Program-made: the position numbers and the translations under genes
Shown here: piece after piece, positions 1-64,000 of the stretch
How the letters are laid out: the number at the start of each line of letters is the position of its first letter
How positions within the stretch are numbered: the first letter of the stretch is position 1
From: Campylobacterales bacterium
GTDB taxonomy: Bacteria; Campylobacterota; Campylobacteria; Campylobacterales; Sulfurimonadaceae
NCBI GenBank assembly: GCA_026390115.1
Contig: JAPLGO010000012.1
Span: 248,001 to 312,000, forward strand
Length of the DNA stretch: 64,000 nucleotides
Reading direction: 5' to 3'
The notes under the pieces: generated by a model
Database searches by the model: none
Seen by the model: the letters and a program-made list of their open reading frames with translations, nothing else
What the model was told of the DNA's origin: nothing

Positions 1-1350
1 CTGCAAAGGGTGAAAAATGGGGAGATTTTCGGCTTTGTCGGGACTCTTGCCGAAATTGGATATCTGTTTCAAAAAGAGTTTACGGGGGAACTTAAAATTG
101 CCGGCAAATTTGATGAATTTTGGGAGCTTGGAGTCGCAGTAAGAAATGATGACAAAGTGCTTTTAGAGATTTTACAAAAAGTCGTTGATTCTATAAGTGA
201 AGCCCAAAAGCAGACAGTTTTAAATAGGTGGATAGCCGTTAAGTATGAGAGAGGCATTGACTATACAATGGTATGGGAAGTCGTGCTCTTTGCACTTCTA
301 CTTTTGTCATTTGTGATTTACTGGAATAGAAGACTCTCGCAAATAAACAGAGAATTGGAAGAGGCAAAGAATACGGCAGAGGCTGCTACGCAAGTGAAAT
401 CAAATTTTTTGGCAAATATGTCCCATGAAATACGAACGCCGATGAATGCAATAGTCGGGATGAGTTATCTTGTGAAGCAAACAAAATTAAATGAAATTCA
501 GATGAATTATATACAAAAAATAGAGACCGCTTCCAATAATTTATTGACTCTTCTCAATGATGTCTTAGATTTTTCAAAGATGGAAGCAAACAAGTTAGAG
601 CTTAGCAAAGTAAATTTCAGTCTAACAGAACTTTTAGATAATCTTAGTAGCATTATAAATATAAAAGCCGATGAAAAGGGATTAGAATTTAGGGTGATAT
701 ATGATAAGAGTGAGAGCATGTATCTTTATGGAGACAGTTTAAGAATAAGTCAGATTCTTATGAACCTCACATCCAATGCCGTCAAATTTACAAAGAGTGG
801 AAAAGTAGAGTTAAAGGTTGAACAAATTTCAGATGAAAAATTTAGATTTTCTGTCTCTGATACGGGGATAGGGATAAGCAAAGAGCAGGCGGATAAGCTG
901 TTTTCGTCATTTACACAGGGTGATGCAAGTACGACAAGAAAATATGGCGGAACCGGTTTAGGCTTGGCGATAAGTAAAGAACTTGTTCTTCTTATGAACG
1001 GAAAAATCTGGATTGAGAGTGTAGTAGATGAGGGGAGTAAGTTTATATTTGAGATAGAGTTGGTAAAAGTTGATGAACTTCCTAAAAAACATGTGAGTCA
1101 GCTTGAAATGCCCTTACAGATAAATGGCAAAGTAAAAAAAGTGTTGATAAGCAGTGACAAAAGAGAGAGTCTATTTCAAGATTTGCAATTCGCAATTATG
1201 GGAAGAAGACCTAATTTGTGTGAGCCGATTATTGAAGAGATTGATAGCTATGATTTAGAAGAGAAGGATAAACAATTGTTTGAGCAAGTAAAAAAATTAG
1301 TGAATAAATATAAATTCAGTGAGGCAAAGGAGCTGTTTGATGCGAAGTAA
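1..1350 (+). CDS. Sensor histidine kinase, 5' end cut by window edge
   Basis: The reading frame is open from base 1, so the gene starts upstream of the window; the first in-window start codon (GTG at 10) is probably internal. The visible N-terminus (about 80 residues) resembles the end of a periplasmic solute-binding sensor domain of the SBP_bac_3 type. One membrane segment follows (about residues 87-106 counted from base 10), then a short coiled linker, a HisKA box (SHEIRTP, His about 139) and an HATPase domain with N (LTSNAVKFT), G1 (DTGIGIS) and G2 (GGTGLGLAIS) motifs. The last 90 residues carry no receiver Asp and look like the helical tail found after receivers in longer hybrid kinases. 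It overlaps the next gene by 11 nt, so the two are probably co-translated. The ligand is unknown. Confidence 0.88.
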   Translation: MQRVKNGEIFGFVGTLAEIGYLFQKEFTGELKIAGKFDEFWELGVAVRNDDKVLLEILQKVVDSISEAQKQTVLNRWIAVKYERGIDYTMVWEVVLFALLLLSFVIYWNRRLSQINRELEEAKNTAEAATQVKSNFLANMSHEIRTPMNAIVGMSYLVKQTKLNEIQMNYIQKIETASNNLLTLLNDVLDFSKMEANKLELSKVNFSLTELLDNLSSIINIKADEKGLEFRVIYDKSESMYLYGDSLRISQILMNLTSNAVKFTKSGKVELKVEQISDEKFRFSVSDTGIGISKEQADKLFSSFTQGDASTTRKYGGTGLGLAISKELVLLMNGKIWIESVVDEGSKFIFEIELVKVDELPKKHVSQLEMPLQINGKVKKVLISSDKRESLFQDLQFAIMGRRPNLCEPIIEEIDSYDLEEKDKQLFEQVKKLVNKYKFSEAKELFDAK

Positions 1351-2458
1351 ACAAACAATATTGATTGTAGATGACATAAAAGAGAATATTGATGTACTGG
1401 TTGAATTACTCAAAAAATTTGATGTCATAACAGCGCTTGATGGGCAGAGCGCAATTGATATAGCACTCCAAGAAGAGAATATCGACCTTGTCCTTCTTGA
1501 TATCATGATGCCGAAAATGAATGGATTTGAAGTGTGTAAAATACTAAAACAAAATCCAAAAACCACCAATATTCCTATTATATTTTTGAGTGCTAAAGAC
1601 AAACGCCAAGATATAGAAAAGGGTTTTGAAGCAGGAGGTGTGGATTATATTGTTAAGCCCTTTAACCCAAATGAACTTTTATCCAGAGTTGGGACTCACT
1701 TAGAGCTGAGAGGGTACCAAAAAGATTTGGAAGCAAGAGTTAAAGAAGAGATTAAAAAAAATTTAGATAAAGAGCAGATGATACATCAGCAGGCAAAACA
1801 GGCGGCAATCGGTGAACTTTTGATGCATATAGCACATCAATGGAAACAGCCTCTCTCTACTTTGGGCTCCATAAATATTTTAAACAAGGCAAGGGTAGAG
1901 GAGGGTGTGCTTCCAACTTTGGAGGAGTTTAAAAAATCAGTCGAGAAGTCTGAAGAGCTTATCATGTTTATGTCAGACACAATAGAGACTTTCAAAAATT
2001 TTTATAAGCCATCCAATGAAAATGAAAATTATTTTATATATGAGTGTGTTTTAAATATATTGTCAATTGTTGAGGCAACATTCTATTTTGATAATATTCA
2101 TATATATATTACTTTTATTGAGGAAGAGCAAACTTATGGCAATGTAAACGAGTTTTCACAGGTTATATTCTCAATTTTAAGCAACGCAAGAGAAGTTTTT
2201 AGACTTAGAAAGACAGAAAAACCGGAAATTCACATAAGAATTGAAAATCAAAAAATATCTATCCGTGATAACGGCGGTGGAATAGATGCACTGCTCATTG
2301 ATAGTATATTTTTACCCTATATCGGTTCCGGAAATAGCACGGGAATAGGACTTTATCTCGCTAAAAATATAGTAGAAAAGAACAATGGAATTATCACTGC
2401 TGCAAATACAGAAGATGGAGCAATCTTTACCATAGAGTTTATAACATGGATGGATTAA
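1340..2458 (+). CDS. Response regulator receiver fused to AHQW-type histidine kinase
   Basis: Cytoplasmic two-component protein of 372 residues. The receiver domain (about 5-120) has the acidic pair D11/D12, phospho-acceptor D54 in LLDIMMP and the conserved Lys in VKPF. A coiled linker leads to a kinase domain whose His box reads AHQWKQPL, a variant common in Campylobacterota, followed by an HATPase domain (DNGGG, GIGLYLAK). ATG 1340 is preferred over an in-frame GTG at 1319 because AAAGGAG lies about eight bases upstream and the first receiver strand starts right after it. It overlaps the upstream kinase gene by 11 nt and the downstream regulator by 13 nt, so the three genes probably form one phosphorelay operon. 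Confidence 0.9.
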   Translation: MRSKQTILIVDDIKENIDVLVELLKKFDVITALDGQSAIDIALQEENIDLVLLDIMMPKMNGFEVCKILKQNPKTTNIPIIFLSAKDKRQDIEKGFEAGGVDYIVKPFNPNELLSRVGTHLELRGYQKDLEARVKEEIKKNLDKEQMIHQQAKQAAIGELLMHIAHQWKQPLSTLGSINILNKARVEEGVLPTLEEFKKSVEKSEELIMFMSDTIETFKNFYKPSNENENYFIYECVLNILSIVEATFYFDNIHIYITFIEEEQTYGNVNEFSQVIFSILSNAREVFRLRKTEKPEIHIRIENQKISIRDNGGGIDALLIDSIFLPYIGSGNSTGIGLYLAKNIVEKNNGIITAANTEDGAIFTIEFITWMD

Positions 2459-3114
2459 AAGAGTTAAATCTGCTTTTTTTGGAAGATAATGAAGAGTTTG
2501 CTAACAATACAATAGAATTTTTGGGTATATATTTTAAAAACATTTTTCACGCAACATCGGTGCAAAATGCAATAAAGCTGTTCAACGATAACAAAGTAGA
2601 TGTAATTATTTCAGATATTAAAGTTCATGATGGAAGCGGGCTTGCTTTTGTACAAAAAGTGAGAGAAACAAACAATGAAATACCAATTGTTATTTTAAGT
2701 GCCCATAAAGAGGAAGATTTTCTTTTTAAAGCTATTCGCTTGCGTATAATATCGTATGAGTTAAAACCCCTTAGTTACGACAAATTTATGAAACTTTTAG
2801 AGAGGCTTCAAGATATATTTAAACCAAAACATATACTCAATTTTAATAATGGAATTAAGTATGATTTTGAAAAAAAAGAGTTTGAAGCAGAGGGTAAATC
2901 TATTAAACTCGCAAATCAGGAGATTCTGTTTGTTGAGCTTATGATAAAAAATATCGATAAAATTGTGACAACAGACATGATTCAAAGAAGTGTTTGGCAA
3001 GAAAAAACAATGAGTGAATCGGCATTGAAGAATTTACTCTTTAGATTGCGAAAAAAAATGGGTTATGACTTTATAACAACCATCCAATGTCTGGGATACA
3101 AATTAACAATATAA
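2446..3114 (+). CDS. OmpR-family response regulator
   Basis: A 222-residue DNA-binding regulator. The N-terminal receiver has D14 and phospho-acceptor D57 (IISDIKV); the usual Lys lies in the ELKPLSY segment. The C-terminal half is a winged-helix transcriptional regulatory domain ending in the family-typical recognition helix and wing (LRKKMG, then a QCLGYKL ending). It is the likely output of the two kinases encoded upstream. Its target genes cannot be read from the window. The converging gene downstream is only 57 bp away. Confidence 0.88.
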   Translation: MDGLKELNLLFLEDNEEFANNTIEFLGIYFKNIFHATSVQNAIKLFNDNKVDVIISDIKVHDGSGLAFVQKVRETNNEIPIVILSAHKEEDFLFKAIRLRIISYELKPLSYDKFMKLLERLQDIFKPKHILNFNNGIKYDFEKKEFEAEGKSIKLANQEILFVELMIKNIDKIVTTDMIQRSVWQEKTMSESALKNLLFRLRKKMGYDFITTIQCLGYKLTI

Positions 3115-3171
3115 TATTTTTTTACTCTTTATTTTGCACTTCTTTGAGTGCGACATCTTTCTCCTTCTTAA

Positions 3172-4809
3172 CTACATCATGCATCGCAGCAATAGCACAA
3201 TATTGATGATAAACATCAGGGTAAAAGCAGTTCTGTAAAAGACTATCGGAGATCTTTCTATTATGGAACTCTCCTTAGAAAAAAAAGGTTTTACATTTTG
3301 TGGAGATTGCAGTTCGTAGAGCATCTCTGAGTAGTGCTGGTATCTTTTCTCTTTATCAATCGTTATTGAACGCAGAATAATGCTATCAAGCCATGCAGGA
3401 ATATTTTTGTTATAGGTGCTTGGTTTTTTAGCTTCTCTAAATAAGGGTGTTTGGAAAGGTTCTATTTCGCCATAAGGGTATTTTCCGGTTAAAGCAAGGT
3501 AGAGTGTTACTCCGATTGAAAAAATTTCCGTTGTTTCACTTATCGCCTCGTTTGAAAATCTTTCAGGTGATAAATAACTCGGTGTTCCAGCTCTTGTATC
3601 GATTGAAAAAATTTCAGTTATGCTTCCGAAATCTATTATTTTAAACTTCAGATTTTCATCCGCATCTTTTGAAATCATAATATTATTTGGTTTGATATCA
3701 CCATGGACCAAGTCACACTTTAGTAAAAACTGAGACATCTTCAGCAGTGTTTTTGCCAGTTCAACAGCATCATCTATGGTTATTTGCTTGTGAGTCAGGT
3801 ATTTATTTAAATCTTCACCTTTAAATGTTTGCATTACATAGTAGCGCTGTGTTCTGTTTTTTGGAATAACAGCTTTTGGAAAAAAGTCGGCTTTTAATCT
3901 TTTGGCATTCCATGCCTCTTTTACAAAAAAGTCTAAAACAGTCTCATCATCCACCGCCTCTATAGGGGCGAATTTAAGAACATAGTGCTTATTTTTTTTT
4001 GCGCAAAGCCACGTCCTGTCGTTTTGAATAAGTGATTTTTCAAGGGTATAGCCATCTATTGTCTCACCTTTTTTCAGACTCTCTGGAATAGGAAGGTTCT
4101 GCTGTTTGAGTTTTTCCACTTCATTGGCTTCCAAAATTTCCACAACTATTGCCGTAGTGTCATCGGGAAGATTGTCATTCATCAGTTTGCTTGCTTTTTT
4201 GACTAAAGCTGTCGCACCGAGGGTTATCCCCTCTTCGAGCCTCTCTTCGCTCATGATTGTGTAGAGACCATCGCTACAAAGTAGAATTTTGTCCTCTTTT
4301 TGAATTATATTTTCAAAATAGTATGGATCTACTTCATTCTCTATCCCTATGGACTGCGTTAAAACATTTTCATATCCTGTTTCACCCATGGAGTGATCAA
4401 AAGAGAGTTGAATTATCTTTTTGTTGCGGTAGAGATAGACTCTGCTGTCTCCGACATTTGCACCGTAGAGTCTATTTCCCTCAATAACTACAATAGTCAG
4501 AGTTGTAACCAGCTCACTTCTCTCGTAATTTATCATTGACTCTTTGTATAGAATGGAGTTGATTGATTTTATAAAAGTTTTTAAAGATTTTTCAATGCTC
4601 CAACTCTTAGGACGGATTTTGAAGTTATTAATGAGGTATGAAGTAACCCTTGAAGCAGCTTCGGCTCCCGCATCGGCACTGCCGACCCCGTCGCAGACTA
4701 CGGCAACCGTTACATTGCCTATACTCTTTACATCGTAAAAGTCATCGCCTCTGAGCTCTTTGCGTTTGGCAAGTGAAAAGCCGGAAATTTTTATGTTGTT
4801 TTGATTCAT
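3172..4809 (-). CDS. Bifunctional PP2C phosphatase / Ser-Thr protein kinase
   Basis: A 545-residue fusion. Residues about 20-225 form a PP2C-type phosphatase with metal-site motifs VCDGVGS, GDSRVYLY, LCSDGLY and DDTTA. Residues about 250-500 form a Hanks-type kinase with the ATP-binding Lys in VLKFAP, catalytic loop HGDIKPNN (HGD instead of HRD), DFGS and the GTPSYLSPE activation segment. A hydrophobic helix near the C-terminus (about 522-541) probably anchors it to the inner membrane with both domains cytoplasmic. It is transcribed divergently from the nitrate reductase gene. The same fusion type is known beside nitrate assimilation genes in other proteobacteria such as Pseudomonas, which suggests control of nitrate uptake or reduction; that role is inferred. 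A charged 20-codon reading frame begins just beyond the stop in another frame and could be a lost C-terminal tail. Confidence 0.9.
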   Translation of the reverse strand: MNQNNIKISGFSLAKRKELRGDDFYDVKSIGNVTVAVVCDGVGSADAGAEAASRVTSYLINNFKIRPKSWSIEKSLKTFIKSINSILYKESMINYERSELVTTLTIVVIEGNRLYGANVGDSRVYLYRNKKIIQLSFDHSMGETGYENVLTQSIGIENEVDPYYFENIIQKEDKILLCSDGLYTIMSEERLEEGITLGATALVKKASKLMNDNLPDDTTAIVVEILEANEVEKLKQQNLPIPESLKKGETIDGYTLEKSLIQNDRTWLCAKKNKHYVLKFAPIEAVDDETVLDFFVKEAWNAKRLKADFFPKAVIPKNRTQRYYVMQTFKGEDLNKYLTHKQITIDDAVELAKTLLKMSQFLLKCDLVHGDIKPNNIMISKDADENLKFKIIDFGSITEIFSIDTRAGTPSYLSPERFSNEAISETTEIFSIGVTLYLALTGKYPYGEIEPFQTPLFREAKKPSTYNKNIPAWLDSIILRSITIDKEKRYQHYSEMLYELQSPQNVKPFFSKESSIIERSPIVFYRTAFTLMFIINIVLLLRCMM

Positions 4810-4874
4810 AATTAATCTTTAATTTTGATGTATATAATTAAGAAACTATACTTAATTTTTCTTTTAAACAAAGG

Positions 4875-4885
4875 AGTATATCACC
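4875..4885 (+). promoter_or_regulatory. Candidate shared motif upstream of nitrate reductase
   Basis: The 11-mer AGTATATCACC lies in the divergent region before the nitrate reductase gene and recurs exactly at 13185-13195, upstream of the nitrate transporter gene. Within this window both copies precede nitrate genes, but their orientation relative to the gene differs. It may be an operator or a coincidence in AT-rich DNA. Confidence 0.2.
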
Positions 4886-4959
4886 AATAGGTGGCGAAGT
4901 ATTGCGAGAGTTGTATGATTTTTATGCAATATAATCTTAGCTTTACATTAAAATACAAG

Positions 4960-4965
4960 TATAAT
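4960..4965 (+). promoter_or_regulatory. Probable -10 element of nitrate reductase gene
   Basis: A perfect TATAAT sits 28 bp before the chosen ATG; transcription would start near 4972. A second TATAAT at 4930-4935 could be an alternative. No good -35 hexamer is visible, which is common in Campylobacterota sigma-70 promoters. Confidence 0.5.
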
Positions 4966-4993
4966 AGCGTCAAGTATTACTATGGAGTTTGAG

Positions 4994-6973
4994 ATGATAA
5001 GGTCGGTATGCGGATATTGCGGAGTGGGATGTGGACTGGAGTTTGACAAAGATAAGCTTATCGGGGATGTTACGTATCCTATAAACGAGGGGAAGCTCTG
5101 CTCCAAAGGCATCTCTGAACTTATAAGTATTAATACATCTACCAGATTGCTAAGACCGCTTCTAAGAGAGAGTATAAAAGATGAATTTAAAATTTCGTCG
5201 TGGCAAGATAGCATAAGAGCTATTACAGATAAAATAAAAGAGACACCAAAAGAGAAGATAGGCTTTTATCTCTCAGGGCAATTGCTTACAGAGGATTACT
5301 ACATTGCAAATAAATTTGGCAAGGGGTTTATCGGCACAAACAATGTTGACACAAACAGCCGCACATGTATGTCAAGTGCAGTGGTTGCCTATAAAAAATC
5401 AATCGGCGCAGATTTTGTACCGCTTAGAATGGATGATATTTTCAAGGCGAACCTGCTAATTTTAGCGGGTGCAAATACAGCAGAAGCGCATGTAGTCTTT
5501 CACAACCAAATTAAAAAAGCAAAAAAAGAGGGTTTAAAGGTGGTCGTTATAGACCCTAGATTTACAGATACGTCAAAGATTGCTGATATATATCTGCCCA
5601 TAAAGGTCGGAGGCGATATAGATTTTTTTAATCTTATATCAAAAAGATTAATCGATGAAGAGTTATACAACAGAGAGTTTGTAGAGAATCATATAAACAA
5701 TTTTGAGTTATTAAAAAACAAATTTAAAAGAGCAGCCGTTACAAAGATGTTAAAAAGAACGGGTCTTACAGCTGAACAGTTTGATGCGTTTTTTGAGCTT
5801 TACAAAAATAGCGAAAATATAATCACGGCATGGACTATGGGATTAAATCAATCAGTTCAGGGTGTGGATAAAAACTTAAGTCTTATAAACACGCACCTTT
5901 TAACCGGAAAAATATTCAAAGAGGGAAATGGACCTCTCAGTCTTACCGGTCAGCCAAATGCGATGGGAGGAAGAGAAGTCGGAGGACTCTCAACTATGCT
6001 TGCTGTTCATTTGGGGTTTGACAGTGAGAGTGTAAAAAAAGTATCAAAATTTTGGAATACTGATAAGATAGACAATAAACCGGGGTTGACAGCAACACAG
6101 ATGTTAGAAGCGAATTTGGATGTGCTGATTATTTGCCATACAGACCCCGTTTATCATCTGCCAAACAGAAACAGGGTTGAAGAGTTGATAGCGAAAATTC
6201 CGATGGTTGTCGAGATAAATGCGTACGAAAACAGCGAAACAGCGAAGTACGCACATATAAGACTTCCGGCAGCTCCATGGGGAGAAAAAGAGGGAACGCA
6301 GACGAATCTTGACAGAACAATCACAAAGCAGGAGAAACTGACACGCACTTCTATAGAATGCAAACCTGATTGGGAGATATTTAAACTCTTGGCATGTGGA
6401 CTCGGATACGAGAGAGAATTTAATTATCAACATCCTAAAGAGATATTTCAAGAGTATCAGGAGATGACGAAGTTAAACGGTTACATGGATATAAGTGAAG
6501 TTTCTTATGATGAACTCTCAGAAAAACCGTTTATCTGGGGTGAAAAGATAAAGAACTTTTTAACTCCGGATAAAAAAGGAAATCTCTTTTTTGTGGAAAA
6601 CAGACTGCTGAGCGAAAAAACAACGCTTGAATACCCCTTTATACTCTTAACAGGCAGAACCAGAGATCAGTGGCACAGCGGAACAAAAACAAATCTGCCG
6701 ACAACGTTGCTTAAATACAAAGAGCTGAACTTTTGTGAGATACATCCTGAAGATGCAAAGAATCTCTCTATAAAAAATGGGGATGAGATAAGAGTTGTCT
6801 CAAAACGAGGCAGTTTACTTACTAAAGCGTTGGTAACAGATGCTATAAATGAAAAAACACTGTTTATACCGATAAGCAATAGAGAAGTAAATTACCTCAC
6901 AAATGATTTGCTAGACAGAGAATCTTTTGAACCAGATTATAATCATAGTGCCGTGAAAATAGAAAAATTGTAG
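4994..6973 (+). CDS. nasA: Assimilatory nitrate reductase catalytic subunit (NasA/NarB type)
   Basis: Cytoplasmic molybdopterin enzyme reducing nitrate to nitrite. Cysteines 6, 9, 13 and 36 bind the N-terminal [4Fe-4S] cluster, and NSRTCMSSA near residue 125 supplies the likely Mo-ligand cysteine. The C-terminal molybdopterin-dinucleotide domain (from about 540) includes LTGRTRDQWHSGT, typical of this family. There is no flavin or extra FeS domain and no Tat signal, so ferredoxin or a similar small carrier is the likely donor. ATG 4994 (659 residues) is preferred over ATG 4982 because GGAG lies six bases before it. It forms a pathway with the MFS transporter and ferredoxin-nitrite reductase encoded at 11854-15211. 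Formate dehydrogenase is the main alternative, made unlikely by that context. Confidence 0.88.
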   Translation: MIRSVCGYCGVGCGLEFDKDKLIGDVTYPINEGKLCSKGISELISINTSTRLLRPLLRESIKDEFKISSWQDSIRAITDKIKETPKEKIGFYLSGQLLTEDYYIANKFGKGFIGTNNVDTNSRTCMSSAVVAYKKSIGADFVPLRMDDIFKANLLILAGANTAEAHVVFHNQIKKAKKEGLKVVVIDPRFTDTSKIADIYLPIKVGGDIDFFNLISKRLIDEELYNREFVENHINNFELLKNKFKRAAVTKMLKRTGLTAEQFDAFFELYKNSENIITAWTMGLNQSVQGVDKNLSLINTHLLTGKIFKEGNGPLSLTGQPNAMGGREVGGLSTMLAVHLGFDSESVKKVSKFWNTDKIDNKPGLTATQMLEANLDVLIICHTDPVYHLPNRNRVEELIAKIPMVVEINAYENSETAKYAHIRLPAAPWGEKEGTQTNLDRTITKQEKLTRTSIECKPDWEIFKLLACGLGYEREFNYQHPKEIFQEYQEMTKLNGYMDISEVSYDELSEKPFIWGEKIKNFLTPDKKGNLFFVENRLLSEKTTLEYPFILLTGRTRDQWHSGTKTNLPTTLLKYKELNFCEIHPEDAKNLSIKNGDEIRVVSKRGSLLTKALVTDAINEKTLFIPISNREVNYLTNDLLDRESFEPDYNHSAVKIEKL

Positions 6974-7145
6974 AGTTGGAGGGATTGATAAGTCAAAATT
7001 GGAAAGTGAAATAATGAATTTGGTTAAAAACTAAAGAAGTCTGATTTATTAATAAAAATCATAGTATTGACGGCAACTACATTAAATTGTGCCATCAACA
7101 TTAACTTTTTATTGTTAGAACAAGATTAAGAAAGATGAAAAATAC

Positions 7146-8330
7146 TTACAGATATAAGTCAAGACAGAGTATTATCTCTTTTGAATCATGTAAAAATCTT
7201 TTTGAAAATGTACGGCACATATTGCCTGATGCGCTGGAGATATATTTTTGTGAGATAAATATACCATCTTTTGAATTTTTACATATGTAGTAGTAATCTT
7301 TGAGTGAATAATCCTCTCCATGAACAGAAGGTTCATAAAAGCCTCTTTGTTTTGTTAAAAGAGTTGTTTCACCTAGTTGCGTAGAATCATATGAATTTAT
7401 AAAATATAGCGCTTCAACAATTTGTACTTCCTCCAATATTTTCAGTACTTTTGTGCTTTGAATATTTTTAGTTTTAGTGATAATTGCAATAATTTTTTCC
7501 GAGATATTTAAGGCTTCCAATTGAAGATTATTTTTAACTCTTATGATAGATTCTAAATAATCTTTATGTTTATACCCAATAGTTTGAATTTTATTGACTA
7601 TCTCTTTGCAATCAGCTTCACCTACAGAGGGATATGCAAAATAATATCCTTGAAACAGGTCTATACCAAAGTTTAAGGATTTTAAAACTTCACTGTCATC
7701 TTCAACACCTTCAGAGAGAGCAATAGCACCAATCTTGTAGCACATATTGGCGATAGCGCCCAATATAGCTGCATTTATATCATTTGTTTCTATATCTTTT
7801 AAAAGTGATTTATCTATTTTAACAATATCCGGTTTTACAATAGAGAGTCTGTCAAATTGTGAGTCGCCCGTGCCAAAATCATCAATCGCAATATTAAACC
7901 CTCTCTCTTTATAGTAATTTGAAAAATCTTTTAGTGACTGAGTGCTCTGTATCTCATCTTCCTTCACTTCTAAAACGATATTTTTTGCAGGAATATTTAA
8001 TGTAGCAAGCACCTCTTCAAACGAGTATTGTTCACTTTTAAATGCATTATTAATAGAGGATGATTCGAAATTTAAAAAAAGCAGTACCTTATTGTCTCTG
8101 TCATAATAGTTTTTAAACTTTTTTATAGACATTATTCTGGCTAGCTTATCTAATTCTAATGCAAAACCAGCAGACTTAGCCTCTTCAAAGAGGATATTCG
8201 GCGGTAAGTAAATATCATTTTTATATCCTCTTAACAGTGCTTCATATCCAAAAATCTTTTTCTTTTTTATAGATACAATCGGCTGAAAATATATGTCAAT
8301 ATGGGTAATGCCAAGTTCTTTAAAATACAA
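7146..8330 (-). CDS. EAL-domain protein (c-di-GMP phosphodiesterase) with C-terminal sensor-like domain
   Basis: A 394-residue protein. An EAL domain (about 10-245) carries the residues expected of an active phosphodiesterase: YEALLRG, the Asn in FLNFESS, EVKEDE, IDDFGTGDSQ, DIVKIDKSL and EGVED. The remaining 150 residues form a Cache/YkuI-C-like fold (GEDYS near 335, FISQKYISSASG near 355) and may sense a ligand; that part is inference. The start is TTG at 8330 with AGGAT upstream. It lies 30 nt after the stop of the Cache/CheW gene and in the same reading frame with no other stop between, so the two may once have been one polypeptide. Confidence 0.85.
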   Translation of the reverse strand: MYFKELGITHIDIYFQPIVSIKKKKIFGYEALLRGYKNDIYLPPNILFEEAKSAGFALELDKLARIMSIKKFKNYYDRDNKVLLFLNFESSSINNAFKSEQYSFEEVLATLNIPAKNIVLEVKEDEIQSTQSLKDFSNYYKERGFNIAIDDFGTGDSQFDRLSIVKPDIVKIDKSLLKDIETNDINAAILGAIANMCYKIGAIALSEGVEDDSEVLKSLNFGIDLFQGYYFAYPSVGEADCKEIVNKIQTIGYKHKDYLESIIRVKNNLQLEALNISEKIIAIITKTKNIQSTKVLKILEEVQIVEALYFINSYDSTQLGETTLLTKQRGFYEPSVHGEDYSLKDYYYICKNSKDGIFISQKYISSASGNMCRTFSKRFLHDSKEIILCLDLYL

Positions 8331-8360
8331 TTTTATATCCTTTTTTAATAGCTGATTTGA

Positions 8361-10976
8361 TTACGCCGATTTCGTTCGAGGAATCATATGTGTCTTATTC
8401 GGTTCTACAAGACTGCTGTTTATCTTTTCAATGCTTAAAATACTTAAAACATCTTTACTGCTGGATTCTTTAGAGGGAAACACAATACTTTGAATAAGTG
8501 TTCCGTTTCCTATGACATACTCTTGCAGAGGTCTGATGTCATCTATACGTATTTCAGGAATATCGCTGAGAGAATTTACAAGTATTCCTATATAACCTCC
8601 CTCTTTTCCGAATTTCAGAACAATTATCTCTTCATACTTTTGCTCATTATGCTCTTTTATAAAACCCTGTATATCAATGACTGAAATAACACTCTCTTTA
8701 TAGATGATATTTCCTTTAAAGTGATGGTTATTATCCATTTTAATCGTAGATATTAAATCATTGATACAGACGGCTTCAACAACATCCGATGCTCTTACAC
8801 CGAGCCACTGCGAGCCAATCATAAATGATGCAATGTCAACACAATTTTCGGTAATATCCGTAGATATATCTTTTTCAAGTGCAAACTTTTCATTTGCATA
8901 TACTTTTGTCTCCTCTACATCACTTATGTATGAGAAAACAAAATTGTAGACATTATTTACATACTCATCTTTTTCGCTTTTGAATTCACGATACCCTTTG
9001 GAACATTGTGCACCAAGTGCATAATATGTTCCGTTAAATTCAACTATTTCACTGAGTGACTCTCCGTTTTTAAGTTCAAAAAACTTTTTATCAATGCTAA
9101 ATAAACTGCCGGTAGAGTATTCATCGCTGTTGGATGCGATAATGACTTGCTCTTTTGTCGCAACAACACAAATGAGCCCTTTTTGAACACTTCCGTCATG
9201 TTGTTTTGGAAGAGATTCTTGAATCATCGCCTTAAACTGCACTTGAGAGTCAAATACTATACCGATGCCGCCGACTACGTTTTTTTCATTTTCCAGTGAG
9301 AGTATGGGTGCGTTATAAATATACGTATGCTGAGCATTGTATAAGTTTGACTGCTCAAAATCCGATACGAAGTATTTGGAGGAATCTGTGCTTTTTAATG
9401 TATTGTTCACCCAGCCGTTTGATAATTTACACCCGACTAAATGTGCCTCATCTTGATTTGAAACAGAAATAACCACACCATTTTTATCATAAAGGAAGAT
9501 ATTTGTATAAACCGTATATAAATCGTTAATGTATGTAAGAATATTTTGTATATGTTCGCGCTCAAATGCATTAATCTGTTCATTTTCCAGAGTTTTTCTA
9601 AAGTCCGGTGTCAAAGCCCACCATCTACAGTCATTTGCTCTCTCATAGAGGTTTCTGTCCATAATGTCAAGTATGAGGTCCGCTAAAAAGAGGCTGTCGC
9701 CAAGAACCATGGTTTTAGTCAGGTTTGCCATGGAAGCACCTATTATATCTTTGGTATTTTCACCGGTTTTGCGTATCTCCTGGAGCAGGGCTCTTGAGAA
9801 TTGTTTGTTATTGTTGCTGGAATTGCTCTGTTTAATATTGCCGTTCCAGATTGCTCTGTTGAGGTTATGCTGGATATTATTGGCTTGCACGGGAATATTT
9901 TTCAGACTCTTTGAGAATTGATTGCCATGCTGTAGAATTGCTAAGAGAAGTTCTTGTGTTATTTCAAAATCCTCATCCCCTAAGTGTGAAAAAGCATGCT
10001 CAATGGGTACCATGATGTGCCCATACCAGCCAAGACCCAAAAAGCCTTGGTATCCGGTGGTTTTGCAACTTTTTGCAATGTAGTCTCTTCCTCCAAAAGA
10101 GACGACTTTGTAATTACTATCTAAAACAGTATTAAGTGTCGCACCTATAGGAATGTGATACATGTCACTTGTAGCTATAACTTCGCAGTTATTATTGAGC
10201 AGTGTAAGGCACTCTTTTGTTTTAGGATTCACTAAGTTATTGAATATCTCTTTCATCTCGTCTTCAAATTTGAAACAGAGGCATAAAACGCCAAGCGCTG
10301 CAGAATCGCTGTTATTTGTTTTAGTCACTTTATAGGAATAAACAAGACTCTCTTTGTGGTTTGGCAGGAAATCATGATGTTTAAATGTCTCTACATACTC
10401 GCTATCTGTATGAAGCGCCTCTGAAATGACTGAATCATAAGACTTTGCAACTTTGTTTGTATTGTCTATGTTTGCAAGGATGTCTCCGTTTGTGTTCATT
10501 AAGACAATATCAAAATAGACGCTGTATTTATTGACATACTCTCTAAAGCGTTTTTGCATCTCTTTAAAGTCTTTCTCATATCCATCTGTATATTTTGTGT
10601 GGTTGTTGAGTAGAAATTCTCTGATTTTTTCGTCAGTTGCCAGAAAACTTATGTCGGCAGTTCGCTCAAAAAGATTTCTAATCACAATGTCAACAGCCAC
10701 TTGAGCTTTAGAATTCATTTCACTTACACTTTTTTTAAGCAGTTCAGTTGCCAGAAAGTTGATGAGTTCAGAAGATAGAGCGGTAAAGTTGCTTTTGATT
10801 TTACTCATGTTTACACCTGCATCTCCAAGTTGGCTTAGGAGTGAAAGACTATCCCAGTTTTTGCTGATGTCGTCTAGTTTTCCTCTGCTCTGCTCAACTG
10901 AATCCATATGTTTGATAAACGGAAGTAACTCGGATGATATCTGAAAATTTTTATATTCTATAAGAGATGAACTCAT
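8361..10976 (-). CDS. Soluble Cache-domain protein with C-terminal CheW domain
   Basis: An 871-residue protein with no convincing signal peptide or membrane helix, so it is predicted to be cytoplasmic. Two Cache/PDC-like regions are visible (about 90-340 and 430-690), each with the DIVLMNTNGDILA or NIFLYDKNGVVIS type strand that marks these folds. The C-terminal 150 residues match a CheW domain (ASFMIGSQWLGV, then VISVIDIQGF, GILVNSLSDI). This suggests an adaptor that feeds an intracellular signal to the CheA-receptor array. ATG 10976 has AAGGAC upstream. The gene stops at a single TAA, after which the frame runs directly into the EAL gene. The ligand and the receptor partner are unknown. Confidence 0.75.
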   Translation of the reverse strand: MSSSLIEYKNFQISSELLPFIKHMDSVEQSRGKLDDISKNWDSLSLLSQLGDAGVNMSKIKSNFTALSSELINFLATELLKKSVSEMNSKAQVAVDIVIRNLFERTADISFLATDEKIREFLLNNHTKYTDGYEKDFKEMQKRFREYVNKYSVYFDIVLMNTNGDILANIDNTNKVAKSYDSVISEALHTDSEYVETFKHHDFLPNHKESLVYSYKVTKTNNSDSAALGVLCLCFKFEDEMKEIFNNLVNPKTKECLTLLNNNCEVIATSDMYHIPIGATLNTVLDSNYKVVSFGGRDYIAKSCKTTGYQGFLGLGWYGHIMVPIEHAFSHLGDEDFEITQELLLAILQHGNQFSKSLKNIPVQANNIQHNLNRAIWNGNIKQSNSSNNNKQFSRALLQEIRKTGENTKDIIGASMANLTKTMVLGDSLFLADLILDIMDRNLYERANDCRWWALTPDFRKTLENEQINAFEREHIQNILTYINDLYTVYTNIFLYDKNGVVISVSNQDEAHLVGCKLSNGWVNNTLKSTDSSKYFVSDFEQSNLYNAQHTYIYNAPILSLENEKNVVGGIGIVFDSQVQFKAMIQESLPKQHDGSVQKGLICVVATKEQVIIASNSDEYSTGSLFSIDKKFFELKNGESLSEIVEFNGTYYALGAQCSKGYREFKSEKDEYVNNVYNFVFSYISDVEETKVYANEKFALEKDISTDITENCVDIASFMIGSQWLGVRASDVVEAVCINDLISTIKMDNNHHFKGNIIYKESVISVIDIQGFIKEHNEQKYEEIIVLKFGKEGGYIGILVNSLSDIPEIRIDDIRPLQEYVIGNGTLIQSIVFPSKESSSKDVLSILSIEKINSSLVEPNKTHMIPRTKSA

Positions 10977-11169
10977 AATTGTCCTTCTAAAGTATTTATT
11001 GCTCGAATTATATACACCTAATTTTTTTTATTCAAGAATTAATGTATAAAATTTAATCAGTATGAGAACAGACAATATGCAAACACCATTAGATAATTCG
11101 CCAATTATTGGCTTTAGGATAGATTTTTATCTGCGCTAAGCTATAATCCGCTCACAAGGAATTAACTAC

Positions 11170-11796
11170 ATGTCTCAACCAACCTATAAATCTATCAAAA
11201 AAAAGTACTACGATATTATAAGTGTAGCAACGCGCACAAAACAGGTAGCGCACCATGTGCAACAACATGACAAAGTCACAATGTTTGATGCAATTATTAA
11301 AAAAAATGCAGATAAGCAGGTTGTAGTCATTACAAAAAGCAAACGTAAAGCAGACGAACTAAGTTCGCATCTTGCAGCTGAGAATATTAAAGCTAAATCA
11401 GTACATGGAAACCATAGAACTTCAGAGCAAGAAGCAGCAGCAGAAGCTTTTAATAAATCTGAAATAGATGTTCTTATCACCACCGATACGATTTTGCAAA
11501 CGCTGGGCTTAGCCAACGTGCCGATGATTCTAAGCTATGATATTCCTAATCTGGTAGAGAACTATTTTATACGCATTGGTCATCTTAAAGAAGTGGGTGA
11601 ATCTATCGCTTTTGTAAGCTCAGAAGACAGAGGACAGATAGCTAGCATAGAGCTGCTTATGAAACGGGAGATTCCACAAGAAAAGGTCGAAGATTTTACA
11701 GCGACACGTCCTCCTCGCATAGATAAATCTAAAGATAAAAAAAAGAAACCGCGTCACAGTAAAGTGAAAAAAGAGAGTAAGTCGAAAGAGGCATAA
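11170..11796 (+). CDS. Stand-alone helicase C-terminal-domain protein (DEAD-box-like, degenerate)
   Basis: This 208-residue protein matches only the second RecA-like domain of RhlE/DEAD-box RNA helicases. VVVITKSKRKADELSSHL is the motif IV region, TDTILQTLGLANVPMILSYD corresponds to motif V, and IRIGHLKEVG sits where motif VI normally reads HRIGRTGR. The arginines of motif VI are largely lost and there is no DEAD/ATP-binding domain, so helicase activity is unlikely. The last 35 residues are a Lys-rich tail that could bind RNA. A good ribosome site (AAGGA) precedes ATG 11170. Tidy ends and a terminator hairpin suggest a real, maintained gene rather than a fragment. Its role is unknown. Confidence 0.75.
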   Translation: MSQPTYKSIKKKYYDIISVATRTKQVAHHVQQHDKVTMFDAIIKKNADKQVVVITKSKRKADELSSHLAAENIKAKSVHGNHRTSEQEAAAEAFNKSEIDVLITTDTILQTLGLANVPMILSYDIPNLVENYFIRIGHLKEVGESIAFVSSEDRGQIASIELLMKREIPQEKVEDFTATRPPRIDKSKDKKKKPRHSKVKKESKSKEA

Positions 11797-11812
11797 GTGT
11801 ATATTTATAGCA

Positions 11813-11836
11813 ATCCGGATGACTAATCATCCGGAT
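11813..11836. terminator. Perfect inverted repeat between converging genes
   Basis: ATCCGGATGA, a 4-nt CTAA loop, then TCATCCGGAT form a perfect 10-bp stem midway between the helicase-like gene and the leftward transporter gene. The position suits a bidirectional terminator; T-runs are weak. Confidence 0.6.
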
Positions 11837-11853
11837 GTAATTTAGATATGAAT

Positions 11854-13134
11854 TTAGATTCTTCCGCCGGCAGTAATGCCCCAAGTAGTTCTCCATCTGG
11901 TTTTAACTAAGCTTATCCCCATAAGAGCGACAAGAACAACTGCTGCAAATATCATGAAACCTGCTGAGTAGCCGTCAAACGTGCCTTTGCTCCATCCAAA
12001 AGTATTGATAAGAGCTGTGCCCCCAAAACCTCCGGCTGCACCGATAATGCCTGTCATAATTCCGATATCTTTACCGAATCTTTGCGGAACCAACTGAAAC
12101 ACTGCACCGTTTGCCATGCCAAGGTTCGCCATGATTAAAAACAGCACCAATATTGCAAAGCCAAAAGGCAGAGTAATCGTCGCACTTAAAATTGCTAAAA
12201 GTACAACCGAGCCAAAGAAGATATAGAGAGATTTGATACCGCCTAAGTGGTCTGCTACAGCTCCGCCGACAGGTCTTAAAACTGCACCTGCAAAGATACA
12301 AAGAGCACCGAAATATCCGGCTACAACTTTAACATTTCCTTCATTAAGCATGTCCAAACCAAAAGCACTCATGTCAGCTTGATATGTACTCATAAGATAT
12401 ACTTTCATATATCCTGCAAATCCTACGAAACCGCCAAAACTTACCGCATAAAAGAGGTTAAACCACCAAGTATCTTTGTCTTTAAGCAATTTACCGTAAT
12501 CTTTAAGTTTTTTAGGGCGAACCGTATAAACTTCTGCGGGTGCATCTTTTGCCATAAACATATAGGTTACAAAAATAATGGAAGATAAAACCGCGCCGAC
12601 TAAAAACACGGATTCCCATCCCCAAAGCTCTGCAATTTTTGGAGCGAATAAGAAGTCGATTACAACACCGATATTTCCGGCTCCTGCAATTCCTAAAACT
12701 ACACCTTGAAGCTTTGGAGGATACCATTGACCGGCTTGTGGAAGTGCAACCGCAAAAGATGCCCCTGCAAAACCAAGACCAAAAGCAACTACAAGAAGTT
12801 CATCATAAGTAATTCCGGCACCTCTAAAGTATGCATAAAAAAGTACAGCAATAACTAGAGCCTGTGAAACCAGTGCAGTCTTTTTCGCACCAAACTTATC
12901 TACTCCAAAACCAAGAACAATTCTTAAAATCGCACCTGCCAATATAGGAATCGATAAAAGAGTTGCTTTTTGCCCCTCATTTATTATAAATCCACCGACT
13001 GCCAATGCCTCGGATATCTCTGTTGCGAGTGGTCCGAGCATTGTCCACACCATAAAACTAAAATCGAAGTACAAAAATGCTGCCAGCAGTGTCGGCCAGT
13101 GCCCTTGTCCTTTTAACGCTTTAAATCCTGCCAT
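11854..13134 (-). CDS. narK: MFS nitrate/nitrite transporter (NarK/NasA family)
   Basis: A 426-residue polytopic inner-membrane protein of the major facilitator superfamily with about 12 hydrophobic helices. The N-terminal segment (ALKGQGHWPTLLAAFLYFD) and the glycine-rich nitrate-signature regions around GFAGASFAVALPQAGQW and LGMANGAVFQLVPQRF place it in the nitrate/nitrite porter group. ATG 13134 is chosen over an upstream in-frame ATG at 13194 because AGGAAA sits just before it and the family N-terminus starts there. It is transcribed away from the nitrite reductase gene across a shared 172-bp control region. Direction of transport (nitrate in, nitrite exchange) cannot be settled by sequence; import for assimilation fits the neighbours. 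Confidence 0.9.
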   Translation of the reverse strand: MAGFKALKGQGHWPTLLAAFLYFDFSFMVWTMLGPLATEISEALAVGGFIINEGQKATLLSIPILAGAILRIVLGFGVDKFGAKKTALVSQALVIAVLFYAYFRGAGITYDELLVVAFGLGFAGASFAVALPQAGQWYPPKLQGVVLGIAGAGNIGVVIDFLFAPKIAELWGWESVFLVGAVLSSIIFVTYMFMAKDAPAEVYTVRPKKLKDYGKLLKDKDTWWFNLFYAVSFGGFVGFAGYMKVYLMSTYQADMSAFGLDMLNEGNVKVVAGYFGALCIFAGAVLRPVGGAVADHLGGIKSLYIFFGSVVLLAILSATITLPFGFAILVLFLIMANLGMANGAVFQLVPQRFGKDIGIMTGIIGAAGGFGGTALINTFGWSKGTFDGYSAGFMIFAAVVLVALMGISLVKTRWRTTWGITAGGRI

Positions 13135-13184
13135 CTTATTTTCCTTTAAACTTAATTTTTCATTAAGTATTTTTAAGCTGTAAA

Positions 13185-13195
13185 AGTATATCACC
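13185..13195 (-). promoter_or_regulatory. Second copy of the nitrate-gene 11-mer
   Basis: AGTATATCACC on the plus strand (read in reverse relative to the transporter gene) matches 4875-4885. It overlaps a possible leftward -10 sequence for the transporter. See the finding on this motif. Confidence 0.2.
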
Positions 13196-13270
13196 TATCT
13201 AATCAGTAATTAGTCATTAAATTGTATAAAAATCATACAGTTAACATTAATTTTACATTAAACTAGTTGT

Positions 13271-13276
13271 TATAAT
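13271..13276 (+). promoter_or_regulatory. Probable -10 element of nitrite reductase gene
   Basis: A perfect TATAAT preceded by TTGT lies 31 bp before the ATG; an AGAGGAGC ribosome site at about 13292-13299 follows. Confidence 0.5.
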
Positions 13277-13306
13277 TTTCATAACATTACATAGAGGAGC
13301 TTTATT

Positions 13307-15211
13307 ATGGAAGCACTACAAAAAATAAGTGAAGCAAGAAACAAAAAAATTAATAAAATAGAAGAGATTAAAAACTTAAAGAGTCCGCTGGAAGCTTTTG
13401 AAAAACTTCAAACATACGCAAAAAATGGGTATGACTCTATTCCAGATGAAGACAAGAAGTACTTTCTAAAATGTTTTGGAATATATGACAGACCTGCAAC
13501 TCCTGAACGTTTTATGATAAAACTTCGCATCCCTGGCGGTCATCTTAACGCCGAACAGGCAAGAGCAATCGGTGAGTGTGCCAGAGATTACGGTCAAGAT
13601 TATATAGATTTGACAACAAGAGCCCAATGTGAACTGAGATACCTTAGAATTGAGGATATGCCGACTCTTTTAAAACGACTCTCATCTGTTGGAATTGACG
13701 CATTCCAAACAGGCGTGGACAATTTTAGAAATATCTTAAATGACCCTTTGGATGCATTGGCATTTGACAATGTTTTGCCGTCTCAGCCGCTTCTTTTAAA
13801 ACTTCAGAAGATGTTTTTGTACTCTCCTGAATGGATTTCTGCACTTCCTAGAAAGTTTAATACGGCGATTACGGGTTCGCTCTCAAACAGATGCAACATT
13901 TATGGGCATGACTGCTCTTTTGTGTTGGCTCAAAAAGAGGGCGTTTACGGTTATAACATGTATTTAGGCGGAAAAGTCGGCACAATCGCAAAAAGTGCGG
14001 ATATATTTTTGAAAAATGAGGATGAAGTGTTAAAAGCCTTCTCCTCAATAGCAGATATATTTAAAAGATTCGGTTTCCGTGACAACAGAAATAAAAACAG
14101 ACTTTACTTTCTCATAGAGGCAGTGGGGATGAGCGAGATTTCGAGTGCCATCAGAGAAAATGCGGGAGTAGATTTTAGAACTGCGGGCGAGACCATGACA
14201 AAGATAGATTTTTATGACCCAGATCAGGGGAAAGTACAGCTTCGTGACGGCTCATTCGCTGTGCATGTGGTTATTCCTTCGGGCGTATTCACCGGTTCTG
14301 CTATGATTGAAGCGGCAAATCTGAGTGAGAGTTACGGAAATAAAGAGATACGTTTTGACATGGAACAGAGTCTTTACCTTTTGGGTGTTAAAGATGTTGA
14401 GACACTTTTAAAAGAGAGTTTTTTTGAGCGATATAAGAGTGTAAACACTCCCTATTTTAACCACCTCATAGCATGTGCGGGAACAGCGCATTGCCCCTTT
14501 GGAGTGATTGAAAACAAAAATGATGCAATTGTTATGTCCACCTATTTGAGCGAAAAAGTAGCGTTAAAGTCCGGCAGAGTCCGAATGTACTGGTCTGCAT
14601 GCGTAAAAGGGTGCGGAATACATGGTTTGGGAGATGTCGGATTTGAGGGATGCAAGGCAAAAGTTGCCACAGAAACGGAAGATGGGGTTCACATCAGCCT
14701 CGGAGGAAAGCTTATAAGTGAAGGAGCCGATGGATATACGGTTGTAAAGTCCGCACCTCTTAGATATGCCAAATATTATGTTGAGACGCTTATGCTGGAG
14801 TATAAAAAACACAAGGGCATAAGTGAGAGTTTTGAGCAGTTCCATGATAGGGTTTTGGCACAATATACATCGGCAAATATCGGTTTTATAATGCAGCTTG
14901 GAGCCTATTTGAGAGAGAAAAATATAGATATTGAGTTTGGATTTCAAGCTGATACCAAAACAGGAAAAAATGAGGAGTTTGAAGTCTTCGAGTTGGGCAG
15001 AAAACTTTATGCAAAATTGACGAAAAAAGAGGCATATTCCGCTTATGACAGATTTACAAATGTATTAAAAAACGAAAAGTTAGAGAATGTAAGAGACTTA
15101 ATTCCACATGCAGATGGAAATTTGGCGCAGATGTGCGAAAAAATCTTGGATACAAAAGAGGAGAGCAGAGCTGTTGTTTTTTCTGAATTAATACCTTTTA
15201 TAAGTTTGTAA
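13307..15211 (+). CDS. nirA: Ferredoxin-nitrite reductase (siroheme/4Fe-4S)
   Basis: A 634-residue soluble enzyme reducing nitrite to ammonium with six electrons from ferredoxin. It shows the duplicated nitrite/sulfite reductase layout: ferredoxin-like half domains (RIPGGHLNAEQARAIGECA near 75) and siroheme domains. Cluster/siroheme ligands are Cys390 and Cys396 (CAGTAHC) and Cys432 and Cys436 (CVKGC), the expected CX5C...CX3C pattern. It is somewhat longer than typical NirA (roughly 500-580 residues), with about 70 extra C-terminal residues rich in charged helices. A sulfite reductase is the main alternative; the adjacent divergent nitrate transporter and the nearby nitrate reductase favour nitrite. 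A structured repeat element begins 43 bp after the stop. Confidence 0.9.
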   Translation: MEALQKISEARNKKINKIEEIKNLKSPLEAFEKLQTYAKNGYDSIPDEDKKYFLKCFGIYDRPATPERFMIKLRIPGGHLNAEQARAIGECARDYGQDYIDLTTRAQCELRYLRIEDMPTLLKRLSSVGIDAFQTGVDNFRNILNDPLDALAFDNVLPSQPLLLKLQKMFLYSPEWISALPRKFNTAITGSLSNRCNIYGHDCSFVLAQKEGVYGYNMYLGGKVGTIAKSADIFLKNEDEVLKAFSSIADIFKRFGFRDNRNKNRLYFLIEAVGMSEISSAIRENAGVDFRTAGETMTKIDFYDPDQGKVQLRDGSFAVHVVIPSGVFTGSAMIEAANLSESYGNKEIRFDMEQSLYLLGVKDVETLLKESFFERYKSVNTPYFNHLIACAGTAHCPFGVIENKNDAIVMSTYLSEKVALKSGRVRMYWSACVKGCGIHGLGDVGFEGCKAKVATETEDGVHISLGGKLISEGADGYTVVKSAPLRYAKYYVETLMLEYKKHKGISESFEQFHDRVLAQYTSANIGFIMQLGAYLREKNIDIEFGFQADTKTGKNEEFEVFELGRKLYAKLTKKEAYSAYDRFTNVLKNEKLENVRDLIPHADGNLAQMCEKILDTKEESRAVVFSELIPFISL

Positions 15212-15254
15212 AAGGTATTAATTGATCAGCAAAAATTAAACACCTTGAAATTCT

Positions 15255-15346
15255 CGAAAAACAAAGTTTTTCGTAGCTTTAGGGGGTTGTAGGGACATTT
15301 GTCCCTGCCACTAAAACGGACGAGTTCGTTTTAGTGCGTAACATCA
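15255..15346 (+). repeat. Structured repeat element, copy A (three hairpins)
   Basis: Hairpin 1: CGAAAAAC/GTTTTTCG at 15255-15273. A conserved GTAGCTTTAGGGGGTT stretch follows. Hairpin 2: AGGGACA/TGTCCCT, perfect 7-bp stem. Hairpin 3: CACTAAAACG/CGTTTTAGTG, perfect 10-bp stem. It ends in GCGTAACATCA. The 74-nt core from 15273 matches 55326-55399 with eight substitutions, four of which are two compensated base pairs in hairpin 3. It lies between the converging nirA and dnaJ genes. Confidence 0.85.
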
Positions 15347-15347
15347 A

Positions 15348-16472
15348 CTATTTAAACCAGCTCTTCATCTTATCGATTGCTGAGTCTAAAATTCCTTCAT
15401 GCGGCTTTGACTCCTCTATGCCGAAAGAGTCTTGCAGCTCCTTTAAAAGAGCTTTTTGTTTATCGTTTAGCTTCTTAGGATAGGTGATGTTTACCTGTGC
15501 GACAAGGTCGCCTTTTCCATGTCCGTGAACATCGGCTATTCCTTCGCCTCTGAAAGTGAAGTGCTGCTTATCTTTTGTCCCGATGTCAAGTTTTAAATCG
15601 AGCTCCCCTGTGAGTGATGGGATTTTAAAACTCTCGCCTGCAACGGCCTGAGTAAAAAACACAGGGATTTCTATGTAAACATCATTGCCGTTTCTGATAA
15701 AGTGCTTGTCGGCTTTGACCGTAAATGTGACATATAAATCTCCTCGAGTTCCTCTTTTACCAATGTTTCCTTTGCCTGAAACTCTTAGACGGTTATCAGA
15801 ATCTATACCTGCAGGAATTTTGATAGTAACTTTTTCTTTTACCTCTTTGAATCCGGCACCCTTACAGCTTGTGCAAGCCTCAGCCGCAGAGCTTCCAACT
15901 CCGTTACATACCGGACAAGTTTGAGAAAATGTCATAAAGCCTTGTTTCATGTAAACCTGACCCTGACCGCCACATTGCTTACAAGTAGCAAGTTTGCCAT
16001 CTTTTGCACCTGTGCCTTTACAGTCTGTACAAGCATTTTTATAGGAGAACTCTATCTCTTTTTCACACCCGAAGACGGCTTCATGGAAGCTGATTTGCAT
16101 GTTTATATTCATATCAAGAGAATATTTTTCCATATCTGCAGGATTCTGGCGGCTTCTGCTTCTGCCTCCGCCAAAACCGCTAAACATCTCCTCAAACATA
16201 GAACCTAAATCATCAAATCCGCCGGATGAGCGGCTAGAACCTCTGCCTTGAAGACCCTCTTTACCGTAACGGTCGTAAATACCTCTTTGCTTGTCATCGC
16301 TTAGGCACTGGTAAGCTTCGTTACACAATTTAAATTTGTGTTCAGCATCGGAATCACCCGCATTTTTGTCTGGGTGATACTTTTTTGCCATCTCTCTGTA
16401 CGCTTTTTTTATCGTCGCTTTGTCTGCAGTTTGCGTTACTTCTAATATTTCATAATAACTTAAATTTTCCAT
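15348..16472 (-). CDS. dnaJ: DnaJ-type co-chaperone (type I Hsp40)
   Basis: A 374-residue cytoplasmic chaperone that stimulates DnaK ATPase activity and delivers unfolded clients. The J-domain (about 4-70) has the HPD triad in KKYHPDKNAG. A Gly/Ser/Phe-rich linker (about 75-115) precedes a zinc-binding domain with four CXXCXGXG repeats (CTDCKGTG, CKQCGGQG, CPVCNGVG, CTSCKGAG). The C-terminal client-binding domains follow. All parts of a full-length DnaJ are present. ATG 16472 follows AGGAC. No grpE or dnaK is adjacent. The structured repeat ends immediately beyond its stop codon. Confidence 0.95.
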   Translation of the reverse strand: MENLSYYEILEVTQTADKATIKKAYREMAKKYHPDKNAGDSDAEHKFKLCNEAYQCLSDDKQRGIYDRYGKEGLQGRGSSRSSGGFDDLGSMFEEMFSGFGGGRSRSRQNPADMEKYSLDMNINMQISFHEAVFGCEKEIEFSYKNACTDCKGTGAKDGKLATCKQCGGQGQVYMKQGFMTFSQTCPVCNGVGSSAAEACTSCKGAGFKEVKEKVTIKIPAGIDSDNRLRVSGKGNIGKRGTRGDLYVTFTVKADKHFIRNGNDVYIEIPVFFTQAVAGESFKIPSLTGELDLKLDIGTKDKQHFTFRGEGIADVHGHGKGDLVAQVNITYPKKLNDKQKALLKELQDSFGIEESKPHEGILDSAIDKMKSWFK

Positions 16473-16532
16473 TTTGTCCTACATAATTCAATATTTTTTT
16501 GGAATTATACCGTTTTTGCAGTTTAATATTAG

Positions 16533-16538
16533 TATAAT
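16533..16538 (+). promoter_or_regulatory. -10-like TATAAT very close to the mltA start
   Basis: TATAAT ends 7 nt before the ATG, so a start 7-8 nt downstream would give an almost leaderless mRNA. No ribosome site is visible before the ATG, which fits. Confidence 0.35.
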
Positions 16539-16545
16539 TCCACTC

Positions 16546-17790
16546 ATGAAATCAGCAATTTACTCATTATTAGCCGCACTATTGTTCTTTGGTTGTTCAA
16601 ATCAACCAGAAGTTGCTCAAAAAGATGAAATTGTCATGTCCTCCGATATAAAGCAGTGTATTGATGAGAATGCAACCAAAAGCGATGATAGTGCCCAAGA
16701 GAGTGCACAAAATGATGATAATGCTTCAGAAGATGTTTCACAGACAGGTGATCAAAAAGTTTTATGCAGCTCACTGCCGAAAACACATCTTGTAAAAAGT
16801 ACTTTTAAAGAGCTTCCAAAGTGGGAAAAAGAGGATTATAGCTCTGCATTAAAAGCATTTGTTGGGAGTTGCAATACAAAAAAAACACAAAAAATGTATG
16901 GAGATCTGTGCGTAAAAGCCAAAAGTGCCAAAAATGCAAAAGAGTTCCTCCAACAAGAGTTTGAACCCTACGAGATAAAAAATGAAAAGAAAAAGGATGA
17001 GGGTTTACTGACCGGCTATTATGAGCCGCTTTTAAACGCCTCTCTTACTAAACATGGCAAATATCAGTACCCTATTTATAACACTCCGGACGATTTAATT
17101 ACGGTTGAATTAAGCTCTATCTATCCGGCGCTTAAAGATTATAGACTCAGAGGCAGACTAAAGGGCAAAAAACTGGTTCCCTACTACACAAGAAAAGAGA
17201 CAAGTTCTAACCATATAAATGCGGATATTATCTGCTATTCTGACTCTAAATTGGATATCTTTTTCTTGGAAATACAAGGCTCCGGCAGGGTTTTGCTAGA
17301 TACAGGTGAGACGATATTTTTAGGTTTTGACAACCAAAACGGACATAAATATAGGGCGATAGGGCGCTATTTGGTAAATATACAAGAGTTGAAAGTAGAA
17401 GATGTTACTCTGCAAAATATAAAAAAATGGCTGATAGCACATCCTGATAGAGTAGATGAGGTGTTAAACTATAACGAGTCGGTTGTCTATTTTGAACAGA
17501 GAGACAAAGCAGCAACAGGTTCATTAGGTATTGAACTTACAGCAAATCGTTCCATTGCAGTGGACCAAAGATATATTCCCCTAGGGAGCATGTTGTACCT
17601 AGATGCTGGCAAAGATAATATGAACAGAGTAGTTTTGGCGCAAGATACCGGCGGTGCAATAAAAGGTGCAGTGAGAGCAGATATGTTTTTAGGGTATGGA
17701 GAAGAGGCTATGAACAGAGCAGGGGAACTCAAAGCAGCGCTTAAACTTTGGATTTTGCTTCCAAAAGATGTGGTTGTAAGCAGTTTATGA
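16546..17790 (+). CDS. mltA: Membrane-bound lytic murein transglycosylase A
   Basis: A 414-residue lipoprotein that cleaves peptidoglycan glycan strands. ATG 16546 is selected because it starts a lipoprotein signal peptide ending in LLFFGCSN (lipid on Cys20); an upstream in-frame ATG at 16474 would spoil it. A Ser/Asp/Glu-rich linker (about 30-80) is followed by the MltA domain (LTGYYEPLL near 165) and a C-terminal 3D domain (DQRYIPLGSMLYLD, then AQDTGGAIKG and RADMFLGYG) carrying the catalytic Asp. It overlaps the recR start by 4 nt (ATGA). It probably acts in cell-wall turnover at the outer membrane. Confidence 0.92.
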   Translation: MKSAIYSLLAALLFFGCSNQPEVAQKDEIVMSSDIKQCIDENATKSDDSAQESAQNDDNASEDVSQTGDQKVLCSSLPKTHLVKSTFKELPKWEKEDYSSALKAFVGSCNTKKTQKMYGDLCVKAKSAKNAKEFLQQEFEPYEIKNEKKKDEGLLTGYYEPLLNASLTKHGKYQYPIYNTPDDLITVELSSIYPALKDYRLRGRLKGKKLVPYYTRKETSSNHINADIICYSDSKLDIFFLEIQGSGRVLLDTGETIFLGFDNQNGHKYRAIGRYLVNIQELKVEDVTLQNIKKWLIAHPDRVDEVLNYNESVVYFEQRDKAATGSLGIELTANRSIAVDQRYIPLGSMLYLDAGKDNMNRVVLAQDTGGAIKGAVRADMFLGYGEEAMNRAGELKAALKLWILLPKDVVVSSL

Positions 17791-18359
17791 GAAGAGGCTC
17801 GCATGATAAGTTTAACACTCTCGTAGAAGCTCTTCAAGAGTTGCCTACGATAGGAAAAAAGTCTGCCACACGACTTGCCTACCACATGCTGATGAAAGAT
17901 AGTTTTGTCGGAATGAAAATTTCACATGCCATAGAAGATGCGCTGGGAACACTCAAAAAGTGTACTGTATGTGGAGGAATGAGCGAAGATGAACTCTGTT
18001 TTATCTGCTCGGATGAGAGGCGAGATGCAACCATACTCTGCATCGTAGAAAATGCAAAAGATATTCTGCTTTTAGAGGAGAATGGCTTGTTTGACGGAAG
18101 ATATTTTGTTTTAGATTCGCTTGAAGAGCTGCAAATTTCGAATTTGATAAACAGTGTAAACAACGGCATAGAAGAGGTGATTTTTGCACTCACCCCATCA
18201 ATCTCCAATGATGCTGTCATCCTCTATATAGAAGATAAGTTGAGCGGTTACAATCTCAATTTTTCTAAAATCGCGCAAGGTGTTCCGACGGGAGTCAGTT
18301 TGGAAAATATAGATATTTTATCCCTGACAAGGGCGCTAGAAGACAGAGTACACATTTAG
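17787..18359 (+). CDS. recR: Recombination mediator protein RecR
   Basis: A 190-residue DNA repair protein that helps load RecA on SSB-coated gaps. It contains the N-terminal helix-hairpin-helix (LQELPTIGKKSATRLAYHML), a zinc finger (CTVCGGMSEDELCFIC) and a Toprim domain (from about 75). ATG 17787 overlaps the mltA stop; an in-frame upstream ATG at 17748 lies inside mltA and would add residues absent from the family. It is close to the usual RecR length. It probably depends on translational coupling with mltA, since no ribosome site of its own is obvious. Confidence 0.92.
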   Translation: MRRGSHDKFNTLVEALQELPTIGKKSATRLAYHMLMKDSFVGMKISHAIEDALGTLKKCTVCGGMSEDELCFICSDERRDATILCIVENAKDILLLEENGLFDGRYFVLDSLEELQISNLINSVNNGIEEVIFALTPSISNDAVILYIEDKLSGYNLNFSKIAQGVPTGVSLENIDILSLTRALEDRVHI

Positions 18360-18368
18360 GAATTTATC

Positions 18369-19274
18369 ATGAAATACCTTTTTTTATTATGGCTGATAAA
18401 TGCAGCAATTTTTGCAAACGATACAACAAATGAGATAGATTCAGACTTAAGCACTCTTGAGATTGAAAAGATACAGAACAAAGAGTCAAAAAATTCTATG
18501 AACCATTGGCTTTCCGGCACTTTCGGGCTTCAGCCATATAAGGCTAATTATATACTTCCCTATGGATACTCAAATCAACTCTACAAATCCTACACCCCTA
18601 CAGATAAATATAAAAGTGCGGAAGCAGAGCTTCAGGTGAGTTTGAAGCTCAATGTCGGAAACAATCTTTTTGGTCTGAATGAATCCTATTACCTCTCCTA
18701 TTCGCATATTGCATTTTGGCAAATTTATTCGGAGTCTTCTCCTTTCAGGGAAACAAACTACAATCCTGACGGTTTTGTGATTTTTCCGATTTATGATGAA
18801 AAATCTGGCTTTAACCTTAGATCGATAAAGTTTGCAGTGGCTCATAAATCAAATGGACAGGGAAGCAACAGAGAGGTCACTTATGCAAAACCGGAAGACA
18901 ATCTTGGCAACCGTTCTAGAAGCATAAACTATATTTATACAACGCTTAGACTTCAACAAAGCACTTTGATCACTGATTTGACGCTTATGTCGAGGCTTTC
19001 AGAGAGTGAAAAGACAGACGATAATCCGGATATTATGGATTATCAAGGAAATACAGAGCTGAAGCTTAGCTATTTTGCCGGAAAACAGATGTACACACTT
19101 ATGGGAAGAGGAAGTTTTTCTACAGGTCGTGGAGCAGTTGAGGGCACATACTCGTATCCATTATTGAATGACGCATTTTTGTACTTCAAAGTATTTAGCG
19201 GCTATGGTGAGAGTCTTATTGATTACAATAATGAGATAACTAAGTGTTCTCTCGGATTTAGCTTTTCAAGGTAA
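18369..19274 (+). CDS. pldA: Outer membrane phospholipase A1
   Basis: A 301-residue precursor with a cleavable signal peptide (cut near residue 16, after IFAND-type sequence). The body is a 12-strand beta-barrel type protein. The catalytic motif HKSNGQGSNR (near residue 158) contains the His and Ser of the OMPLA active site. Further tyrosine/aromatic-rich strands run to the C-terminal KCSLGFSFSR, ending in an aromatic barrel-type strand. It hydrolyses phospholipids misplaced in the outer leaflet. It follows recR by 9 bp with AGGA before the ATG, so it may be read from the mltA-recR transcript. Confidence 0.9.
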   Translation: MKYLFLLWLINAAIFANDTTNEIDSDLSTLEIEKIQNKESKNSMNHWLSGTFGLQPYKANYILPYGYSNQLYKSYTPTDKYKSAEAELQVSLKLNVGNNLFGLNESYYLSYSHIAFWQIYSESSPFRETNYNPDGFVIFPIYDEKSGFNLRSIKFAVAHKSNGQGSNREVTYAKPEDNLGNRSRSINYIYTTLRLQQSTLITDLTLMSRLSESEKTDDNPDIMDYQGNTELKLSYFAGKQMYTLMGRGSFSTGRGAVEGTYSYPLLNDAFLYFKVFSGYGESLIDYNNEITKCSLGFSFSR

Positions 19275-19334
19275 TAGTGTAGATTAAAAAATAACATTTA
19301 ATAATTAATTTGTAACTAGAGAGAATACTTTTTA

Positions 19335-19343
19335 TGATATACT
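19335..19343 (+). promoter_or_regulatory. Extended -10 promoter of the hydrogenase operon
   Basis: TGATATACT (TGn plus TATACT) lies 34 bp before the first hydrogenase ATG. It is the only clear promoter-like sequence before the eight overlapping genes. Confidence 0.5.
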
Positions 19344-19376
19344 TTTTGTAAGTTAAATGTATATAAAAGGTTGCAA

Positions 19377-21800
19377 ATGAGAGTAGTAATCGTTGGCGGC
19401 GGAATAGCTGCAGTTTATTTGGCTAATAATCTTAAAAAACAAGATAGTTCGATAGAAGTGTCGGTGGTGAGCGATGAAAAATATCCTCCCTATGATAGAA
19501 TTCATCTTTGTCGTTTAGTAGATTCAACTGAAGATGTCAAGGGTATATCGTTGGTTCTTGACCCAACCGTCAACCTTGAACTGAATCAAAAAATCAAGAC
19601 AATAGATAAAAAAAACAAGAGGATACTCTCCGATAACTCTATGTTTAGCTATGACAAGCTTGTTGTGGCTACGGGTTCACTTCCAATCTCACTTTTTGAC
19701 ATCAGTGGTATCAAAAATGCGGCTCTCTTTAGAAGTGCGGATGATTGTGAAGCAATTAAAAATGGCGTTATCGGCAAAACGGCGGTCATAGTCGGAAGCG
19801 GTCCAATAGGTTTGGAACTTCTTGAAACTCTTAATGAAATGCCGAGTGTGAAGGAAATAGTTCTTATTATTCGCGGCAAACACCTTTATGATAAAAATCT
19901 CTCAATCGAATCTATTAAAATTATTGAAGAGTGCTACTTAAAGGGTGGGAAAATCAAAATCTCTTATGAAGATGAGATTATTGATAAGGTCATAGAAGAG
20001 AATGAGATCAAGCTTCTAAAAACTAAAAAACTCGAAATTAAGAATCCATTTTTAGTTTTTGGTGTTGGGATAAAACCAAATATTGAAGATTTTCGCAGCA
20101 GCCTCACATGTGAAAAAGGGATTGTAACCAATCGATACATGCAGACAGAAGATGAAGATATTTATGCAGTCGGAGAGTGTGCTGAAGTAAAAGAGATTGA
20201 TTTTATAGCAGGACATGTAAAAGAGTGTACTTTAGAGGCAGATTGTGCTATTTCTCACATATTGCAAATTGATTTAAAAGAGTATGAAAGAGAAGTCAGC
20301 ATAGACATGTTGAAAGTTGGAGAGTTTGATTTAGTCGATGTAAGCAATCCATGTTTTCATGAAAATGTTGAGAAGGTTTTAATCACCTCCGGCAAAGATA
20401 AGCGGGTCGATGAATATTTTATAAGTAACGACAAATTAATAAGATTTGTAGGAATCAACTCCAATGTGGATGTAGGATATATTCAAACCCTCATCGAAGA
20501 CGGTGATGAAGTTGACATAAACTATCTTTACCAAAACAGACTTATCGGCGAGAGAGGAAGGCTGATATGCAGTTGTGAACATGTATATCATCAGGATTTA
20601 GTTGATATTGTGACGCAGAGCGGTATCTCCTCTTTCTCCGAACTATCAAACTTCTCACAAGCCGGAAGAGTTTGCGGCAGATGTAAAATAATAGTTGCAG
20701 ATGTCATAAAAGAGTCGCAACATCTCATAGACCCGAATATACCAAGAAAAACTCCGGAGGATTTAAAAGTAGAGAAGGAGATAGCCGAGGTTGCGAAGAG
20801 GATAGATAAGTTTAATACACTTCATCCGAGAAATAATCTGACTACCGATAATTTAGAGTCTGCCATGGCATCTTTAGAGATTGGAAAACATGAGGTCAAC
20901 AGCTGGATTTCGATGGTGACGGCAAACATGCAGCTTCATCCAAACTTTGAAGAGGTTGTTGAAAAAGGTATCAAAGCTCTCAATAAAGTGCCGATAGTCT
21001 GGCTGGAACTCTCAGACTGCAGCGGAAATTCCGAAGCATTTATAAAATCAAATAATCCTGCTATTGAAGATTTGATTTTTGACTATATCTCACTCGATTA
21101 TCATGAACTTCTTATGAGCGCGAGCGGTGATCAGAGCGAAACAATTTTAGAAGATATCATAAAGAATCAAAAAGGTAAATATATTCTGATAGTCGAGGGT
21201 GCAGTTCCTTTGGCGATGGATGGCAAATATCTCAGAATAGGACCAAAAGGCGAAACTGGAATTGAACTTTTAAAAAAATGTGCAAAAGATGCCGCACTTG
21301 TTATCGCAGTCGGCAGCTGTGCGCTTGATGGCGGAGTTGTGGCAGCAGCACCTAATCCTACCGGTGCCGCGGGTGTCGGCACGGCGCTAGAGCGTAATGA
21401 TGTTATTAATATTCCAGGATGCCCGACGAATCCTACAAATATAGTTGGGACTCTTCTTTCTTACATTATGTTTGAAGAGTTGCCGCCGCTTGATAAGTTT
21501 AACCGTCCTCTATGGGCGTATGAGGGAAGAGTACATGACAACTGTGAGCGAAGAGGTCATTATGAGCTTGGGGAGTTTGTAAAAGAGTGGGGCGACATAG
21601 GTGCAAAAAAAGGATTTTGTCTTTTTGAGATGGGATGTAAAGGTCCTTATGCGAATGTAAATTGCCCGACTATGAAATTTAACGGCGGTACGAGTTGGCC
21701 TGTTCAAGCCGGACATGGATGTATGGGATGCACAGAGATAGGCTTTTTTGATAAATATGCAAATGAAAGAAAGGTAGAAGATGCGCAAAGTTGTAATTGA
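19377..21800 (+). CDS. Fusion: FAD/NAD(P) reductase - [2Fe-2S] domain - NiFe hydrogenase small subunit
   Basis: An 807-residue cytoplasmic protein with no Tat signal. Residues about 1-385 form a pyridine-nucleotide-disulfide reductase fold: an FAD site (VVIVGGGIAAVYLANN) and an NAD(P) site (AVIVGSGPIGLELLE near 139). A BFD-like [2Fe-2S] domain follows with Cys398, 400, 433 and 436 (CSC...CGRC). From about 530 the rest is a hydrogenase small subunit with GSCALDGG, IPGCPTNP, HDNCERRGH and GHGCMGC cluster motifs. The proximal motif is CSGN (Cys548, Asn551) rather than CxxC, as in cyanobacterial HupS. The sequence suggests direct electron passage between H2 and NAD(P)H or another carrier. ATG 19377 follows AAAAGG. 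It overlaps the large-subunit gene by 20 nt. It probably belongs to group 2d-like hydrogenases; the group assignment is inferred. Confidence 0.85.
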   Translation: MRVVIVGGGIAAVYLANNLKKQDSSIEVSVVSDEKYPPYDRIHLCRLVDSTEDVKGISLVLDPTVNLELNQKIKTIDKKNKRILSDNSMFSYDKLVVATGSLPISLFDISGIKNAALFRSADDCEAIKNGVIGKTAVIVGSGPIGLELLETLNEMPSVKEIVLIIRGKHLYDKNLSIESIKIIEECYLKGGKIKISYEDEIIDKVIEENEIKLLKTKKLEIKNPFLVFGVGIKPNIEDFRSSLTCEKGIVTNRYMQTEDEDIYAVGECAEVKEIDFIAGHVKECTLEADCAISHILQIDLKEYEREVSIDMLKVGEFDLVDVSNPCFHENVEKVLITSGKDKRVDEYFISNDKLIRFVGINSNVDVGYIQTLIEDGDEVDINYLYQNRLIGERGRLICSCEHVYHQDLVDIVTQSGISSFSELSNFSQAGRVCGRCKIIVADVIKESQHLIDPNIPRKTPEDLKVEKEIAEVAKRIDKFNTLHPRNNLTTDNLESAMASLEIGKHEVNSWISMVTANMQLHPNFEEVVEKGIKALNKVPIVWLELSDCSGNSEAFIKSNNPAIEDLIFDYISLDYHELLMSASGDQSETILEDIIKNQKGKYILIVEGAVPLAMDGKYLRIGPKGETGIELLKKCAKDAALVIAVGSCALDGGVVAAAPNPTGAAGVGTALERNDVINIPGCPTNPTNIVGTLLSYIMFEELPPLDKFNRPLWAYEGRVHDNCERRGHYELGEFVKEWGDIGAKKGFCLFEMGCKGPYANVNCPTMKFNGGTSWPVQAGHGCMGCTEIGFFDKYANERKVEDAQSCN

Positions 21801-23451
21801 CCCAATCACAAGAATTGAGGGGCATTTAAGAGCCGAAGTTGAAGTGGATGAATATGGGATTGTTCGTGAGGCGTATGTGAGCGGACAGCTCTTTCGGGGC
21901 ATTGAGATTATTTTAAATGGTCGCGACCCACGAGATGCTGGACTTTTAGCCGGCAGAATATGCGGTGTTTGCACAAACTCTCATTTTCGTGCGGCGGTCT
22001 CTTGTGTGGAAGATGCTTACTCTTTAAAAATACCGAAGAATGCGGAGATTATTAGAGATTTAATGGCAATGGCCCTTTTTATTCAAGACCATGTCGTGCA
22101 CTTTTACCATCTGCACTCTCTTGATTTTGTGGATGTAACGAGTGCCTTAAATGCAGACCCCGAATTGACATCTGTTGAGGCGCATAAATACTCTAAAAAT
22201 CCATTTGGAAATTCAAATACACACTATGAAACCGTACTGATAAAACTGCAAAACTTTGTAAAAGCCGGAAAACTCGGACCGTTCAGTAACGGATATTGGG
22301 GGCATTCAGATTACAGACTCACTCCTGAACAGAATCTGATTCTGATTTCGCACTATCTGCAAGCACTTAAATTCCAGACAAATATTAGTAAGGCGGTGGC
22401 TATTTTTGGCGGTAAAACACCGCATCCGCAAAGTATAGTCGTGGGCGGGGTTACGAGTGTTGCCGACATGCTCAACCCTCAAAGGTTAAATGATTATTTG
22501 TTTATCATCAAAGAAGCAAAAGAGTTTATAGACCGTGCCTATCTGCCGGACATGAAATTAATTGCTAGGGCATATAGAGGTGAAATTAAAGAGGGTAGAG
22601 GTCGTGCAAACGGCAACTTTTTGTCGGTTGGCGGCTATGAGTTTGAAGGGGAGCAGAGGCTTTTTTGCAGCGGTGTCATCCAAGACCATGATTTTTTAAA
22701 TGTTGAAGAGTTTGATGAGAGTAAAATAACGGAAGAGGTTGATAGGGCTTGGTATAGCGGTGATGCGTTGAATAACGAAGTTTGTTACACCGACCTGAAT
22801 GAAGACGGAACCCTTAAAACTGCAAAAAACAGCGACAAATACTCATGGGTAAAGGCTCCTCGATATGACGGAAAAACGATGGAGAGCGGACCGTTGGCGA
22901 GGGTAATAATAAGCTACTCAAAAGATAATAAACTTATCAAATCTTTTGTGGATGAGTTTTTGCATGAGACAAATTTGGAGCTTATCGATTTATCGACAAC
23001 TGTTGGCAGAAATTGTGCGAGAGCCATTGAAACGAGTTACATTTGCGAATATATCTTTAAACTTGTTTCAAGACTTATTCAAAATATCAAATATTACGAC
23101 ACAGATACTTGGATAAAATTTGATTTTGATGCACTAGAGAAGAATACAAAAGGGAGAGCTTTTTTTGAAGTTCCCCGCGGTGTTTTGTCGCATTTTGTAA
23201 ATATAAAAGAGGCGCGTATTGAGAACTTTTCAGTCATTGCTCCTACAACATGGAATGCCACTCCTAAAAATTTGGACGGGCAGAGAGGAGCGTATGAAGA
23301 GGCTCTGATAGGGCTAAAAATAGTGGATACTTCAAAACCGTTAGAAGTTTTAAGAGTATTGCACTCCTTTGACCCTTGCCTTGCATGTGCGGTTCACATC
23401 ATTGACACAAAAGGCAAAGAGTTAAGCAGATATAAGATAAAAACATTATGA
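21781..23451 (+). CDS. hupL: NiFe hydrogenase large subunit (group 2-like, soluble)
   Basis: A 556-residue catalytic subunit. The four NiFe-ligand cysteines are present: Cys61 and Cys64 in RICGVC near the N-terminus, and Cys533 and Cys536 in DPCLACAVH. The 17 residues after His539 form the C-terminal peptide normally removed by a maturation protease; no such protease or hyp gene lies in the window, so maturation genes must be elsewhere. It starts inside the fused small-subunit gene and overlaps the next gene, a membrane ion-transporter subunit, by 4 nt. The partner subunit lacks an export signal, so the enzyme should be cytoplasmic. Roles may include H2 oxidation feeding NAD(P)H or another carrier, or H2 sensing; the reductase fusion favours a metabolic role. 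Confidence 0.93.
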   Translation: MRKVVIDPITRIEGHLRAEVEVDEYGIVREAYVSGQLFRGIEIILNGRDPRDAGLLAGRICGVCTNSHFRAAVSCVEDAYSLKIPKNAEIIRDLMAMALFIQDHVVHFYHLHSLDFVDVTSALNADPELTSVEAHKYSKNPFGNSNTHYETVLIKLQNFVKAGKLGPFSNGYWGHSDYRLTPEQNLILISHYLQALKFQTNISKAVAIFGGKTPHPQSIVVGGVTSVADMLNPQRLNDYLFIIKEAKEFIDRAYLPDMKLIARAYRGEIKEGRGRANGNFLSVGGYEFEGEQRLFCSGVIQDHDFLNVEEFDESKITEEVDRAWYSGDALNNEVCYTDLNEDGTLKTAKNSDKYSWVKAPRYDGKTMESGPLARVIISYSKDNKLIKSFVDEFLHETNLELIDLSTTVGRNCARAIETSYICEYIFKLVSRLIQNIKYYDTDTWIKFDFDALEKNTKGRAFFEVPRGVLSHFVNIKEARIENFSVIAPTTWNATPKNLDGQRGAYEEALIGLKIVDTSKPLEVLRVLHSFDPCLACAVHIIDTKGKELSRYKIKTL

Positions 23452-25208
23452 CAACTTATACTCTACTGATTGCTGCTCCGCTGTTTTTTGCATTGGTTGT
23501 AATGGTGAGTGGAGTTGTTATTAGAAATATTTTTGCCATAGCTTTTGTGATTGGTTTAAGTTTTCTAAGTATTAGTAATATTTTTGTTTTTCATGCACCG
23601 ACAGAAACTATTTTGCCACATTTTTTTCATAATTTGTTTATCTTGCTTGATGGCATGGTACTTCTCTTCTTCCTTTGGCAAGGGGTTAAAACTAAAAACT
23701 CTCTTGTAAAAATATTCGCCTTGTTTCAGATTGTTCTTTACGTTGTAGTTCTCTTATTATCTCCGACACTTATTTCAAATGATGTTCTTATTGATGAAAT
23801 TTCCTCAGTTATGTACCTGATAATAAACATCGTCGGTGGAATAATCATCGTCTATGCACTTAAATATATAGAGAGCGAAGAGTTTAGCAGAGCAAAGAAA
23901 AATGGATTTATAGCCATGCTCTTTTTCTTTTTATCGGTTATGAACTTTATTGTTTCAACTAACAATATAGAGATATTCTTTCTGCTTTTTGAACTTACGA
24001 CGCTCTGTTCTTATATTTTAATCGGTTACCGTGGCGATGAGATGTCAGTTTTAAATGCACAAAAAGCTCTATGGATGAACCAGATAGGAGGAGTTGCAAT
24101 TCTTGTAGCTCTAATTTTTTCAATACTTCAATATAAGACAGTTTACTTTGATGTACTTATAGCTAATATTGATGCGTTTTATCTGCTTCCAATCGTTTTT
24201 TTGGCTATAGCAGCTTTTGTTAAAGGAGCAAGTATTCCTTTTGATAAGTGGCTTTTAGGTGCCATGATTGCTCCGACTCCAGTGAGTGCTATTTTGCATA
24301 GTGCAACCATGGTAAAAATTGCACCCTATCTGATGCTCAAACTTGCCCCTGCCATGAGCGGCTTTGTTTCGCTTACTATCACTTTGCTTGGCACGTTTGT
24401 ATTTTTTGCCGCCTCGCTTCTGGCTCTAGGCAAAGATTATTTTAAAGAGATTCTGGGGTATTCTACAATCGCTCTGCTTGGGCTTATGATGGCTCTTGCA
24501 GCCATAGGAACTCCTGAGGCTATTGTAGCATGCCTTACTCTTATAGTTTTTCATGCCATCTCAAAAGCATTGCTCTTTTTGCAGGCAGGTATTTTAGAGA
24601 AGAGTTTTCATCTGAAATATGTAAATGATATAGATGGTTTGATAAACAACTCTCCTCTTGTCGTCTTTTTTATAATTGTTGGTTTTGCTTCGCTTACAAT
24701 TCCTCCTTTTGGGGCTTTTATAGCTAAGTTTATGGCGATAGAAACTATTGCAAGTGAGATTATAAAAAATCCACTCTATGTATTTGCCCTTATATTTTTG
24801 GCACTTGGAAGTGCATTTTTGACGCTGCTCTATTTTAAGGTTGTAACAAAACTTTTTGTAAAAGATGTTGAAACAAAAACAGTAGATATAAAAATATCAA
24901 AATTTTACACTATCCCATCCTATCTGCTTTTAATTTTGCTAGTTGTCGGTATTTATATCAGTTTTGAACTTGAGTTATTAAGCTCTTTGGAGATTATTGT
25001 ACCGCTCTTTTTAGTTGCAATTGTTCCTTTACTCTTCGCACTGATACTCTTTAAAAAAGCAGATAGAGTCAAAGAGTATAACTGCGGTGAAAAGGATGAT
25101 ATACAGCTAAACATGTACTACTTTCACATGCCGAGTGTTATAAAAAAAGATATTGCAATTATCGCGGTAGTCGGCATGTGCATACTCATTTTGGGAGTGT
25201 TATTATGA
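23448..25208 (+). CDS. Membrane proton/ion-translocating subunit of energy-converting hydrogenase (HyfB/NuoL-like)
   Basis: A 586-residue protein with roughly 14-16 hydrophobic helices, of the NuoL/NuoM/MrpA antiporter-like family. Family residues are visible in the central helices (FELTTLCSYILIG near 178, AFVKGASIPFDKWLLGAM near 260, with Lys in membrane segments, and LHSATMVKIAPYL). The C-terminal YNCGEKDD segment resembles that of the large membrane subunits of group 4 hydrogenases. It probably translocates H+ or Na+ coupled to the hydrogenase reaction encoded downstream. The start overlaps the soluble hydrogenase large-subunit stop by 4 nt (ATGA). A true complex I subunit is less likely because no other nuo genes are present and a hydrogenase large subunit follows. 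Confidence 0.87.
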   Translation: MTTYTLLIAAPLFFALVVMVSGVVIRNIFAIAFVIGLSFLSISNIFVFHAPTETILPHFFHNLFILLDGMVLLFFLWQGVKTKNSLVKIFALFQIVLYVVVLLLSPTLISNDVLIDEISSVMYLIINIVGGIIIVYALKYIESEEFSRAKKNGFIAMLFFFLSVMNFIVSTNNIEIFFLLFELTTLCSYILIGYRGDEMSVLNAQKALWMNQIGGVAILVALIFSILQYKTVYFDVLIANIDAFYLLPIVFLAIAAFVKGASIPFDKWLLGAMIAPTPVSAILHSATMVKIAPYLMLKLAPAMSGFVSLTITLLGTFVFFAASLLALGKDYFKEILGYSTIALLGLMMALAAIGTPEAIVACLTLIVFHAISKALLFLQAGILEKSFHLKYVNDIDGLINNSPLVVFFIIVGFASLTIPPFGAFIAKFMAIETIASEIIKNPLYVFALIFLALGSAFLTLLYFKVVTKLFVKDVETKTVDIKISKFYTIPSYLLLILLVVGIYISFELELLSSLEIIVPLFLVAIVPLLFALILFKKADRVKEYNCGEKDDIQLNMYYFHMPSVIKKDIAIIAVVGMCILILGVLL

Positions 25209-26029
25209 TAGAGATACTCTTAATACTGTTTGCACCGATTATCGGCGGTTTTATTTACGGATTTGAGAGGGTCGTTCGTGCAAGGATGCAAAACCGTCAA
25301 GGTCCTCCGCTGCTTCAGCCATTTTATGACATGTTTAAACTCATAGATAAGCAGGCGTTTATAGTCAATCCATACCACACTATTTTGGGAATAATGCACT
25401 TTATAACGCTCTGGGTTGTGGTTGCATTTATAATAATGGGGCAAAATTTACTCTATGTGATATTTTTACATCTTCTCTCCTCCATCTTTTTGATTTTAGC
25501 TGGATTTAGTGTGAAATCTATCTACTCTCATATCGGCTCAAACAGAGAGCTTCTGGCTGCTCTTGCCTATGAACCGATTTTAATTATGATAGCTGTCGGT
25601 TTTTTTATGGTGAACGGAAGTTTTGATATAGCGGTCATTAGAGAACATGACGCATCTATCGCGTCTCTCTTTTTGCTCTTTTTGGCATACTTAATGGTTA
25701 TGCCGATTAAACTAAAAAAGTCTCCCTTTGACGCCACAGAAGCACATCAAGAGATAGTCGGCGGTGTTGAGATTGAGTTTAGCGGGATCTTTTTTGAATT
25801 TTTGTACATGGCAAAGTGGCTTGAGTATATTTTTGTCTATCTGCTTTTAATGCTCTTTGCGGGAGATAATATTTTTCTTGGAATCGGTTTATTTATCGGA
25901 GTTTTTTTACTCTTAAATTTAATAGACAATGCAACTGCGAGAATAAAAATGAAACACCTCATTAAAATAGTTTTGAGCCTTGGTTTAACCCTTGGCATGT
26001 GCAATCTCATAGGACTTGCTTATGTTTGA
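25205..26029 (+). CDS. Membrane anchor subunit of energy-converting hydrogenase (HyfC/EchB/NuoH-like)
   Basis: A 274-residue protein with about eight membrane helices. The N-terminus IEILLILFAPIIGGFIYGFE and the RARMQNRQGPPLLQPFYD loop are signatures of the NuoH/HycD/EchB family; SPFDATEAHQEIVGG is the conserved quinone-cavity/E-channel loop in NuoH that persists in hydrogenase homologues. It anchors the hydrophilic arm to the ion-translocating subunit. ATG 25205 overlaps the preceding stop (ATGA); an upstream alternative start at 25178 lies within the previous gene and is not favoured. Confidence 0.88.
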   Translation: MIEILLILFAPIIGGFIYGFERVVRARMQNRQGPPLLQPFYDMFKLIDKQAFIVNPYHTILGIMHFITLWVVVAFIIMGQNLLYVIFLHLLSSIFLILAGFSVKSIYSHIGSNRELLAALAYEPILIMIAVGFFMVNGSFDIAVIREHDASIASLFLLFLAYLMVMPIKLKKSPFDATEAHQEIVGGVEIEFSGIFFEFLYMAKWLEYIFVYLLLMLFAGDNIFLGIGLFIGVFLLLNLIDNATARIKMKHLIKIVLSLGLTLGMCNLIGLAYV

Positions 26030-26555
26030 TTTGAAAAAATATAGAAAAAAATCACCATGGATACTTCACTACAACGCCGGAAGCTGCAACGGTTGCGATA
26101 TTGAGATACTCGCTTCTCTTGCACCAAAATATGATTTGGAGAGATTCGGAGTCATCAACACAGGCAATCCGAAGCAGTCAGATATATTTTTAGTGACAGG
26201 TCCGGTTACATATAGAAGCAGAGAGCGGTTAGTGGAGCTTTACACCCAAATGCCGGAGCCAAAGGTGGTGATAGCCGTGGGAAGCTGCACATGTACGGGC
26301 GGAGTTTTTCGTGACATGTACAATGTTGAAGATGGAATAGACAGATATATTCCCGTAGATGTTTACATTGCGGGGTGTGCTGTTTCTCCTGAGTTAATTA
26401 TAGACGGAGTTGTAAAAGCTCTTGAAATTTTAGAAAAAAAGAGTAAAGAGATGGAGAAAGCGCTTAAGCTCTTTAAAGAGGCAACTTCTGAAAATGGTGT
26501 TATCAATAGAAGAAATGTTGCACTTAAAGTGGGAGAGGTTCATGAAGAAAATTAA
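26022..26555 (+). CDS. Energy-converting hydrogenase small subunit (HycG/EchC/NuoB-like)
   Basis: A 177-residue cytoplasmic FeS protein of the arm touching the membrane anchor. Ligands for one [4Fe-4S] cluster are Cys22 and Cys25 (GSCNGCDIE), Cys89 (GSCTCTGG) and Cys119 (GCAVSPE). The last motif reads GCAVSP instead of the more usual GCPPRP. ATG 26022 lies 8 nt inside the anchor gene with AGGAC upstream. It gathers electrons from the HycF-like ferredoxin subunit and passes them to the NiFe site of the large subunit. Confidence 0.9.
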   Translation: MFDLKKYRKKSPWILHYNAGSCNGCDIEILASLAPKYDLERFGVINTGNPKQSDIFLVTGPVTYRSRERLVELYTQMPEPKVVIAVGSCTCTGGVFRDMYNVEDGIDRYIPVDVYIAGCAVSPELIIDGVVKALEILEKKSKEMEKALKLFKEATSENGVINRRNVALKVGEVHEEN

Positions 26556-26889
26556 AGTTTCACTTGAGAGTGTAAGAGAGGAGATAGAGAGTTTTTATGA
26601 CTATAAAAAGTGGCATTTCTTAACTCTCAACGGCTTGGCATTGGCAGATAACAGAATGGAAGTTCAGTGGATATTTTCAAAATATGAAGCTTTGGATGAG
26701 GTGGTTGTCTATTATGCAGAGATTGAATATACGGATATTATCCCCTCTATTGCTGACATGATTCCCTCGGCAATCATTTCACAAAGAGAGATTGTTGACA
26801 TGTTTGGGGTGAAAGTAGATGGAAGCGAGAAGGGTTTATATCTTGATGAAGACTCCATTCAGAGACCTTTGAGCGGATGTGCAATATGA
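26542..26889 (+). CDS. HycE N-domain/EchD/NuoC-like subunit
   Basis: A 115-residue hydrophilic protein corresponding to the NuoC-like portion that is fused to the large subunit in E. coli HycE/HyfG but separate here, as in Ech-type enzymes. The C-terminal stretch (IPSIADMIPSAIISQREIVDMFGVKVDGS) matches the conserved NuoC ending with the DMFG motif. GGAG before ATG 26542 supports this start over an in-frame ATG at 26494. It overlaps both neighbours (14 nt and 4 nt). Confidence 0.85.
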   Translation: MKKIKVSLESVREEIESFYDYKKWHFLTLNGLALADNRMEVQWIFSKYEALDEVVVYYAEIEYTDIIPSIADMIPSAIISQREIVDMFGVKVDGSEKGLYLDEDSIQRPLSGCAI

Positions 26890-27971
26890 AAAAAACAATA
26901 AATATTCCTTTAGGCTCACAACATATCTCACTTTTAGAGCCTGTGAGATTTAAGTTTGAGTGCGAAAACGAGAAGATTATAAGTGTTGATTCGGATGTGG
27001 GATTTGTGCATCGCGGAATAGAGCGGGCATGTACTACCAAGTTTAAATTTGATGCAATCGGCTATGTAGTTGCAAGAGTTTGCGGGCTTTGTGCCATTAC
27101 CCATTCTCTCTCCTACACTGCCGCCGTCGAGAAACTTTTGGGTGGTGAGATTACAAAAAAAGCAAAATATTTGAGAATTCTGCTCTTGGAGTTAGACAGA
27201 ATTCACTCCCACATGTTATGCCTCTCTCACACTTGTGAAAATGCAGGTTTTGAAGCCATGTTTATGAGAATTATGGGCGACAGAGAGCTTGTAATGGAGA
27301 TACAAGAGCTTCTAACGGGCAATAGAGTTCAGTTTGATTATATCAATATTGGCGGAGTCAACAGAGACATAAATAGCGAAGTAGCCAAAAAAATTATAGA
27401 AAATCTTTATGAAGTGAAACAGAGAGTTCTAGGCTACATGGACGAATTTACAAACAACTGGAGTCTCTCTTTGAAGTTTAAAGGTATTGGTGCTTTGAGC
27501 CTTGATGATGCCTATAGTTTCAATGCGATTGGTCCATTGGCAAGGGCTTCCGGGCTCAATATCGATGTACGTAATGAGATAGATTATCTTCCATTTAATG
27601 AGATCGGTTTCAAGATGCAAACGCAGTTTGAAGGGGATATAAATGCAAGAAACATAGTGAGATTGAATGAGATATTCAATTCAATTCTTATGTGTGAAAA
27701 TATTGTAAACGGATTGCCGGAAGGAGAGATTTTTACAAAACTCAAAGGAAAACCAAATGGTGAAGCAATTGTTCGATTTGAAGCACCTAGGGGGGAATTG
27801 ATGTACTATGTAAAAGGAAATGGGAGTGCCATGTTAGAACGTGTACGAATAAAAACACCGACATTTGCCTGTATTCCTGCATTTACTCACATCTTTGTAG
27901 GTGAAAATTATGCGGATGCCCCTGCTATTTTGGCATCTTTTGACCCATGTCTCTCATGCACGGCAAAATAA
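26886..27971 (+). CDS. Energy-converting NiFe hydrogenase large subunit (group 4-like, HycE/EchE/CooH)
   Basis: A 361-residue catalytic subunit. It keeps all four NiFe-ligand cysteines: Cys66 and Cys69 in RVCGLC and Cys355 and Cys358 in FDPCLSC. This separates it from the complex I subunit NuoD, which has lost them. The protein ends three residues after the last cysteine (TAK), so there is no removable C-terminal peptide and maturation should not need a specific protease, as described for CooH. ATG 26886 overlaps the preceding stop; ATG 26877 is an alternative. Together with the ferredoxin subunit it would couple H2/H+ and ferredoxin to ion flow. Confidence 0.9.
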   Translation: MKKTINIPLGSQHISLLEPVRFKFECENEKIISVDSDVGFVHRGIERACTTKFKFDAIGYVVARVCGLCAITHSLSYTAAVEKLLGGEITKKAKYLRILLLELDRIHSHMLCLSHTCENAGFEAMFMRIMGDRELVMEIQELLTGNRVQFDYINIGGVNRDINSEVAKKIIENLYEVKQRVLGYMDEFTNNWSLSLKFKGIGALSLDDAYSFNAIGPLARASGLNIDVRNEIDYLPFNEIGFKMQTQFEGDINARNIVRLNEIFNSILMCENIVNGLPEGEIFTKLKGKPNGEAIVRFEAPRGELMYYVKGNGSAMLERVRIKTPTFACIPAFTHIFVGENYADAPAILASFDPCLSCTAK

Positions 27972-27981
27972 GGTTTTTAAA

Positions 27982-28380
27982 ATGCTGACTTCACTTATAA
28001 AAGCTTTTACAAACCTTTTTAAAAAACCGCAAACGATTGATTATCCGGTTACGCCTATAATAAAAGACAGAGAGTATAGAGGCTTGATTGAGTACGGGGA
28101 AGAGTCCTGTATCTACTGCTTAAAGTGTGAAAAAGCTTGCCCTCCGGGTGCTATTTTATTTGTGAAAACTGAGACTCCTTCAGAAAATGAGAAAAACAAA
28201 AAGGGATTGCAATACCACTACAATCCCTATCTTTGTATCTACTGCAGTGAGTGTGTGCGGGCTTGTCCAAAACCGGATGAAGCACTCTGGCAGAGCAATA
28301 AAAAACCACTCCCTGCTACAAAAGAGGGTAAAGTAAATGAGAGTTGGTTTGAATTGGAAAAGCTAAAAAAAACAGAGTGA
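27982..28380 (+). CDS. Ferredoxin-like 2[4Fe-4S] subunit (HycF/EchF/NuoI-like)
   Basis: A 132-residue polyferredoxin subunit. Two cluster-binding motifs are visible: CIYCLKCEKACP (near residue 47) and CIYCSECVRACP (near 87). It is the expected electron entry/exit point of the energy-converting hydrogenase, interacting with soluble ferredoxin. It follows the large subunit by 10 bp. An alternative start at 27901 lies in the previous gene. The stop codon (TGA 28378-28380) touches the start of a decayed aroE tail copy, marking the operon's downstream boundary. Confidence 0.9.
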   Translation: MLTSLIKAFTNLFKKPQTIDYPVTPIIKDREYRGLIEYGEESCIYCLKCEKACPPGAILFVKTETPSENEKNKKGLQYHYNPYLCIYCSECVRACPKPDEALWQSNKKPLPATKEGKVNESWFELEKLKKTE

Positions 28381-28429
28381 TTAAAGCTCAAAACTCTTTT
28401 GCATGTGGAAGTTCGTGGTTTACAAAGAG
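28379..28429 (-). pseudogene. Relic of the aroE 3' end
   Basis: This stretch aligns with 29627-29697, the 3' terminal codons of aroE, apart from a 20-bp deletion after GCATGT and a few substitutions. Read leftward it encodes LFVNHELP, matching aroE's LFVNRELP. It suggests that aroE once ended here, next to the hydrogenase operon, before about 1.2 kb came to lie between. Confidence 0.7.
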
Positions 28430-28578
28430 TTGATTTTTATAATTATGATCGGATTGTTATGAAGCTTTGGTTTAAGTAGGTATTCCACCTCGGGAGAGGA
28501 TGGAACGAGAAAGAAACTTTCTAAAATGTTAAGAAGTTTTTATGTACAATGCTTGTATTTAGTTAATAAAGGGTGTGT
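28430..28578 (+). promoter_or_regulatory. Leader region of the repeat lipoprotein
   Basis: No gene is seen. A likely -10, TACAAT preceded by TG, lies at 28545-28550, and GGGTG precedes the ATG. Nothing resembling an insertion sequence end could be recognised. Confidence 0.35.
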
Positions 28579-29535
28579 ATGGTGCATTTGCTTAGATTTT
28601 TAGTTGGTGGTGTGATATTAAGTTTGTTATTGTCTGGATGCTTGGGTAAAAATGTGGATCCTATACAAGTACTGAAATCCACAAAGAATCCAGATAAAGA
28701 TGTTCAGCTTGCGGCTGTGAATAAGAATGGGGCTGCTATTGAATATATACAAAACCCTGATAAAGATGTTCAATTCGCGGCTGTAAATAAGTATGGGGCT
28801 GCAATTAAATATATACGAAACCCAGATAAAGATGTTCAACTTGCGGCTGTAAATAAGTATGGGTATGCAATTGAATATATACAAAACCCAGATAAAGATG
28901 TTCAGCTCGCGGCTGTAAAGGCGAGTAGTGATGCAAATTACTACATAAAAAACTTAGATAATAATGTTCTGGTTGCGGCTGTAAATAAGTATGGGGATGC
29001 AATTAAATATATACAAAACCCAGATAAAGATGTTCAGCTTGCGGCTGTAAAAGCAAGTACTAGTGCAATTGGCTACATAAAAAACCCAGATAAAGATGTT
29101 CAGCTTGCGGCTGTAAAAGCAGGTACAGCTGCAATTTACTACATAAAAAACCCATATCCATCTGTGGCTCTTTATGTAAATGGCAGTGCAACGATTAGTC
29201 AAAAGTCAGTTGGATATATAGCATCAGATAAAAATTTAAGCATTATACTTAAAAATAATTCTGAGATTACTATAAGTAACAGCACAAATAGTTTTATCAA
29301 TGTTAAATCTCTTGCTGAATACTTTGGAAAGGATATATCGATGATAAAAAATATTTTAGTGCCACCAAAGGGTGAGGTAACAATACTCGCTCCAAACAAA
29401 AAGGATCAAATAATAAGTTCTATGAATGATAAGATAACCTATGGTTTCGCGGTTGATTATACAGTAGCTGAAAGTGACAAAAATATTTCAATCTTTAAAA
29501 CAAAAGCGTTTGCTATTTCTGAACTGTTTGAGTAG
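28579..29535 (+). CDS. Lipoprotein with tandem 22-residue repeats (DUF4116-like)
   Basis: A 318-residue protein of unknown function. A lipoprotein signal (LSLLLSGC, Cys21) is followed by about seven 22-residue repeats (roughly 37-190) of the pattern NPDKDVQLAAVNKYGAAIKY, resembling the DUF4116 repeat, which forms short helical hairpins. The DNA of several repeats is nearly identical, pointing to recent expansion. Residues about 195-318 form a separate, mainly beta-type domain that I do not recognise. ATG 28579 is preferred over an upstream GTG (28573). The gene sits between an aroE tail relic and intact aroE, so it looks inserted. A second protein with the same repeats is encoded at 39817-40359. 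Confidence 0.75.
   Translation: MVHLLRFLVGGVILSLLLSGCLGKNVDPIQVLKSTKNPDKDVQLAAVNKNGAAIEYIQNPDKDVQFAAVNKYGAAIKYIRNPDKDVQLAAVNKYGYAIEYIQNPDKDVQLAAVKASSDANYYIKNLDNNVLVAAVNKYGDAIKYIQNPDKDVQLAAVKASTSAIGYIKNPDKDVQLAAVKAGTAAIYYIKNPYPSVALYVNGSATISQKSVGYIASDKNLSIILKNNSEITISNSTNSFINVKSLAEYFGKDISMIKNILVPPKGEVTILAPNKKDQIISSMNDKITYGFAVDYTVAESDKNISIFKTKAFAISELFE
28687..29149 (+). repeat. 66-bp tandem coding repeats
   Basis: About seven in-frame 66-bp units encode the 22-residue repeats. The segment CAGATAAAGATGTTCA recurs almost unchanged. Copy number is likely to vary by slippage or recombination. Confidence 0.85.
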
Positions 29536-29628
29536 TTCTACAGATGGGGGAAGTGGAGCCTCTTAATTGAGACTCTTTCTCTCTCCAAGTTGTGAGAGGA
29601 ATGAGGAAAAGTTAAAAAATCAAACGGA

Positions 29629-30423
29629 TTAAAGCTCAAAACTTCTTTGCATGTAGAGTTTTATCTCATCTCTTGGAAGTTCGCGGTTTACAAAGAGCTC
29701 GTTCGCCAATATCCCCTGATTTAAAAGCATGTCTGCTCCGTCTTTGTAGGTGATATTTTTTGCAGATGCCAGCTTTAAGAATGGTGTTAGTTTGCCATAG
29801 ATGGCGTCTGCCGCAAAAGAGGTGTTGTTTAAAATTTTTTCAACTAACGCTAAAGGACATGGAAGTATCTCTTCTTTTAATCCTGCACTTGTTGTGTTCA
29901 CTACAAGGTCATATTTTTGAGTTTCAAAATCATCCCAAGTGTGGCATGCACACTTCAGCTCTTCAAAATAAGTGAGCCTATCTTTACTTCTATTTAAAAC
30001 TGTCACTTTTATATTCTCTTGAATAAACCTGTTTGCCAGTGCTTTTGCAGTTCCGCCCGCTCCAATAATCAGAATTGTTTTTATTTGTCCGAACTCTTTG
30101 ACGGCTTCCATAAAACCGTCTGCATCGGTGTTGTAGCCTATTAGTTTTCCGTTCTCGTTGATGATGGTATTTACAACGCCTATATTTTTTGCAAAACCTC
30201 TCACTTCATCGCAGGCTTTAAACGCCTCTTCTTTGTGCGGAACTGTAATATTTGCTCCGCTCAGACCAAGTGAGAAGAAAGTTTCGCGAAGTTTTGAGCC
30301 ATCTGTGAGATGCACTCTTGTGTAACATGCTTTATAGTTTAGATTTTTAAAGACAGAGTTGTGCATGAGGGGAGAGCGGGAGTGTGCAACGGGGTCGCCA
30401 AAGATGGCAAAAAGTTTTGACAT
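29629..30423 (-). CDS. aroE: Shikimate dehydrogenase
   Basis: A 264-residue NADP-dependent enzyme converting 3-dehydroshikimate to shikimate in aromatic amino-acid synthesis. The shikimate site shows DPVAHSRSPLMHN (near 10) and the catalytic Lys in NITVPHKE (about 65). The NADP Rossmann motif is GAGGTAKA (near 125), with NTTSAG and the DGADMLLNQG C-terminal segment also present. It is the last gene of a leftward run and follows trpE by 10 bp, linking two aromatic-pathway steps. Its 3' end is partly duplicated at 28379-28429. Confidence 0.95.
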   Translation of the reverse strand: MSKLFAIFGDPVAHSRSPLMHNSVFKNLNYKACYTRVHLTDGSKLRETFFSLGLSGANITVPHKEEAFKACDEVRGFAKNIGVVNTIINENGKLIGYNTDADGFMEAVKEFGQIKTILIIGAGGTAKALANRFIQENIKVTVLNRSKDRLTYFEELKCACHTWDDFETQKYDLVVNTTSAGLKEEILPCPLALVEKILNNTSFAADAIYGKLTPFLKLASAKNITYKDGADMLLNQGILANELFVNRELPRDEIKLYMQRSFEL

Positions 30424-30433
30424 TTAAAACCTT

Positions 30434-31837
30434 CTAGTCTAAATCTTCTAATGAACTCATCAGCGCACCGAGTTTGTTGTTGACCTCAAGATACTCCAAC
30501 TCATTCTGGCTGTCTGCTACAACGCCCGCTCCCGCTTGAAGTACGACTTTATCCTCTTTCACCATGGCGGTTCGGATTGTTATGGCACTATCCATGTTCC
30601 CGTCAAAGCCGAAGTAGCCAACGGTTCCGCTGTAAAAGCCTCTTTTGATTCCCTCATATTCGGCTATAAGCTCCATGGCTCTGATTTTTGGTGCACCCGT
30701 CATGGTTCCGGCTGTAAATGTTGCCATAAAGAGGTCAAACATGTCTTTGCCGTCATCAAGTTTTGCCGTTACATCCGAGACTATGTGCATAACATGAGAG
30801 AATCTCTCTATGTGCATCATGTTTTCAACTTTTACGGTGCCTGTTTTCGCAACTCTTCCTATGTCATTGCGACCCAAATCTATAAGCATAAGATGCTCTG
30901 CCAGCTCTTTTGGATCATTTAAGAGTTCAATTTCAAGCTCTTTGTCTCTCTCTTTTGTGCTCCCTCTTTTTCTTGTTCCGGCAATAGGGCGAAGGAGGAG
31001 TTCACCGTTTGTCAGCCTTACCATCACCTCAGGAGAACTTCCGACTATGTTAAAATCTTCATACTCCATCAAAAACATGTAAGGAGATGGATTTTTTGTT
31101 CTGAGTATTCGATAAAAACTAAATGGGTCCACTTTGATATTTCTTGTAAAGCGATTCGTCATTAAAATCTGAAAAACATCACCACTTCGTATCATCTCTT
31201 TGGAGTCATCAATCATCTTAAAGAATTTCTCTTTAGAGTGGGCAAAGCTGCCTTTGTCATACCCAATATTTTTCTTCATGTGAACATATTCGTAGCTGCT
31301 TTTGAGATTTTGCTCGATTGTTTCAAACTTGTCGCTCATCTCTTTGAGCGTGCTGATAAGAGAGATTTGATGATTTTTGTGAGAGTAAACTAAAATCATT
31401 TTAGGCAAAATGAGATCTAAATCAGGCGTGTTCAGTTCATCTTTTAAATTTTCCATACTGGCATAAAGCTTTGGTTCAAATACTTTTACCATGTCATATC
31501 CGATATAGCCTATAAATCCATCAATGAATCCAACATTGAGCTCTTTTGCAGCCTGTTTATATGTGGAGGTGTCTATGTTTTTATAGTACTCTTTTAAAAA
31601 TGTAAAAGGGTTCTCCTCTTTTATCTGCTTCGTTTGATTTGCATCTGTGTAGATTGTTTTGTTGTCAATAAATTGTAACCTCTCTTTTGCACCGATGCAG
31701 ATGAAACTGTAGTTTCCTTCGGATTGTCCTGCACTCTCAAAAAGATAGGTTATCTCATTTTTGAACATAGATTTTAGTTTAGAATAAACGGCAATGGGAG
31801 CTAACTGGTCAAGTATAAACTGTTTAGAGTATATCAA
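30434..31837 (-). CDS. trpE: Anthranilate synthase component I
   Basis: A 467-residue chorismate-binding enzyme making anthranilate with a glutamine amidotransferase partner (TrpG), which is not in the window. RPIAGTRKRG carries the Ala-Gly-Thr form typical of TrpE rather than the PIKGT of PabB. FTAGTMTGAPK, IDLGRNDIGR and the C-terminal QAGAGVVADS are chorismate-enzyme signatures. FESAGQSEGNYSFI near residue 33 resembles the tryptophan feedback site. The start is TTG 31837 with AAGG upstream. The upstream neighbour is a SPOR-domain gene. Confidence 0.9.
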   Translation of the reverse strand: MIYSKQFILDQLAPIAVYSKLKSMFKNEITYLFESAGQSEGNYSFICIGAKERLQFIDNKTIYTDANQTKQIKEENPFTFLKEYYKNIDTSTYKQAAKELNVGFIDGFIGYIGYDMVKVFEPKLYASMENLKDELNTPDLDLILPKMILVYSHKNHQISLISTLKEMSDKFETIEQNLKSSYEYVHMKKNIGYDKGSFAHSKEKFFKMIDDSKEMIRSGDVFQILMTNRFTRNIKVDPFSFYRILRTKNPSPYMFLMEYEDFNIVGSSPEVMVRLTNGELLLRPIAGTRKRGSTKERDKELEIELLNDPKELAEHLMLIDLGRNDIGRVAKTGTVKVENMMHIERFSHVMHIVSDVTAKLDDGKDMFDLFMATFTAGTMTGAPKIRAMELIAEYEGIKRGFYSGTVGYFGFDGNMDSAITIRTAMVKEDKVVLQAGAGVVADSQNELEYLEVNNKLGALMSSLEDLD

Positions 31838-31886
31838 AGCAAAACCTTGTGGAGTATTTGCCCCAAGGGAAGGGGCATGTTTAGAG

Positions 31887-32570
31887 TTACATTTTTGTTA
31901 AAAAAGCGCCGGCTTCAACATTTGCACGAATTACTTTGAGCGCGTCTCTTGCCTCTTGTTCAGCTTTAAACGGACCGACAAGAATTTTGTGTTGTGGTAT
32001 CGGACCCTTTGTCACATTTTGATAGGTGTAGGTGTACCCTTTATCTGTAATAGACTTTAGAAATTTCTGGTTAGGCTCATATTTTGAAAAAGAACCAACC
32101 TGAATATAGTATGAGCCTGCAACGAGAGGTTTTTCAGCAGGAAACTTCTCTTTTATCGGAGTAACCGTTTTTACTGCTTCTTTCGCTGCCGCATCTTCTT
32201 TGATTACCTCTTTTTTGGAAACACTCTCTGACGCAACAGGTGCAACTTCTTGAGTTACTTGACTCTCTTGCTTTAATTTTTTAGCAACATCATCTAAATT
32301 ATTGGTATCTTTGTTTTCATCTTTAACGACTTTAACCTCTTCAAACAACGGCTCATCCGAAGGTAACTGAGCTGATTTTATCTCCGGTTTAGGAGGTAAA
32401 ACAGCCTGAGGCAGATTGTCCGTTCCATTGGAAGTAACACTATCCATAAGCATAACAACAATAATCAAAATAACCCCAAGAGTTGCAACGGCCAAGATGA
32501 TTTTTTTATTGTTATTAGCTGCTCCACCTCTGTTTAAGATGATGTCATTTAATTCATTTTTTTCTTGCAT
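31887..32570 (-). CDS. SPOR-domain membrane protein (FtsN-like)
   Basis: A 227-residue bitopic protein with a short cytoplasmic N-terminus, one membrane helix (about 24-42, IILAVATLGVILIIVVMLM), a Pro/Glu/Lys/Ser-rich periplasmic linker and a C-terminal SPOR domain (about 150-227, YYIQVGSF, HKILVGPF). SPOR domains bind denuded septal peptidoglycan, so a role in cell division is likely. An excellent AAGGAG precedes ATG 32570. It lies in the lysS-glyA gene run; the same placement in several Campylobacterota is my recollection rather than a check. Confidence 0.85.
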   Translation of the reverse strand: MQEKNELNDIILNRGGAANNNKKIILAVATLGVILIIVVMLMDSVTSNGTDNLPQAVLPPKPEIKSAQLPSDEPLFEEVKVVKDENKDTNNLDDVAKKLKQESQVTQEVAPVASESVSKKEVIKEDAAAKEAVKTVTPIKEKFPAEKPLVAGSYYIQVGSFSKYEPNQKFLKSITDKGYTYTYQNVTKGPIPQHKILVGPFKAEQEARDALKVIRANVEAGAFLTKM

Positions 32571-32676
32571 AATATTATCTCCTTTTTTAGTTCTTATCGC
32601 TCATGATACCAAGTTTTGGCATATAGATATTATCTTGTAAAGCATTATTAGTACCAAACTAGATAGTCAAAACATA

Positions 32677-33222
32677 TTACATGTGCTTTGACCAAGAAGC
32701 TCCTCTCTCTTTTGCATACACGTCGTAGGGTATGGTTAAAATATTGTACTCATTTGGCATCTCGTCATTTGGGAATATTCTCCACTGTTTAGGCTGTTTT
32801 GCAGCCAATTTCATGGATATCATTTTGCCAAGCTGGATTGCTTCTTGCAGAGTGGTGTGACCTTTATGTATATAAACATGAAGATGACCTTCTGTTTTAG
32901 ATTTGTAGGCGGTAAAATTTATGTAACCCTCTTCACGAAGTAAGAGCTGAGCTTTGTGATAGAATCGCTCCGGATCTCTTCCATTGTAGTCAATCACAAT
33001 ATTTTCAACTTTATTGTTTGCATTTACTAAAGAGTGAGCGACAGTTATCTCACCTTTTAGATGCTGATTGATTATTGCCTGAGTTAATGGTGCATTTATT
33101 TTCTCAAACTTGTTATAAAAAGTTCTGCCTTTAAATGTCAGTTTTTCTACTACTGTTTCACTCTTTAGCCAGTAGTGGTCGCTTACCATTTTTATAAGCT
33201 TGAGATCCATTGCCGTAATCAT
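32677..33222 (-). CDS. DUF1882-family protein
   Basis: A 181-residue hypothetical protein conserved in Campylobacterota next to glyA. No signal peptide or membrane segment. It has mixed alpha/beta composition with a histidine-rich segment ([12 protein letters not shown] near 118). No catalytic motif is recognised. ATG 33222 has AGGAA upstream and begins 9 bp after the glyA stop, so the genes are probably co-transcribed. The function is unknown. Confidence 0.8.
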
Positions 33223-33231
33223 ATTTATTTC

Positions 33232-34479
33232 CTAATAAGTTGATTGATTATAAATGACAAACTTTTGAGCCAATGCTTTTAACTCTTCTTTAATGGTCGC
33301 TTGTAAAGTGATATTATTGATATCATCCAAAACATCTGCCATTTTATTTGCTATTAGTTCAAATTCTTTCTCTTTCATACCGCGCGATGTAAGGGCAGGG
33401 CTTCCAACGCGAATACCTGAAGTTACAAAAGGGCTTCTAGTCTCACCTGGAACAGTGTTTTTATTGATTGTAATACCAGCATTTCCAAGTGCAGCATCTG
33501 CATCTTTGCCTGAGAATTCACGACCGACAAAAGAGACTAAAACTAGGTGGTTGTCAGTTCCGCCGCTTACTACATCGTAACCTCTTTTCATAAGTACTTC
33601 AGCTAAAATTTTAGCGTTCACTTTTACCTGTTTAGCATACTCTTTCCATGCAGGGGAGAGATTGTGTTTAAATCCAACAGCTTTTGCAGCAATTACATGA
33701 ACAAGCGGTCCGCCTTGAAGTGCTGGGAAGATTGCTGAATTCATCTTCTTAGCAATCTCTTCATCATTTGTAAGAATTAGACCACCTCTTGGACCTGCGA
33801 GAGTTTTGTGTGTAGTCGTAGTTACAACATGTGCATGTGGGAATGGGCTAGGGTGCTCACCTGCACATACCAAACCTGCAATGTGTGCAATATCAGCAAA
33901 TAAAATTGCTCCTACTTCATCAGCAATCTCACGGAATCTTTTAAAGTCAATTTCTCTGGCATAAGCAGATGCACCGCAGATAATAATCTTAGGCTGAGTA
34001 ATCTTAGCTATATCTAAAACTCTCTCATAGTTGATGCGACCATCAAGTTCAACACCATATGTAAAAGAGTGGTAATTTTGACCTGAAAAGCTTGGTTTAG
34101 AACCATGCGTTAAGTGACCGCCATGGCTTAAATCCATACCCAATATTTTATCTCCTGCTTTAATCAATCCTGCATAAACAGCGGCATTAGCCTGGCTTCC
34201 CGAGTGGGGTTGCACATTTGCATAGTTACAACCAAAAAGCTGGCAAGCTCTGTCTATTGCTAACTGCTCAACGCCATCCGCATATTCACATCCGCCATAA
34301 TATCTTTTCGCAGGGTAACCCTCTGCATATTTGTTAGTAAAAACTGAACCCATGGCTTCCATGACCGCAGGAAGTGTAAAGTTCTCAGATGCAATCATTT
34401 CTAAATGGTCAGTCTGTCTCTCTAACTCTTTTTCGCATAACTCATATATTTCGCTGTCAAACTCTTGTAAAAAACTCAT
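33232..34479 (-). CDS. glyA: Serine hydroxymethyltransferase
   Basis: A 415-residue PLP enzyme interconverting serine and glycine while charging tetrahydrofolate with a one-carbon unit. The PLP-binding Lys lies in [14 protein letters not shown] (near 226). The N-terminus has the folate/substrate segment [10 protein letters not shown], plus [15 protein letters not shown] and [11 protein letters not shown]. It is close to typical length, with all core motifs present. It follows lysS by 110 bp with a hairpin between. The order lysS-glyA-DUF1882 matches Helicobacter and relatives. Confidence 0.96.
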
Positions 34480-34516
34480 ATTATCTCCTTTGTTTTCTTA
34501 AAAATGAACACGTATG

Positions 34517-34541
34517 TTCTGTGCCATATAAAAGCACAGAA
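34517..34541 (-). terminator. Hairpin between lysS and glyA
   Basis: TTCTGTGC and GCACAGAA form a perfect 8-bp stem with a 9-nt loop. It could attenuate or partly terminate lysS transcription before glyA. There is no strong T-run. Confidence 0.35.
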
Positions 34542-34589
34542 TAAGTCCATTTTGAATTCATTGCACTAAAGCTACACCTATCGGTGAGA

Positions 34590-36107
34590 TTAGACCTCTG
34601 TTTCTTGATTTAATTCTTCGTTGTGTATTGGCTTCATCGCTGGGAAAAGCAAAACATCTCTTATTGAGTGTTCATTTGTAAGTAACATTACCAATCTATC
34701 AATTCCTATTCCCTGTCCGGCTGTTGGAGCCATGCCGTAGCTGAGAGCTTCTATAAAATCTTCATCCATAGCATGTGCTTCATCGTCTCCGCACTCTTTA
34801 GATTCAACCTGAGATTTGAATCTCTCGTATTGATCTACCGGGTCATTTAACTCGCTAAATGCGTTTGCTATTTCACGACCTGCAATGAAAAGTTCAAATC
34901 TCTCCGTAATATCCGGGTTTATATCGCTTCTTCTTGCAAGCGGAGAAATTTCAACAGGGTACTCTGTGATAAATGTTGGATTTATAAGTTTATGCTCTAC
35001 AAATTCATCAAAAAGTTCACCCTGAAGCTGCCCTAAAGATAAGCCATTTTTCACGGATATATTTTTACTTTTTAAAAACTCTAAAATTTTCTCTTTGTCA
35101 TTTACTATCTCTGATGGAACTTCGCCGATGGTGTGCAGAGATTCAATAAGCGGAACTTCACTGAATCTGTTAAAATCAATCTCCAAATCGCCGTATGGAA
35201 GGTGCGTTGGCAAATCTAGGTGGTCAAAAAGGTAGAGAAAATACTCTTTTGTAATCTCTATAAGGTCTTTATATGTTTTATAAGCCCAATAGAATTCGAT
35301 AGAGGTGAATTCAGGATTATGCGTTGCGTCCATGCCCTCATTTCTAAAGTTACGGTTTATTTCAAACACTGCCTCGAAGCCACCGACAATAAGTCTTTTT
35401 AGATAAAGCTCAGGTGCAATTCTTAAAAATCTATCTATGCCAAGTGCATTATGGTGGGTTACAAATGGTTTTGCATTTGCTCCGCCTGCAATTGGGTGCA
35501 TCATAGGAGTTTCAACTTCTAAAAAGCCTTTATCTTCAAAAAATCTTCTTGTAAGTGATATGACTTTTGAACGAATCTGAAATGTTTTTCTGACATCGGC
35601 ATTCATTATAAGATCAAGGTATCTTTTTCTATATCTTGTCTCTTTATCTGTAATTCCGTGAAATTTTTCGGGAAGAGGTGCAATGGATTTCGTCAGGAGT
35701 CTAAACTCCGAAGCATGGAGTGAAAGTTCGCCTTGACCGGTTACAAATGGGTATCCTCCAACTTCAATTATGTCTCCTACCTCTACATTTTTTTTAAATA
35801 TATCGTTGTAGAAATTTTCAGGAAGATGGTCTCTTGCTACATATATTTGCACTACTCCACTCTCATCTTCCAATTGTAGAAAGCTCGCTTTGCCCATAAC
35901 TCTTAAAAGTTTTATTCGTCCGGCTACCGTGTAGTGTCTGTGCTCATCTCTTTTATTCTCTTTATGCTCAATATCAGAATTCACATTAAGATATTTTTTA
36001 ATTGTTGTATTTCTTTTTGAGTTGTTGCAGTATGGATTGATTCCGGCATCTCTTAGAGTTTGCGCTTTTTCAATTCTTAGTTGAACAAATTTGTTTTCAA
36101 AAGCCAA
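34590..36107 (-). CDS. lysS: Lysyl-tRNA synthetase (class II)
   Basis: A 505-residue class II aminoacyl-tRNA synthetase. The N-terminal OB-fold anticodon-binding domain (about 55-145, [19 protein letters not shown]) precedes the catalytic core with motif 1 ([12 protein letters not shown]), motif 2 ([18 protein letters not shown]) and motif 3 ([10 protein letters not shown] near 475). Length and motif order are normal. It follows fur by 15 bp on the same strand. Confidence 0.96.
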
Positions 36108-36122
36108 TAGTTTTTCCTTTTT

Positions 36123-36599
36123 TTATTTAATTTGACAATTTTTACAGATTCCATAAATCTGCATCGAGTGATCCGACATCTCAAATCCAAGGTCGTTTGC
36201 AATGTTTCTTTGTCTCTTTTCTATCTGCTCATCTACAAACTCTGTTATATCTCCACATGTCGTGCATATCATGTGGTCATGATGTTTTTTTGCACCGAGT
36301 TCATATTTCTTTCCGGATGCTCCAAAAGAGAGAGAGGTAACCATGTCAGAATCTTCGAGAAGTGACAAAGTTCTGTAGATGGTTGCTATGCCTGTCTTTA
36401 ACTCAGGAAATTTCTTTTTTATAAGAGCGTGCAGAGATTCCGGTGTCAAATGTTCGTTAGAATTGTAAAGAGTTTCTAAAATTACTTCTCTTTGAATTGT
36501 AAATTTAAGAGAGTTTTTTTTAAGAAGCTCTTTAAAATTAGTTAAAAGTTGCTCATATTCTACAGTTCTGCTGTTAAAGTTTGTAACAATATTGGACAT
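36123..36599 (-). CDS. fur: Ferric uptake regulator Fur
   Basis: A 158-residue metal-responsive repressor. The N-terminal winged helix (FTIQREVILETLYNSNEHLTPE...TIYRTLSLLEDSDMV) is followed by the dimerisation/metal domain with KKHHDHMICTTCG and a C-terminal CGICKNC, the structural zinc cysteines. The longer N-terminus (about 15 extra residues) resembles Fur of Helicobacter and Campylobacter. PerR is an alternative within the family; the location upstream of lysS favours Fur. It starts 4 bp after the cvpA-like stop. Confidence 0.88.
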   Translation of the reverse strand: MSNIVTNFNSRTVEYEQLLTNFKELLKKNSLKFTIQREVILETLYNSNEHLTPESLHALIKKKFPELKTGIATIYRTLSLLEDSDMVTSLSFGASGKKYELGAKKHHDHMICTTCGDITEFVDEQIEKRQRNIANDLGFEMSDHSMQIYGICKNCQIK

Positions 36600-36603
36600 C
36601 TAT

Positions 36604-37245
36604 CTATTTACCATCTTTAACCATTTTTGCATCTTTTGCTACTTGAGGCATAACCTCTTTTATCTCTTTTTTAGTTTCATTTACTATATTTTGTGTTGCA
36701 GTGTTTACACTCTCTGTTACTTTATTTTGTAGAGTTGCATTCATGTCGTTGCTTATTTCTGTTGGATCTAATTTCATTATGAAAGAGCCGGTCTCTACCA
36801 GAATAGGAAATAACATACTGCTTTTCATATTTGAATCGATAGTTGCTTTTATTGCATGTATGCTATAGGACGCATAAGCTATTACGGCTGCAATAAGAAA
36901 AAATTTGCTTGCACCAAAAATAAATCCCAAGATTTTGTCTATTGGACCTAATCCACTTAGAGAGCTGAGTTTTTTAAAAATAAAACCCACTCCAATCATA
37001 AGAAACCAAAAAAGTGCCAAAGTTGTTAAAAAGCCTGTAAAGCTTATGGCTGCACTGTTGTCAAATTTAAAAATTAAATCACTTAGGAGCTGACCGACCC
37101 TCTCCCCAACCCTTGAAGCTACAAATATGCCGCCGATAATTCCGACCAGCCCAAAAACTTCCTTAAAAAATCCATTCACAACACCCTTCAAGCCTAAGAG
37201 AAGGATAATAATTGATGCGACTAAGTCAAAATAATTTAACTCCAT
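36604..37245 (-). CDS. CvpA-family membrane protein
   Basis: A 213-residue inner-membrane protein with four hydrophobic helices (about 5-25, 28-45, 62-85, 100-125) and the family pattern LNYFDLVASIIILLLGLKG at the N-terminus. The C-terminal 70 residues are a hydrophilic, probably coiled tail (KEIKEVMPQVAKDAKMVKDG). CvpA is associated with colicin V production and biofilm or envelope functions, but its mechanism is poorly defined. It overlaps the GGDEF gene by 1 nt and precedes fur by 4 bp, so all three are co-transcribed. Confidence 0.85.
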   Translation of the reverse strand: MELNYFDLVASIIILLLGLKGVVNGFFKEVFGLVGIIGGIFVASRVGERVGQLLSDLIFKFDNSAAISFTGFLTTLALFWFLMIGVGFIFKKLSSLSGLGPIDKILGFIFGASKFFLIAAVIAYASYSIHAIKATIDSNMKSSMLFPILVETGSFIMKLDPTEISNDMNATLQNKVTESVNTATQNIVNETKKEIKEVMPQVAKDAKMVKDGK

Positions 37246-38159
37246 TATAAATCCTCTGCTATTTGAAATTGGTCTTTGCCACTCATTTTTGCTTTATAGA
37301 GTGCTTTGTCTGCTCTGTTTATTATTGTGTCCGGTGTATCATTTTGGGTATATGTTGTGGCACCGATACTCATAGTTACCTGAAGGTTTTTACCTTTGTA
37401 GATAAGTTTACTCTTTCTGATTAACTCCAAAAGTCTATTGGTAATCTCTTTGCAGTGCGAGTCGTCTATCCGGTTGAGTACGATAACAAACTCTTCTCCG
37501 CCGTATCGAAAAATTTTATCACCGTCTCTTAATGTTTTTCTAAAAATATTTGCAATAAAAATTAAAACTTTATCTCCTGCAATATGACCATATGTGTCGT
37601 TGATTGCTTTAAAATTATCAATATCCAACATTAAGAGATGAAGCTGGTTATTCATAGTTTTTGAACAGACATCATCAAGATAGGCGATTAAGGCTCTTCT
37701 GTTAAAAACCTTTGTTAAGGGGTCTAGATTTGTTGTCTCTTCTAATACTTTGACCTGATTTGAAAGATTCGAAATAATACTATTTGCTTTTTTAACTTCA
37801 TCAATCATGTGAGATTGAATATCATTGAATTTTTCTGTTATAAGAGAAAGATCTATCTCCTGCTGAACATACTCATTAATTGTATTCTTATGCATTCTTG
37901 CAAGCTCTTCAAATCTTATATTTGTATCTTTGTAGGATGCTAAACTTTTGTCTGTCAGCTCTTTATAGGCATTTGTAAAAGCGGCTCTTGCATGTGTCAT
38001 AGAGTCTATTTCGTCATTATTTATTGTTGAGATAACATTTACAGAGTCTTTTAAATAATTGATGACCTGCTCTTTGTTTGCACCTTCTTGTTCATCAATT
38101 TGTTTTAGTAAATTTTCGTACATTTGAGTAACAAGGGATTTTAAATCATCTTTTTGCAT
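37245..38159 (-). CDS. Diguanylate cyclase (GGDEF domain)
   Basis: A 304-residue cytoplasmic protein. An N-terminal helical region (about 1-130, coiled-coil rich, no membrane helix) precedes a GGDEF domain with the active-site form GGEEF (FRYGGEEFVIVLNR near 225) and the substrate/metal residues in DIDNFKAINDTYGH. No RxxD product-inhibition site was seen just upstream. It makes cyclic di-GMP from GTP and is the first gene of the leftward run through cvpA and fur. The signal it senses is unknown. Confidence 0.9.
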   Translation of the reverse strand: MQKDDLKSLVTQMYENLLKQIDEQEGANKEQVINYLKDSVNVISTINNDEIDSMTHARAAFTNAYKELTDKSLASYKDTNIRFEELARMHKNTINEYVQQEIDLSLITEKFNDIQSHMIDEVKKANSIISNLSNQVKVLEETTNLDPLTKVFNRRALIAYLDDVCSKTMNNQLHLLMLDIDNFKAINDTYGHIAGDKVLIFIANIFRKTLRDGDKIFRYGGEEFVIVLNRIDDSHCKEITNRLLELIRKSKLIYKGKNLQVTMSIGATTYTQNDTPDTIINRADKALYKAKMSGKDQFQIAEDL

Positions 38160-38201
38160 TAGCCATTTCCAAATAAAATATTTTGCAATTATACATCTAT
38201 A

Positions 38202-38224
38202 AGCATAAAAATAACTTTTATGCT
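38202..38224. other. Hairpin in the divergent GGDEF/DAHP synthase region
   Basis: AGCATAAAA and TTTTATGCT form a 9-bp stem with a 5-nt loop, between divergent genes, so a terminator is unlikely. It could be an operator for the aromatic pathway gene or the GGDEF operon, or a chance AT-rich palindrome. Confidence 0.3.
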
Positions 38225-38331
38225 ATTTTTAGTGTATATAGATTTTATTAACTTAATAAAGCTTAAAATCAGAGCTATTTTAGGTTTTTTTATGTAAAAT
38301 TCCAAAAATTATATCAAATAAGGCACTATAT

Positions 38332-39690
38332 ATGAGTATTTGGAGTCCAACAAGTTGGAGAGAAAAACCAATTTTACAACAGCCAACTTATCCAAACCAA
38401 GATGAATTAAAGAAAGTTTTAGCAGAGCTAAAAAATTACCCGCCACTTGTATTTGCAGGTGAAGCTCGCTCTTTGAAGGAGCAGTTGGCGAATGTATCAG
38501 AGGGGAAAGCATTTTTACTTCAAGGTGGAGATTGTGCGGAAAGTTTTAGCGAATTTCATGCAATAAACATTCGTGATACATTCAAAGCAATTTTACAAAT
38601 GTCAGTTGTTATGACTTATGCAGGCGGGCTTCCTGTTGTGAAAGTTGGTCGTTTAGGCGGTCAGTTTGCAAAGCCTCGTTCGGCTGATACTGAGACAATC
38701 GACGGTGTTACCCTTGATGTGTATCGTGGTGATATTATAAACGGGGTAGATTTTACCTCAGAATCACGCACTCCAGACCCGCAAAGAATGATAAAAGCGT
38801 ATAATCAATCGGCTGCAACACTTAATTTGTTGCGTGCATTTGCATCGGGTGGTTTAGCTGATTTACACCAAGTACATAAATGGACTTTAGACTTTGCTCA
38901 GAAAAGTGAAATCAGCCAAAAATTTGAAGATTTAGCTGAAGATATCGGTAAATCACTTAAGTTTATGGAGGCATGCGGAATCAACTCTAAAACATACAGA
39001 ACTTTAAGAGAGACGGACTTTTATACATCGCATGAGGCTCTTTTACTTCCTTATGAAGAAGCGTTTACTAGAAAAGACTCTTTAACAGGAGACTGGTACG
39101 ATACTTCCGCTCACATGTTATGGATAGGAGATAGAACGCGCCAACTTGATGGTGCTCATGTTGAGTATATGCGCGGTATTAACAATCCTATAGGCATTAA
39201 AGCCGGTCCATCTATGGATACGGAAGATTTAATAAGATTGGTAAGTAGATTAAATCCGGAAAATGAAGCGGGTCGTTTAAATATCATCGTGAGAATGGGT
39301 GCCGATAAAGTTGGCGATGAAAAAACCGGTATGGCTCGACTTATTCGTGCAGTTGAAAAAGAGGGAATGAAGGTGCTGTGGAGTTGTGACCCGATGCATG
39401 GTAATACAATTAAATCATCAAACAACTTTAAAACGCGTCCTGTTGATGCAATATTAACAGAGATGAAACAGTTTTTTCAAATTCATAAGGCTGAGGGAAC
39501 CTTTGCAGGTGGTGTTCATTTGGAGATGACCGGTAAAAATGTTACGGAATGTATTGGAGGTTCTTTTACTGTAAGCGAAGGAGATTTGTCTTCTCGTTAC
39601 CATACACATTGTGATCCAAGGTTAAATGCTGACCAAGCACTAGAACTTGCATTTTTAATTGCTGACACACTTAAAGACGCGATAAAATAA
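38332..39690 (+). CDS. DAHP synthase, class II (plant-like)
   Basis: A 452-residue enzyme catalysing the first shikimate-pathway step (PEP plus erythrose 4-phosphate). It has the class II signatures [12 protein letters not shown] (near 61), [12 protein letters not shown] (near 104), [16 protein letters not shown] and [14 protein letters not shown] (near 386), including metal-binding His and Glu residues. It is unrelated in sequence to E. coli AroFGH. A tandem pair of strong hairpins follows. It supplies chorismate for trpE and the rest of the pathway. Confidence 0.95.
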
Positions 39691-39694
39691 CCTG

Positions 39695-39724
39695 TTTTAA
39701 GTATGAATAAATTCATACTTAAAA
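39695..39724 (+). terminator. Terminator hairpin after DAHP synthase
   Basis: TTTTAAGTATGAA and TTCATACTTAAAA form a perfect 13-bp stem with a 4-nt loop, 4 nt after the stop codon region. Confidence 0.7.
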
Positions 39725-39736
39725 TTTAATTGAGAG

Positions 39737-39770
39737 ATGAAAAAAGATTATTTTAAATATCTTTTTTCAT
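39737..39770. terminator. Second, possibly bidirectional terminator
   Basis: ATGAAAAAAGAT and ATCTTTTTTCAT form a perfect 12-bp stem around a 10-nt loop. It lies between converging genes and could serve both. Confidence 0.6.
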
Positions 39771-39816
39771 ATTTTCCGTGACTTAAGAGTCTGTGAATAA
39801 AACTCCTTCCTGTTTA

Positions 39817-40359
39817 TTACTTTTCACCTCTAATTTTTTGATATGCTAAATGCACCGCTTCTTTATCTGGATTTTCAATGTATTTTATCGCATGGTAACT
39901 TTGATTTACCGCAGCTAATTGAACTTCTTTATCTGGATTTTTAATGAATTTTATTGAGAGGTAACTTTGATTTACGGCAGCTAATTGAACTTCTTTATCA
40001 GGATTTTCAATTATTTGTATTGCATGGCGACTTTGATTTATAGCAGCTAATTGAACTTCCTTGTCTGGATTTTTAATGAACTTTATTACAGTGTAATTTT
40101 TTTTGACAGCAGCCAACTGAGCTTCTTTATCTGGGTTTTTAATGAACTTTATTGCTTTTTCATTTTTATTTACAGCAGCTAGCTGAACTTCAACATCCGG
40201 ATTTTCAATCTTTTGTATTGCATAGTAACTATCTTTTACAGCATCTAATTGTGCTATCTTTTGGCTATCTTTATCATTAGAGAGAGAAGATGCACCACAC
40301 TCCCCCAAACTTAAAACCATCAATCCTATTGTTACCCTACCGATTATACTTCTTTTCAT
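39817..40359 (-). CDS. Exported tandem-repeat protein (DUF4116-like), paralogue of the 28579 gene
   Basis: A 180-residue protein with an N-terminal hydrophobic signal region and about six 22-residue repeats of the pattern NPDKEVQLAAVNQSYHAIKF (from about 35 to 170). The signal peptide ends in LSLGECGA; Glu before Cys is not a standard lipobox, so lipidation is uncertain. It lacks the C-terminal beta-rich domain of the larger paralogue. GGGGAG precedes ATG 40359. The repeats are less alike at DNA level than those at 28687-29149, suggesting an older copy. The function is unknown. Confidence 0.75.
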   Translation of the reverse strand: MKRSIIGRVTIGLMVLSLGECGASSLSNDKDSQKIAQLDAVKDSYYAIQKIENPDVEVQLAAVNKNEKAIKFIKNPDKEAQLAAVKKNYTVIKFIKNPDKEVQLAAINQSRHAIQIIENPDKEVQLAAVNQSYLSIKFIKNPDKEVQLAAVNQSYHAIKYIENPDKEAVHLAYQKIRGEK

Positions 40360-40889
40360 GTATTAGCTCCCCTTATGAGTTTAGGTAAATTGTATATTAA
40401 TAAAACTTATATATCACTTAACTATCATTTACTGAATTTCTTACAAAAATCTAAAATTGGGATGAGACTTGTTCATACTCTCAAAATATTGTCAATATAG
40501 CTTTTAATGTTTATGTCGTCTTTGAATATAAAAAGTTATTTTATAAGTTTATATGCAAAATATCTGTTGTGATTCTAGATGAAAGGCTGACTAAACTTTG
40601 GGAGTTAGTATTTTAATTTTAGATGCTCTAAAAGAAGCGCAAATCATTCTGTCAAAACAAATTTTATGTTAGAAAAAGAGTGCAAAAAAAGATAAACTTT
40701 TTTAGATGTTACAATTTGTCTGCATGTTTTTAGTGGAAGGTTATTTTATTAAAAATATATTATTTATAAACTTTTATAGTTTTTATATATTATTTTTAAT
40801 ATATTTTGCTACAATAATTCAGCCCAAAAGATTAACTATATAGATTCTATTTAGATATATCTTGTTGGAATAAAATAAAGGAGTTTAGC
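40360..40889. other. 530-bp gene-free, very AT-rich intergenic region
   Basis: No coding frame, tRNA or recognisable RNA was found. It includes a run of overlapping AT palindromes (about 40745-40805), a short AAAAAAG/CTTTTTT hairpin near 40685-40705, and at 40810-40815 a TACAAT -10 for the rightward gene. It may hold an unrecognised small RNA or complex promoter. Confidence 0.4.
40810..40815 (+). promoter_or_regulatory. Probable -10 of the host-attachment-family operon
   Basis: TACAAT preceded by TTTTGC, about 75 bp before the ATG at 40890, which has a strong AAAGGAG ribosome site. Confidence 0.4.
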
Positions 40890-41351
40890 ATGTCATCAGA
40901 ATTAATAATTGTTGCAGATTTACAGCGTTTTAAACTTTACAGTATTCAAAAAGAGCCTCTTGGTAGGGAATATGTCGAACTTCATGAAAGTACTGAGAGC
41001 CTTGAGACTCATCAGAAATTGAGTGAAAAAGTTTCGGATAAGCAAGGACATTTTCAGAGTTCAGACTCAATCGGTGTGTGCGGAAGCGGGTCAGGAGAGA
41101 ATCATAATATTGCTTTAGAAGAAGAGCGCCGTAGAATCAAAGAGATTGCGAAACAAATTTCAGAAGCCCTACAAAAATATAACTATACATATTGGTACTT
41201 TGCTGCACCAAAGGCTATAAATAATCAAATAGTTGAGTTGCTTGAACCCTCAGTTGGAGACAACATGAAAATTAATCTTCACTTAGATTTGACAAAAATT
41301 CCGGACGATCAATTGCTTGATCATTTTAAAAATAACGGGAGCGTCTTATGA
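40890..41351 (+). CDS. Host-attachment family protein (BaeRF/eRF1-like)
   Basis: A 153-residue soluble protein. The N-terminal IIVADLQRFKLYSI strand and the RIKEIAKQISEALQKYNYTYWYFAAP segment match the small 'required for attachment to host cells' family, now viewed as related to archaeo-eukaryotic release factor domains. In Campylobacterota it is often found in stress-related settings; that is general recollection. The C-terminal DLTKIPDDQLLDHF is family-typical. It overlaps the DksA-like gene by 4 nt, so the products are made together. Confidence 0.65.
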   Translation: MSSELIIVADLQRFKLYSIQKEPLGREYVELHESTESLETHQKLSEKVSDKQGHFQSSDSIGVCGSGSGENHNIALEEERRRIKEIAKQISEALQKYNYTYWYFAAPKAINNQIVELLEPSVGDNMKINLHLDLTKIPDDQLLDHFKNNGSVL

Positions 41352-41680
41352 AAAGGAGAGATGATTTGGACGTAGAGAGTTTTGAAAGGAAACTTATAGG
41401 CGAAAAAGATAGGGTTAAAAAGAGTATTGAAATTCTTAGGGATGAGTTAAATGTATTGGCACTTGAGGATGATATTGACGATGCTGAGGACATGGCGGAG
41501 CTTCAGATTCAAAATACAAAAGACCAACGGATACTTGCTCATCTAAAATCAGAACTTATTGAAATTGAGGATGCTCTAATGCGTATAAAAAGTGGAACTT
41601 ATGGAGTTTGCCAAACAACTGGGAGAGAGATTTCTCTTGATAGATTAAATGTAAATCCTACGGCGCGAACTATCGCTTGA
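41348..41680 (+). CDS. TraR/DksA-family protein with incomplete zinc site
   Basis: A 110-residue protein with a long helical N-terminus (about 10-80, acidic: DDIDDAEDMAELQ) and a C-terminal GTYGVCQTTGREISLDRLNV segment that aligns with the DksA zinc-finger region. Only the first cysteine of the CxxC...CxxC set remains, and the protein ends at PTARTIA, so zinc binding is unlikely; cysteine-poor DksA variants exist in other bacteria. It could bind RNA polymerase's secondary channel and modulate transcription under stress. It is co-translated with the preceding gene. Confidence 0.75.
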   Translation: MKRRDDLDVESFERKLIGEKDRVKKSIEILRDELNVLALEDDIDDAEDMAELQIQNTKDQRILAHLKSELIEIEDALMRIKSGTYGVCQTTGREISLDRLNVNPTARTIA

Positions 41681-41785
41681 AGCACATTTTAACTCTCTTG
41701 CAGATAAAATCTTGAATATTTTAATGTGAGAGTTAGTTTGGAATATGTTTCAAACTTTTACAAGAAACATAGTTCAGGAGTTTGC

Positions 41786-42907
41786 ATGTACGACATTGCC
41801 ATAATTGGTGCAGGTATTAATGGTTGCAGTGTAGCACACGAATTTAGCCAAGCAAAAAAGAGTGTTGTAATTTTTGACATGAGTGGCATTGCGTATGGAG
41901 GAAGTGGCGCCGCCGGAGCGTTTATCTCCCCAAAATTTTCAAAGAGCGGTGAATTAAAAGAACTGATTCATGATGCCTTTGTTTACAGCATGGATTTTTA
42001 TGAAAAAAACTTTTCACACCTTTTTACAAAAGCCATGCTTCTGCATATTGCCCAAGATGAGAGTGATTCTGAGATAGTTAAAGCGTATAAAAAAGGTACT
42101 TCTTTAAAATTTAAAACTCCACCGAAAGAGCTTTTGGAACAGTTGACACAAGAAGCAATATCCCAAGAAAATATCTGTATTGACGGCGGTGTTGTAAATG
42201 CAAAAGCGATGTGTGAAGCACTGAGTAAAAATGCTAAGTTTGTAAAAGAAAAAGTAGAGAGTCTGGTTTATGATGATGGTACGTGGATTATCAATGAGAG
42301 CTATTACGCAAAAGATGTTGTTTTGGCAATCGGTGCTTATGAAGCTCTTATACAAGAGCCGTACATAGAGCTTCGAGGCGTTTGGGGACACCGCATAGAT
42401 ATAAAAACTACTACACAAAATCCATGTTCCATTCATCAGTTCGTCTCTATTTCACCCAGTTCAAATGGTTGCCTTGCAATCGGTGCAACGCATAATATTC
42501 ACTACCATCCGCAAAAAAACTGTGAGCCTTATGATATAAACGAGGGGAGGGTCCAACTGCTGGAAAAAGCGTCACGAACTCTGAATCTTGAAAATATAGA
42601 AATTATAAAAGATTTCACGGGGCTTAGATCCGGCTCATTTGATTATATGCCGATCATTGGTGGTTTGGTTATGTCGAATGAAACGCTTTCTTATGGAAAC
42701 TTGAAGTTCAAAACCAAAAAACCAAAGTTTGATGAATACTCCTACTACCCAAACCTCTATATGATAAACGGAAACGGCGGATACGGTTTTGTTCTGGCGC
42801 CCTATTTGGCAAAGATTTTGTGTGAACATGTACTGTTTGGCAAAAAAATAAGTGAGAGACTGGCTCCGGCAAGATTTTTCGCAAGATGGGCTAAAAAGAT
42901 TCTTTAA
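41786..42907 (+). CDS. FAD-dependent oxidoreductase, MnmC C-domain-like / DAO family
   Basis: A 373-residue flavoprotein. The FAD motif IAIIGAGINGCSVAHEF is at the N-terminus, followed by GGSGAAGAFISPKF, which resembles the GASGNPAGAxxPK segment of the MnmC oxidoreductase domain (modifies the wobble uridine of tRNA). GATHNIHYHP and LRSGSFDYMPIIGG follow, with GNGGYGFVLAPYLA at the C-terminus. No methyltransferase domain is attached. A glycine/D-amino-acid oxidase is the main alternative. ATG 41786 with CAGGAG upstream is chosen over an upstream in-frame start. Confidence 0.7.
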   Translation: MYDIAIIGAGINGCSVAHEFSQAKKSVVIFDMSGIAYGGSGAAGAFISPKFSKSGELKELIHDAFVYSMDFYEKNFSHLFTKAMLLHIAQDESDSEIVKAYKKGTSLKFKTPPKELLEQLTQEAISQENICIDGGVVNAKAMCEALSKNAKFVKEKVESLVYDDGTWIINESYYAKDVVLAIGAYEALIQEPYIELRGVWGHRIDIKTTTQNPCSIHQFVSISPSSNGCLAIGATHNIHYHPQKNCEPYDINEGRVQLLEKASRTLNLENIEIIKDFTGLRSGSFDYMPIIGGLVMSNETLSYGNLKFKTKKPKFDEYSYYPNLYMINGNGGYGFVLAPYLAKILCEHVLFGKKISERLAPARFFARWAKKIL

Positions 42908-43064
42908 TAGCATGTAATAAACTTCGGAATGCCAAAAAAACTGAAATAATTTTTTAGAATTTTTTAAAAAAATAAGTATATAAATTGCTTATAAAAGATA
43001 TAATTTAAATAGAATGATTTATTGAAAATAGAATTCATTTTAAATATGCCTATCTGGAGAAGTT

Positions 43065-45104
43065 ATGAAAAATCTTTCATTTAAACTAAAAATTGCGTTG
43101 GCTGTCTCAGTCTGTATTATCTTGTTTTCGTCTATAGGTTCTCTTTTTATCAGTTCTATTGCAGCAGATAAGTTTAAAGAGCAGAGTGTTGAAGACCTCA
43201 TGCGCCAAACAACGGGGATAAAAGAGATGATACGAATTGCCGATCAAAGTGCGAGATTATCGGCAAATAGACTTGGAAATGATTTTAAAAATAAGTTTGA
43301 AGAAAATTTCACTATCGATAAAACAACTATGAAAATAGGGGAATTTACCGTACCGACTCTAAAAAATGGTGAAATGCTTATAAACAAAAATTTTGAGATA
43401 GTTGATGATTTCTCAAAAAATTACAGTGGTACGGTAGCTACAATCTTTTTGCGAACAGGAGAAGAGTTTGTCAGAGTAACTACAAGTCTTAAAAAAGATG
43501 ATGGTTCAAGAGCATTTGGTACGAATCTTGATCATAATAATCCGGCATATAAAAAACTTTTTATGGGCGAAGAGTTTGTTGGTAAAGCAAATCTTTTTTC
43601 AAAAGAGTATATGACAAGGTATATTCCTATCCAAATAAATGGTACGGTAGAAGCGGCACTATTTATCGGTTATGAAATGACAGAAACAATTGAAACCATC
43701 AAAAAAGCACTAAAGAATATAAAATATGCCCAAACTGGATATGCCTACGTTTTAAATAGCACTGAGGGAGAAAAAAAAGGTGATTTGATTATACACCCTT
43801 TTATAGAGGGAACAAATCTCCTTGCTGCCAAAGATACGAATGGTTTTGAATTTATTAAACATATCCTTTCAGATAAGAATGAAGAGGGTTTAGTTTTTTA
43901 TCAATGGAAAAATGAGAAAGCAGGTGATAAATTTGCTAAAGAAAAAGTAGTGGCATATGCGAGTTATCCAGAGTGGAAATGGGTTATAGCACTTGGTGGG
44001 TATACGAGTGAGGCTATGGCAAGAGCAACAACTATTCAATGGTTTCTTATATCAATAAATTTAGGCTTAGCAGTTCTCATAGCCTTAATTAGCATGATGT
44101 TTGTAGGAAGATTTGTCAGCCCGCTGATAACATTAAATAAACAAATTTCTCATTCAGCAAAAAATTTAGACCTTACTACGAATATAAAACACTCAAGTAA
44201 TGATGAAATAGGAGAGATGTCAAAGAGTTTGTCTTATATGATGGTAAGCATAAATGATGCTTTGACAAACGCTAAGAAAACATCTTTAGAAAGTTCTTCT
44301 TTGGCTGCAGAGCTGGATTATACAGCTTTATCTATAGGGAAAAGAGTTGAAGAAGAATTTGAAATCGTACAAAAAAGTGACAAAATGGCTAATGAACTCA
44401 ATCAGAAGATATCTGTAATAGTCTATGAATTCGATACTACAAAAGAGGATATTTTAAAAACAAGGGATGATTTATGTAAATCAAAACGCGAAGTTTCCAG
44501 TATGGCGGAAGGAATGCAAGAAGCAACGACGCGACAGCATGACTTAGCAATTATGCTCCATGATTTAGCAAAAAATGCAGAAGAGATAAAAACTGTTTTA
44601 TCTGTAATTTCAAATATTGCAAATCAGACTAATCTTTTAGCACTCAATGCTGCTATTGAAGCAGCCCGTGCAGGTGAGCATGGCAGAGGCTTTGCAGTTG
44701 TAGCCGATGAAGTAAGAAAACTTGCTGAGCATACACAAACAGTCTTGGTTGAAATAAATACATCCATAAGCGTCGTCACTGGTTCTATAGGAGAAGCGAG
44801 TGACTCTATACAAGAAAATGCACTCTTTATTGAAAATTTAGCAACTCAATTTGGAAAATTAGAAAGTCAAATTACAGCAAGTGCAACCGTGATGCAAGAT
44901 TTAGAAAGCACGTCGACGCAAACAGTGTCACAGATAAAAGATTTATCTCTGCATATTAAAGAAGTCTCTTTGGCACTCGATGCAATTAACAAAATCTCTT
45001 CATCCAATACAAGAAGTGTAGAAGAGATAGCTAGTGCTACAAATCATCTTCACAGACTTGCCAGCGCATTAGACGAAGAGTTGAAAAACTTTATTACTGC
45101 GTAA
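43065..45104 (+). CDS. Methyl-accepting chemotaxis protein with periplasmic Cache domain
   Basis: A 679-residue receptor. An N-terminal membrane helix (about 7-30) is followed by a periplasmic Cache domain with the TGYAYVLNS signature (about 35-320), a second membrane helix (about 325-347), a HAMP linker (about 350-400) and a long signalling domain containing the tip [20 protein letters not shown] (about 525). There is no C-terminal pentapeptide for CheR. The Cache 3/Cache 2-like fold suggests a small-molecule ligand, not identified. GGAGA before ATG 43065 supports the start. Confidence 0.92.
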
Positions 45105-45120
45105 AACATATTTTATTGTC

Positions 45121-45150
45121 ACTACAACGGCTTTGAAGAGCCATTGTAGT
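45121..45150. terminator. Hairpin between MCP and the leftward unknown gene
   Basis: ACTACAACGGCT and AGCCATTGTAGT form a 12-bp stem with one mismatch. It sits between converging genes, so a bidirectional terminator is likely. Confidence 0.6.
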
Positions 45151-45205
45151 CCTAATATTTATTTCCACTATCCTTTGGGCGTTAATAGTTAGTAATTTCT
45201 TTTGC

Positions 45206-45952
45206 TTACCCTATCTTCTGAATAGTCGGAGGATTTGTTCTAAATGCATTTTTAAAAGCATTTGCACGGACAAGTCTGAGTTTTCCGCTTGCCAGTGGCG
45301 AAAGGAAGTGTGCATTTTCTTTGCTCTCTTGTTTGTCAAAGGTGTTGTCGTACATGTAAACTACCTCTTTACCTAGTTTTTCGGCTTGTATTGCTATGTT
45401 TCTTGCGTAAGTAACGATGCTTTTGTGGTGTTTTTCGTATTTGTGTCCCCAGCCGAAGAAGACAAATTTACCGTTGAAGCGGATATTGAGATAATCCTGG
45501 TAATTGAGCTCCCTGTCAAAGCGGGTGAGTTGATTGCTGTTGTATATATTTAAATCATTGTCAAATACTTCCAAAATAGGCATCTGTTCGATGTTGGGTT
45601 TATTGATGTTGAAGAGATATTTAATTTCTAGAAGCTTGCCTTTATATTCACTCTTTGTAGCATTGGCTAAAAGGTGTGACATGTCGTCAAAATTGAGTTC
45701 ACAATATCTGTCATCAAACTCATACCCTTGGTCGGCAAGTCTAGAGTTGGTGTTGTACCCGATAGGAGAGATGCAAGGGTTGTAAAGAAATATGGTTCCG
45801 GCTATCGTCTTTCTTCTGTTTTTGAGCAAAGCCTCAAACTCTTCTATATTTATAGTTTCATCTTCATTTGGTATATAAATGTAGTGTTCCATTAAGTATT
45901 CTACATCAAAATTTGTTGCGTATTTTCCGAATATTTGCATCTTATTATCCAT
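45206..45952 (-). CDS. Hypothetical protein
   Basis: A 248-residue protein with no signal peptide, no membrane helix and no motif I recognise. It is rich in aromatic and Asn/Asp residues; segments such as IFLYNPCISPIG and FFGWGHKYEKHH look like conserved core strands, and a weak likeness to DUF1643-type proteins was noted but not relied on. The start is uncertain: ATG 45952 lacks a ribosome site, while in-frame ATG 45940 follows GGAT. A C-terminal basic segment could bind nucleic acid. It is isolated, flanked by convergent and divergent neighbours. Confidence 0.7.
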   Translation of the reverse strand: MDNKMQIFGKYATNFDVEYLMEHYIYIPNEDETINIEEFEALLKNRRKTIAGTIFLYNPCISPIGYNTNSRLADQGYEFDDRYCELNFDDMSHLLANATKSEYKGKLLEIKYLFNINKPNIEQMPILEVFDNDLNIYNSNQLTRFDRELNYQDYLNIRFNGKFVFFGWGHKYEKHHKSIVTYARNIAIQAEKLGKEVVYMYDNTFDKQESKENAHFLSPLASGKLRLVRANAFKNAFRTNPPTIQKIG

Positions 45953-46073
45953 GTTTTTAGTGGAATTATATCAAAAAAGAAATCACAAAAATGCTATAAT
46001 TGACGTTACATAATTTATAACTTTAGATGTTTTAATAGAACAATGAAATAGTATCACAAAAAATGGAGTCCAC

Positions 46074-46880
46074 ATGCGAGTAGTCAGCCTAATAAATTCA
46101 AATATGATCTGCGAAACATCTTCAATATATGCCCTTCATTATGCAAAAGCTTTTACTTTAAAGTTAAGTTTGGTTCATATTAAAGAGAATGACAAATTAT
46201 CGATAATTGATAAAGTTTTTGCAGATATAAAAAAGTTGGCTGCCTCGCTTGATGTTGAAGTAGAGTTGATTATTTACGAAAGTTTTAAAGAGCTTGAACA
46301 GCTCATCTTGGATAAAAATATTGATATATTGTTCTGTTCTACAAAACATGAGCGGCCACTCTTTGAGCAATCATTTGCAAAAAGAGTTATACAACTAGGA
46401 TTGAGAGTGGATTTGGCAGTGGTGAAGGTGGTGAAATTTGCCGGTGCTATGAGCATTGAGAAAATTATCATGCCAATTCGCGGTCATCAACTCTCTGTTA
46501 AAAAATTTACATTTTTCACTGCTTTTGTAAACGCTTACACTGCAACTGCCGAAATATTTTCTGTTGATGAGATTAAACAGCACCCAGCGGCATGGCTAGA
46601 TGCCAAGGCTGTAAAAATAAAACTTCAAGAGGTAACCTTTCATCTAAGACACTACTTTAAATTAGCGGTTATGATGAAAATGAAGTTTTCACTCAGACAC
46701 AGTTATGCCCTAATTGAGGGAGATGAGCTGCAGTCTCACATTGCAAGAAATAGTTTTGATTTGGCGATTGTTGGAGGACATCATAAAAAAAGCATTTTTC
46801 ATCACCATCCTATAGAGGCTCTCTTTGAAAAGCCGATGATAAATACTATCTATTTCATACCTTTTAATGATGATGTATGA
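46074..46880 (+). CDS. Tandem universal-stress-protein-like protein
   Basis: A 268-residue cytoplasmic protein built of two UspA-like halves: the first (about 1-128) with the KLSLVHIKEND strand, and the second (about 129-262) ending in SFDLAIVGGHHKKSIFHHHP, where the usual GxxGxS/T nucleotide loop is replaced by a His-rich version. It overlaps the P-type ATPase gene by 4 nt, so it probably regulates or reports on that transporter. ATP binding is uncertain. Confidence 0.7.
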   Translation: MRVVSLINSNMICETSSIYALHYAKAFTLKLSLVHIKENDKLSIIDKVFADIKKLAASLDVEVELIIYESFKELEQLILDKNIDILFCSTKHERPLFEQSFAKRVIQLGLRVDLAVVKVVKFAGAMSIEKIIMPIRGHQLSVKKFTFFTAFVNAYTATAEIFSVDEIKQHPAAWLDAKAVKIKLQEVTFHLRHYFKLAVMMKMKFSLRHSYALIEGDELQSHIARNSFDLAIVGGHHKKSIFHHHPIEALFEKPMINTIYFIPFNDDV

Positions 46881-49555
46881 AAAGTTTTGAATTAAGTAAA
46901 TCAGAACTTTTTGACAAGTTTAGAAGTTGTGAGAATGGTTTAAAAAGCTCTGAGGTTAAATCAAGACAGGAGCAGTTTGGTAAAAATATAATTGAGAAAA
47001 AAGCTAAAAAGAGCTACATCAAGGAATATTTTGGTCAATACATTCAATTTTTTCCGATTATTCTTGAAGTTGCCGGCATGTTGGCTTTTGTGGCTGACTT
47101 TTATGAGCCACAGAGCAGTTATGATATTTTAGGATATGCGATTTTTGGAGCGGTATTTATAAATGCCTCCTTCTCATTTTGGCAATATTTTAAAGCCGAT
47201 AGAGCCATGGAGGCACTTTTAAAACTTATACCGACAAATACAAAAGTAAAAAGAGACTCTACTATCCAGCGAATTGATGCAACAGATTTAGTAGTCGGTG
47301 ATATTATAATAATAGAAGAGGGCGATAAAATCGCAGCAGATGCTGTTTTGATTGAGATAAATGAACTTTACATAAACATATCATCTCTCAATGGTGAATC
47401 AAAACCGAGCAAAAGAGGATTGACATGTTCAGGTGCCCGAAGAAGTATTGATGCAAATAATATGGTGTATGCAGGAACGAGTACTGTAAATGGGAGTGCA
47501 ATTGCCATAGTGGTTGCAACGGGCATGGGAACAGAGTTTGGTAAAATTGCTACGCTTACAAGGACTATACAAAAAGGCATGACACCTCTTGAAAAAGAGA
47601 TAGTGAGCATGACAAGATTTTTTACTACCATAGCATTGGTCGCCGGTGTTGTTTTTTTTGCCTTAGGCTACTTTTCTGGTAAGGGTTTTATTATTGCCGC
47701 TCTATTTGCACTCTCTTTAATTGTTGCAAATATACCTGAGGGTCTGCTTCCAACCATTACTCTTTCTCTCTCCATCGCCTCTCAAAGAATGGCAAAAAAA
47801 AATGCACTCATTAAAAATTTGGCTTCGGTTCAAACTCTTGGCAGTGTTACAACTATCTGCACGGACAAAACAGGGACTCTCACAAAAAATGAGATGGCAC
47901 TTCAAGAGATATATCTAAGCGGTGGTGAAAAAATTAAAATTAGTGGTGGTGGGTATGAACTGGAGGGTACATTCAGCTTTGAGAATGAAAACAGTAATTC
48001 CAAAGAGTACCTAATACAGTTATTACAGTCTGTTTGGTTTAATTCTCGCGCCTTCATTGAAGATGGTAAAAGAATCGGAGACCCTACTGAGTTGGCTTTA
48101 GTTGCAGCAGCTCATAAATATAAGATAGTGAACAGTTTTAATAAAACAAAAGAGAACCCATTTAGCAGTGAGCGAAAAATGATGTCCTCTTTTGGTGAAT
48201 TAGATGGCAAAAAAAGACTTTTTGTAAAGGGTGCCCCAGAGGCTATTTTTGAAAAAACAGCTTATTATCAAGATGTTGACGGCATTAAAGAGTTCGATGA
48301 TGCGGCTAAACAAAAAGTTGAAAAAGAGCTTTTAGCTTTTGAAAACAGAGCCTATAGAGTTTTGGCAGTTGCTATGAACGATAAAGATGCAGAAGATGGG
48401 TTGACCCTTTTAGGTTTAGTGGCAATTATGGATATAGCCCGTTCAGAGGTCAAAGAAGCTTTGCAAAAATGTTACAGTGCCGGAATTCGTATTATTATGA
48501 TTACGGGGGACAATGCAAATACTGCGGCTGCTATCGGTAGAGATATCGGACTTAAATTTGATACTGTTTTAACCGGTAAAGAGCTTGAGAGACTGAGTGA
48601 CGAAGTGCTTCAGGAGATGCTCAAAGAGAAAACTTTTATATTTGCTAGGATGGCGAGTAACCAAAAGCTTCGCATTGCTGATTTACTGCAAAAAAATGAA
48701 GAGGTCGTTGCAATGACAGGAGATGGGGTAAATGATGCGCCATCTCTTAAAAAAGCTGACATCGGAATTGCCATGGGAAGCGGGAGTGATGTTGCAAAAG
48801 AAGCTGGCGATATGATTCTTTTAGATGATAATTTCAACTCGATTGTCTCAGCCATAGAAGAGGGGAGAACGGTTTATTATAATATTAAAAAAGTTGTCAC
48901 GTATGTACTCTCATCCAATGTTCCGGAGATTGTTCCTTATATATTCTCATTTTTCTTTAAAATTCCGAATCCACTCTCAGTTATACAAATGTTATCAATA
49001 GATTTAGGCTCAAACATGCTTCCGGGTCTTGGTCTTGGAAGTGAAGCACCTGAAAAAAATATTATGAAAAAACCGCCCATCTCAAAAAATGAAAAAATAT
49101 TGGATTGGGAAGTGTTTAAAAGAGGCTATTTCTTTATAGGTATGATAGAAGCGAGTGCAGCTATGTTTGCCTTTATAATATTTTTACTGCGTCATGGTTG
49201 GCAATATGGTCAAGTTGATTTGCATGACCCACACCTTCAAGCACAGGCCATGACCATGACTCTTCTTGGTGCAATTACTACTCATCTTGCAAACTCTTGG
49301 AGTCTGAGAAGTTGGGATTTTAATATCTGGACACTGCGTTTAACATCCAATAAGACACTCATTTTTTCATCTTTTACAGTTTTGGTTTGGATGTGGGCTC
49401 TTCTGAATGTTGCGTCTGTGCAAAAAGTTTTTAACACAGCCCATGTGGACGCTGCAGATTTGTTGCTGCTTGTGCCGTTTCCTATAATATTGCTACTATC
49501 ACACGAAACATATAAATATTTTAGACTTAAAAAATTAAATTTGGCGGATGGGTAA
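46877..49555 (+). CDS. P2-type cation-transporting ATPase (Na,K-ATPase/Ca-ATPase-like)
   Basis: An 892-residue P-type ATPase. Phosphorylated Asp330 lies in CTDKTGTLTKNE, the A-domain has LNGESKPSKRG, and the hinge has TGDGVNDAPSLKKADIGIAMG. The M4 motif IPEGLLPTITL and the M5-M6 stretch SSNVPEIVPYIF to IDLGSNMLPGLGLG follow the order found in animal Na,K-ATPase alpha subunits; the key SN..E and first Asp of M6 are kept but the second Asp is Asn here. About ten membrane helices are expected. The N-terminal cation-ATPase domain (ELFDKFRSCENGL) is present. The transported ion cannot be fixed: Na+, K+, Ca2+ or H+ are open. It is co-translated with a UspA-like protein. Confidence 0.88.
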   Translation: MKSFELSKSELFDKFRSCENGLKSSEVKSRQEQFGKNIIEKKAKKSYIKEYFGQYIQFFPIILEVAGMLAFVADFYEPQSSYDILGYAIFGAVFINASFSFWQYFKADRAMEALLKLIPTNTKVKRDSTIQRIDATDLVVGDIIIIEEGDKIAADAVLIEINELYINISSLNGESKPSKRGLTCSGARRSIDANNMVYAGTSTVNGSAIAIVVATGMGTEFGKIATLTRTIQKGMTPLEKEIVSMTRFFTTIALVAGVVFFALGYFSGKGFIIAALFALSLIVANIPEGLLPTITLSLSIASQRMAKKNALIKNLASVQTLGSVTTICTDKTGTLTKNEMALQEIYLSGGEKIKISGGGYELEGTFSFENENSNSKEYLIQLLQSVWFNSRAFIEDGKRIGDPTELALVAAAHKYKIVNSFNKTKENPFSSERKMMSSFGELDGKKRLFVKGAPEAIFEKTAYYQDVDGIKEFDDAAKQKVEKELLAFENRAYRVLAVAMNDKDAEDGLTLLGLVAIMDIARSEVKEALQKCYSAGIRIIMITGDNANTAAAIGRDIGLKFDTVLTGKELERLSDEVLQEMLKEKTFIFARMASNQKLRIADLLQKNEEVVAMTGDGVNDAPSLKKADIGIAMGSGSDVAKEAGDMILLDDNFNSIVSAIEEGRTVYYNIKKVVTYVLSSNVPEIVPYIFSFFFKIPNPLSVIQMLSIDLGSNMLPGLGLGSEAPEKNIMKKPPISKNEKILDWEVFKRGYFFIGMIEASAAMFAFIIFLLRHGWQYGQVDLHDPHLQAQAMTMTLLGAITTHLANSWSLRSWDFNIWTLRLTSNKTLIFSSFTVLVWMWALLNVASVQKVFNTAHVDAADLLLLVPFPIILLLSHETYKYFRLKKLNLADG

Positions 49556-49558
49556 AAG

Positions 49559-50305
49559 GTGGAAATAGGATTTTTTTTAAAGAAGTTTGTCTCTTTTTTT
49601 GTTGAGCCGTACGGAATGGTTTTAACACTTTTTGTAATCGGGCTTTATCTGTTGTTTATGAAAAAACAGAGCTTGGCGAGGGGCTTTTTACTTGCTGCAT
49701 GTGGAATGCTGTTTTTGTTTGCATACCAACCTTTTTCTAACTTTTTAGCGAAAAATTTGGAAGAGCAATATCCAAAATATGCGGATAAACAGAGTGTTAA
49801 ATATATCCATGTTTTGGGGAATGGACACAATACTGACCCCGCACAGCCTTTATCGTCGCAGATAAGTTCCGCAGGTGTGAAAAGAGTTCTCGAAGGCATA
49901 CTAATTCATAAACAGATAGAGGGTTCAAAGCTGATTTTTACGGGTTACGAGGGTGATACGAATATCTCTAATGCGCAGATGAATGCATCATTGGCGATAG
50001 CACTCGGAGTGAAACCCGAAGAGATTATAATAGAACCTAAGCCAAAAGATACAAAAGAGGAAGCGCTCTTTACAAAAAATTTAGCAGCAGACGAGCCGTT
50101 TATACTGGTCACTTCAGCAACACACATGCCAAGAGCTATGAAACTTTTTAACTCTCTGGGATTACATCCTATCGCTGCTCCGAGCGATTTTATAAAAGAT
50201 GAGTTTAAAGGGTTTTTAGTAGCTCCGGACATGAACTCTTTTTGTAGTTCTCAAAGAAGTGTGCATGAGTATATTGGCATTTTGTGGAGTAAAATAAAAG
50301 ATTAA
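49559..50305 (+). CDS. ElyC/SanA/YdcF-family protein (DUF218)
   Basis: A 248-residue membrane protein with two N-terminal helices (about 12-32 and 38-57) and a DUF218 domain (IHVLGNGHNTDP near 82, IFTGYEGDT, EPKPKDTKEEA, LVTSATHMPRAMKLF). E. coli ElyC in this family affects peptidoglycan/envelope polysaccharide precursor pathways; the enzymatic activity is unknown. The start is GTG 49559 (weak ribosome site); no better start is evident. The TolC-type gene begins at its stop (TAATG). Confidence 0.8.
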   Translation: MEIGFFLKKFVSFFVEPYGMVLTLFVIGLYLLFMKKQSLARGFLLAACGMLFLFAYQPFSNFLAKNLEEQYPKYADKQSVKYIHVLGNGHNTDPAQPLSSQISSAGVKRVLEGILIHKQIEGSKLIFTGYEGDTNISNAQMNASLAIALGVKPEEIIIEPKPKDTKEEALFTKNLAADEPFILVTSATHMPRAMKLFNSLGLHPIAAPSDFIKDEFKGFLVAPDMNSFCSSQRSVHEYIGILWSKIKD

Positions 50306-51504
50306 TGGGAAATTATGAAATGGGTAAATTTATTCTATTTATGTTGTTGTGCATAACTCTTTTTGGCGAAAATCTGCCGCTCTCTGAGCAAAAAGCGGAA
50401 CTTTTAAAGCTTAAGAGAGAGAAGATTATTCAAGATGGAGAGAGTGGTAAAAACAGCTGGGTCTCACCGGTGATACTCTCAACCGCGATGAATAAAAACA
50501 ATAATCCAAGTTTGGATAGCCGGACGGACAGTACAGGTTTAGACTGGAGTCAAGATCTTTTTCGAAGCGGCGGAATTGAATACAGCATTACTCAGGCGGA
50601 GTCGGCAAAAGATGCAAATCTGCTCGGTGTTGACATGGAAGAAGCCCTTTACTCGAAGAAGATTTATACGCTTATGACGCAGATTCATCGTGATAGATTA
50701 GTCTATAAACAAAATGAGCTCTCACTTAAAAACAGAGATATTGACCTGTTTATCATCAAAGCAAAATATAAGGTCGGGAGTGCGGATATTAGTGATTTAA
50801 ATCGTATTGCAATAGACAGAGACACAGTTGCCACAAATCTTATTACTCTCAAAAATACGCTTAAAAATGAGGAGTATCAACTCAAAAAGCTTATAGGCGA
50901 TGCCAATATCGATGCGTTTCAACTCTCAGATACTCCTTTGGTCTCAAAGGATGAGTACATAAAATCTCATCTCGAACTTTTGCAATATAGCCAAAAAGAG
51001 AAGCTAAACGAGGCAATTTCCGGAGTTACCCGCTCTGCTTATTTGCCGAAATTGTCCTTTATGGGTTCGTTGGGATATACCAAGTTTGAGAGCCGGTTGA
51101 ATAACTATGAGGGGAATGATTACTCCTATGGTGCCGTGCTTTCCATGCCTTTGGATATAAACAGAAACTCTAAAATAGAATCTTCCCGTTTGCAGCAGCT
51201 GCAAACAAAAACAGAGGAGTTAGACCGTAAGCTGGAGCTTGAGAAAGAGTATGAGATGCACCTCTCAACCATTGAAGATTACAAAGAGAAGATAGTTCTG
51301 GCAAAAGAGATGATAGCCATGTACGAAGAGCTTTACAGTGCTACGGATGCCCAAGTTAAGGCAGGGTATAAGTCAAAATATGATTTAGAATCTCTGAAAA
51401 ACTCTGTGGAGATTCAAAAATATGAGCAAGAGATTCATAAAAAAAATATTTTAATAGAAAAAATTTCACTCTATTTTGACACAAAGCATGAAGGAAAACA
51501 GTAA
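50305..51504 (+). CDS. TolC-like outer-membrane efflux protein
   Basis: A 399-residue protein with an N-terminal signal peptide (from ATG 50320: GKFILFMLLCITLFG) and long alpha-helical segments (about 90-225 and 305-395) rich in Glu/Lys/Gln, fitting a TolC/OEP periplasmic tunnel. It is shorter than E. coli TolC (around 470). ATG 50305 overlaps the previous stop by 1 nt; ATG 50320 is equally plausible. It is the outer-membrane channel for the MacAB-like exporter encoded next. Confidence 0.75.
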   Translation: MGNYEMGKFILFMLLCITLFGENLPLSEQKAELLKLKREKIIQDGESGKNSWVSPVILSTAMNKNNNPSLDSRTDSTGLDWSQDLFRSGGIEYSITQAESAKDANLLGVDMEEALYSKKIYTLMTQIHRDRLVYKQNELSLKNRDIDLFIIKAKYKVGSADISDLNRIAIDRDTVATNLITLKNTLKNEEYQLKKLIGDANIDAFQLSDTPLVSKDEYIKSHLELLQYSQKEKLNEAISGVTRSAYLPKLSFMGSLGYTKFESRLNNYEGNDYSYGAVLSMPLDINRNSKIESSRLQQLQTKTEELDRKLELEKEYEMHLSTIEDYKEKIVLAKEMIAMYEELYSATDAQVKAGYKSKYDLESLKNSVEIQKYEQEIHKKNILIEKISLYFDTKHEGKQ

Positions 51505-52709
51505 TGGAAGATTTAAAAAAGATTACCGAGTATAAAGGTGGCGGATGGAAGTTGAAACTCTCCTTGGTACTGGGCTTGGCACTTCTTGGAGCGGCGATAT
51601 ACATGTTGGTGCCACAAGAGCAAAAAGATGAGTACCGTTTTGTAAGTGAACCTCTCAAAAAAGGTAATCTGAAACTCAGTGTATCTGCAACCGGTTACAT
51701 TCAACCGCTTGAGAGTGTGGATGTGGGTTCGGAAGTGTCGGGCACTGTCGAAAATGTGTATGTAGATTATAATGATATAGTAAAAAAAGGGCAGCTGTTG
51801 GCACAGCTCAACAAAATCAAATATAAGAGCGGAGTGGATAGATCTTTTGCAGCTTTGGCCATTACAGAAGCAACTCTGCAAAATGCGGAGGCTACGTTTG
51901 CGCAGGCTAAGGCGACGGTTGAGAGAGATAAAACTCTGAGAGAATCCACGGCTGGAGCACTTCCCTCACAAAAAGATTGGGAGAGTGACTGGGCGAATTA
52001 CATGAGTGCAAAATCACAGGTTGCAAACGCGAATGCACAGATAGAACAGGCAAAACAGGCTCTTGTTTCGGGAAAATATGACCTTGATAGAACCATGATT
52101 TATTCGCCGATTGACGGTGTCGTGTTGGTGCGAAAAATTGACCCTGGGCAGAGTGTGGCTGCTTCGTTTCAAACTCCTATATTTTTTAAAATCGCTAAAG
52201 ATTTAACCAAAATGGAACTTCAGGTGAGCGTTGATGAAGCGGATATCTCGAAAGTAAAAGCCCTTCAAAGTGCAATATTCAGCGTGGATGCCTATCCTGA
52301 AAAATCATTTGAAGGAACTATTAGGTTGGTTCGTGTAAATTCTGAAATGCTCAACGGAGTCGTTACCTACATTGCTGTTTTAGATGTAGATAACCGCGAA
52401 ATGCTGCTTAAACCGGGAATGAGTGCCGATGTGGACATTACGGTGGAGACACTCAAAAATACACTCATAGTTCCAAGAACAGCACTTCTTTTTAACCCTG
52501 TAAAACCTACTCAAAATAAACTTTTCGGATTTGGCGAAAAGTCTAAAGATACAATCGATTCAAAGCCGCATATATGGATTCTGGAAAATTCCATGCCTAA
52601 AAAAGTGTATGTTAAAATTCTTGGAAACAGCGGTTTACTCACTGCTGTTGTCTCAGATGAACTTAAAGAGACAGATGCAATTATCATCGCTCAGGAAAAA
52701 GCCAAATGA
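51504..52709 (+). CDS. macA: Periplasmic adaptor subunit of MacAB-type exporter (HlyD family)
   Basis: A 401-residue membrane-fusion protein. One N-terminal membrane helix (about 17-36) precedes a lipoyl-like domain (TGYIQPLESVDVGSEVSGTV near 60), a coiled-coil hairpin (about 105-190) and beta-barrel/membrane-proximal domains with DRTMIYSPIDGVVLVRKIDPGQ and LKPGMSADV. It links the inner-membrane ABC transporter to the TolC-like channel. It overlaps both neighbours by 1 and 4 nt. The substrate is unknown. Confidence 0.88.
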   Translation: MEDLKKITEYKGGGWKLKLSLVLGLALLGAAIYMLVPQEQKDEYRFVSEPLKKGNLKLSVSATGYIQPLESVDVGSEVSGTVENVYVDYNDIVKKGQLLAQLNKIKYKSGVDRSFAALAITEATLQNAEATFAQAKATVERDKTLRESTAGALPSQKDWESDWANYMSAKSQVANANAQIEQAKQALVSGKYDLDRTMIYSPIDGVVLVRKIDPGQSVAASFQTPIFFKIAKDLTKMELQVSVDEADISKVKALQSAIFSVDAYPEKSFEGTIRLVRVNSEMLNGVVTYIAVLDVDNREMLLKPGMSADVDITVETLKNTLIVPRTALLFNPVKPTQNKLFGFGEKSKDTIDSKPHIWILENSMPKKVYVKILGNSGLLTAVVSDELKETDAIIIAQEKAK

Positions 52710-53386
52710 TAAAACTCACTCAAATCAATAAAATATATGGGAGCGGAGGAGCTGCTACGCATGTACTCAAAAATATTGATTTGGAGATTAAACAGGGGGA
52801 GTTTGTCGCAATCATGGGACCAAGTGGGAGTGGGAAATCAACACTTCTTAATATTCTTGGAGCTTTGGATGAGCCAAGCAGTGGGAGCTATACCTTTCTT
52901 GATGCCAATATAAACAGTTTTTCAAAAGAGCAACTGGCACTCTTTAGACGCTATATCTTAGGGTTTATTTTTCAGGGTTTTAATCTTCTCAAAAAAACCT
53001 CCGCACTAGAAAATGTTGCGATGCCGCTTATCTATCAGGGAGTAGGCGCAAATGAGAGAAGAGAGAGAGCGCAGAGCGCACTGAGCAGTGTAGGGCTTGA
53101 GTCACACATAAACTATAATCCGAATGAACTCTCAGGCGGTCAGCAGCAGCGTGTCGCCATTGCCCGAGCAATTGTTACAAATCCGCAGGTTTTGATAGCC
53201 GATGAGCCGACGGGAAATCTTGATACGCAAAGAAGCCATGAAATTATGGAACTTATCCGCTCATTCAACAAAAATGGAATCACAGTTATTATGGTGACGC
53301 ATGAGGAGGATATCGCCTCCTTTGCAACGCGCACAATCTACCTTCGGGATGGAGTAATAGAGAGGGAGAGAACCCATGCTCTTTAG
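52706..53386 (+). CDS. ABC transporter ATPase subunit (MacB N-half / LolD-like)
   Basis: A 226-residue ATPase of the MacB/LolD/FtsE group with Walker A GPSGSGKST (near 39), signature NELSGGQQQR (near 141), Walker B VLIADEPTGNLD and a switch His in VTHEEDIA. In E. coli MacB this domain is fused to the permease; here it is a separate gene overlapping the permease gene by 11 nt. It powers export through the adaptor and outer-membrane channel. Confidence 0.92.
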   Translation: MIKLTQINKIYGSGGAATHVLKNIDLEIKQGEFVAIMGPSGSGKSTLLNILGALDEPSSGSYTFLDANINSFSKEQLALFRRYILGFIFQGFNLLKKTSALENVAMPLIYQGVGANERRERAQSALSSVGLESHINYNPNELSGGQQQRVAIARAIVTNPQVLIADEPTGNLDTQRSHEIMELIRSFNKNGITVIMVTHEEDIASFATRTIYLRDGVIERERTHAL

Positions 53387-54587
53387 TGCATTTTTACAAG
53401 CCATCAGAGAAATCAGACGAAACCTTATGCGTTCTATGCTCACTGCTATGGGCATTGTTATCGGGATAGCCTCGGTTATTGCCATTGTAAATATCGGCAA
53501 GGGTGCGAGTGAATCTATCACGAAGAGTGTGAGCAATCTCGGAAGCAATATCCTTTATCTTATGCCTAGCCAAGAGCATGGACCGGGTGGAAATTCGGCT
53601 TTTACAAAACCTTTTACCATGAAGGATGCAGAGATTTTAAAAGCATCTGTTTTGTCGCTTGAAGCCATTTCTCCCGTTGCAACTGCCTCTGTTATGGCAC
53701 TTTACAAAGACCAAAATTATCAGACAAGTGTTCGCGGTGTCAACAACGACTATTTTGCCGTTCAAAAATGGGAGCTGAAAGAGGGTCGTTTCTTTGAACC
53801 GAGTGAGCTTAGAACGGGGCAAAATGTATGTATTGTAGGGCAAACGGTCATCGGTAAACTTTTTCCTCTAGGTGAATCTCCCGTCGGTACGAAGATAAGA
53901 CTTCAAAAGTTCTCATGTGAAGTTATAGGAACCCTTAACACAAAAGGGGCGAATACTTTTGGAACAGACCAAGATGATTTGGTTGTGGTGCCGATTAAAA
54001 TGTTTCAGAGACGCATAAGTGGAAATGAAGATGTTCCGCTTATGATGACTTTGGTAAAAGAGATTACTCCCCTTGAGGAGGCAAAGGTGCAGATAGAACA
54101 GGTCTTGAGGGAGAGACGCCACCTCAAAGAGAAGGAGGAGAACAACTTCTCTATCCGAAGCATGACGGCACTCCTTGATACGATTTCAAATGTAACTTCA
54201 ATGTTGACGGTTATGTTGTCCGCTGTGGCTGCCATTTCTCTTGTCGTTGGAGGAATCGGAATCATGAACATCATGCTTGTCTCGGTGACGGAGCGAACCA
54301 GAGAGATAGGCATCCGCATGGCGGTGGGAGCGATGGCAAAAGATATTCTCATCCAGTTTCTCATTGAAGCCACGGTTCTCTCCGCGCTCGGAGGGATTAT
54401 AGGGTTAGTTCTCGGCATAGGCATAACCGTAGCAGTTGCATACGGGCTTGACATAGCAGTTATAATTGACCCCGCAATCTCCGTAATCGCCTTGGTTTTT
54501 GCGATGCTCATAGGCATATTTTTCGGACTTCTTCCGGCAAAAAAAGCATCCAACATGAACCCGATTGATGCGCTTAGGTATGAGTAA
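53376..54587 (+). CDS. ABC transporter permease subunit (MacB C-half, FtsX family)
   Basis: A 403-residue membrane protein. The MacB_PCD domain (about 20-240) follows a first membrane helix (MLTAMGIVIGIASVIAIVNIG) and is periplasmic; three more helices lie at about 280-400 (the FtsX domain, GGIGIMNIMLVSVTERTREIG). Combined with the separate ATPase it makes a full MacB half-transporter. Its substrate could be peptides, lipids or a toxin. It is the last gene of the exporter operon; a 9-T run lies 24 bp after the stop. Confidence 0.9.
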   Translation: MLFSAFLQAIREIRRNLMRSMLTAMGIVIGIASVIAIVNIGKGASESITKSVSNLGSNILYLMPSQEHGPGGNSAFTKPFTMKDAEILKASVLSLEAISPVATASVMALYKDQNYQTSVRGVNNDYFAVQKWELKEGRFFEPSELRTGQNVCIVGQTVIGKLFPLGESPVGTKIRLQKFSCEVIGTLNTKGANTFGTDQDDLVVVPIKMFQRRISGNEDVPLMMTLVKEITPLEEAKVQIEQVLRERRHLKEKEENNFSIRSMTALLDTISNVTSMLTVMLSAVAAISLVVGGIGIMNIMLVSVTERTREIGIRMAVGAMAKDILIQFLIEATVLSALGGIIGLVLGIGITVAVAYGLDIAVIIDPAISVIALVFAMLIGIFFGLLPAKKASNMNPIDALRYE

Positions 54588-54610
54588 GAAAATAGTACTC
54601 TAATTACAAA

Positions 54611-54619
54611 TTTTTTTTT
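54611..54619 (+). terminator. Weak T-run terminator after the exporter operon
   Basis: An uninterrupted T9 follows a short AGTA/TACT hairpin. Two widely spaced ATTACAAATT/AATTTGTAAT copies (54603-54612, 54656-54665) form a 10-bp inverted repeat just upstream of the FlgO-like gene. Confidence 0.35.
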
Positions 54620-54681
54620 AAATGCCGATACTTGCAGTTCACAATATTTATTAATAATTTGTAATGCAGCATGGAGACGAA

Positions 54682-55269
54682 ATGAAAAAGATGTTTTTAG
54701 CAGTTTTTGCAGCGGTATTATTGCAAGTCACTGTTCATGGAAGTAATTATATTGCGGTGGGCAATGTCTCTTCCGCGGATAGCGCAGAGGTTATAAATCA
54801 GCTTGTAAGTAGTATGTCAGACCAATTGACGCAGAACAAAAATTTCAGTGATATTCAATCCGCAGCCATAGCCATAACCTCTTTTGTATGTTTAGATGAT
54901 TTTAAAGCTACCTCCCGTCTTAGTAATATACTAAGCGAGACTTTTATTCATGAGATGCAGATACGAGGGTATAAGGTAATAGATTTTAAGACAATGAGCA
55001 ATATTAAAATTGATTCTCAAGGAGATTTTCTTTTTAGTCGTGACATATCAAAACTACAAACTAGTTTAAATGTCAATTATGCCTTAGCCGGTACATACAT
55101 AGAGTATAAGAGCGGTATTATTATAAATGCGAGAATAATCGATTTAAAAACTCATATAGTGCTCTCTACCGCCCAAGTATTTATACCTAGACGCATTGTT
55201 AATCGCATATCTTCTGCTGGAAATACAATGGTAGATTTTGCACCACATAAAGTTTTAGTATCGAAATAA
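54682..55269 (+). CDS. FlgO-domain exported protein
   Basis: A 195-residue protein with a signal peptide (FLAVFAAVLLQVTVHGS). The mature part matches the FlgO fold: IAITSFVCLDDFKATSRLSNILSE, then ETFIHEMQIRGYKVIDF and NYALAGTYIEYKSGIIINARII. In Vibrio FlgO is an outer-membrane flagellar factor, but no flagellar genes are adjacent here, so a general envelope role is as likely. ATG 54682 with GGAGA upstream is preferred over ATG 54664. Cysteine 55 in SFVCL is not in a lipobox. Confidence 0.8.
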   Translation: MKKMFLAVFAAVLLQVTVHGSNYIAVGNVSSADSAEVINQLVSSMSDQLTQNKNFSDIQSAAIAITSFVCLDDFKATSRLSNILSETFIHEMQIRGYKVIDFKTMSNIKIDSQGDFLFSRDISKLQTSLNVNYALAGTYIEYKSGIIINARIIDLKTHIVLSTAQVFIPRRIVNRISSAGNTMVDFAPHKVLVSK

Positions 55270-55305
55270 AGTAAAATGGTCTGTCTCATTCGGTATGGTT
55301 TTTCT

Positions 55306-55399
55306 CCCATATCCAAAAGATATGGGTAGCTTTAGGGGGTTGTAGGGACATTTGTACCTGTCACCTAAACGGACGCGTTCGTTTAGGTGCGTAGCATCA
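55306..55399 (+). repeat. Structured repeat element, copy B (three hairpins)
   Basis: Hairpin 1: CCCATATC/GATATGGG (55306-55326), unrelated in sequence to copy A's first hairpin but ending on the same shared G. The GTAGCTTTAGGGGGTT stretch is identical to copy A. Hairpin 2: AGGGACA/TGTACCT, one mismatch. Hairpin 3: CACCTAAACG/CGTTTAGGTG, perfect. It ends in GCGTAGCATCA and directly precedes the uvrD promoter. Confidence 0.85.
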
Positions 55400-55411
55400 G
55401 ATGGTAGCGGG

Positions 55412-55417
55412 TATAAT
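55412..55417 (+). promoter_or_regulatory. -10 element of the UvrD-type helicase gene
   Basis: A perfect TATAAT lies 12 bp after the end of repeat copy B, so any -35 contact would fall inside the repeat. Transcription would begin near 55424, giving a leader of about 27 nt. Confidence 0.55.
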
Positions 55418-55450
55418 CACGCTCTTAAAACTTTCATAGGAGCTGTCGCT

Positions 55451-57529
55451 TTGCCACTATCCCGTCTTAACCCAGAACAGTTTGCTGCTGCAACTTCTGC
55501 AAGCTTGCAAAATTTAATTATTGCCTCGGCAGGAACAGGAAAAACATCTACGATAGTCGGGAGAATAGGGCATCTTCTGGCTTCAGGTGTGCAACCGCAG
55601 GAGATTCTGCTACTTACTTTTACAAACAAAGCAGCGGCGGAGATGGTCGAGAGGGTTGCTGAATATTTTGGCAAAGAGATAGCTGCAAAAATAGATGCCG
55701 GAACCTTTCATGCGGTGAGTTACAGATGGCTCAAAAAACATGATAAAAAGGTGGTTTTAAAACAGCAAAGAGAGCTGAAAACACTCTTTAGAAGTGTTTT
55801 TGAAAAACGCTCATTTATGCAGATAGAAGCCGAAATAACCCCCTATGGCGGCAACTACCTCTACGATGTTTACTCTTTTTACCAAAATACCGAACTCAAT
55901 AATAATTTTGAAGAGTGGATAAAAGAGAAGTATCCTGAACATGAGCTTTTTGCCATGATTTATGCCGACATTGTAGATGAGTTTGAGAGCCTTAAAAAAG
56001 AGTACGGATTTGTAAATTTCAACGATTTGCTCATCAATTTTCGAGAGATGTGCAAAAGCAATGATTTGGGCTACAAAGAAGTTTTGGTGGACGAGTACCA
56101 AGATACAAACGCGCTTCAAGGCACACTTATAGAGGCGATGAAACCCCCTTCGCTCTTTTGCGTGGGAGATTACGATCAGAGCATTTACGCTTTCAACGGG
56201 GCGGATATTTCTATTATCGGTTCATTTGCTACAAAGTTTCCCGAAGCAAAAGTGCACACGCTTACCAAAAATTACCGCTCAACTCAGCTGATACTCTCAC
56301 TTGCAACAAAAGTAATCGAGCATAACGAGAGAATCTATCCGAAACAGTTGGAAGTGACAAGAGTGCATAGCTCACAACCGCCAAAACTTCTTGCTTATGA
56401 TGAGCTTTTTGACCAGTACCATGCAATGGCGGCACAAATCCGTGATTCGCAAACTCCAAAAGAGGAGATTGCCGTTATTTTTAGAAATAACTCTTCGGCG
56501 GACGGTATCGAGGTGGGTCTAAGAGAACTTGGTATCGCCTGCAAAAGAAAAGGCGGGACGAGCTTTTTCGATTCAAAAGAGGTCAAAGCGGTACTCGATT
56601 TATACACTTTGCTTGTCAATGAGTCGGACATGATGGCATTTATTCACCTTTTTGAGTTTGCAAAAGGGATAGGAAGTGCTATGGCAAAAGAGATGTACAG
56701 TGCGCTAAAAATTTTAGGACATGGTTCTATTTTTTACGGCTTATATGCACCTGATGTTTCTATTAATAACCCATTTGAAAAAAGAAAAGTGAGCCATCAA
56801 TTGGGGCTTTTTGATGATTTTTTGGAGCTAGGAGCAGTCGGCAAATTTGCAAAGCTAGGATTTGAAGATAAGTTTATGCAGAATCCGATTTTAAAACACC
56901 CAAAGCTCACAAAAGACGGGGCAACTTTTTTGCATGATTTTTACATGCTCTATCGTGACTTAAAAGGGATAAAACAGCCCAGAACAATAGTAAATAAGAT
57001 AGCTGCCTCCTCTTTATACAAGCATATTTCAGATGTTCTCTCTACTAAAAGAGCGACCCTCAAAGACGGTTCAATAGATGAAAAACAGCAGACAGAATCA
57101 TTAAGCAGAATAGCCAGAAAAATGATACTTTTGGAAGAGCTATCAAAACCATATTCCGAACATGAGCGGTTTTTAAATGCCATGATTTTAGGCTCATCCG
57201 ACCTAACACAAGGCGAAGGGGTAAACCTCCTAAGTGTTCATGCCTCCAAAGGTCTGGAGTACAAAGAAGTTTTTGTAGTGGATTTGATGGACGGAAGATT
57301 TCCCAACCGCAAACTCATGCAAAGAGGCGGTTCACTCGATGAGGAGCGACGACTCTTTTATGTAGCAGTCACAAGAGCCAAAGATATTCTGTACCTAAGC
57401 TATGCTAAATATGACAAGATAAAAAAGACAAATTTTGTCGCTTCACAGTTTTTATATGAGGCAGGGCTTGTACCAAAAGATGAAGTTTACAGAGGGTTGG
57501 TTATGAAAGGGGAAGAGAAGGAAGAGTGA
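55451..57529 (+). CDS. UvrD/Rep-family DNA helicase (superfamily 1)
   Basis: A 692-residue 3'-5' helicase. Motifs in order: GTGKTSTIVGR (I), LTFTNKAAAEM (Ia), VLVDEYQDTNALQ (II), GDYDQSIYAFNGAD (III), LTKNYRST (IV), LSVHASKGLEYKEVFV (V) and VAVTRAKDILYLSY (VI). It is near Rep length, so PcrA, UvrD or Rep functions in repair or fork restart are possible. TTG 55451 is selected because AGGAG sits eight bases upstream and homologues begin near LNPEQFAA; a longer frame reaching 55352 would run through the promoter and the structured repeat. Confidence 0.9.
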   Translation: MPLSRLNPEQFAAATSASLQNLIIASAGTGKTSTIVGRIGHLLASGVQPQEILLLTFTNKAAAEMVERVAEYFGKEIAAKIDAGTFHAVSYRWLKKHDKKVVLKQQRELKTLFRSVFEKRSFMQIEAEITPYGGNYLYDVYSFYQNTELNNNFEEWIKEKYPEHELFAMIYADIVDEFESLKKEYGFVNFNDLLINFREMCKSNDLGYKEVLVDEYQDTNALQGTLIEAMKPPSLFCVGDYDQSIYAFNGADISIIGSFATKFPEAKVHTLTKNYRSTQLILSLATKVIEHNERIYPKQLEVTRVHSSQPPKLLAYDELFDQYHAMAAQIRDSQTPKEEIAVIFRNNSSADGIEVGLRELGIACKRKGGTSFFDSKEVKAVLDLYTLLVNESDMMAFIHLFEFAKGIGSAMAKEMYSALKILGHGSIFYGLYAPDVSINNPFEKRKVSHQLGLFDDFLELGAVGKFAKLGFEDKFMQNPILKHPKLTKDGATFLHDFYMLYRDLKGIKQPRTIVNKIAASSLYKHISDVLSTKRATLKDGSIDEKQQTESLSRIARKMILLEELSKPYSEHERFLNAMILGSSDLTQGEGVNLLSVHASKGLEYKEVFVVDLMDGRFPNRKLMQRGGSLDEERRLFYVAVTRAKDILYLSYAKYDKIKKTNFVASQFLYEAGLVPKDEVYRGLVMKGEEKEE

Positions 57530-57605
57530 TTTTATAAAAATATTATATTTTAATTATACCTTTAGTTATAGAATTCGCTTTAAAATAAAAGTTGAAGGAA
57601 TCTGT

Positions 57606-59426
57606 GTGACACTGCAAGAGCGTATAAAAAGTGAGATGATGGTTATTAAGGCGTTGGGGGTTGTTTACGGCGATATTGGGACAAGTCCTATTTATACTTT
57701 AGCAATTATTGGCATGCTCATAGTGCCTACAGTTGAGAATTTATACGGTATTTTATCGTTTATATTTTGGGCTATGACAATACTTGTAAGTGTCCAATAT
57801 GCATGGTTGGCTACAAGTCTCAGTAAACGAGGAGAAGGTGGAACTGTTGTTCTAGTTCAGCTGCTACTCCCTTATCTCAAAAACAGCCGTATGATTGGTA
57901 TAGTTTCTATCTTGGGATTTTTTGGAGTTTCTCTTATGATTGGTGATGGGGTAATTACCCCTGCGATTAGTATTTTGAGTGCTGTTGAGGGGATTATGCT
58001 CATACCCGGTTATGAAGAAACCCCAAAAATAACTTTGCTTATATTAGCTGCACTCATAGCTTTTGTTTTATTCTTCATTCAGAAAAAAGGTGTCGAAAAA
58101 GTAGCCTCCGCATTTGGACCAATTATGGTTGTATGGTTTTTATGCTTGTCTGGAGTTGGACTCTATTATGTTAGTCAAGATTTTTCAATTTTTTCTGCTA
58201 TCAATCCAATGCATGCTGTTGCATTTACAATAGAACACCCATTTATTACATTCATTATGTTAGCGGATGTTATTTTGGCAACAACAGGGGGTGAAGCACT
58301 TTATGCAGATATGGGTCATTTAGGACGATTACCAATATTAAAAGGTTGGTTATTTGTATTTTTTGCATTAATGCTAAGCTATTACGGGCAGGGAGCTTTT
58401 TTGCTATCGCATCCTGACGCTATTAAAAGCCCCCTGTTTGAGATGACAAAAGATTTTGCACCACTCTTGTATGTGCCGTTTTTGATTTTAACTATTATGG
58501 CAACAGTCATCGCATCACAAGCTATGATTAGCGGAATTTTCTCAGTTTTATATCAGGCTATGACAACACGCATATTCCCTCATTTTAGAGTGAATTATAC
58601 CTCCCATGAACTTCGTTCTCAAATTTATGTTGGTTCGGTTAATTGGTTTTTATTCGCATGTGTCATTATTATGCTTTTTGAATTTCAAGAATCCAGTAAA
58701 TTAGCCGCAGCATACGGATTAGCAGTTGCAGGAGCGATGAGCATCACAGGTGTTTTAATAACAATGATATTTTTTTACAAAAACGAAAAGACAAAAATGT
58801 TTTTTGCTATGCTCTCAGGAATAACAAGTTTTATATTTTTTGTCTCATGTTTAATGAAAATACCGCACGGCGGGTATTGGTCTTTGATAATAGCGTCTAT
58901 TCCACTTGGATTAATAATACTTTACACACAAGGGCAAAAACGCCTTTATGAATCATTGTCGCCGCTAGCAAAAGATGAATTTTTGTTAGAATATAATGAA
59001 CAATATACCAAAGGTACTCATATTAAAGGTATTGCTCTTTTCTTTGCTAGACGAGCTGATAGTATTCCGGCATATATTGCAAAAACAATGTTTCAAAATG
59101 GTATTATTTACGAGAGAAATATTATAGTAAGTGTCAAACCATCGAGTGAGCCATTGGGTGTGCATAGTGAACTCTCACCACTATCAACAGGGATTGATTT
59201 GCTGTTGATTCATGTAGGGTATATGGAAATACTTAATATGGAGAAAATTTTAAAAGAAAAAGGGATTGAGGAGCGGACTATTTTTTATGGCGATGAGGAA
59301 ATTGTCTCTAAAAAGCTTCACTGGAAACTTTTTTCATTAATCAAAAATATTTCACCAAGTTTTGCAAGTTTTTATAATTTTCCACATGAAAAACTCATTG
59401 GAGTTTCAAGAAGGGCTGAGATTTAA
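57606..59426 (+). CDS. kup: Potassium uptake transporter Kup
   Basis: A 606-residue inner-membrane K+/H+ symporter with about 12 helices. The N-terminus ALGVVYGDIGTSPIY is the Kup hallmark; SLMIGDGVITPAISILSAVEG, GGEALYADMGHLG and a hydrophilic C-terminal domain (about 455-606) follow. GTG 57606 has AAGGA upstream. It lies 2 bp before a KdpD-like kinase gene, suggesting regulation by that system. Confidence 0.94.
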   Translation: MTLQERIKSEMMVIKALGVVYGDIGTSPIYTLAIIGMLIVPTVENLYGILSFIFWAMTILVSVQYAWLATSLSKRGEGGTVVLVQLLLPYLKNSRMIGIVSILGFFGVSLMIGDGVITPAISILSAVEGIMLIPGYEETPKITLLILAALIAFVLFFIQKKGVEKVASAFGPIMVVWFLCLSGVGLYYVSQDFSIFSAINPMHAVAFTIEHPFITFIMLADVILATTGGEALYADMGHLGRLPILKGWLFVFFALMLSYYGQGAFLLSHPDAIKSPLFEMTKDFAPLLYVPFLILTIMATVIASQAMISGIFSVLYQAMTTRIFPHFRVNYTSHELRSQIYVGSVNWFLFACVIIMLFEFQESSKLAAAYGLAVAGAMSITGVLITMIFFYKNEKTKMFFAMLSGITSFIFFVSCLMKIPHGGYWSLIIASIPLGLIILYTQGQKRLYESLSPLAKDEFLLEYNEQYTKGTHIKGIALFFARRADSIPAYIAKTMFQNGIIYERNIIVSVKPSSEPLGVHSELSPLSTGIDLLLIHVGYMEILNMEKILKEKGIEERTIFYGDEEIVSKKLHWKLFSLIKNISPSFASFYNFPHEKLIGVSRRAEI

Positions 59427-59428
59427 CA

Positions 59429-60430
59429 ATGCAATATCGTAAAAAAAGTAGATTTATGATGAGCCTTGGGCTACTTGTGTTAATGTCTATTTTTTCGCTT
59501 CTATTTTTCAATACATTGAACCTTCTTAATGCTGCTATGCTTTTTATGGTGCCGATTCTTTTTTCGGCACTTCACAACGAAAGAAAAGAAGTTTTTTTCA
59601 TCTCTTTGTTAGCTGTATTCTCTTTTGATGTTCTTTTTATTCCGCCACGATTCAGTTTAACAATTTCTGATACAAATTATCTTATTAGTTTTATTATTAT
59701 GATAGCTACGGGTCAAATGGTGGCTTATTTAGCCAAACAAGCTGCGATTGCAAAAGAGTTAGAAATATCTGAAAAAATTCAAGATGCACTTCTTGAGTCT
59801 CTTTCTCATGAACTTCGTACGCCACTTGCTGTTATTAAAGGATGTTCCTCTGGACTCTTGGAGCAAAATTTAATTTTAAGTGATAAAGAACGCACTCAAC
59901 TTATTGAAACTATTGATGAAAATGCTGAAGATATGGAACAATTGATTCATAATCTTATCAATTCTGCAAAACTCAAAAATGGGATATTACATCTAAAGAA
60001 GGATATTTGCGACTTAGAAGAAATTATTGGAAGTGCATTACTTAAAACAGAAAAAGAGCAAACAGCAAACTTTATAATATCTCAAAATATTCCAACAATT
60101 TATGCGAATGCTATTTTTATTGAACAAGCTTTGATAAATCTTTTAGATAATGCTTTTAAATATGGTTTTGATGTGGATGTGAGTGTCACTGAAAAACCAC
60201 ATGGAGTATTGATTGTAGTGAGTAATAAAGGTACTATTCCTTCTGGACATGAATTAGAACAAGCAACCAAACCATTTGTAAGATTATCCAATGCATCCTC
60301 TAAACGAGGTTTAGGATTGGGGCTTCATGTTGTACAATTAATTGCAGAAATTCATCGTGGCACATTGACACTGAAATCGGAGAATGAGCGATTTTTTGCA
60401 AAACTGTTTTTACCTAAGAGGGCTGAATGA
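59429..60430 (+). CDS. kdpD: Short KdpD-like sensor histidine kinase
   Basis: A 333-residue kinase equivalent to the C-terminal half of KdpD. It contains the DUF4118 four-helix membrane region (about 10-105), HisKA (LSHELRTPLAVIKG, His near 131) and HATPase with GLGLGLHVVQLI. It lacks the N-terminal KdpD and universal-stress domains found in the roughly 890-residue E. coli protein. ATG 59429 has no close ribosome site, so coupling to kup is likely. It overlaps kdpE by 4 nt. Confidence 0.85.
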   Translation: MQYRKKSRFMMSLGLLVLMSIFSLLFFNTLNLLNAAMLFMVPILFSALHNERKEVFFISLLAVFSFDVLFIPPRFSLTISDTNYLISFIIMIATGQMVAYLAKQAAIAKELEISEKIQDALLESLSHELRTPLAVIKGCSSGLLEQNLILSDKERTQLIETIDENAEDMEQLIHNLINSAKLKNGILHLKKDICDLEEIIGSALLKTEKEQTANFIISQNIPTIYANAIFIEQALINLLDNAFKYGFDVDVSVTEKPHGVLIVVSNKGTIPSGHELEQATKPFVRLSNASSKRGLGLGLHVVQLIAEIHRGTLTLKSENERFFAKLFLPKRAE

Positions 60431-61107
60431 AACCAAAAATTTTAATAGTGGATGATGAAAAATCAATACAAAAACTTCTCGATGTAGCACTGGGTGCCGG
60501 TGGTTATGTAACTATTCAAGCGACAACTGCAAAAGAGGGTTTGCTCTATTCTCTAAACCATTTACCAAATCTTATACTCCTTGATTTAACTCTCCCTGAC
60601 ATGGACGGCAAGGATTTTTTAAAACAACTTCGAGAGTGGAGTACAATCCCTGTTATTATTTTATCATCAAGGGGTAACGAAGAGACCAAAATTGCACTTT
60701 TAGAGGGTGGAGCAGATGACTATGTAACAAAGCCTTTTAGTACAGGCGAATTATTAGCTCGTATAAAAGCCACATTAAGAAGATTTGAAACTGAAAATTG
60801 CACTTCTGCAATTCTTGAGAGTGAGAATTTAATTCTTGATATAGATAATCACACAGTTCATTTGGATAATAATGAGCTCAAATGTACGCCAAAAGAGTTT
60901 GAGTTATTAATACTATTTATGAAACATAAAGGCAAGGTTTTGACTTACAATTGGCTTTTAAAAGAAGTTTGGGGTGTAGGTTATCAACAAGAAGTGCACT
61001 ACCTAAGAATTTTTATAAATCAATTACGACAAAAAATAGAACCAAACCCATCAAGACCTACGAGAATCAGAACAGAAACAGGGATAGGATACAGATTTAT
61101 AGGGTAA
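60427..61107 (+). CDS. kdpE: KdpE-type response regulator
   Basis: A 226-residue OmpR-family regulator. Receiver: D10/D11 in IVDDE, acceptor Asp in LLDLTLPDMDG (near 53), Lys in VTKPF. C-terminal winged helix with YNWLLKEVWG and RIRTETGIGYRF endings typical of KdpE. No kdpFABC genes are nearby, so the probable target is the adjacent kup gene. Co-translated with the kinase. Confidence 0.9.
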   Translation: MKPKILIVDDEKSIQKLLDVALGAGGYVTIQATTAKEGLLYSLNHLPNLILLDLTLPDMDGKDFLKQLREWSTIPVIILSSRGNEETKIALLEGGADDYVTKPFSTGELLARIKATLRRFETENCTSAILESENLILDIDNHTVHLDNNELKCTPKEFELLILFMKHKGKVLTYNWLLKEVWGVGYQQEVHYLRIFINQLRQKIEPNPSRPTRIRTETGIGYRFIG

Positions 61108-61198
61108 CACTTCTGTTTGCAAAAGATATCCTATACATTAGAATAATATTCGGATACAATTTACAAAACTCATATATCAATATTACGGATTAGCATTT

Positions 61199-62608
61199 AT
61201 GAATAACAAAAAAGAGCCTTCTTTACTTCAAGTTCTAGGTCTTAGCACTGCAATACTTTTGGTAGCAGGAAGTATGATCGGCTCGGGCATATTTAAGAAA
61301 ATAGCTCCAATGTCGGCAGAGCTTATGAATAGTTCGCTGATACTTTGGGCATGGGTAGTTGCAGGTCTTATTACTATGTTAGGGGCTTTTAGTTTTGCTT
61401 CGTTGGCAACTACGACAAATGAGGCGGGAGGACAATTTCAATACCTTAAAAACGTATTCGGAGATTTTTTTGGATTTATCTACGGATGGAGTTTTCTTGC
61501 TGTGATTAGTACAGCTTCTATTGCGTCTATCGCCTATATTTTTGCCGAATCTCTTAGCAATCTTTTTGGAGTTCCTCCGCTACTGAGCGCCTACAGCTCT
61601 TACAATATCAATGGAGTTATTTTTCCTTTTCAAAATGCATCAGTTAAACTTATTGCGATTTCAGCATTGATTTTTCTAACACTTTTTAATATTCGAGGTG
61701 TTGAGGGAGGAGGATGGCTTAGTAATATCGTTACAGGTGCAAAAATTCTGGGTATATTGTTACTAGTCCTAATGGGATTGAGCTATTCAGGGAGTAGCAC
61801 TCCTGTAACTCCTACGATTCCTGTTTTTAATCCTAATCAAACGGGTGAGATGCTACGGATAAGTGCCTTTTTTACTGCCATGCTTGGAGCGTTTTGGGCG
61901 TATGACGGATGGGTTAATATTACCAATATGGCAAGCGAATTTAAAAATCCGACCAAAAATATTCCTAGAGCCATAATTATAGGAACGGCGCTAACCATGT
62001 GTCTCTATGTGCTGGTAAATTATGCCTACTTGCAAGTATTGACGCCTGCTGATTTTGCTCGCATAAGTACGCAAGGAGGAAGTATTGCCGCTGTTGAAGT
62101 TGCAAGAGTCGCAATGGGTCCGATTGGCATCACTCTTCTTTCAATATTAATTATGGTGTCGACGTTCGGGGCAACACAGGCAAGTACCATGTCTGCGGCA
62201 AGGGTCTATTATCAAATGTCCAAAGAGGGATATTTTTTTAAACCATTTTCGCATGTGCATAAACGCTTTAAAACACCGTATATTTCTTTGACTGGGCAGA
62301 TGATTTGGGCATGTTTGCTTATTATCAGCGGTACCTTTGATCAACTTACGGACATGCTTGTATTTGCGGGATTTATATTTTATGGATTGGGTGCTATCGC
62401 TGTAATACGTCTTAAAGTGATAGGAAAATTAGAGATAACCTTTGGTTATCCTGCAGTACCTCTCTTATTCCTTCTATGCTGTATTGTTATCGTTGTAAAC
62501 GCTGTTTATACGCGTCCGCTTGAATCGCTCACGGGGCTTGGATTAATTATTCTGGGTGTACCGTTTTATTTCTATTTTCGATTACAAAAGTCAAAAATAG
62601 AAATATAA
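61199..62608 (+). CDS. APC-family amino-acid permease
   Basis: A 469-residue protein with about 12 membrane helices. LLVAGSMIGSGIF near the N-terminus is the APC substrate-binding motif (helix 1); helix 6 shows FFTAMLGAFWAYDGW. It resembles LAT-type exchangers more than specific characterised porters. The substrate is unknown. It follows kdpE by 91 bp with a TACAAT-like element and a weak ribosome site, so it likely has its own promoter. Confidence 0.88.
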   Translation: MNNKKEPSLLQVLGLSTAILLVAGSMIGSGIFKKIAPMSAELMNSSLILWAWVVAGLITMLGAFSFASLATTTNEAGGQFQYLKNVFGDFFGFIYGWSFLAVISTASIASIAYIFAESLSNLFGVPPLLSAYSSYNINGVIFPFQNASVKLIAISALIFLTLFNIRGVEGGGWLSNIVTGAKILGILLLVLMGLSYSGSSTPVTPTIPVFNPNQTGEMLRISAFFTAMLGAFWAYDGWVNITNMASEFKNPTKNIPRAIIIGTALTMCLYVLVNYAYLQVLTPADFARISTQGGSIAAVEVARVAMGPIGITLLSILIMVSTFGATQASTMSAARVYYQMSKEGYFFKPFSHVHKRFKTPYISLTGQMIWACLLIISGTFDQLTDMLVFAGFIFYGLGAIAVIRLKVIGKLEITFGYPAVPLLFLLCCIVIVVNAVYTRPLESLTGLGLIILGVPFYFYFRLQKSKIEI

Positions 62609-62729
62609 AGAGCGCACCACACAATTCCAAATTTCTATATATCAATTTCTCTTCTTATCGAAGAGTATTTATTTGAACTGCTTGGCAAGTGGAATACTTT
62701 ATATAAAAATTTGTTTTATTCTCTTTGCT

Positions 62730-62735
62730 ATACTT
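62730..62735 (+). promoter_or_regulatory. Probable -10 of the DUF167 gene
   Basis: TATACT preceded by TTTGC lies 41 bp before the ATG, with the AGGA ribosome site at 62760-62763. Confidence 0.4.
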
Positions 62736-62770
62736 CCGTAAAAACTTTACTTTTCGCCTAGGAATCAATG

Positions 62771-63076
62771 ATGAAATCCAAAAAACTTGCACACACTTTT
62801 TACCAATGGGAAGGCGATATCCTTGTTCTTAATATTTTGGGAACTCCCAGTGCTAAACGAGATGCAATTGGAAAAGTTAAAGCACATCAACTCAAAGTGA
62901 GCGTTACCGCTGCACCTGTCGCAGGGAAGGCAACGGATCATATGGTAAAATTTTTAGCCAAAGAGTTTGGAGTGTCCGCTTCTGATTTTGAGGTCGTTTA
63001 CGGTCGCATGAACATCAACAAGCAACTCAGAATCAAAGCTCCAAAAAAACTTCCTTCCTGCATAGATTACGAATAA
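62771..63076 (+). CDS. DUF167 family protein (YggU-like)
   Basis: A 101-residue small protein of a widespread family without assigned function. Family features: VLNILGTPSAKRDAIG near the N-terminus and LKVSVTAAPVAGKATDHMVKFLAKEFGVSASDFEVVYG, the characteristic 'V.AppveGkAN' core. ATG 62771 is preferred to ATG 62768 because AGGA is seven rather than four bases away. It converges with the EI24 gene 8 bp away. Confidence 0.88.
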   Translation: MKSKKLAHTFYQWEGDILVLNILGTPSAKRDAIGKVKAHQLKVSVTAAPVAGKATDHMVKFLAKEFGVSASDFEVVYGRMNINKQLRIKAPKKLPSCIDYE

Positions 63077-63084
63077 AAAATTGG

Positions 63085-63894
63085 CTATAAACCCTGAATG
63101 CGAATTTTTCTAACCTCGACGAAGTAAGTGTGTCCTAAATAAATCACATAAAAAATAGCTCCGAAAAATATTGTAAATGGTATAAGTGAGACTAAATAGA
63201 TGGCTAGAGTTTTCATTCTTATGGCATTGCCGTTGAAATATTTTATCTTTTTATTTTCCTCTTTTGTACAGATATTTGAAGCTATATCGTAAGTCATCGC
63301 TTTGTGAAAAAAATAGTAGAGAGGGAAGTTGAGAGCTATGATATTTACAAGCGGTATAAAATAGAGCGGAATCAGAACTAGAAAGAGTAAAAGCATGATA
63401 AATGCCCACTTTATCATGTTGAATATTCCCTCAAGAATATTTGAATCTCCCATCATTGCAACATCTGAATAATGTCTCTGCTGAAGTTCTCTGAGGACGG
63501 GTTCGGTTAAAAAGCCTATGACTAAAACAGCTACAAAGATGGAGACATAAAGCACCAGAAATCCGCCAATCGAATAAACCAAAAAGCTCACTATCCACGA
63601 GGTGATGGCATGGGTCATAAGAAATTGGATTATGGAAGAACCTTGAAGCAGTGCTGATGTTGTTTCACTGTTTGCTATGCCGTTATGCATCGTGGTCTGT
63701 GAGCTTTGAATGCTCAGAGTGCCGAGCTGTTCAAGCCCCATGCCTGCTATGACAAAAAAGATTATATACAGTGCAACCATTGTTATGATAAAAGGCATTA
63801 GTGCGTATTTGAGCATCTTCGGTGTAAAAAAGTCGCGGATACTCAGAAGAAGTAAGTTACTGTTTTTTGTTATTTTTGTTAAATTATTTGCCAT
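63085..63894 (-). CDS. EI24/CysZ-like inner-membrane protein
   Basis: A 269-residue membrane protein with about five to six helices. It matches the EI24 family: the N-terminal SIRDFFTPKMLKYALMP, the central PVLRELQQRHY loop and the LIPLYFIPLVNIIALNFPLYYFFHKAMTYD segment. CysZ of the same superfamily is a sulfate transporter, but this branch in Campylobacterota has no known substrate. AGGAT before ATG 63894 supports the start. The last 106 bp of the window beyond it hold a TTATGGT/ACCATAA hairpin (63950-63966) and no gene. Confidence 0.8.
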   Translation of the reverse strand: MANNLTKITKNSNLLLLSIRDFFTPKMLKYALMPFIITMVALYIIFFVIAGMGLEQLGTLSIQSSQTTMHNGIANSETTSALLQGSSIIQFLMTHAITSWIVSFLVYSIGGFLVLYVSIFVAVLVIGFLTEPVLRELQQRHYSDVAMMGDSNILEGIFNMIKWAFIMLLLFLVLIPLYFIPLVNIIALNFPLYYFFHKAMTYDIASNICTKEENKKIKYFNGNAIRMKTLAIYLVSLIPFTIFFGAIFYVIYLGHTYFVEVRKIRIQGL

Positions 63895-64000
63895 AGTGAA
63901 ATCCTTTTTCTTAATTGCTTAGTCTATCACTGTTTTGTTTAAGTTTTAGTTATGGTAAAACCATAAAAACAGAGGAAATTATATTAAAATAGTGTATAAA

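Follow-up and report, generated by a model that had tools for sequence, protein, structure and literature searches.

Relation to described repeats

In the usual view of MITEs, the two ends matter and the sequence between them is disposable. Those described in bacteria, such as QMITE2 of Coxiella and the Correia elements, are short, carry no gene, have terminal inverted repeats, lie at AT-rich intergenic sites and are flanked by direct repeats of 7-9 bp, and MITEs with folded transcripts are already known (PMC10969869). The REP or GTAG repeats, which go with RAYT transposases, are high-copy intergenic palindromes with the tetranucleotide GTAG at one end, beside a hairpin (PMC3733652). Hairpins also occur in rRNA leaders, and in Enterobacteriaceae those between the leader-trailer helix and the 16S rRNA are dispensable and variable (PMC10250234).

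The repeat family described here resembles the bacterial MITEs in each of the features named, with a folded transcript as the probable form of its interior. It differs from them in that the interior is the best conserved part, covaries across genera and stays conserved after insertion. A MITE with family-wide covariation of its interior and selection in place is unusual, and the papers searched contained no report of this hairpin-core repeat family. On balance, we consider the repeat to be a MITE that is probably moved in trans by an IS701-type transposase and whose folded + strand core, most likely an RNA and possibly one resembling part of an rRNA leader, is under purifying selection. As the interior is best conserved, the element appears to carry a functional folded module to new sites as it spreads; the copies define an undescribed RNA-like family in sulfur-oxidising bacteria.

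Copies A and B in the window

Two copies were present in the window, i.e. the whole analysed stretch of 64,000 nucleotides, at the positions given for them by an earlier sequence-only reading. A 20-nt core pattern with up to three mismatches matched twice in the window and never in shuffled sequence.

Copy A could be traced, by comparison with the alignment of full copies, from 15222 to 15347 on the + strand. A decayed left end and hairpin 0 (15222-15254) are followed by hairpins 1 to 3, which were assigned from sequence, covariation and folding, and by the right end. Hairpin 1 (CGAAAAAC AAA GTTTTTCG) spans 15255-15273 and is followed by a linker, TAGCTTTAGGGGGTT (15274-15288), which is nearly invariant by column conservation. 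Hairpin 2 (GTAGGGACA TT TGTCCCTGC) lies at 15289-15308, with its GTAG forming the stem base, and hairpin 3 (CACTAAAACGGAC GA GTTCGTTTTAGTG), which contains a conserved G.U pair, at 15309-15336. End alignment placed the right terminal inverted repeat at 15334-15347, reading TTGATGTTACGCAC on the - strand. The copy lies between a nitrite/sulphite reductase-like gene (NIR_SIR; 13307-15211, + strand) and the convergent dnaJ gene (15348-16472, - strand), the stop codon of which is at the end of the element. A candidate 7-bp target duplication (GTATTAA at 15215-15221, CTATTTA at 15348-15354) agrees at 5/7 positions, a weak match that is reached or exceeded by about 21% of controls.

Copy B (55306-55400, + strand), matched by the covariance model in the genome at G000:C18:303300-303399, comprises hairpins 1 to 3 and the right end, the left end and hairpin 0 having been lost. 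Sequence and folding gave hairpin 1 (CCCATATC CAAAA GATATGGG) at 55306-55326, hairpin 2 at 55342-55361 and hairpin 3 (CACCTAAACGGAC GC GTTCGTTTAGGTG) at 55362-55389, all on the + strand; the right terminal inverted repeat, located by end alignment at 55387-55400, reads CTGATGCTACGCAC on the - strand. Copy B is preceded by a gene for a FlgO-domain protein (54664-55269, + strand) and followed by one for a UvrD-type helicase (55451-57529, + strand). The listed open reading frame of the helicase opens inside the element; we read its start as the TTG at 55451, behind a ribosome-binding site.

The 74-nt cores of the two copies differed, as had been claimed, at exactly eight positions, four of which form two compensated pairs in the last stem. 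The description of the middle hairpin as AGGGACA/TGTCCCT held for copy A; in copy B one arm reads TGTACCT and one pair is broken (G55347 x A55356). The first hairpin, which the sequence-only reading had not discussed, is wholly different in the two copies (CGAAAAAC/GTTTTTCG versus CCCATATC/GATATGGG) and is fully paired in both despite this. RNA folding z-scores on the + strand were -4.7 for copy A and -2.5 for copy B.

Copy number and spread

The covariance-model search of the genome and its relatives that had been proposed as a check bore out a dispersed repeat. A BLASTN search with copy A gave more than 30 locations in the genome of origin, and a covariance model (R1) built from 11 copies found about 40 loci there at E <1e-3, leaving out opposite-strand echoes of the same palindromes. 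Of 151 genomes sampled from the bacterial family of the source, 98 contained the repeat according to the covariance model, covering 10 of 18 genera. Both Sulfuricurvum and the genus of the window, which judging by this family is probably Sulfurimonas, belong to the family. Each carrying genome had from 1 to at least 27 copies in the family-wide search; full scoring of one incomplete genome of 1.6 Mb gave 84. One copy was located on a plasmid, the coordinates of the plasmid copy of G062 being those of the match in Sulfuricurvum kujiense NC_014754.1. Viral contigs and phages were also searched for the repeat, without a match, and a phage or plasmid as its vehicle was rejected.

In relatives, several copies (L129, L137, L124/L127, L126, L132) were seen inside core operons or beside core genes, namely groES-groEL, grpE-dnaK, nhaD-guaA, rplA-rplJ and hydrogenase genes, the gene names being read from translations. 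Natural single copies such as those at nhaD-guaA, lepA-comF, groES-groEL and grpE-dnaK would lend themselves to expression tests.

Ends, target duplication and parent element

The alignment of full copies showed an element of about 142 bp with 14-bp inverted repeats, four hairpins and a 7-bp target duplication. The ends read CTGACCTTACGCAC on the left and CTGATGTTACGCAC (reverse complement) on the right, 12 of the 14 positions being alike. A left end was recognisable in 51 of 161 copies. When the left and right flanks of these 51 were compared at lengths of 2-12, one main peak was obtained, at 7 bp (69% matching versus 48%, z = 9.6), and 16 of the 51 had a perfect 7-bp duplication, against 0.8% expected. 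Examples are TTATTTA (L168), TTAGTTA (L169), GAAGTAA (L203) and TGAGTAA (L193).

The genus was then searched for the same end in other contexts. This yielded core-less palindromic elements of 43 bp (L240, L245, also L259), a 266-bp MITE, also core-less, that shares these ends and has TTATTAA perfectly duplicated (L244, G146:C107:101758-102023), and the ends of an insertion sequence (L243, L265). A frameshifted transposase (L269), reached via the N-terminus of the insertion sequence, is flanked by CTGACCTTACGGAC...GGTGTGTAAGGTCAG and by TTATTAA/TTATTAT. It matched NCBIfam IS701_2 (NF049921) and Pfam DDE_5, the truncated fragment scoring 229.8 and thus below the NCBIfam cut-off of 250; the full-length relative L275 scored 345. 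L269 was the one case in which an IS701-type transposase was found within the same ends; further parent candidates with these ends are L243/L268, L265 and L274, an internally deleted IS701-type relic in the genome of origin with TTAATAA on both sides.

The repeat is thus short, non-coding and multicopy, with terminal inverted repeats, a duplication of fixed length and a parent transposon sharing its ends. Since the repeat shares its ends and duplication with a DDE insertion sequence, it is a MITE of an IS701-type element, and its mobility as a MITE is well supported by these sequence comparisons. It would be a non-autonomous DDE-type element of about 142 bp, moved in trans through its 14-bp ends, each insertion leaving a 7-bp target duplication. 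The 14-bp ends and 7-bp duplication are shared with the IS701-type elements L269 and L274 and with the 266-bp element L244; the MITE differs from the insertion sequence in having no transposase and in containing the hairpin core, absent from the insertion sequence. The target duplications of described IS701 elements are shorter, at 4-5 bp.

These results also bear on the route suggested by the sequence-only reading, i.e. a REP-type repeat that is moved as single-stranded DNA by a TnpA-REP (RAYT) tyrosine transposase. Like REP/GTAG repeats, the family consists of high-copy intergenic palindromes with GTAG beside a hairpin; proteins with a Y1_Tnp domain were present in roughly half of the relatives, and in the genome of origin one copy has a broken Y1 fragment at a distance of 1.5 kb. 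It differs from REP/GTAG repeats in its inverted repeats, its 7-bp duplication, its three to four hairpins and the absence of an association with RAYT proteins; moreover, the GTAG of hairpin 2 is paired at the stem base and so is no free tag, and the same ends are carried by a DDE insertion sequence. Around 30 Y1 loci of relatives no convincing element was found, the hits in 32 loci being one truncated copy beside a broken fragment and two weak matches, and a check for REP-associated transposases showed that the near-complete genomes G081, G101 and G115 had 19-23 copies and no Y1_Tnp match. The link to RAYT/Y1 proteins was rejected on the grounds of unflanked Y1 loci and copy-rich genomes without Y1, and we regard this route as highly improbable. 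An IS200/IS605-like replication-strand bias was likewise rejected: G062 alone was suggestive (p = 0.05), and the pooled count was 26/45 (p = 0.37) with origins assumed.

Apart from one Y1 fragment, the genome of origin contained one Y1 protein (L031 1447-2859, C38), with an apparently degenerate HUH motif (NYFEF) and fused to a SapC domain. Open frames of about 460-480 aa were found in G064, G093, G135, G137, G143, G144 and others; the recurrence of frames of similar length suggests a domesticated transposase domain.

Folding and covariation of the core

Across 101 copies taken from many genomes, pairing was seen in 98.1% of base-pair cells, and 23 of the 29 base pairs showed compensatory changes on both sides. 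Such changes amounted to 421 cells, compared with 88 in shuffles, and none of 500 shuffles reached the observed value; covariation collapsed in every control with a slid alignment. Hairpin 1 occurred as CGAAAAAC/GTTTTTCG, CCCGTATC/GATACGGG, CCGGCAT/ATGCCGG and CACAAAGC/GCTTTGTG, among other forms. The most conserved parts of the element are its unpaired linker and loops. A full copy is predicted to fold into a cloverleaf closed by the two ends (z = -6.3). Within the ends, the element carries four hairpins (H0-H3) and the nearly invariant linker TAGCTTTAGGGG.

On the + strand, G.U pairs outnumbered A.C mismatches by 191:15, and by 45:13 (p = 3e-5) when two near-fixed, mostly wobble pairs were removed, counts that lean slightly the same way by virtue of an alignment fitted to a + strand model. 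The excess of G.U over A.C indicates that the + strand is the folded strand; it would also be the functional one, most likely as RNA. No family in Rfam was found above its gathering score, and no supporting feature was seen for a likeness to integron attC sites or to tracrRNA.

Findings that would count against a dispersed repeat under selection, i.e. two copies only, no covariation or a described RNA family, were replaced by about 40 copies, massive covariation and the lack of an Rfam match. The copy number, the covariation and the conservation at orthologous sites (below) all support the proposal of a mobile repeat whose folded nucleic acid is under selection, and suggest that what the repeat spreads is a functional structured RNA, or single-stranded DNA, and not itself alone.

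Conservation of settled copies

Homologous flanks on both sides were seen for 38 pairs of the fetched copies, and the 36 of these that differed and had enough flanking codons were compared. The element was 94% identical, compared with 65% at third and 92% at first and second codon positions of the neighbouring genes, and exceeded third-position identity in 36/36 pairs; since pairs were found via the model, decayed copies were missed and are under-represented. At a site between lepA and a comF-like gene (names read from translations), a copy was common to five Sulfuricurvum-group genomes; its identity was 95-100%, that of third codon positions 60-75%. As each of these five genomes has only 1-4 matches, gene conversion can hardly account for this. 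In the pair L195/L215, compensatory change had occurred in place in hairpins 1 and 3, and copies antisense to both neighbours were conserved too. Purifying selection would maintain the core after insertion, also in copies with a decayed left end.

A plain selfish MITE with a functionless core could in principle give a similar picture, if covariation arose through template-switch repair of imperfect palindromes and similarity through recent spread. Recent activity was indeed evident in some genomes (e.g. the near-identical copies L160-L162), decayed copies were present in the genome of origin (e.g. L046, L059), and core-less MITEs with the same ends exist. Repair by template switching would, however, erase the conserved G.U pairs, and neither the strong conservation of unpaired linker and loops nor the identity of the orthologous low-copy insertions, far above that of third codon positions, fits this explanation, which we consider quite unlikely.

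Orientation and likeness to 16S rRNA leaders

Relative to neighbouring genes, 49 copies were in sense and 67 in antisense orientation (p = 0.11), i.e. there was no bias, and copies lay tight against stop codons or start regions, with median right gaps of 1 and 20 nt. Such an unbiased orientation speaks against an mRNA signal acting purely in sense, barring independent transcription of the + strand, and is odd for an RNA without its own promoter; none was identified. The main rival to an RNA function is one at the DNA level, in which the core of the MITE, as a cruciform or as single-stranded hairpins, binds a protein of the nucleoid, of replication or of repair, irrespective of its orientation to genes. 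The lack of orientation bias and the conservation of antisense copies agree with this. One-sided wobble pairs would, on the other hand, be needless in a two-strand cruciform, a pooled replication-strand bias was absent (26/45, origins assumed), and the likeness to 16S leaders described below lies on the rRNA strand. A function as DNA is possible and, in our view, rather doubtful.

The RNA reading is favoured by that likeness. Weak matches of the model turned out to be 16S leaders in G129, G103 and G089 (39.7, 39.0 and 35.7 bits), and a further leader match (26.3 bits) came from G445, of another family, which had been found by the pattern TAGCTTTA with its two hairpins lying outside that pattern. 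All four genomes have a hairpin, TAGCTTTAG and a second hairpin, in that order, directly upstream of 16S on the rRNA strand. The leader differs from the core of the repeat in lacking hairpin 2 and the GGGG run and in not being bounded by inverted repeats. Counting the exact pattern only, the motif was present in leaders of 3 of 347 genomes of the class, plus G129; a scan of a collection of named genomes, in which an overly short gap was allowed, gave one chance-like match, and the weak model matches fetched from the genome of origin included no 16S leader. The hairpin with TAGCTTTAG might be read as a boxA/boxB antitermination signal; upstream of it, the rRNA leader also has a separate boxA-like GATCATTGAAAAC.

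Given this likeness and the dispensability of leader hairpins, an RNA that is handled like a segment of the rRNA leader is favoured, and an rRNA-leader-like RNA is our leading guess for the function of the core. The core may work like, or descend from, the hairpin-UAGCUUUAG-hairpin segment of the 16S leader, and both might be bound by the same RNA-processing or transcription factor. More speculatively, and with less confidence than for the MITE itself, the transposon family may carry a leader-like RNA that recruits a host RNA-processing or transcription-elongation factor at each site of insertion and is retained by its hosts as a regulatory element throughout the bacterial family.

Nested inserts and a composite copy

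In several copies, including some in another genus, a further hairpin insert of about 35-45 bp, of the form (CT)AAAGAAACAT-hairpin-ATTCTCTTGTTTT, was nested within hairpin 1, hairpin 3 or the linker. It was located in L005 (1436-1475), L012 (1465-1504), L019 (1571-1604), L024 (1465-1504), L227 (823-856) and L356 (about 1503-1540); a search of the window for this insert gave none. L005 (C9:36620-36854 of the genome of origin) is also a composite: it fuses a partial element with another, the junction being GTAGCTTTA|GTGCATAAACATCTT. The join lies in the linker, indicating that units can recombine within it.
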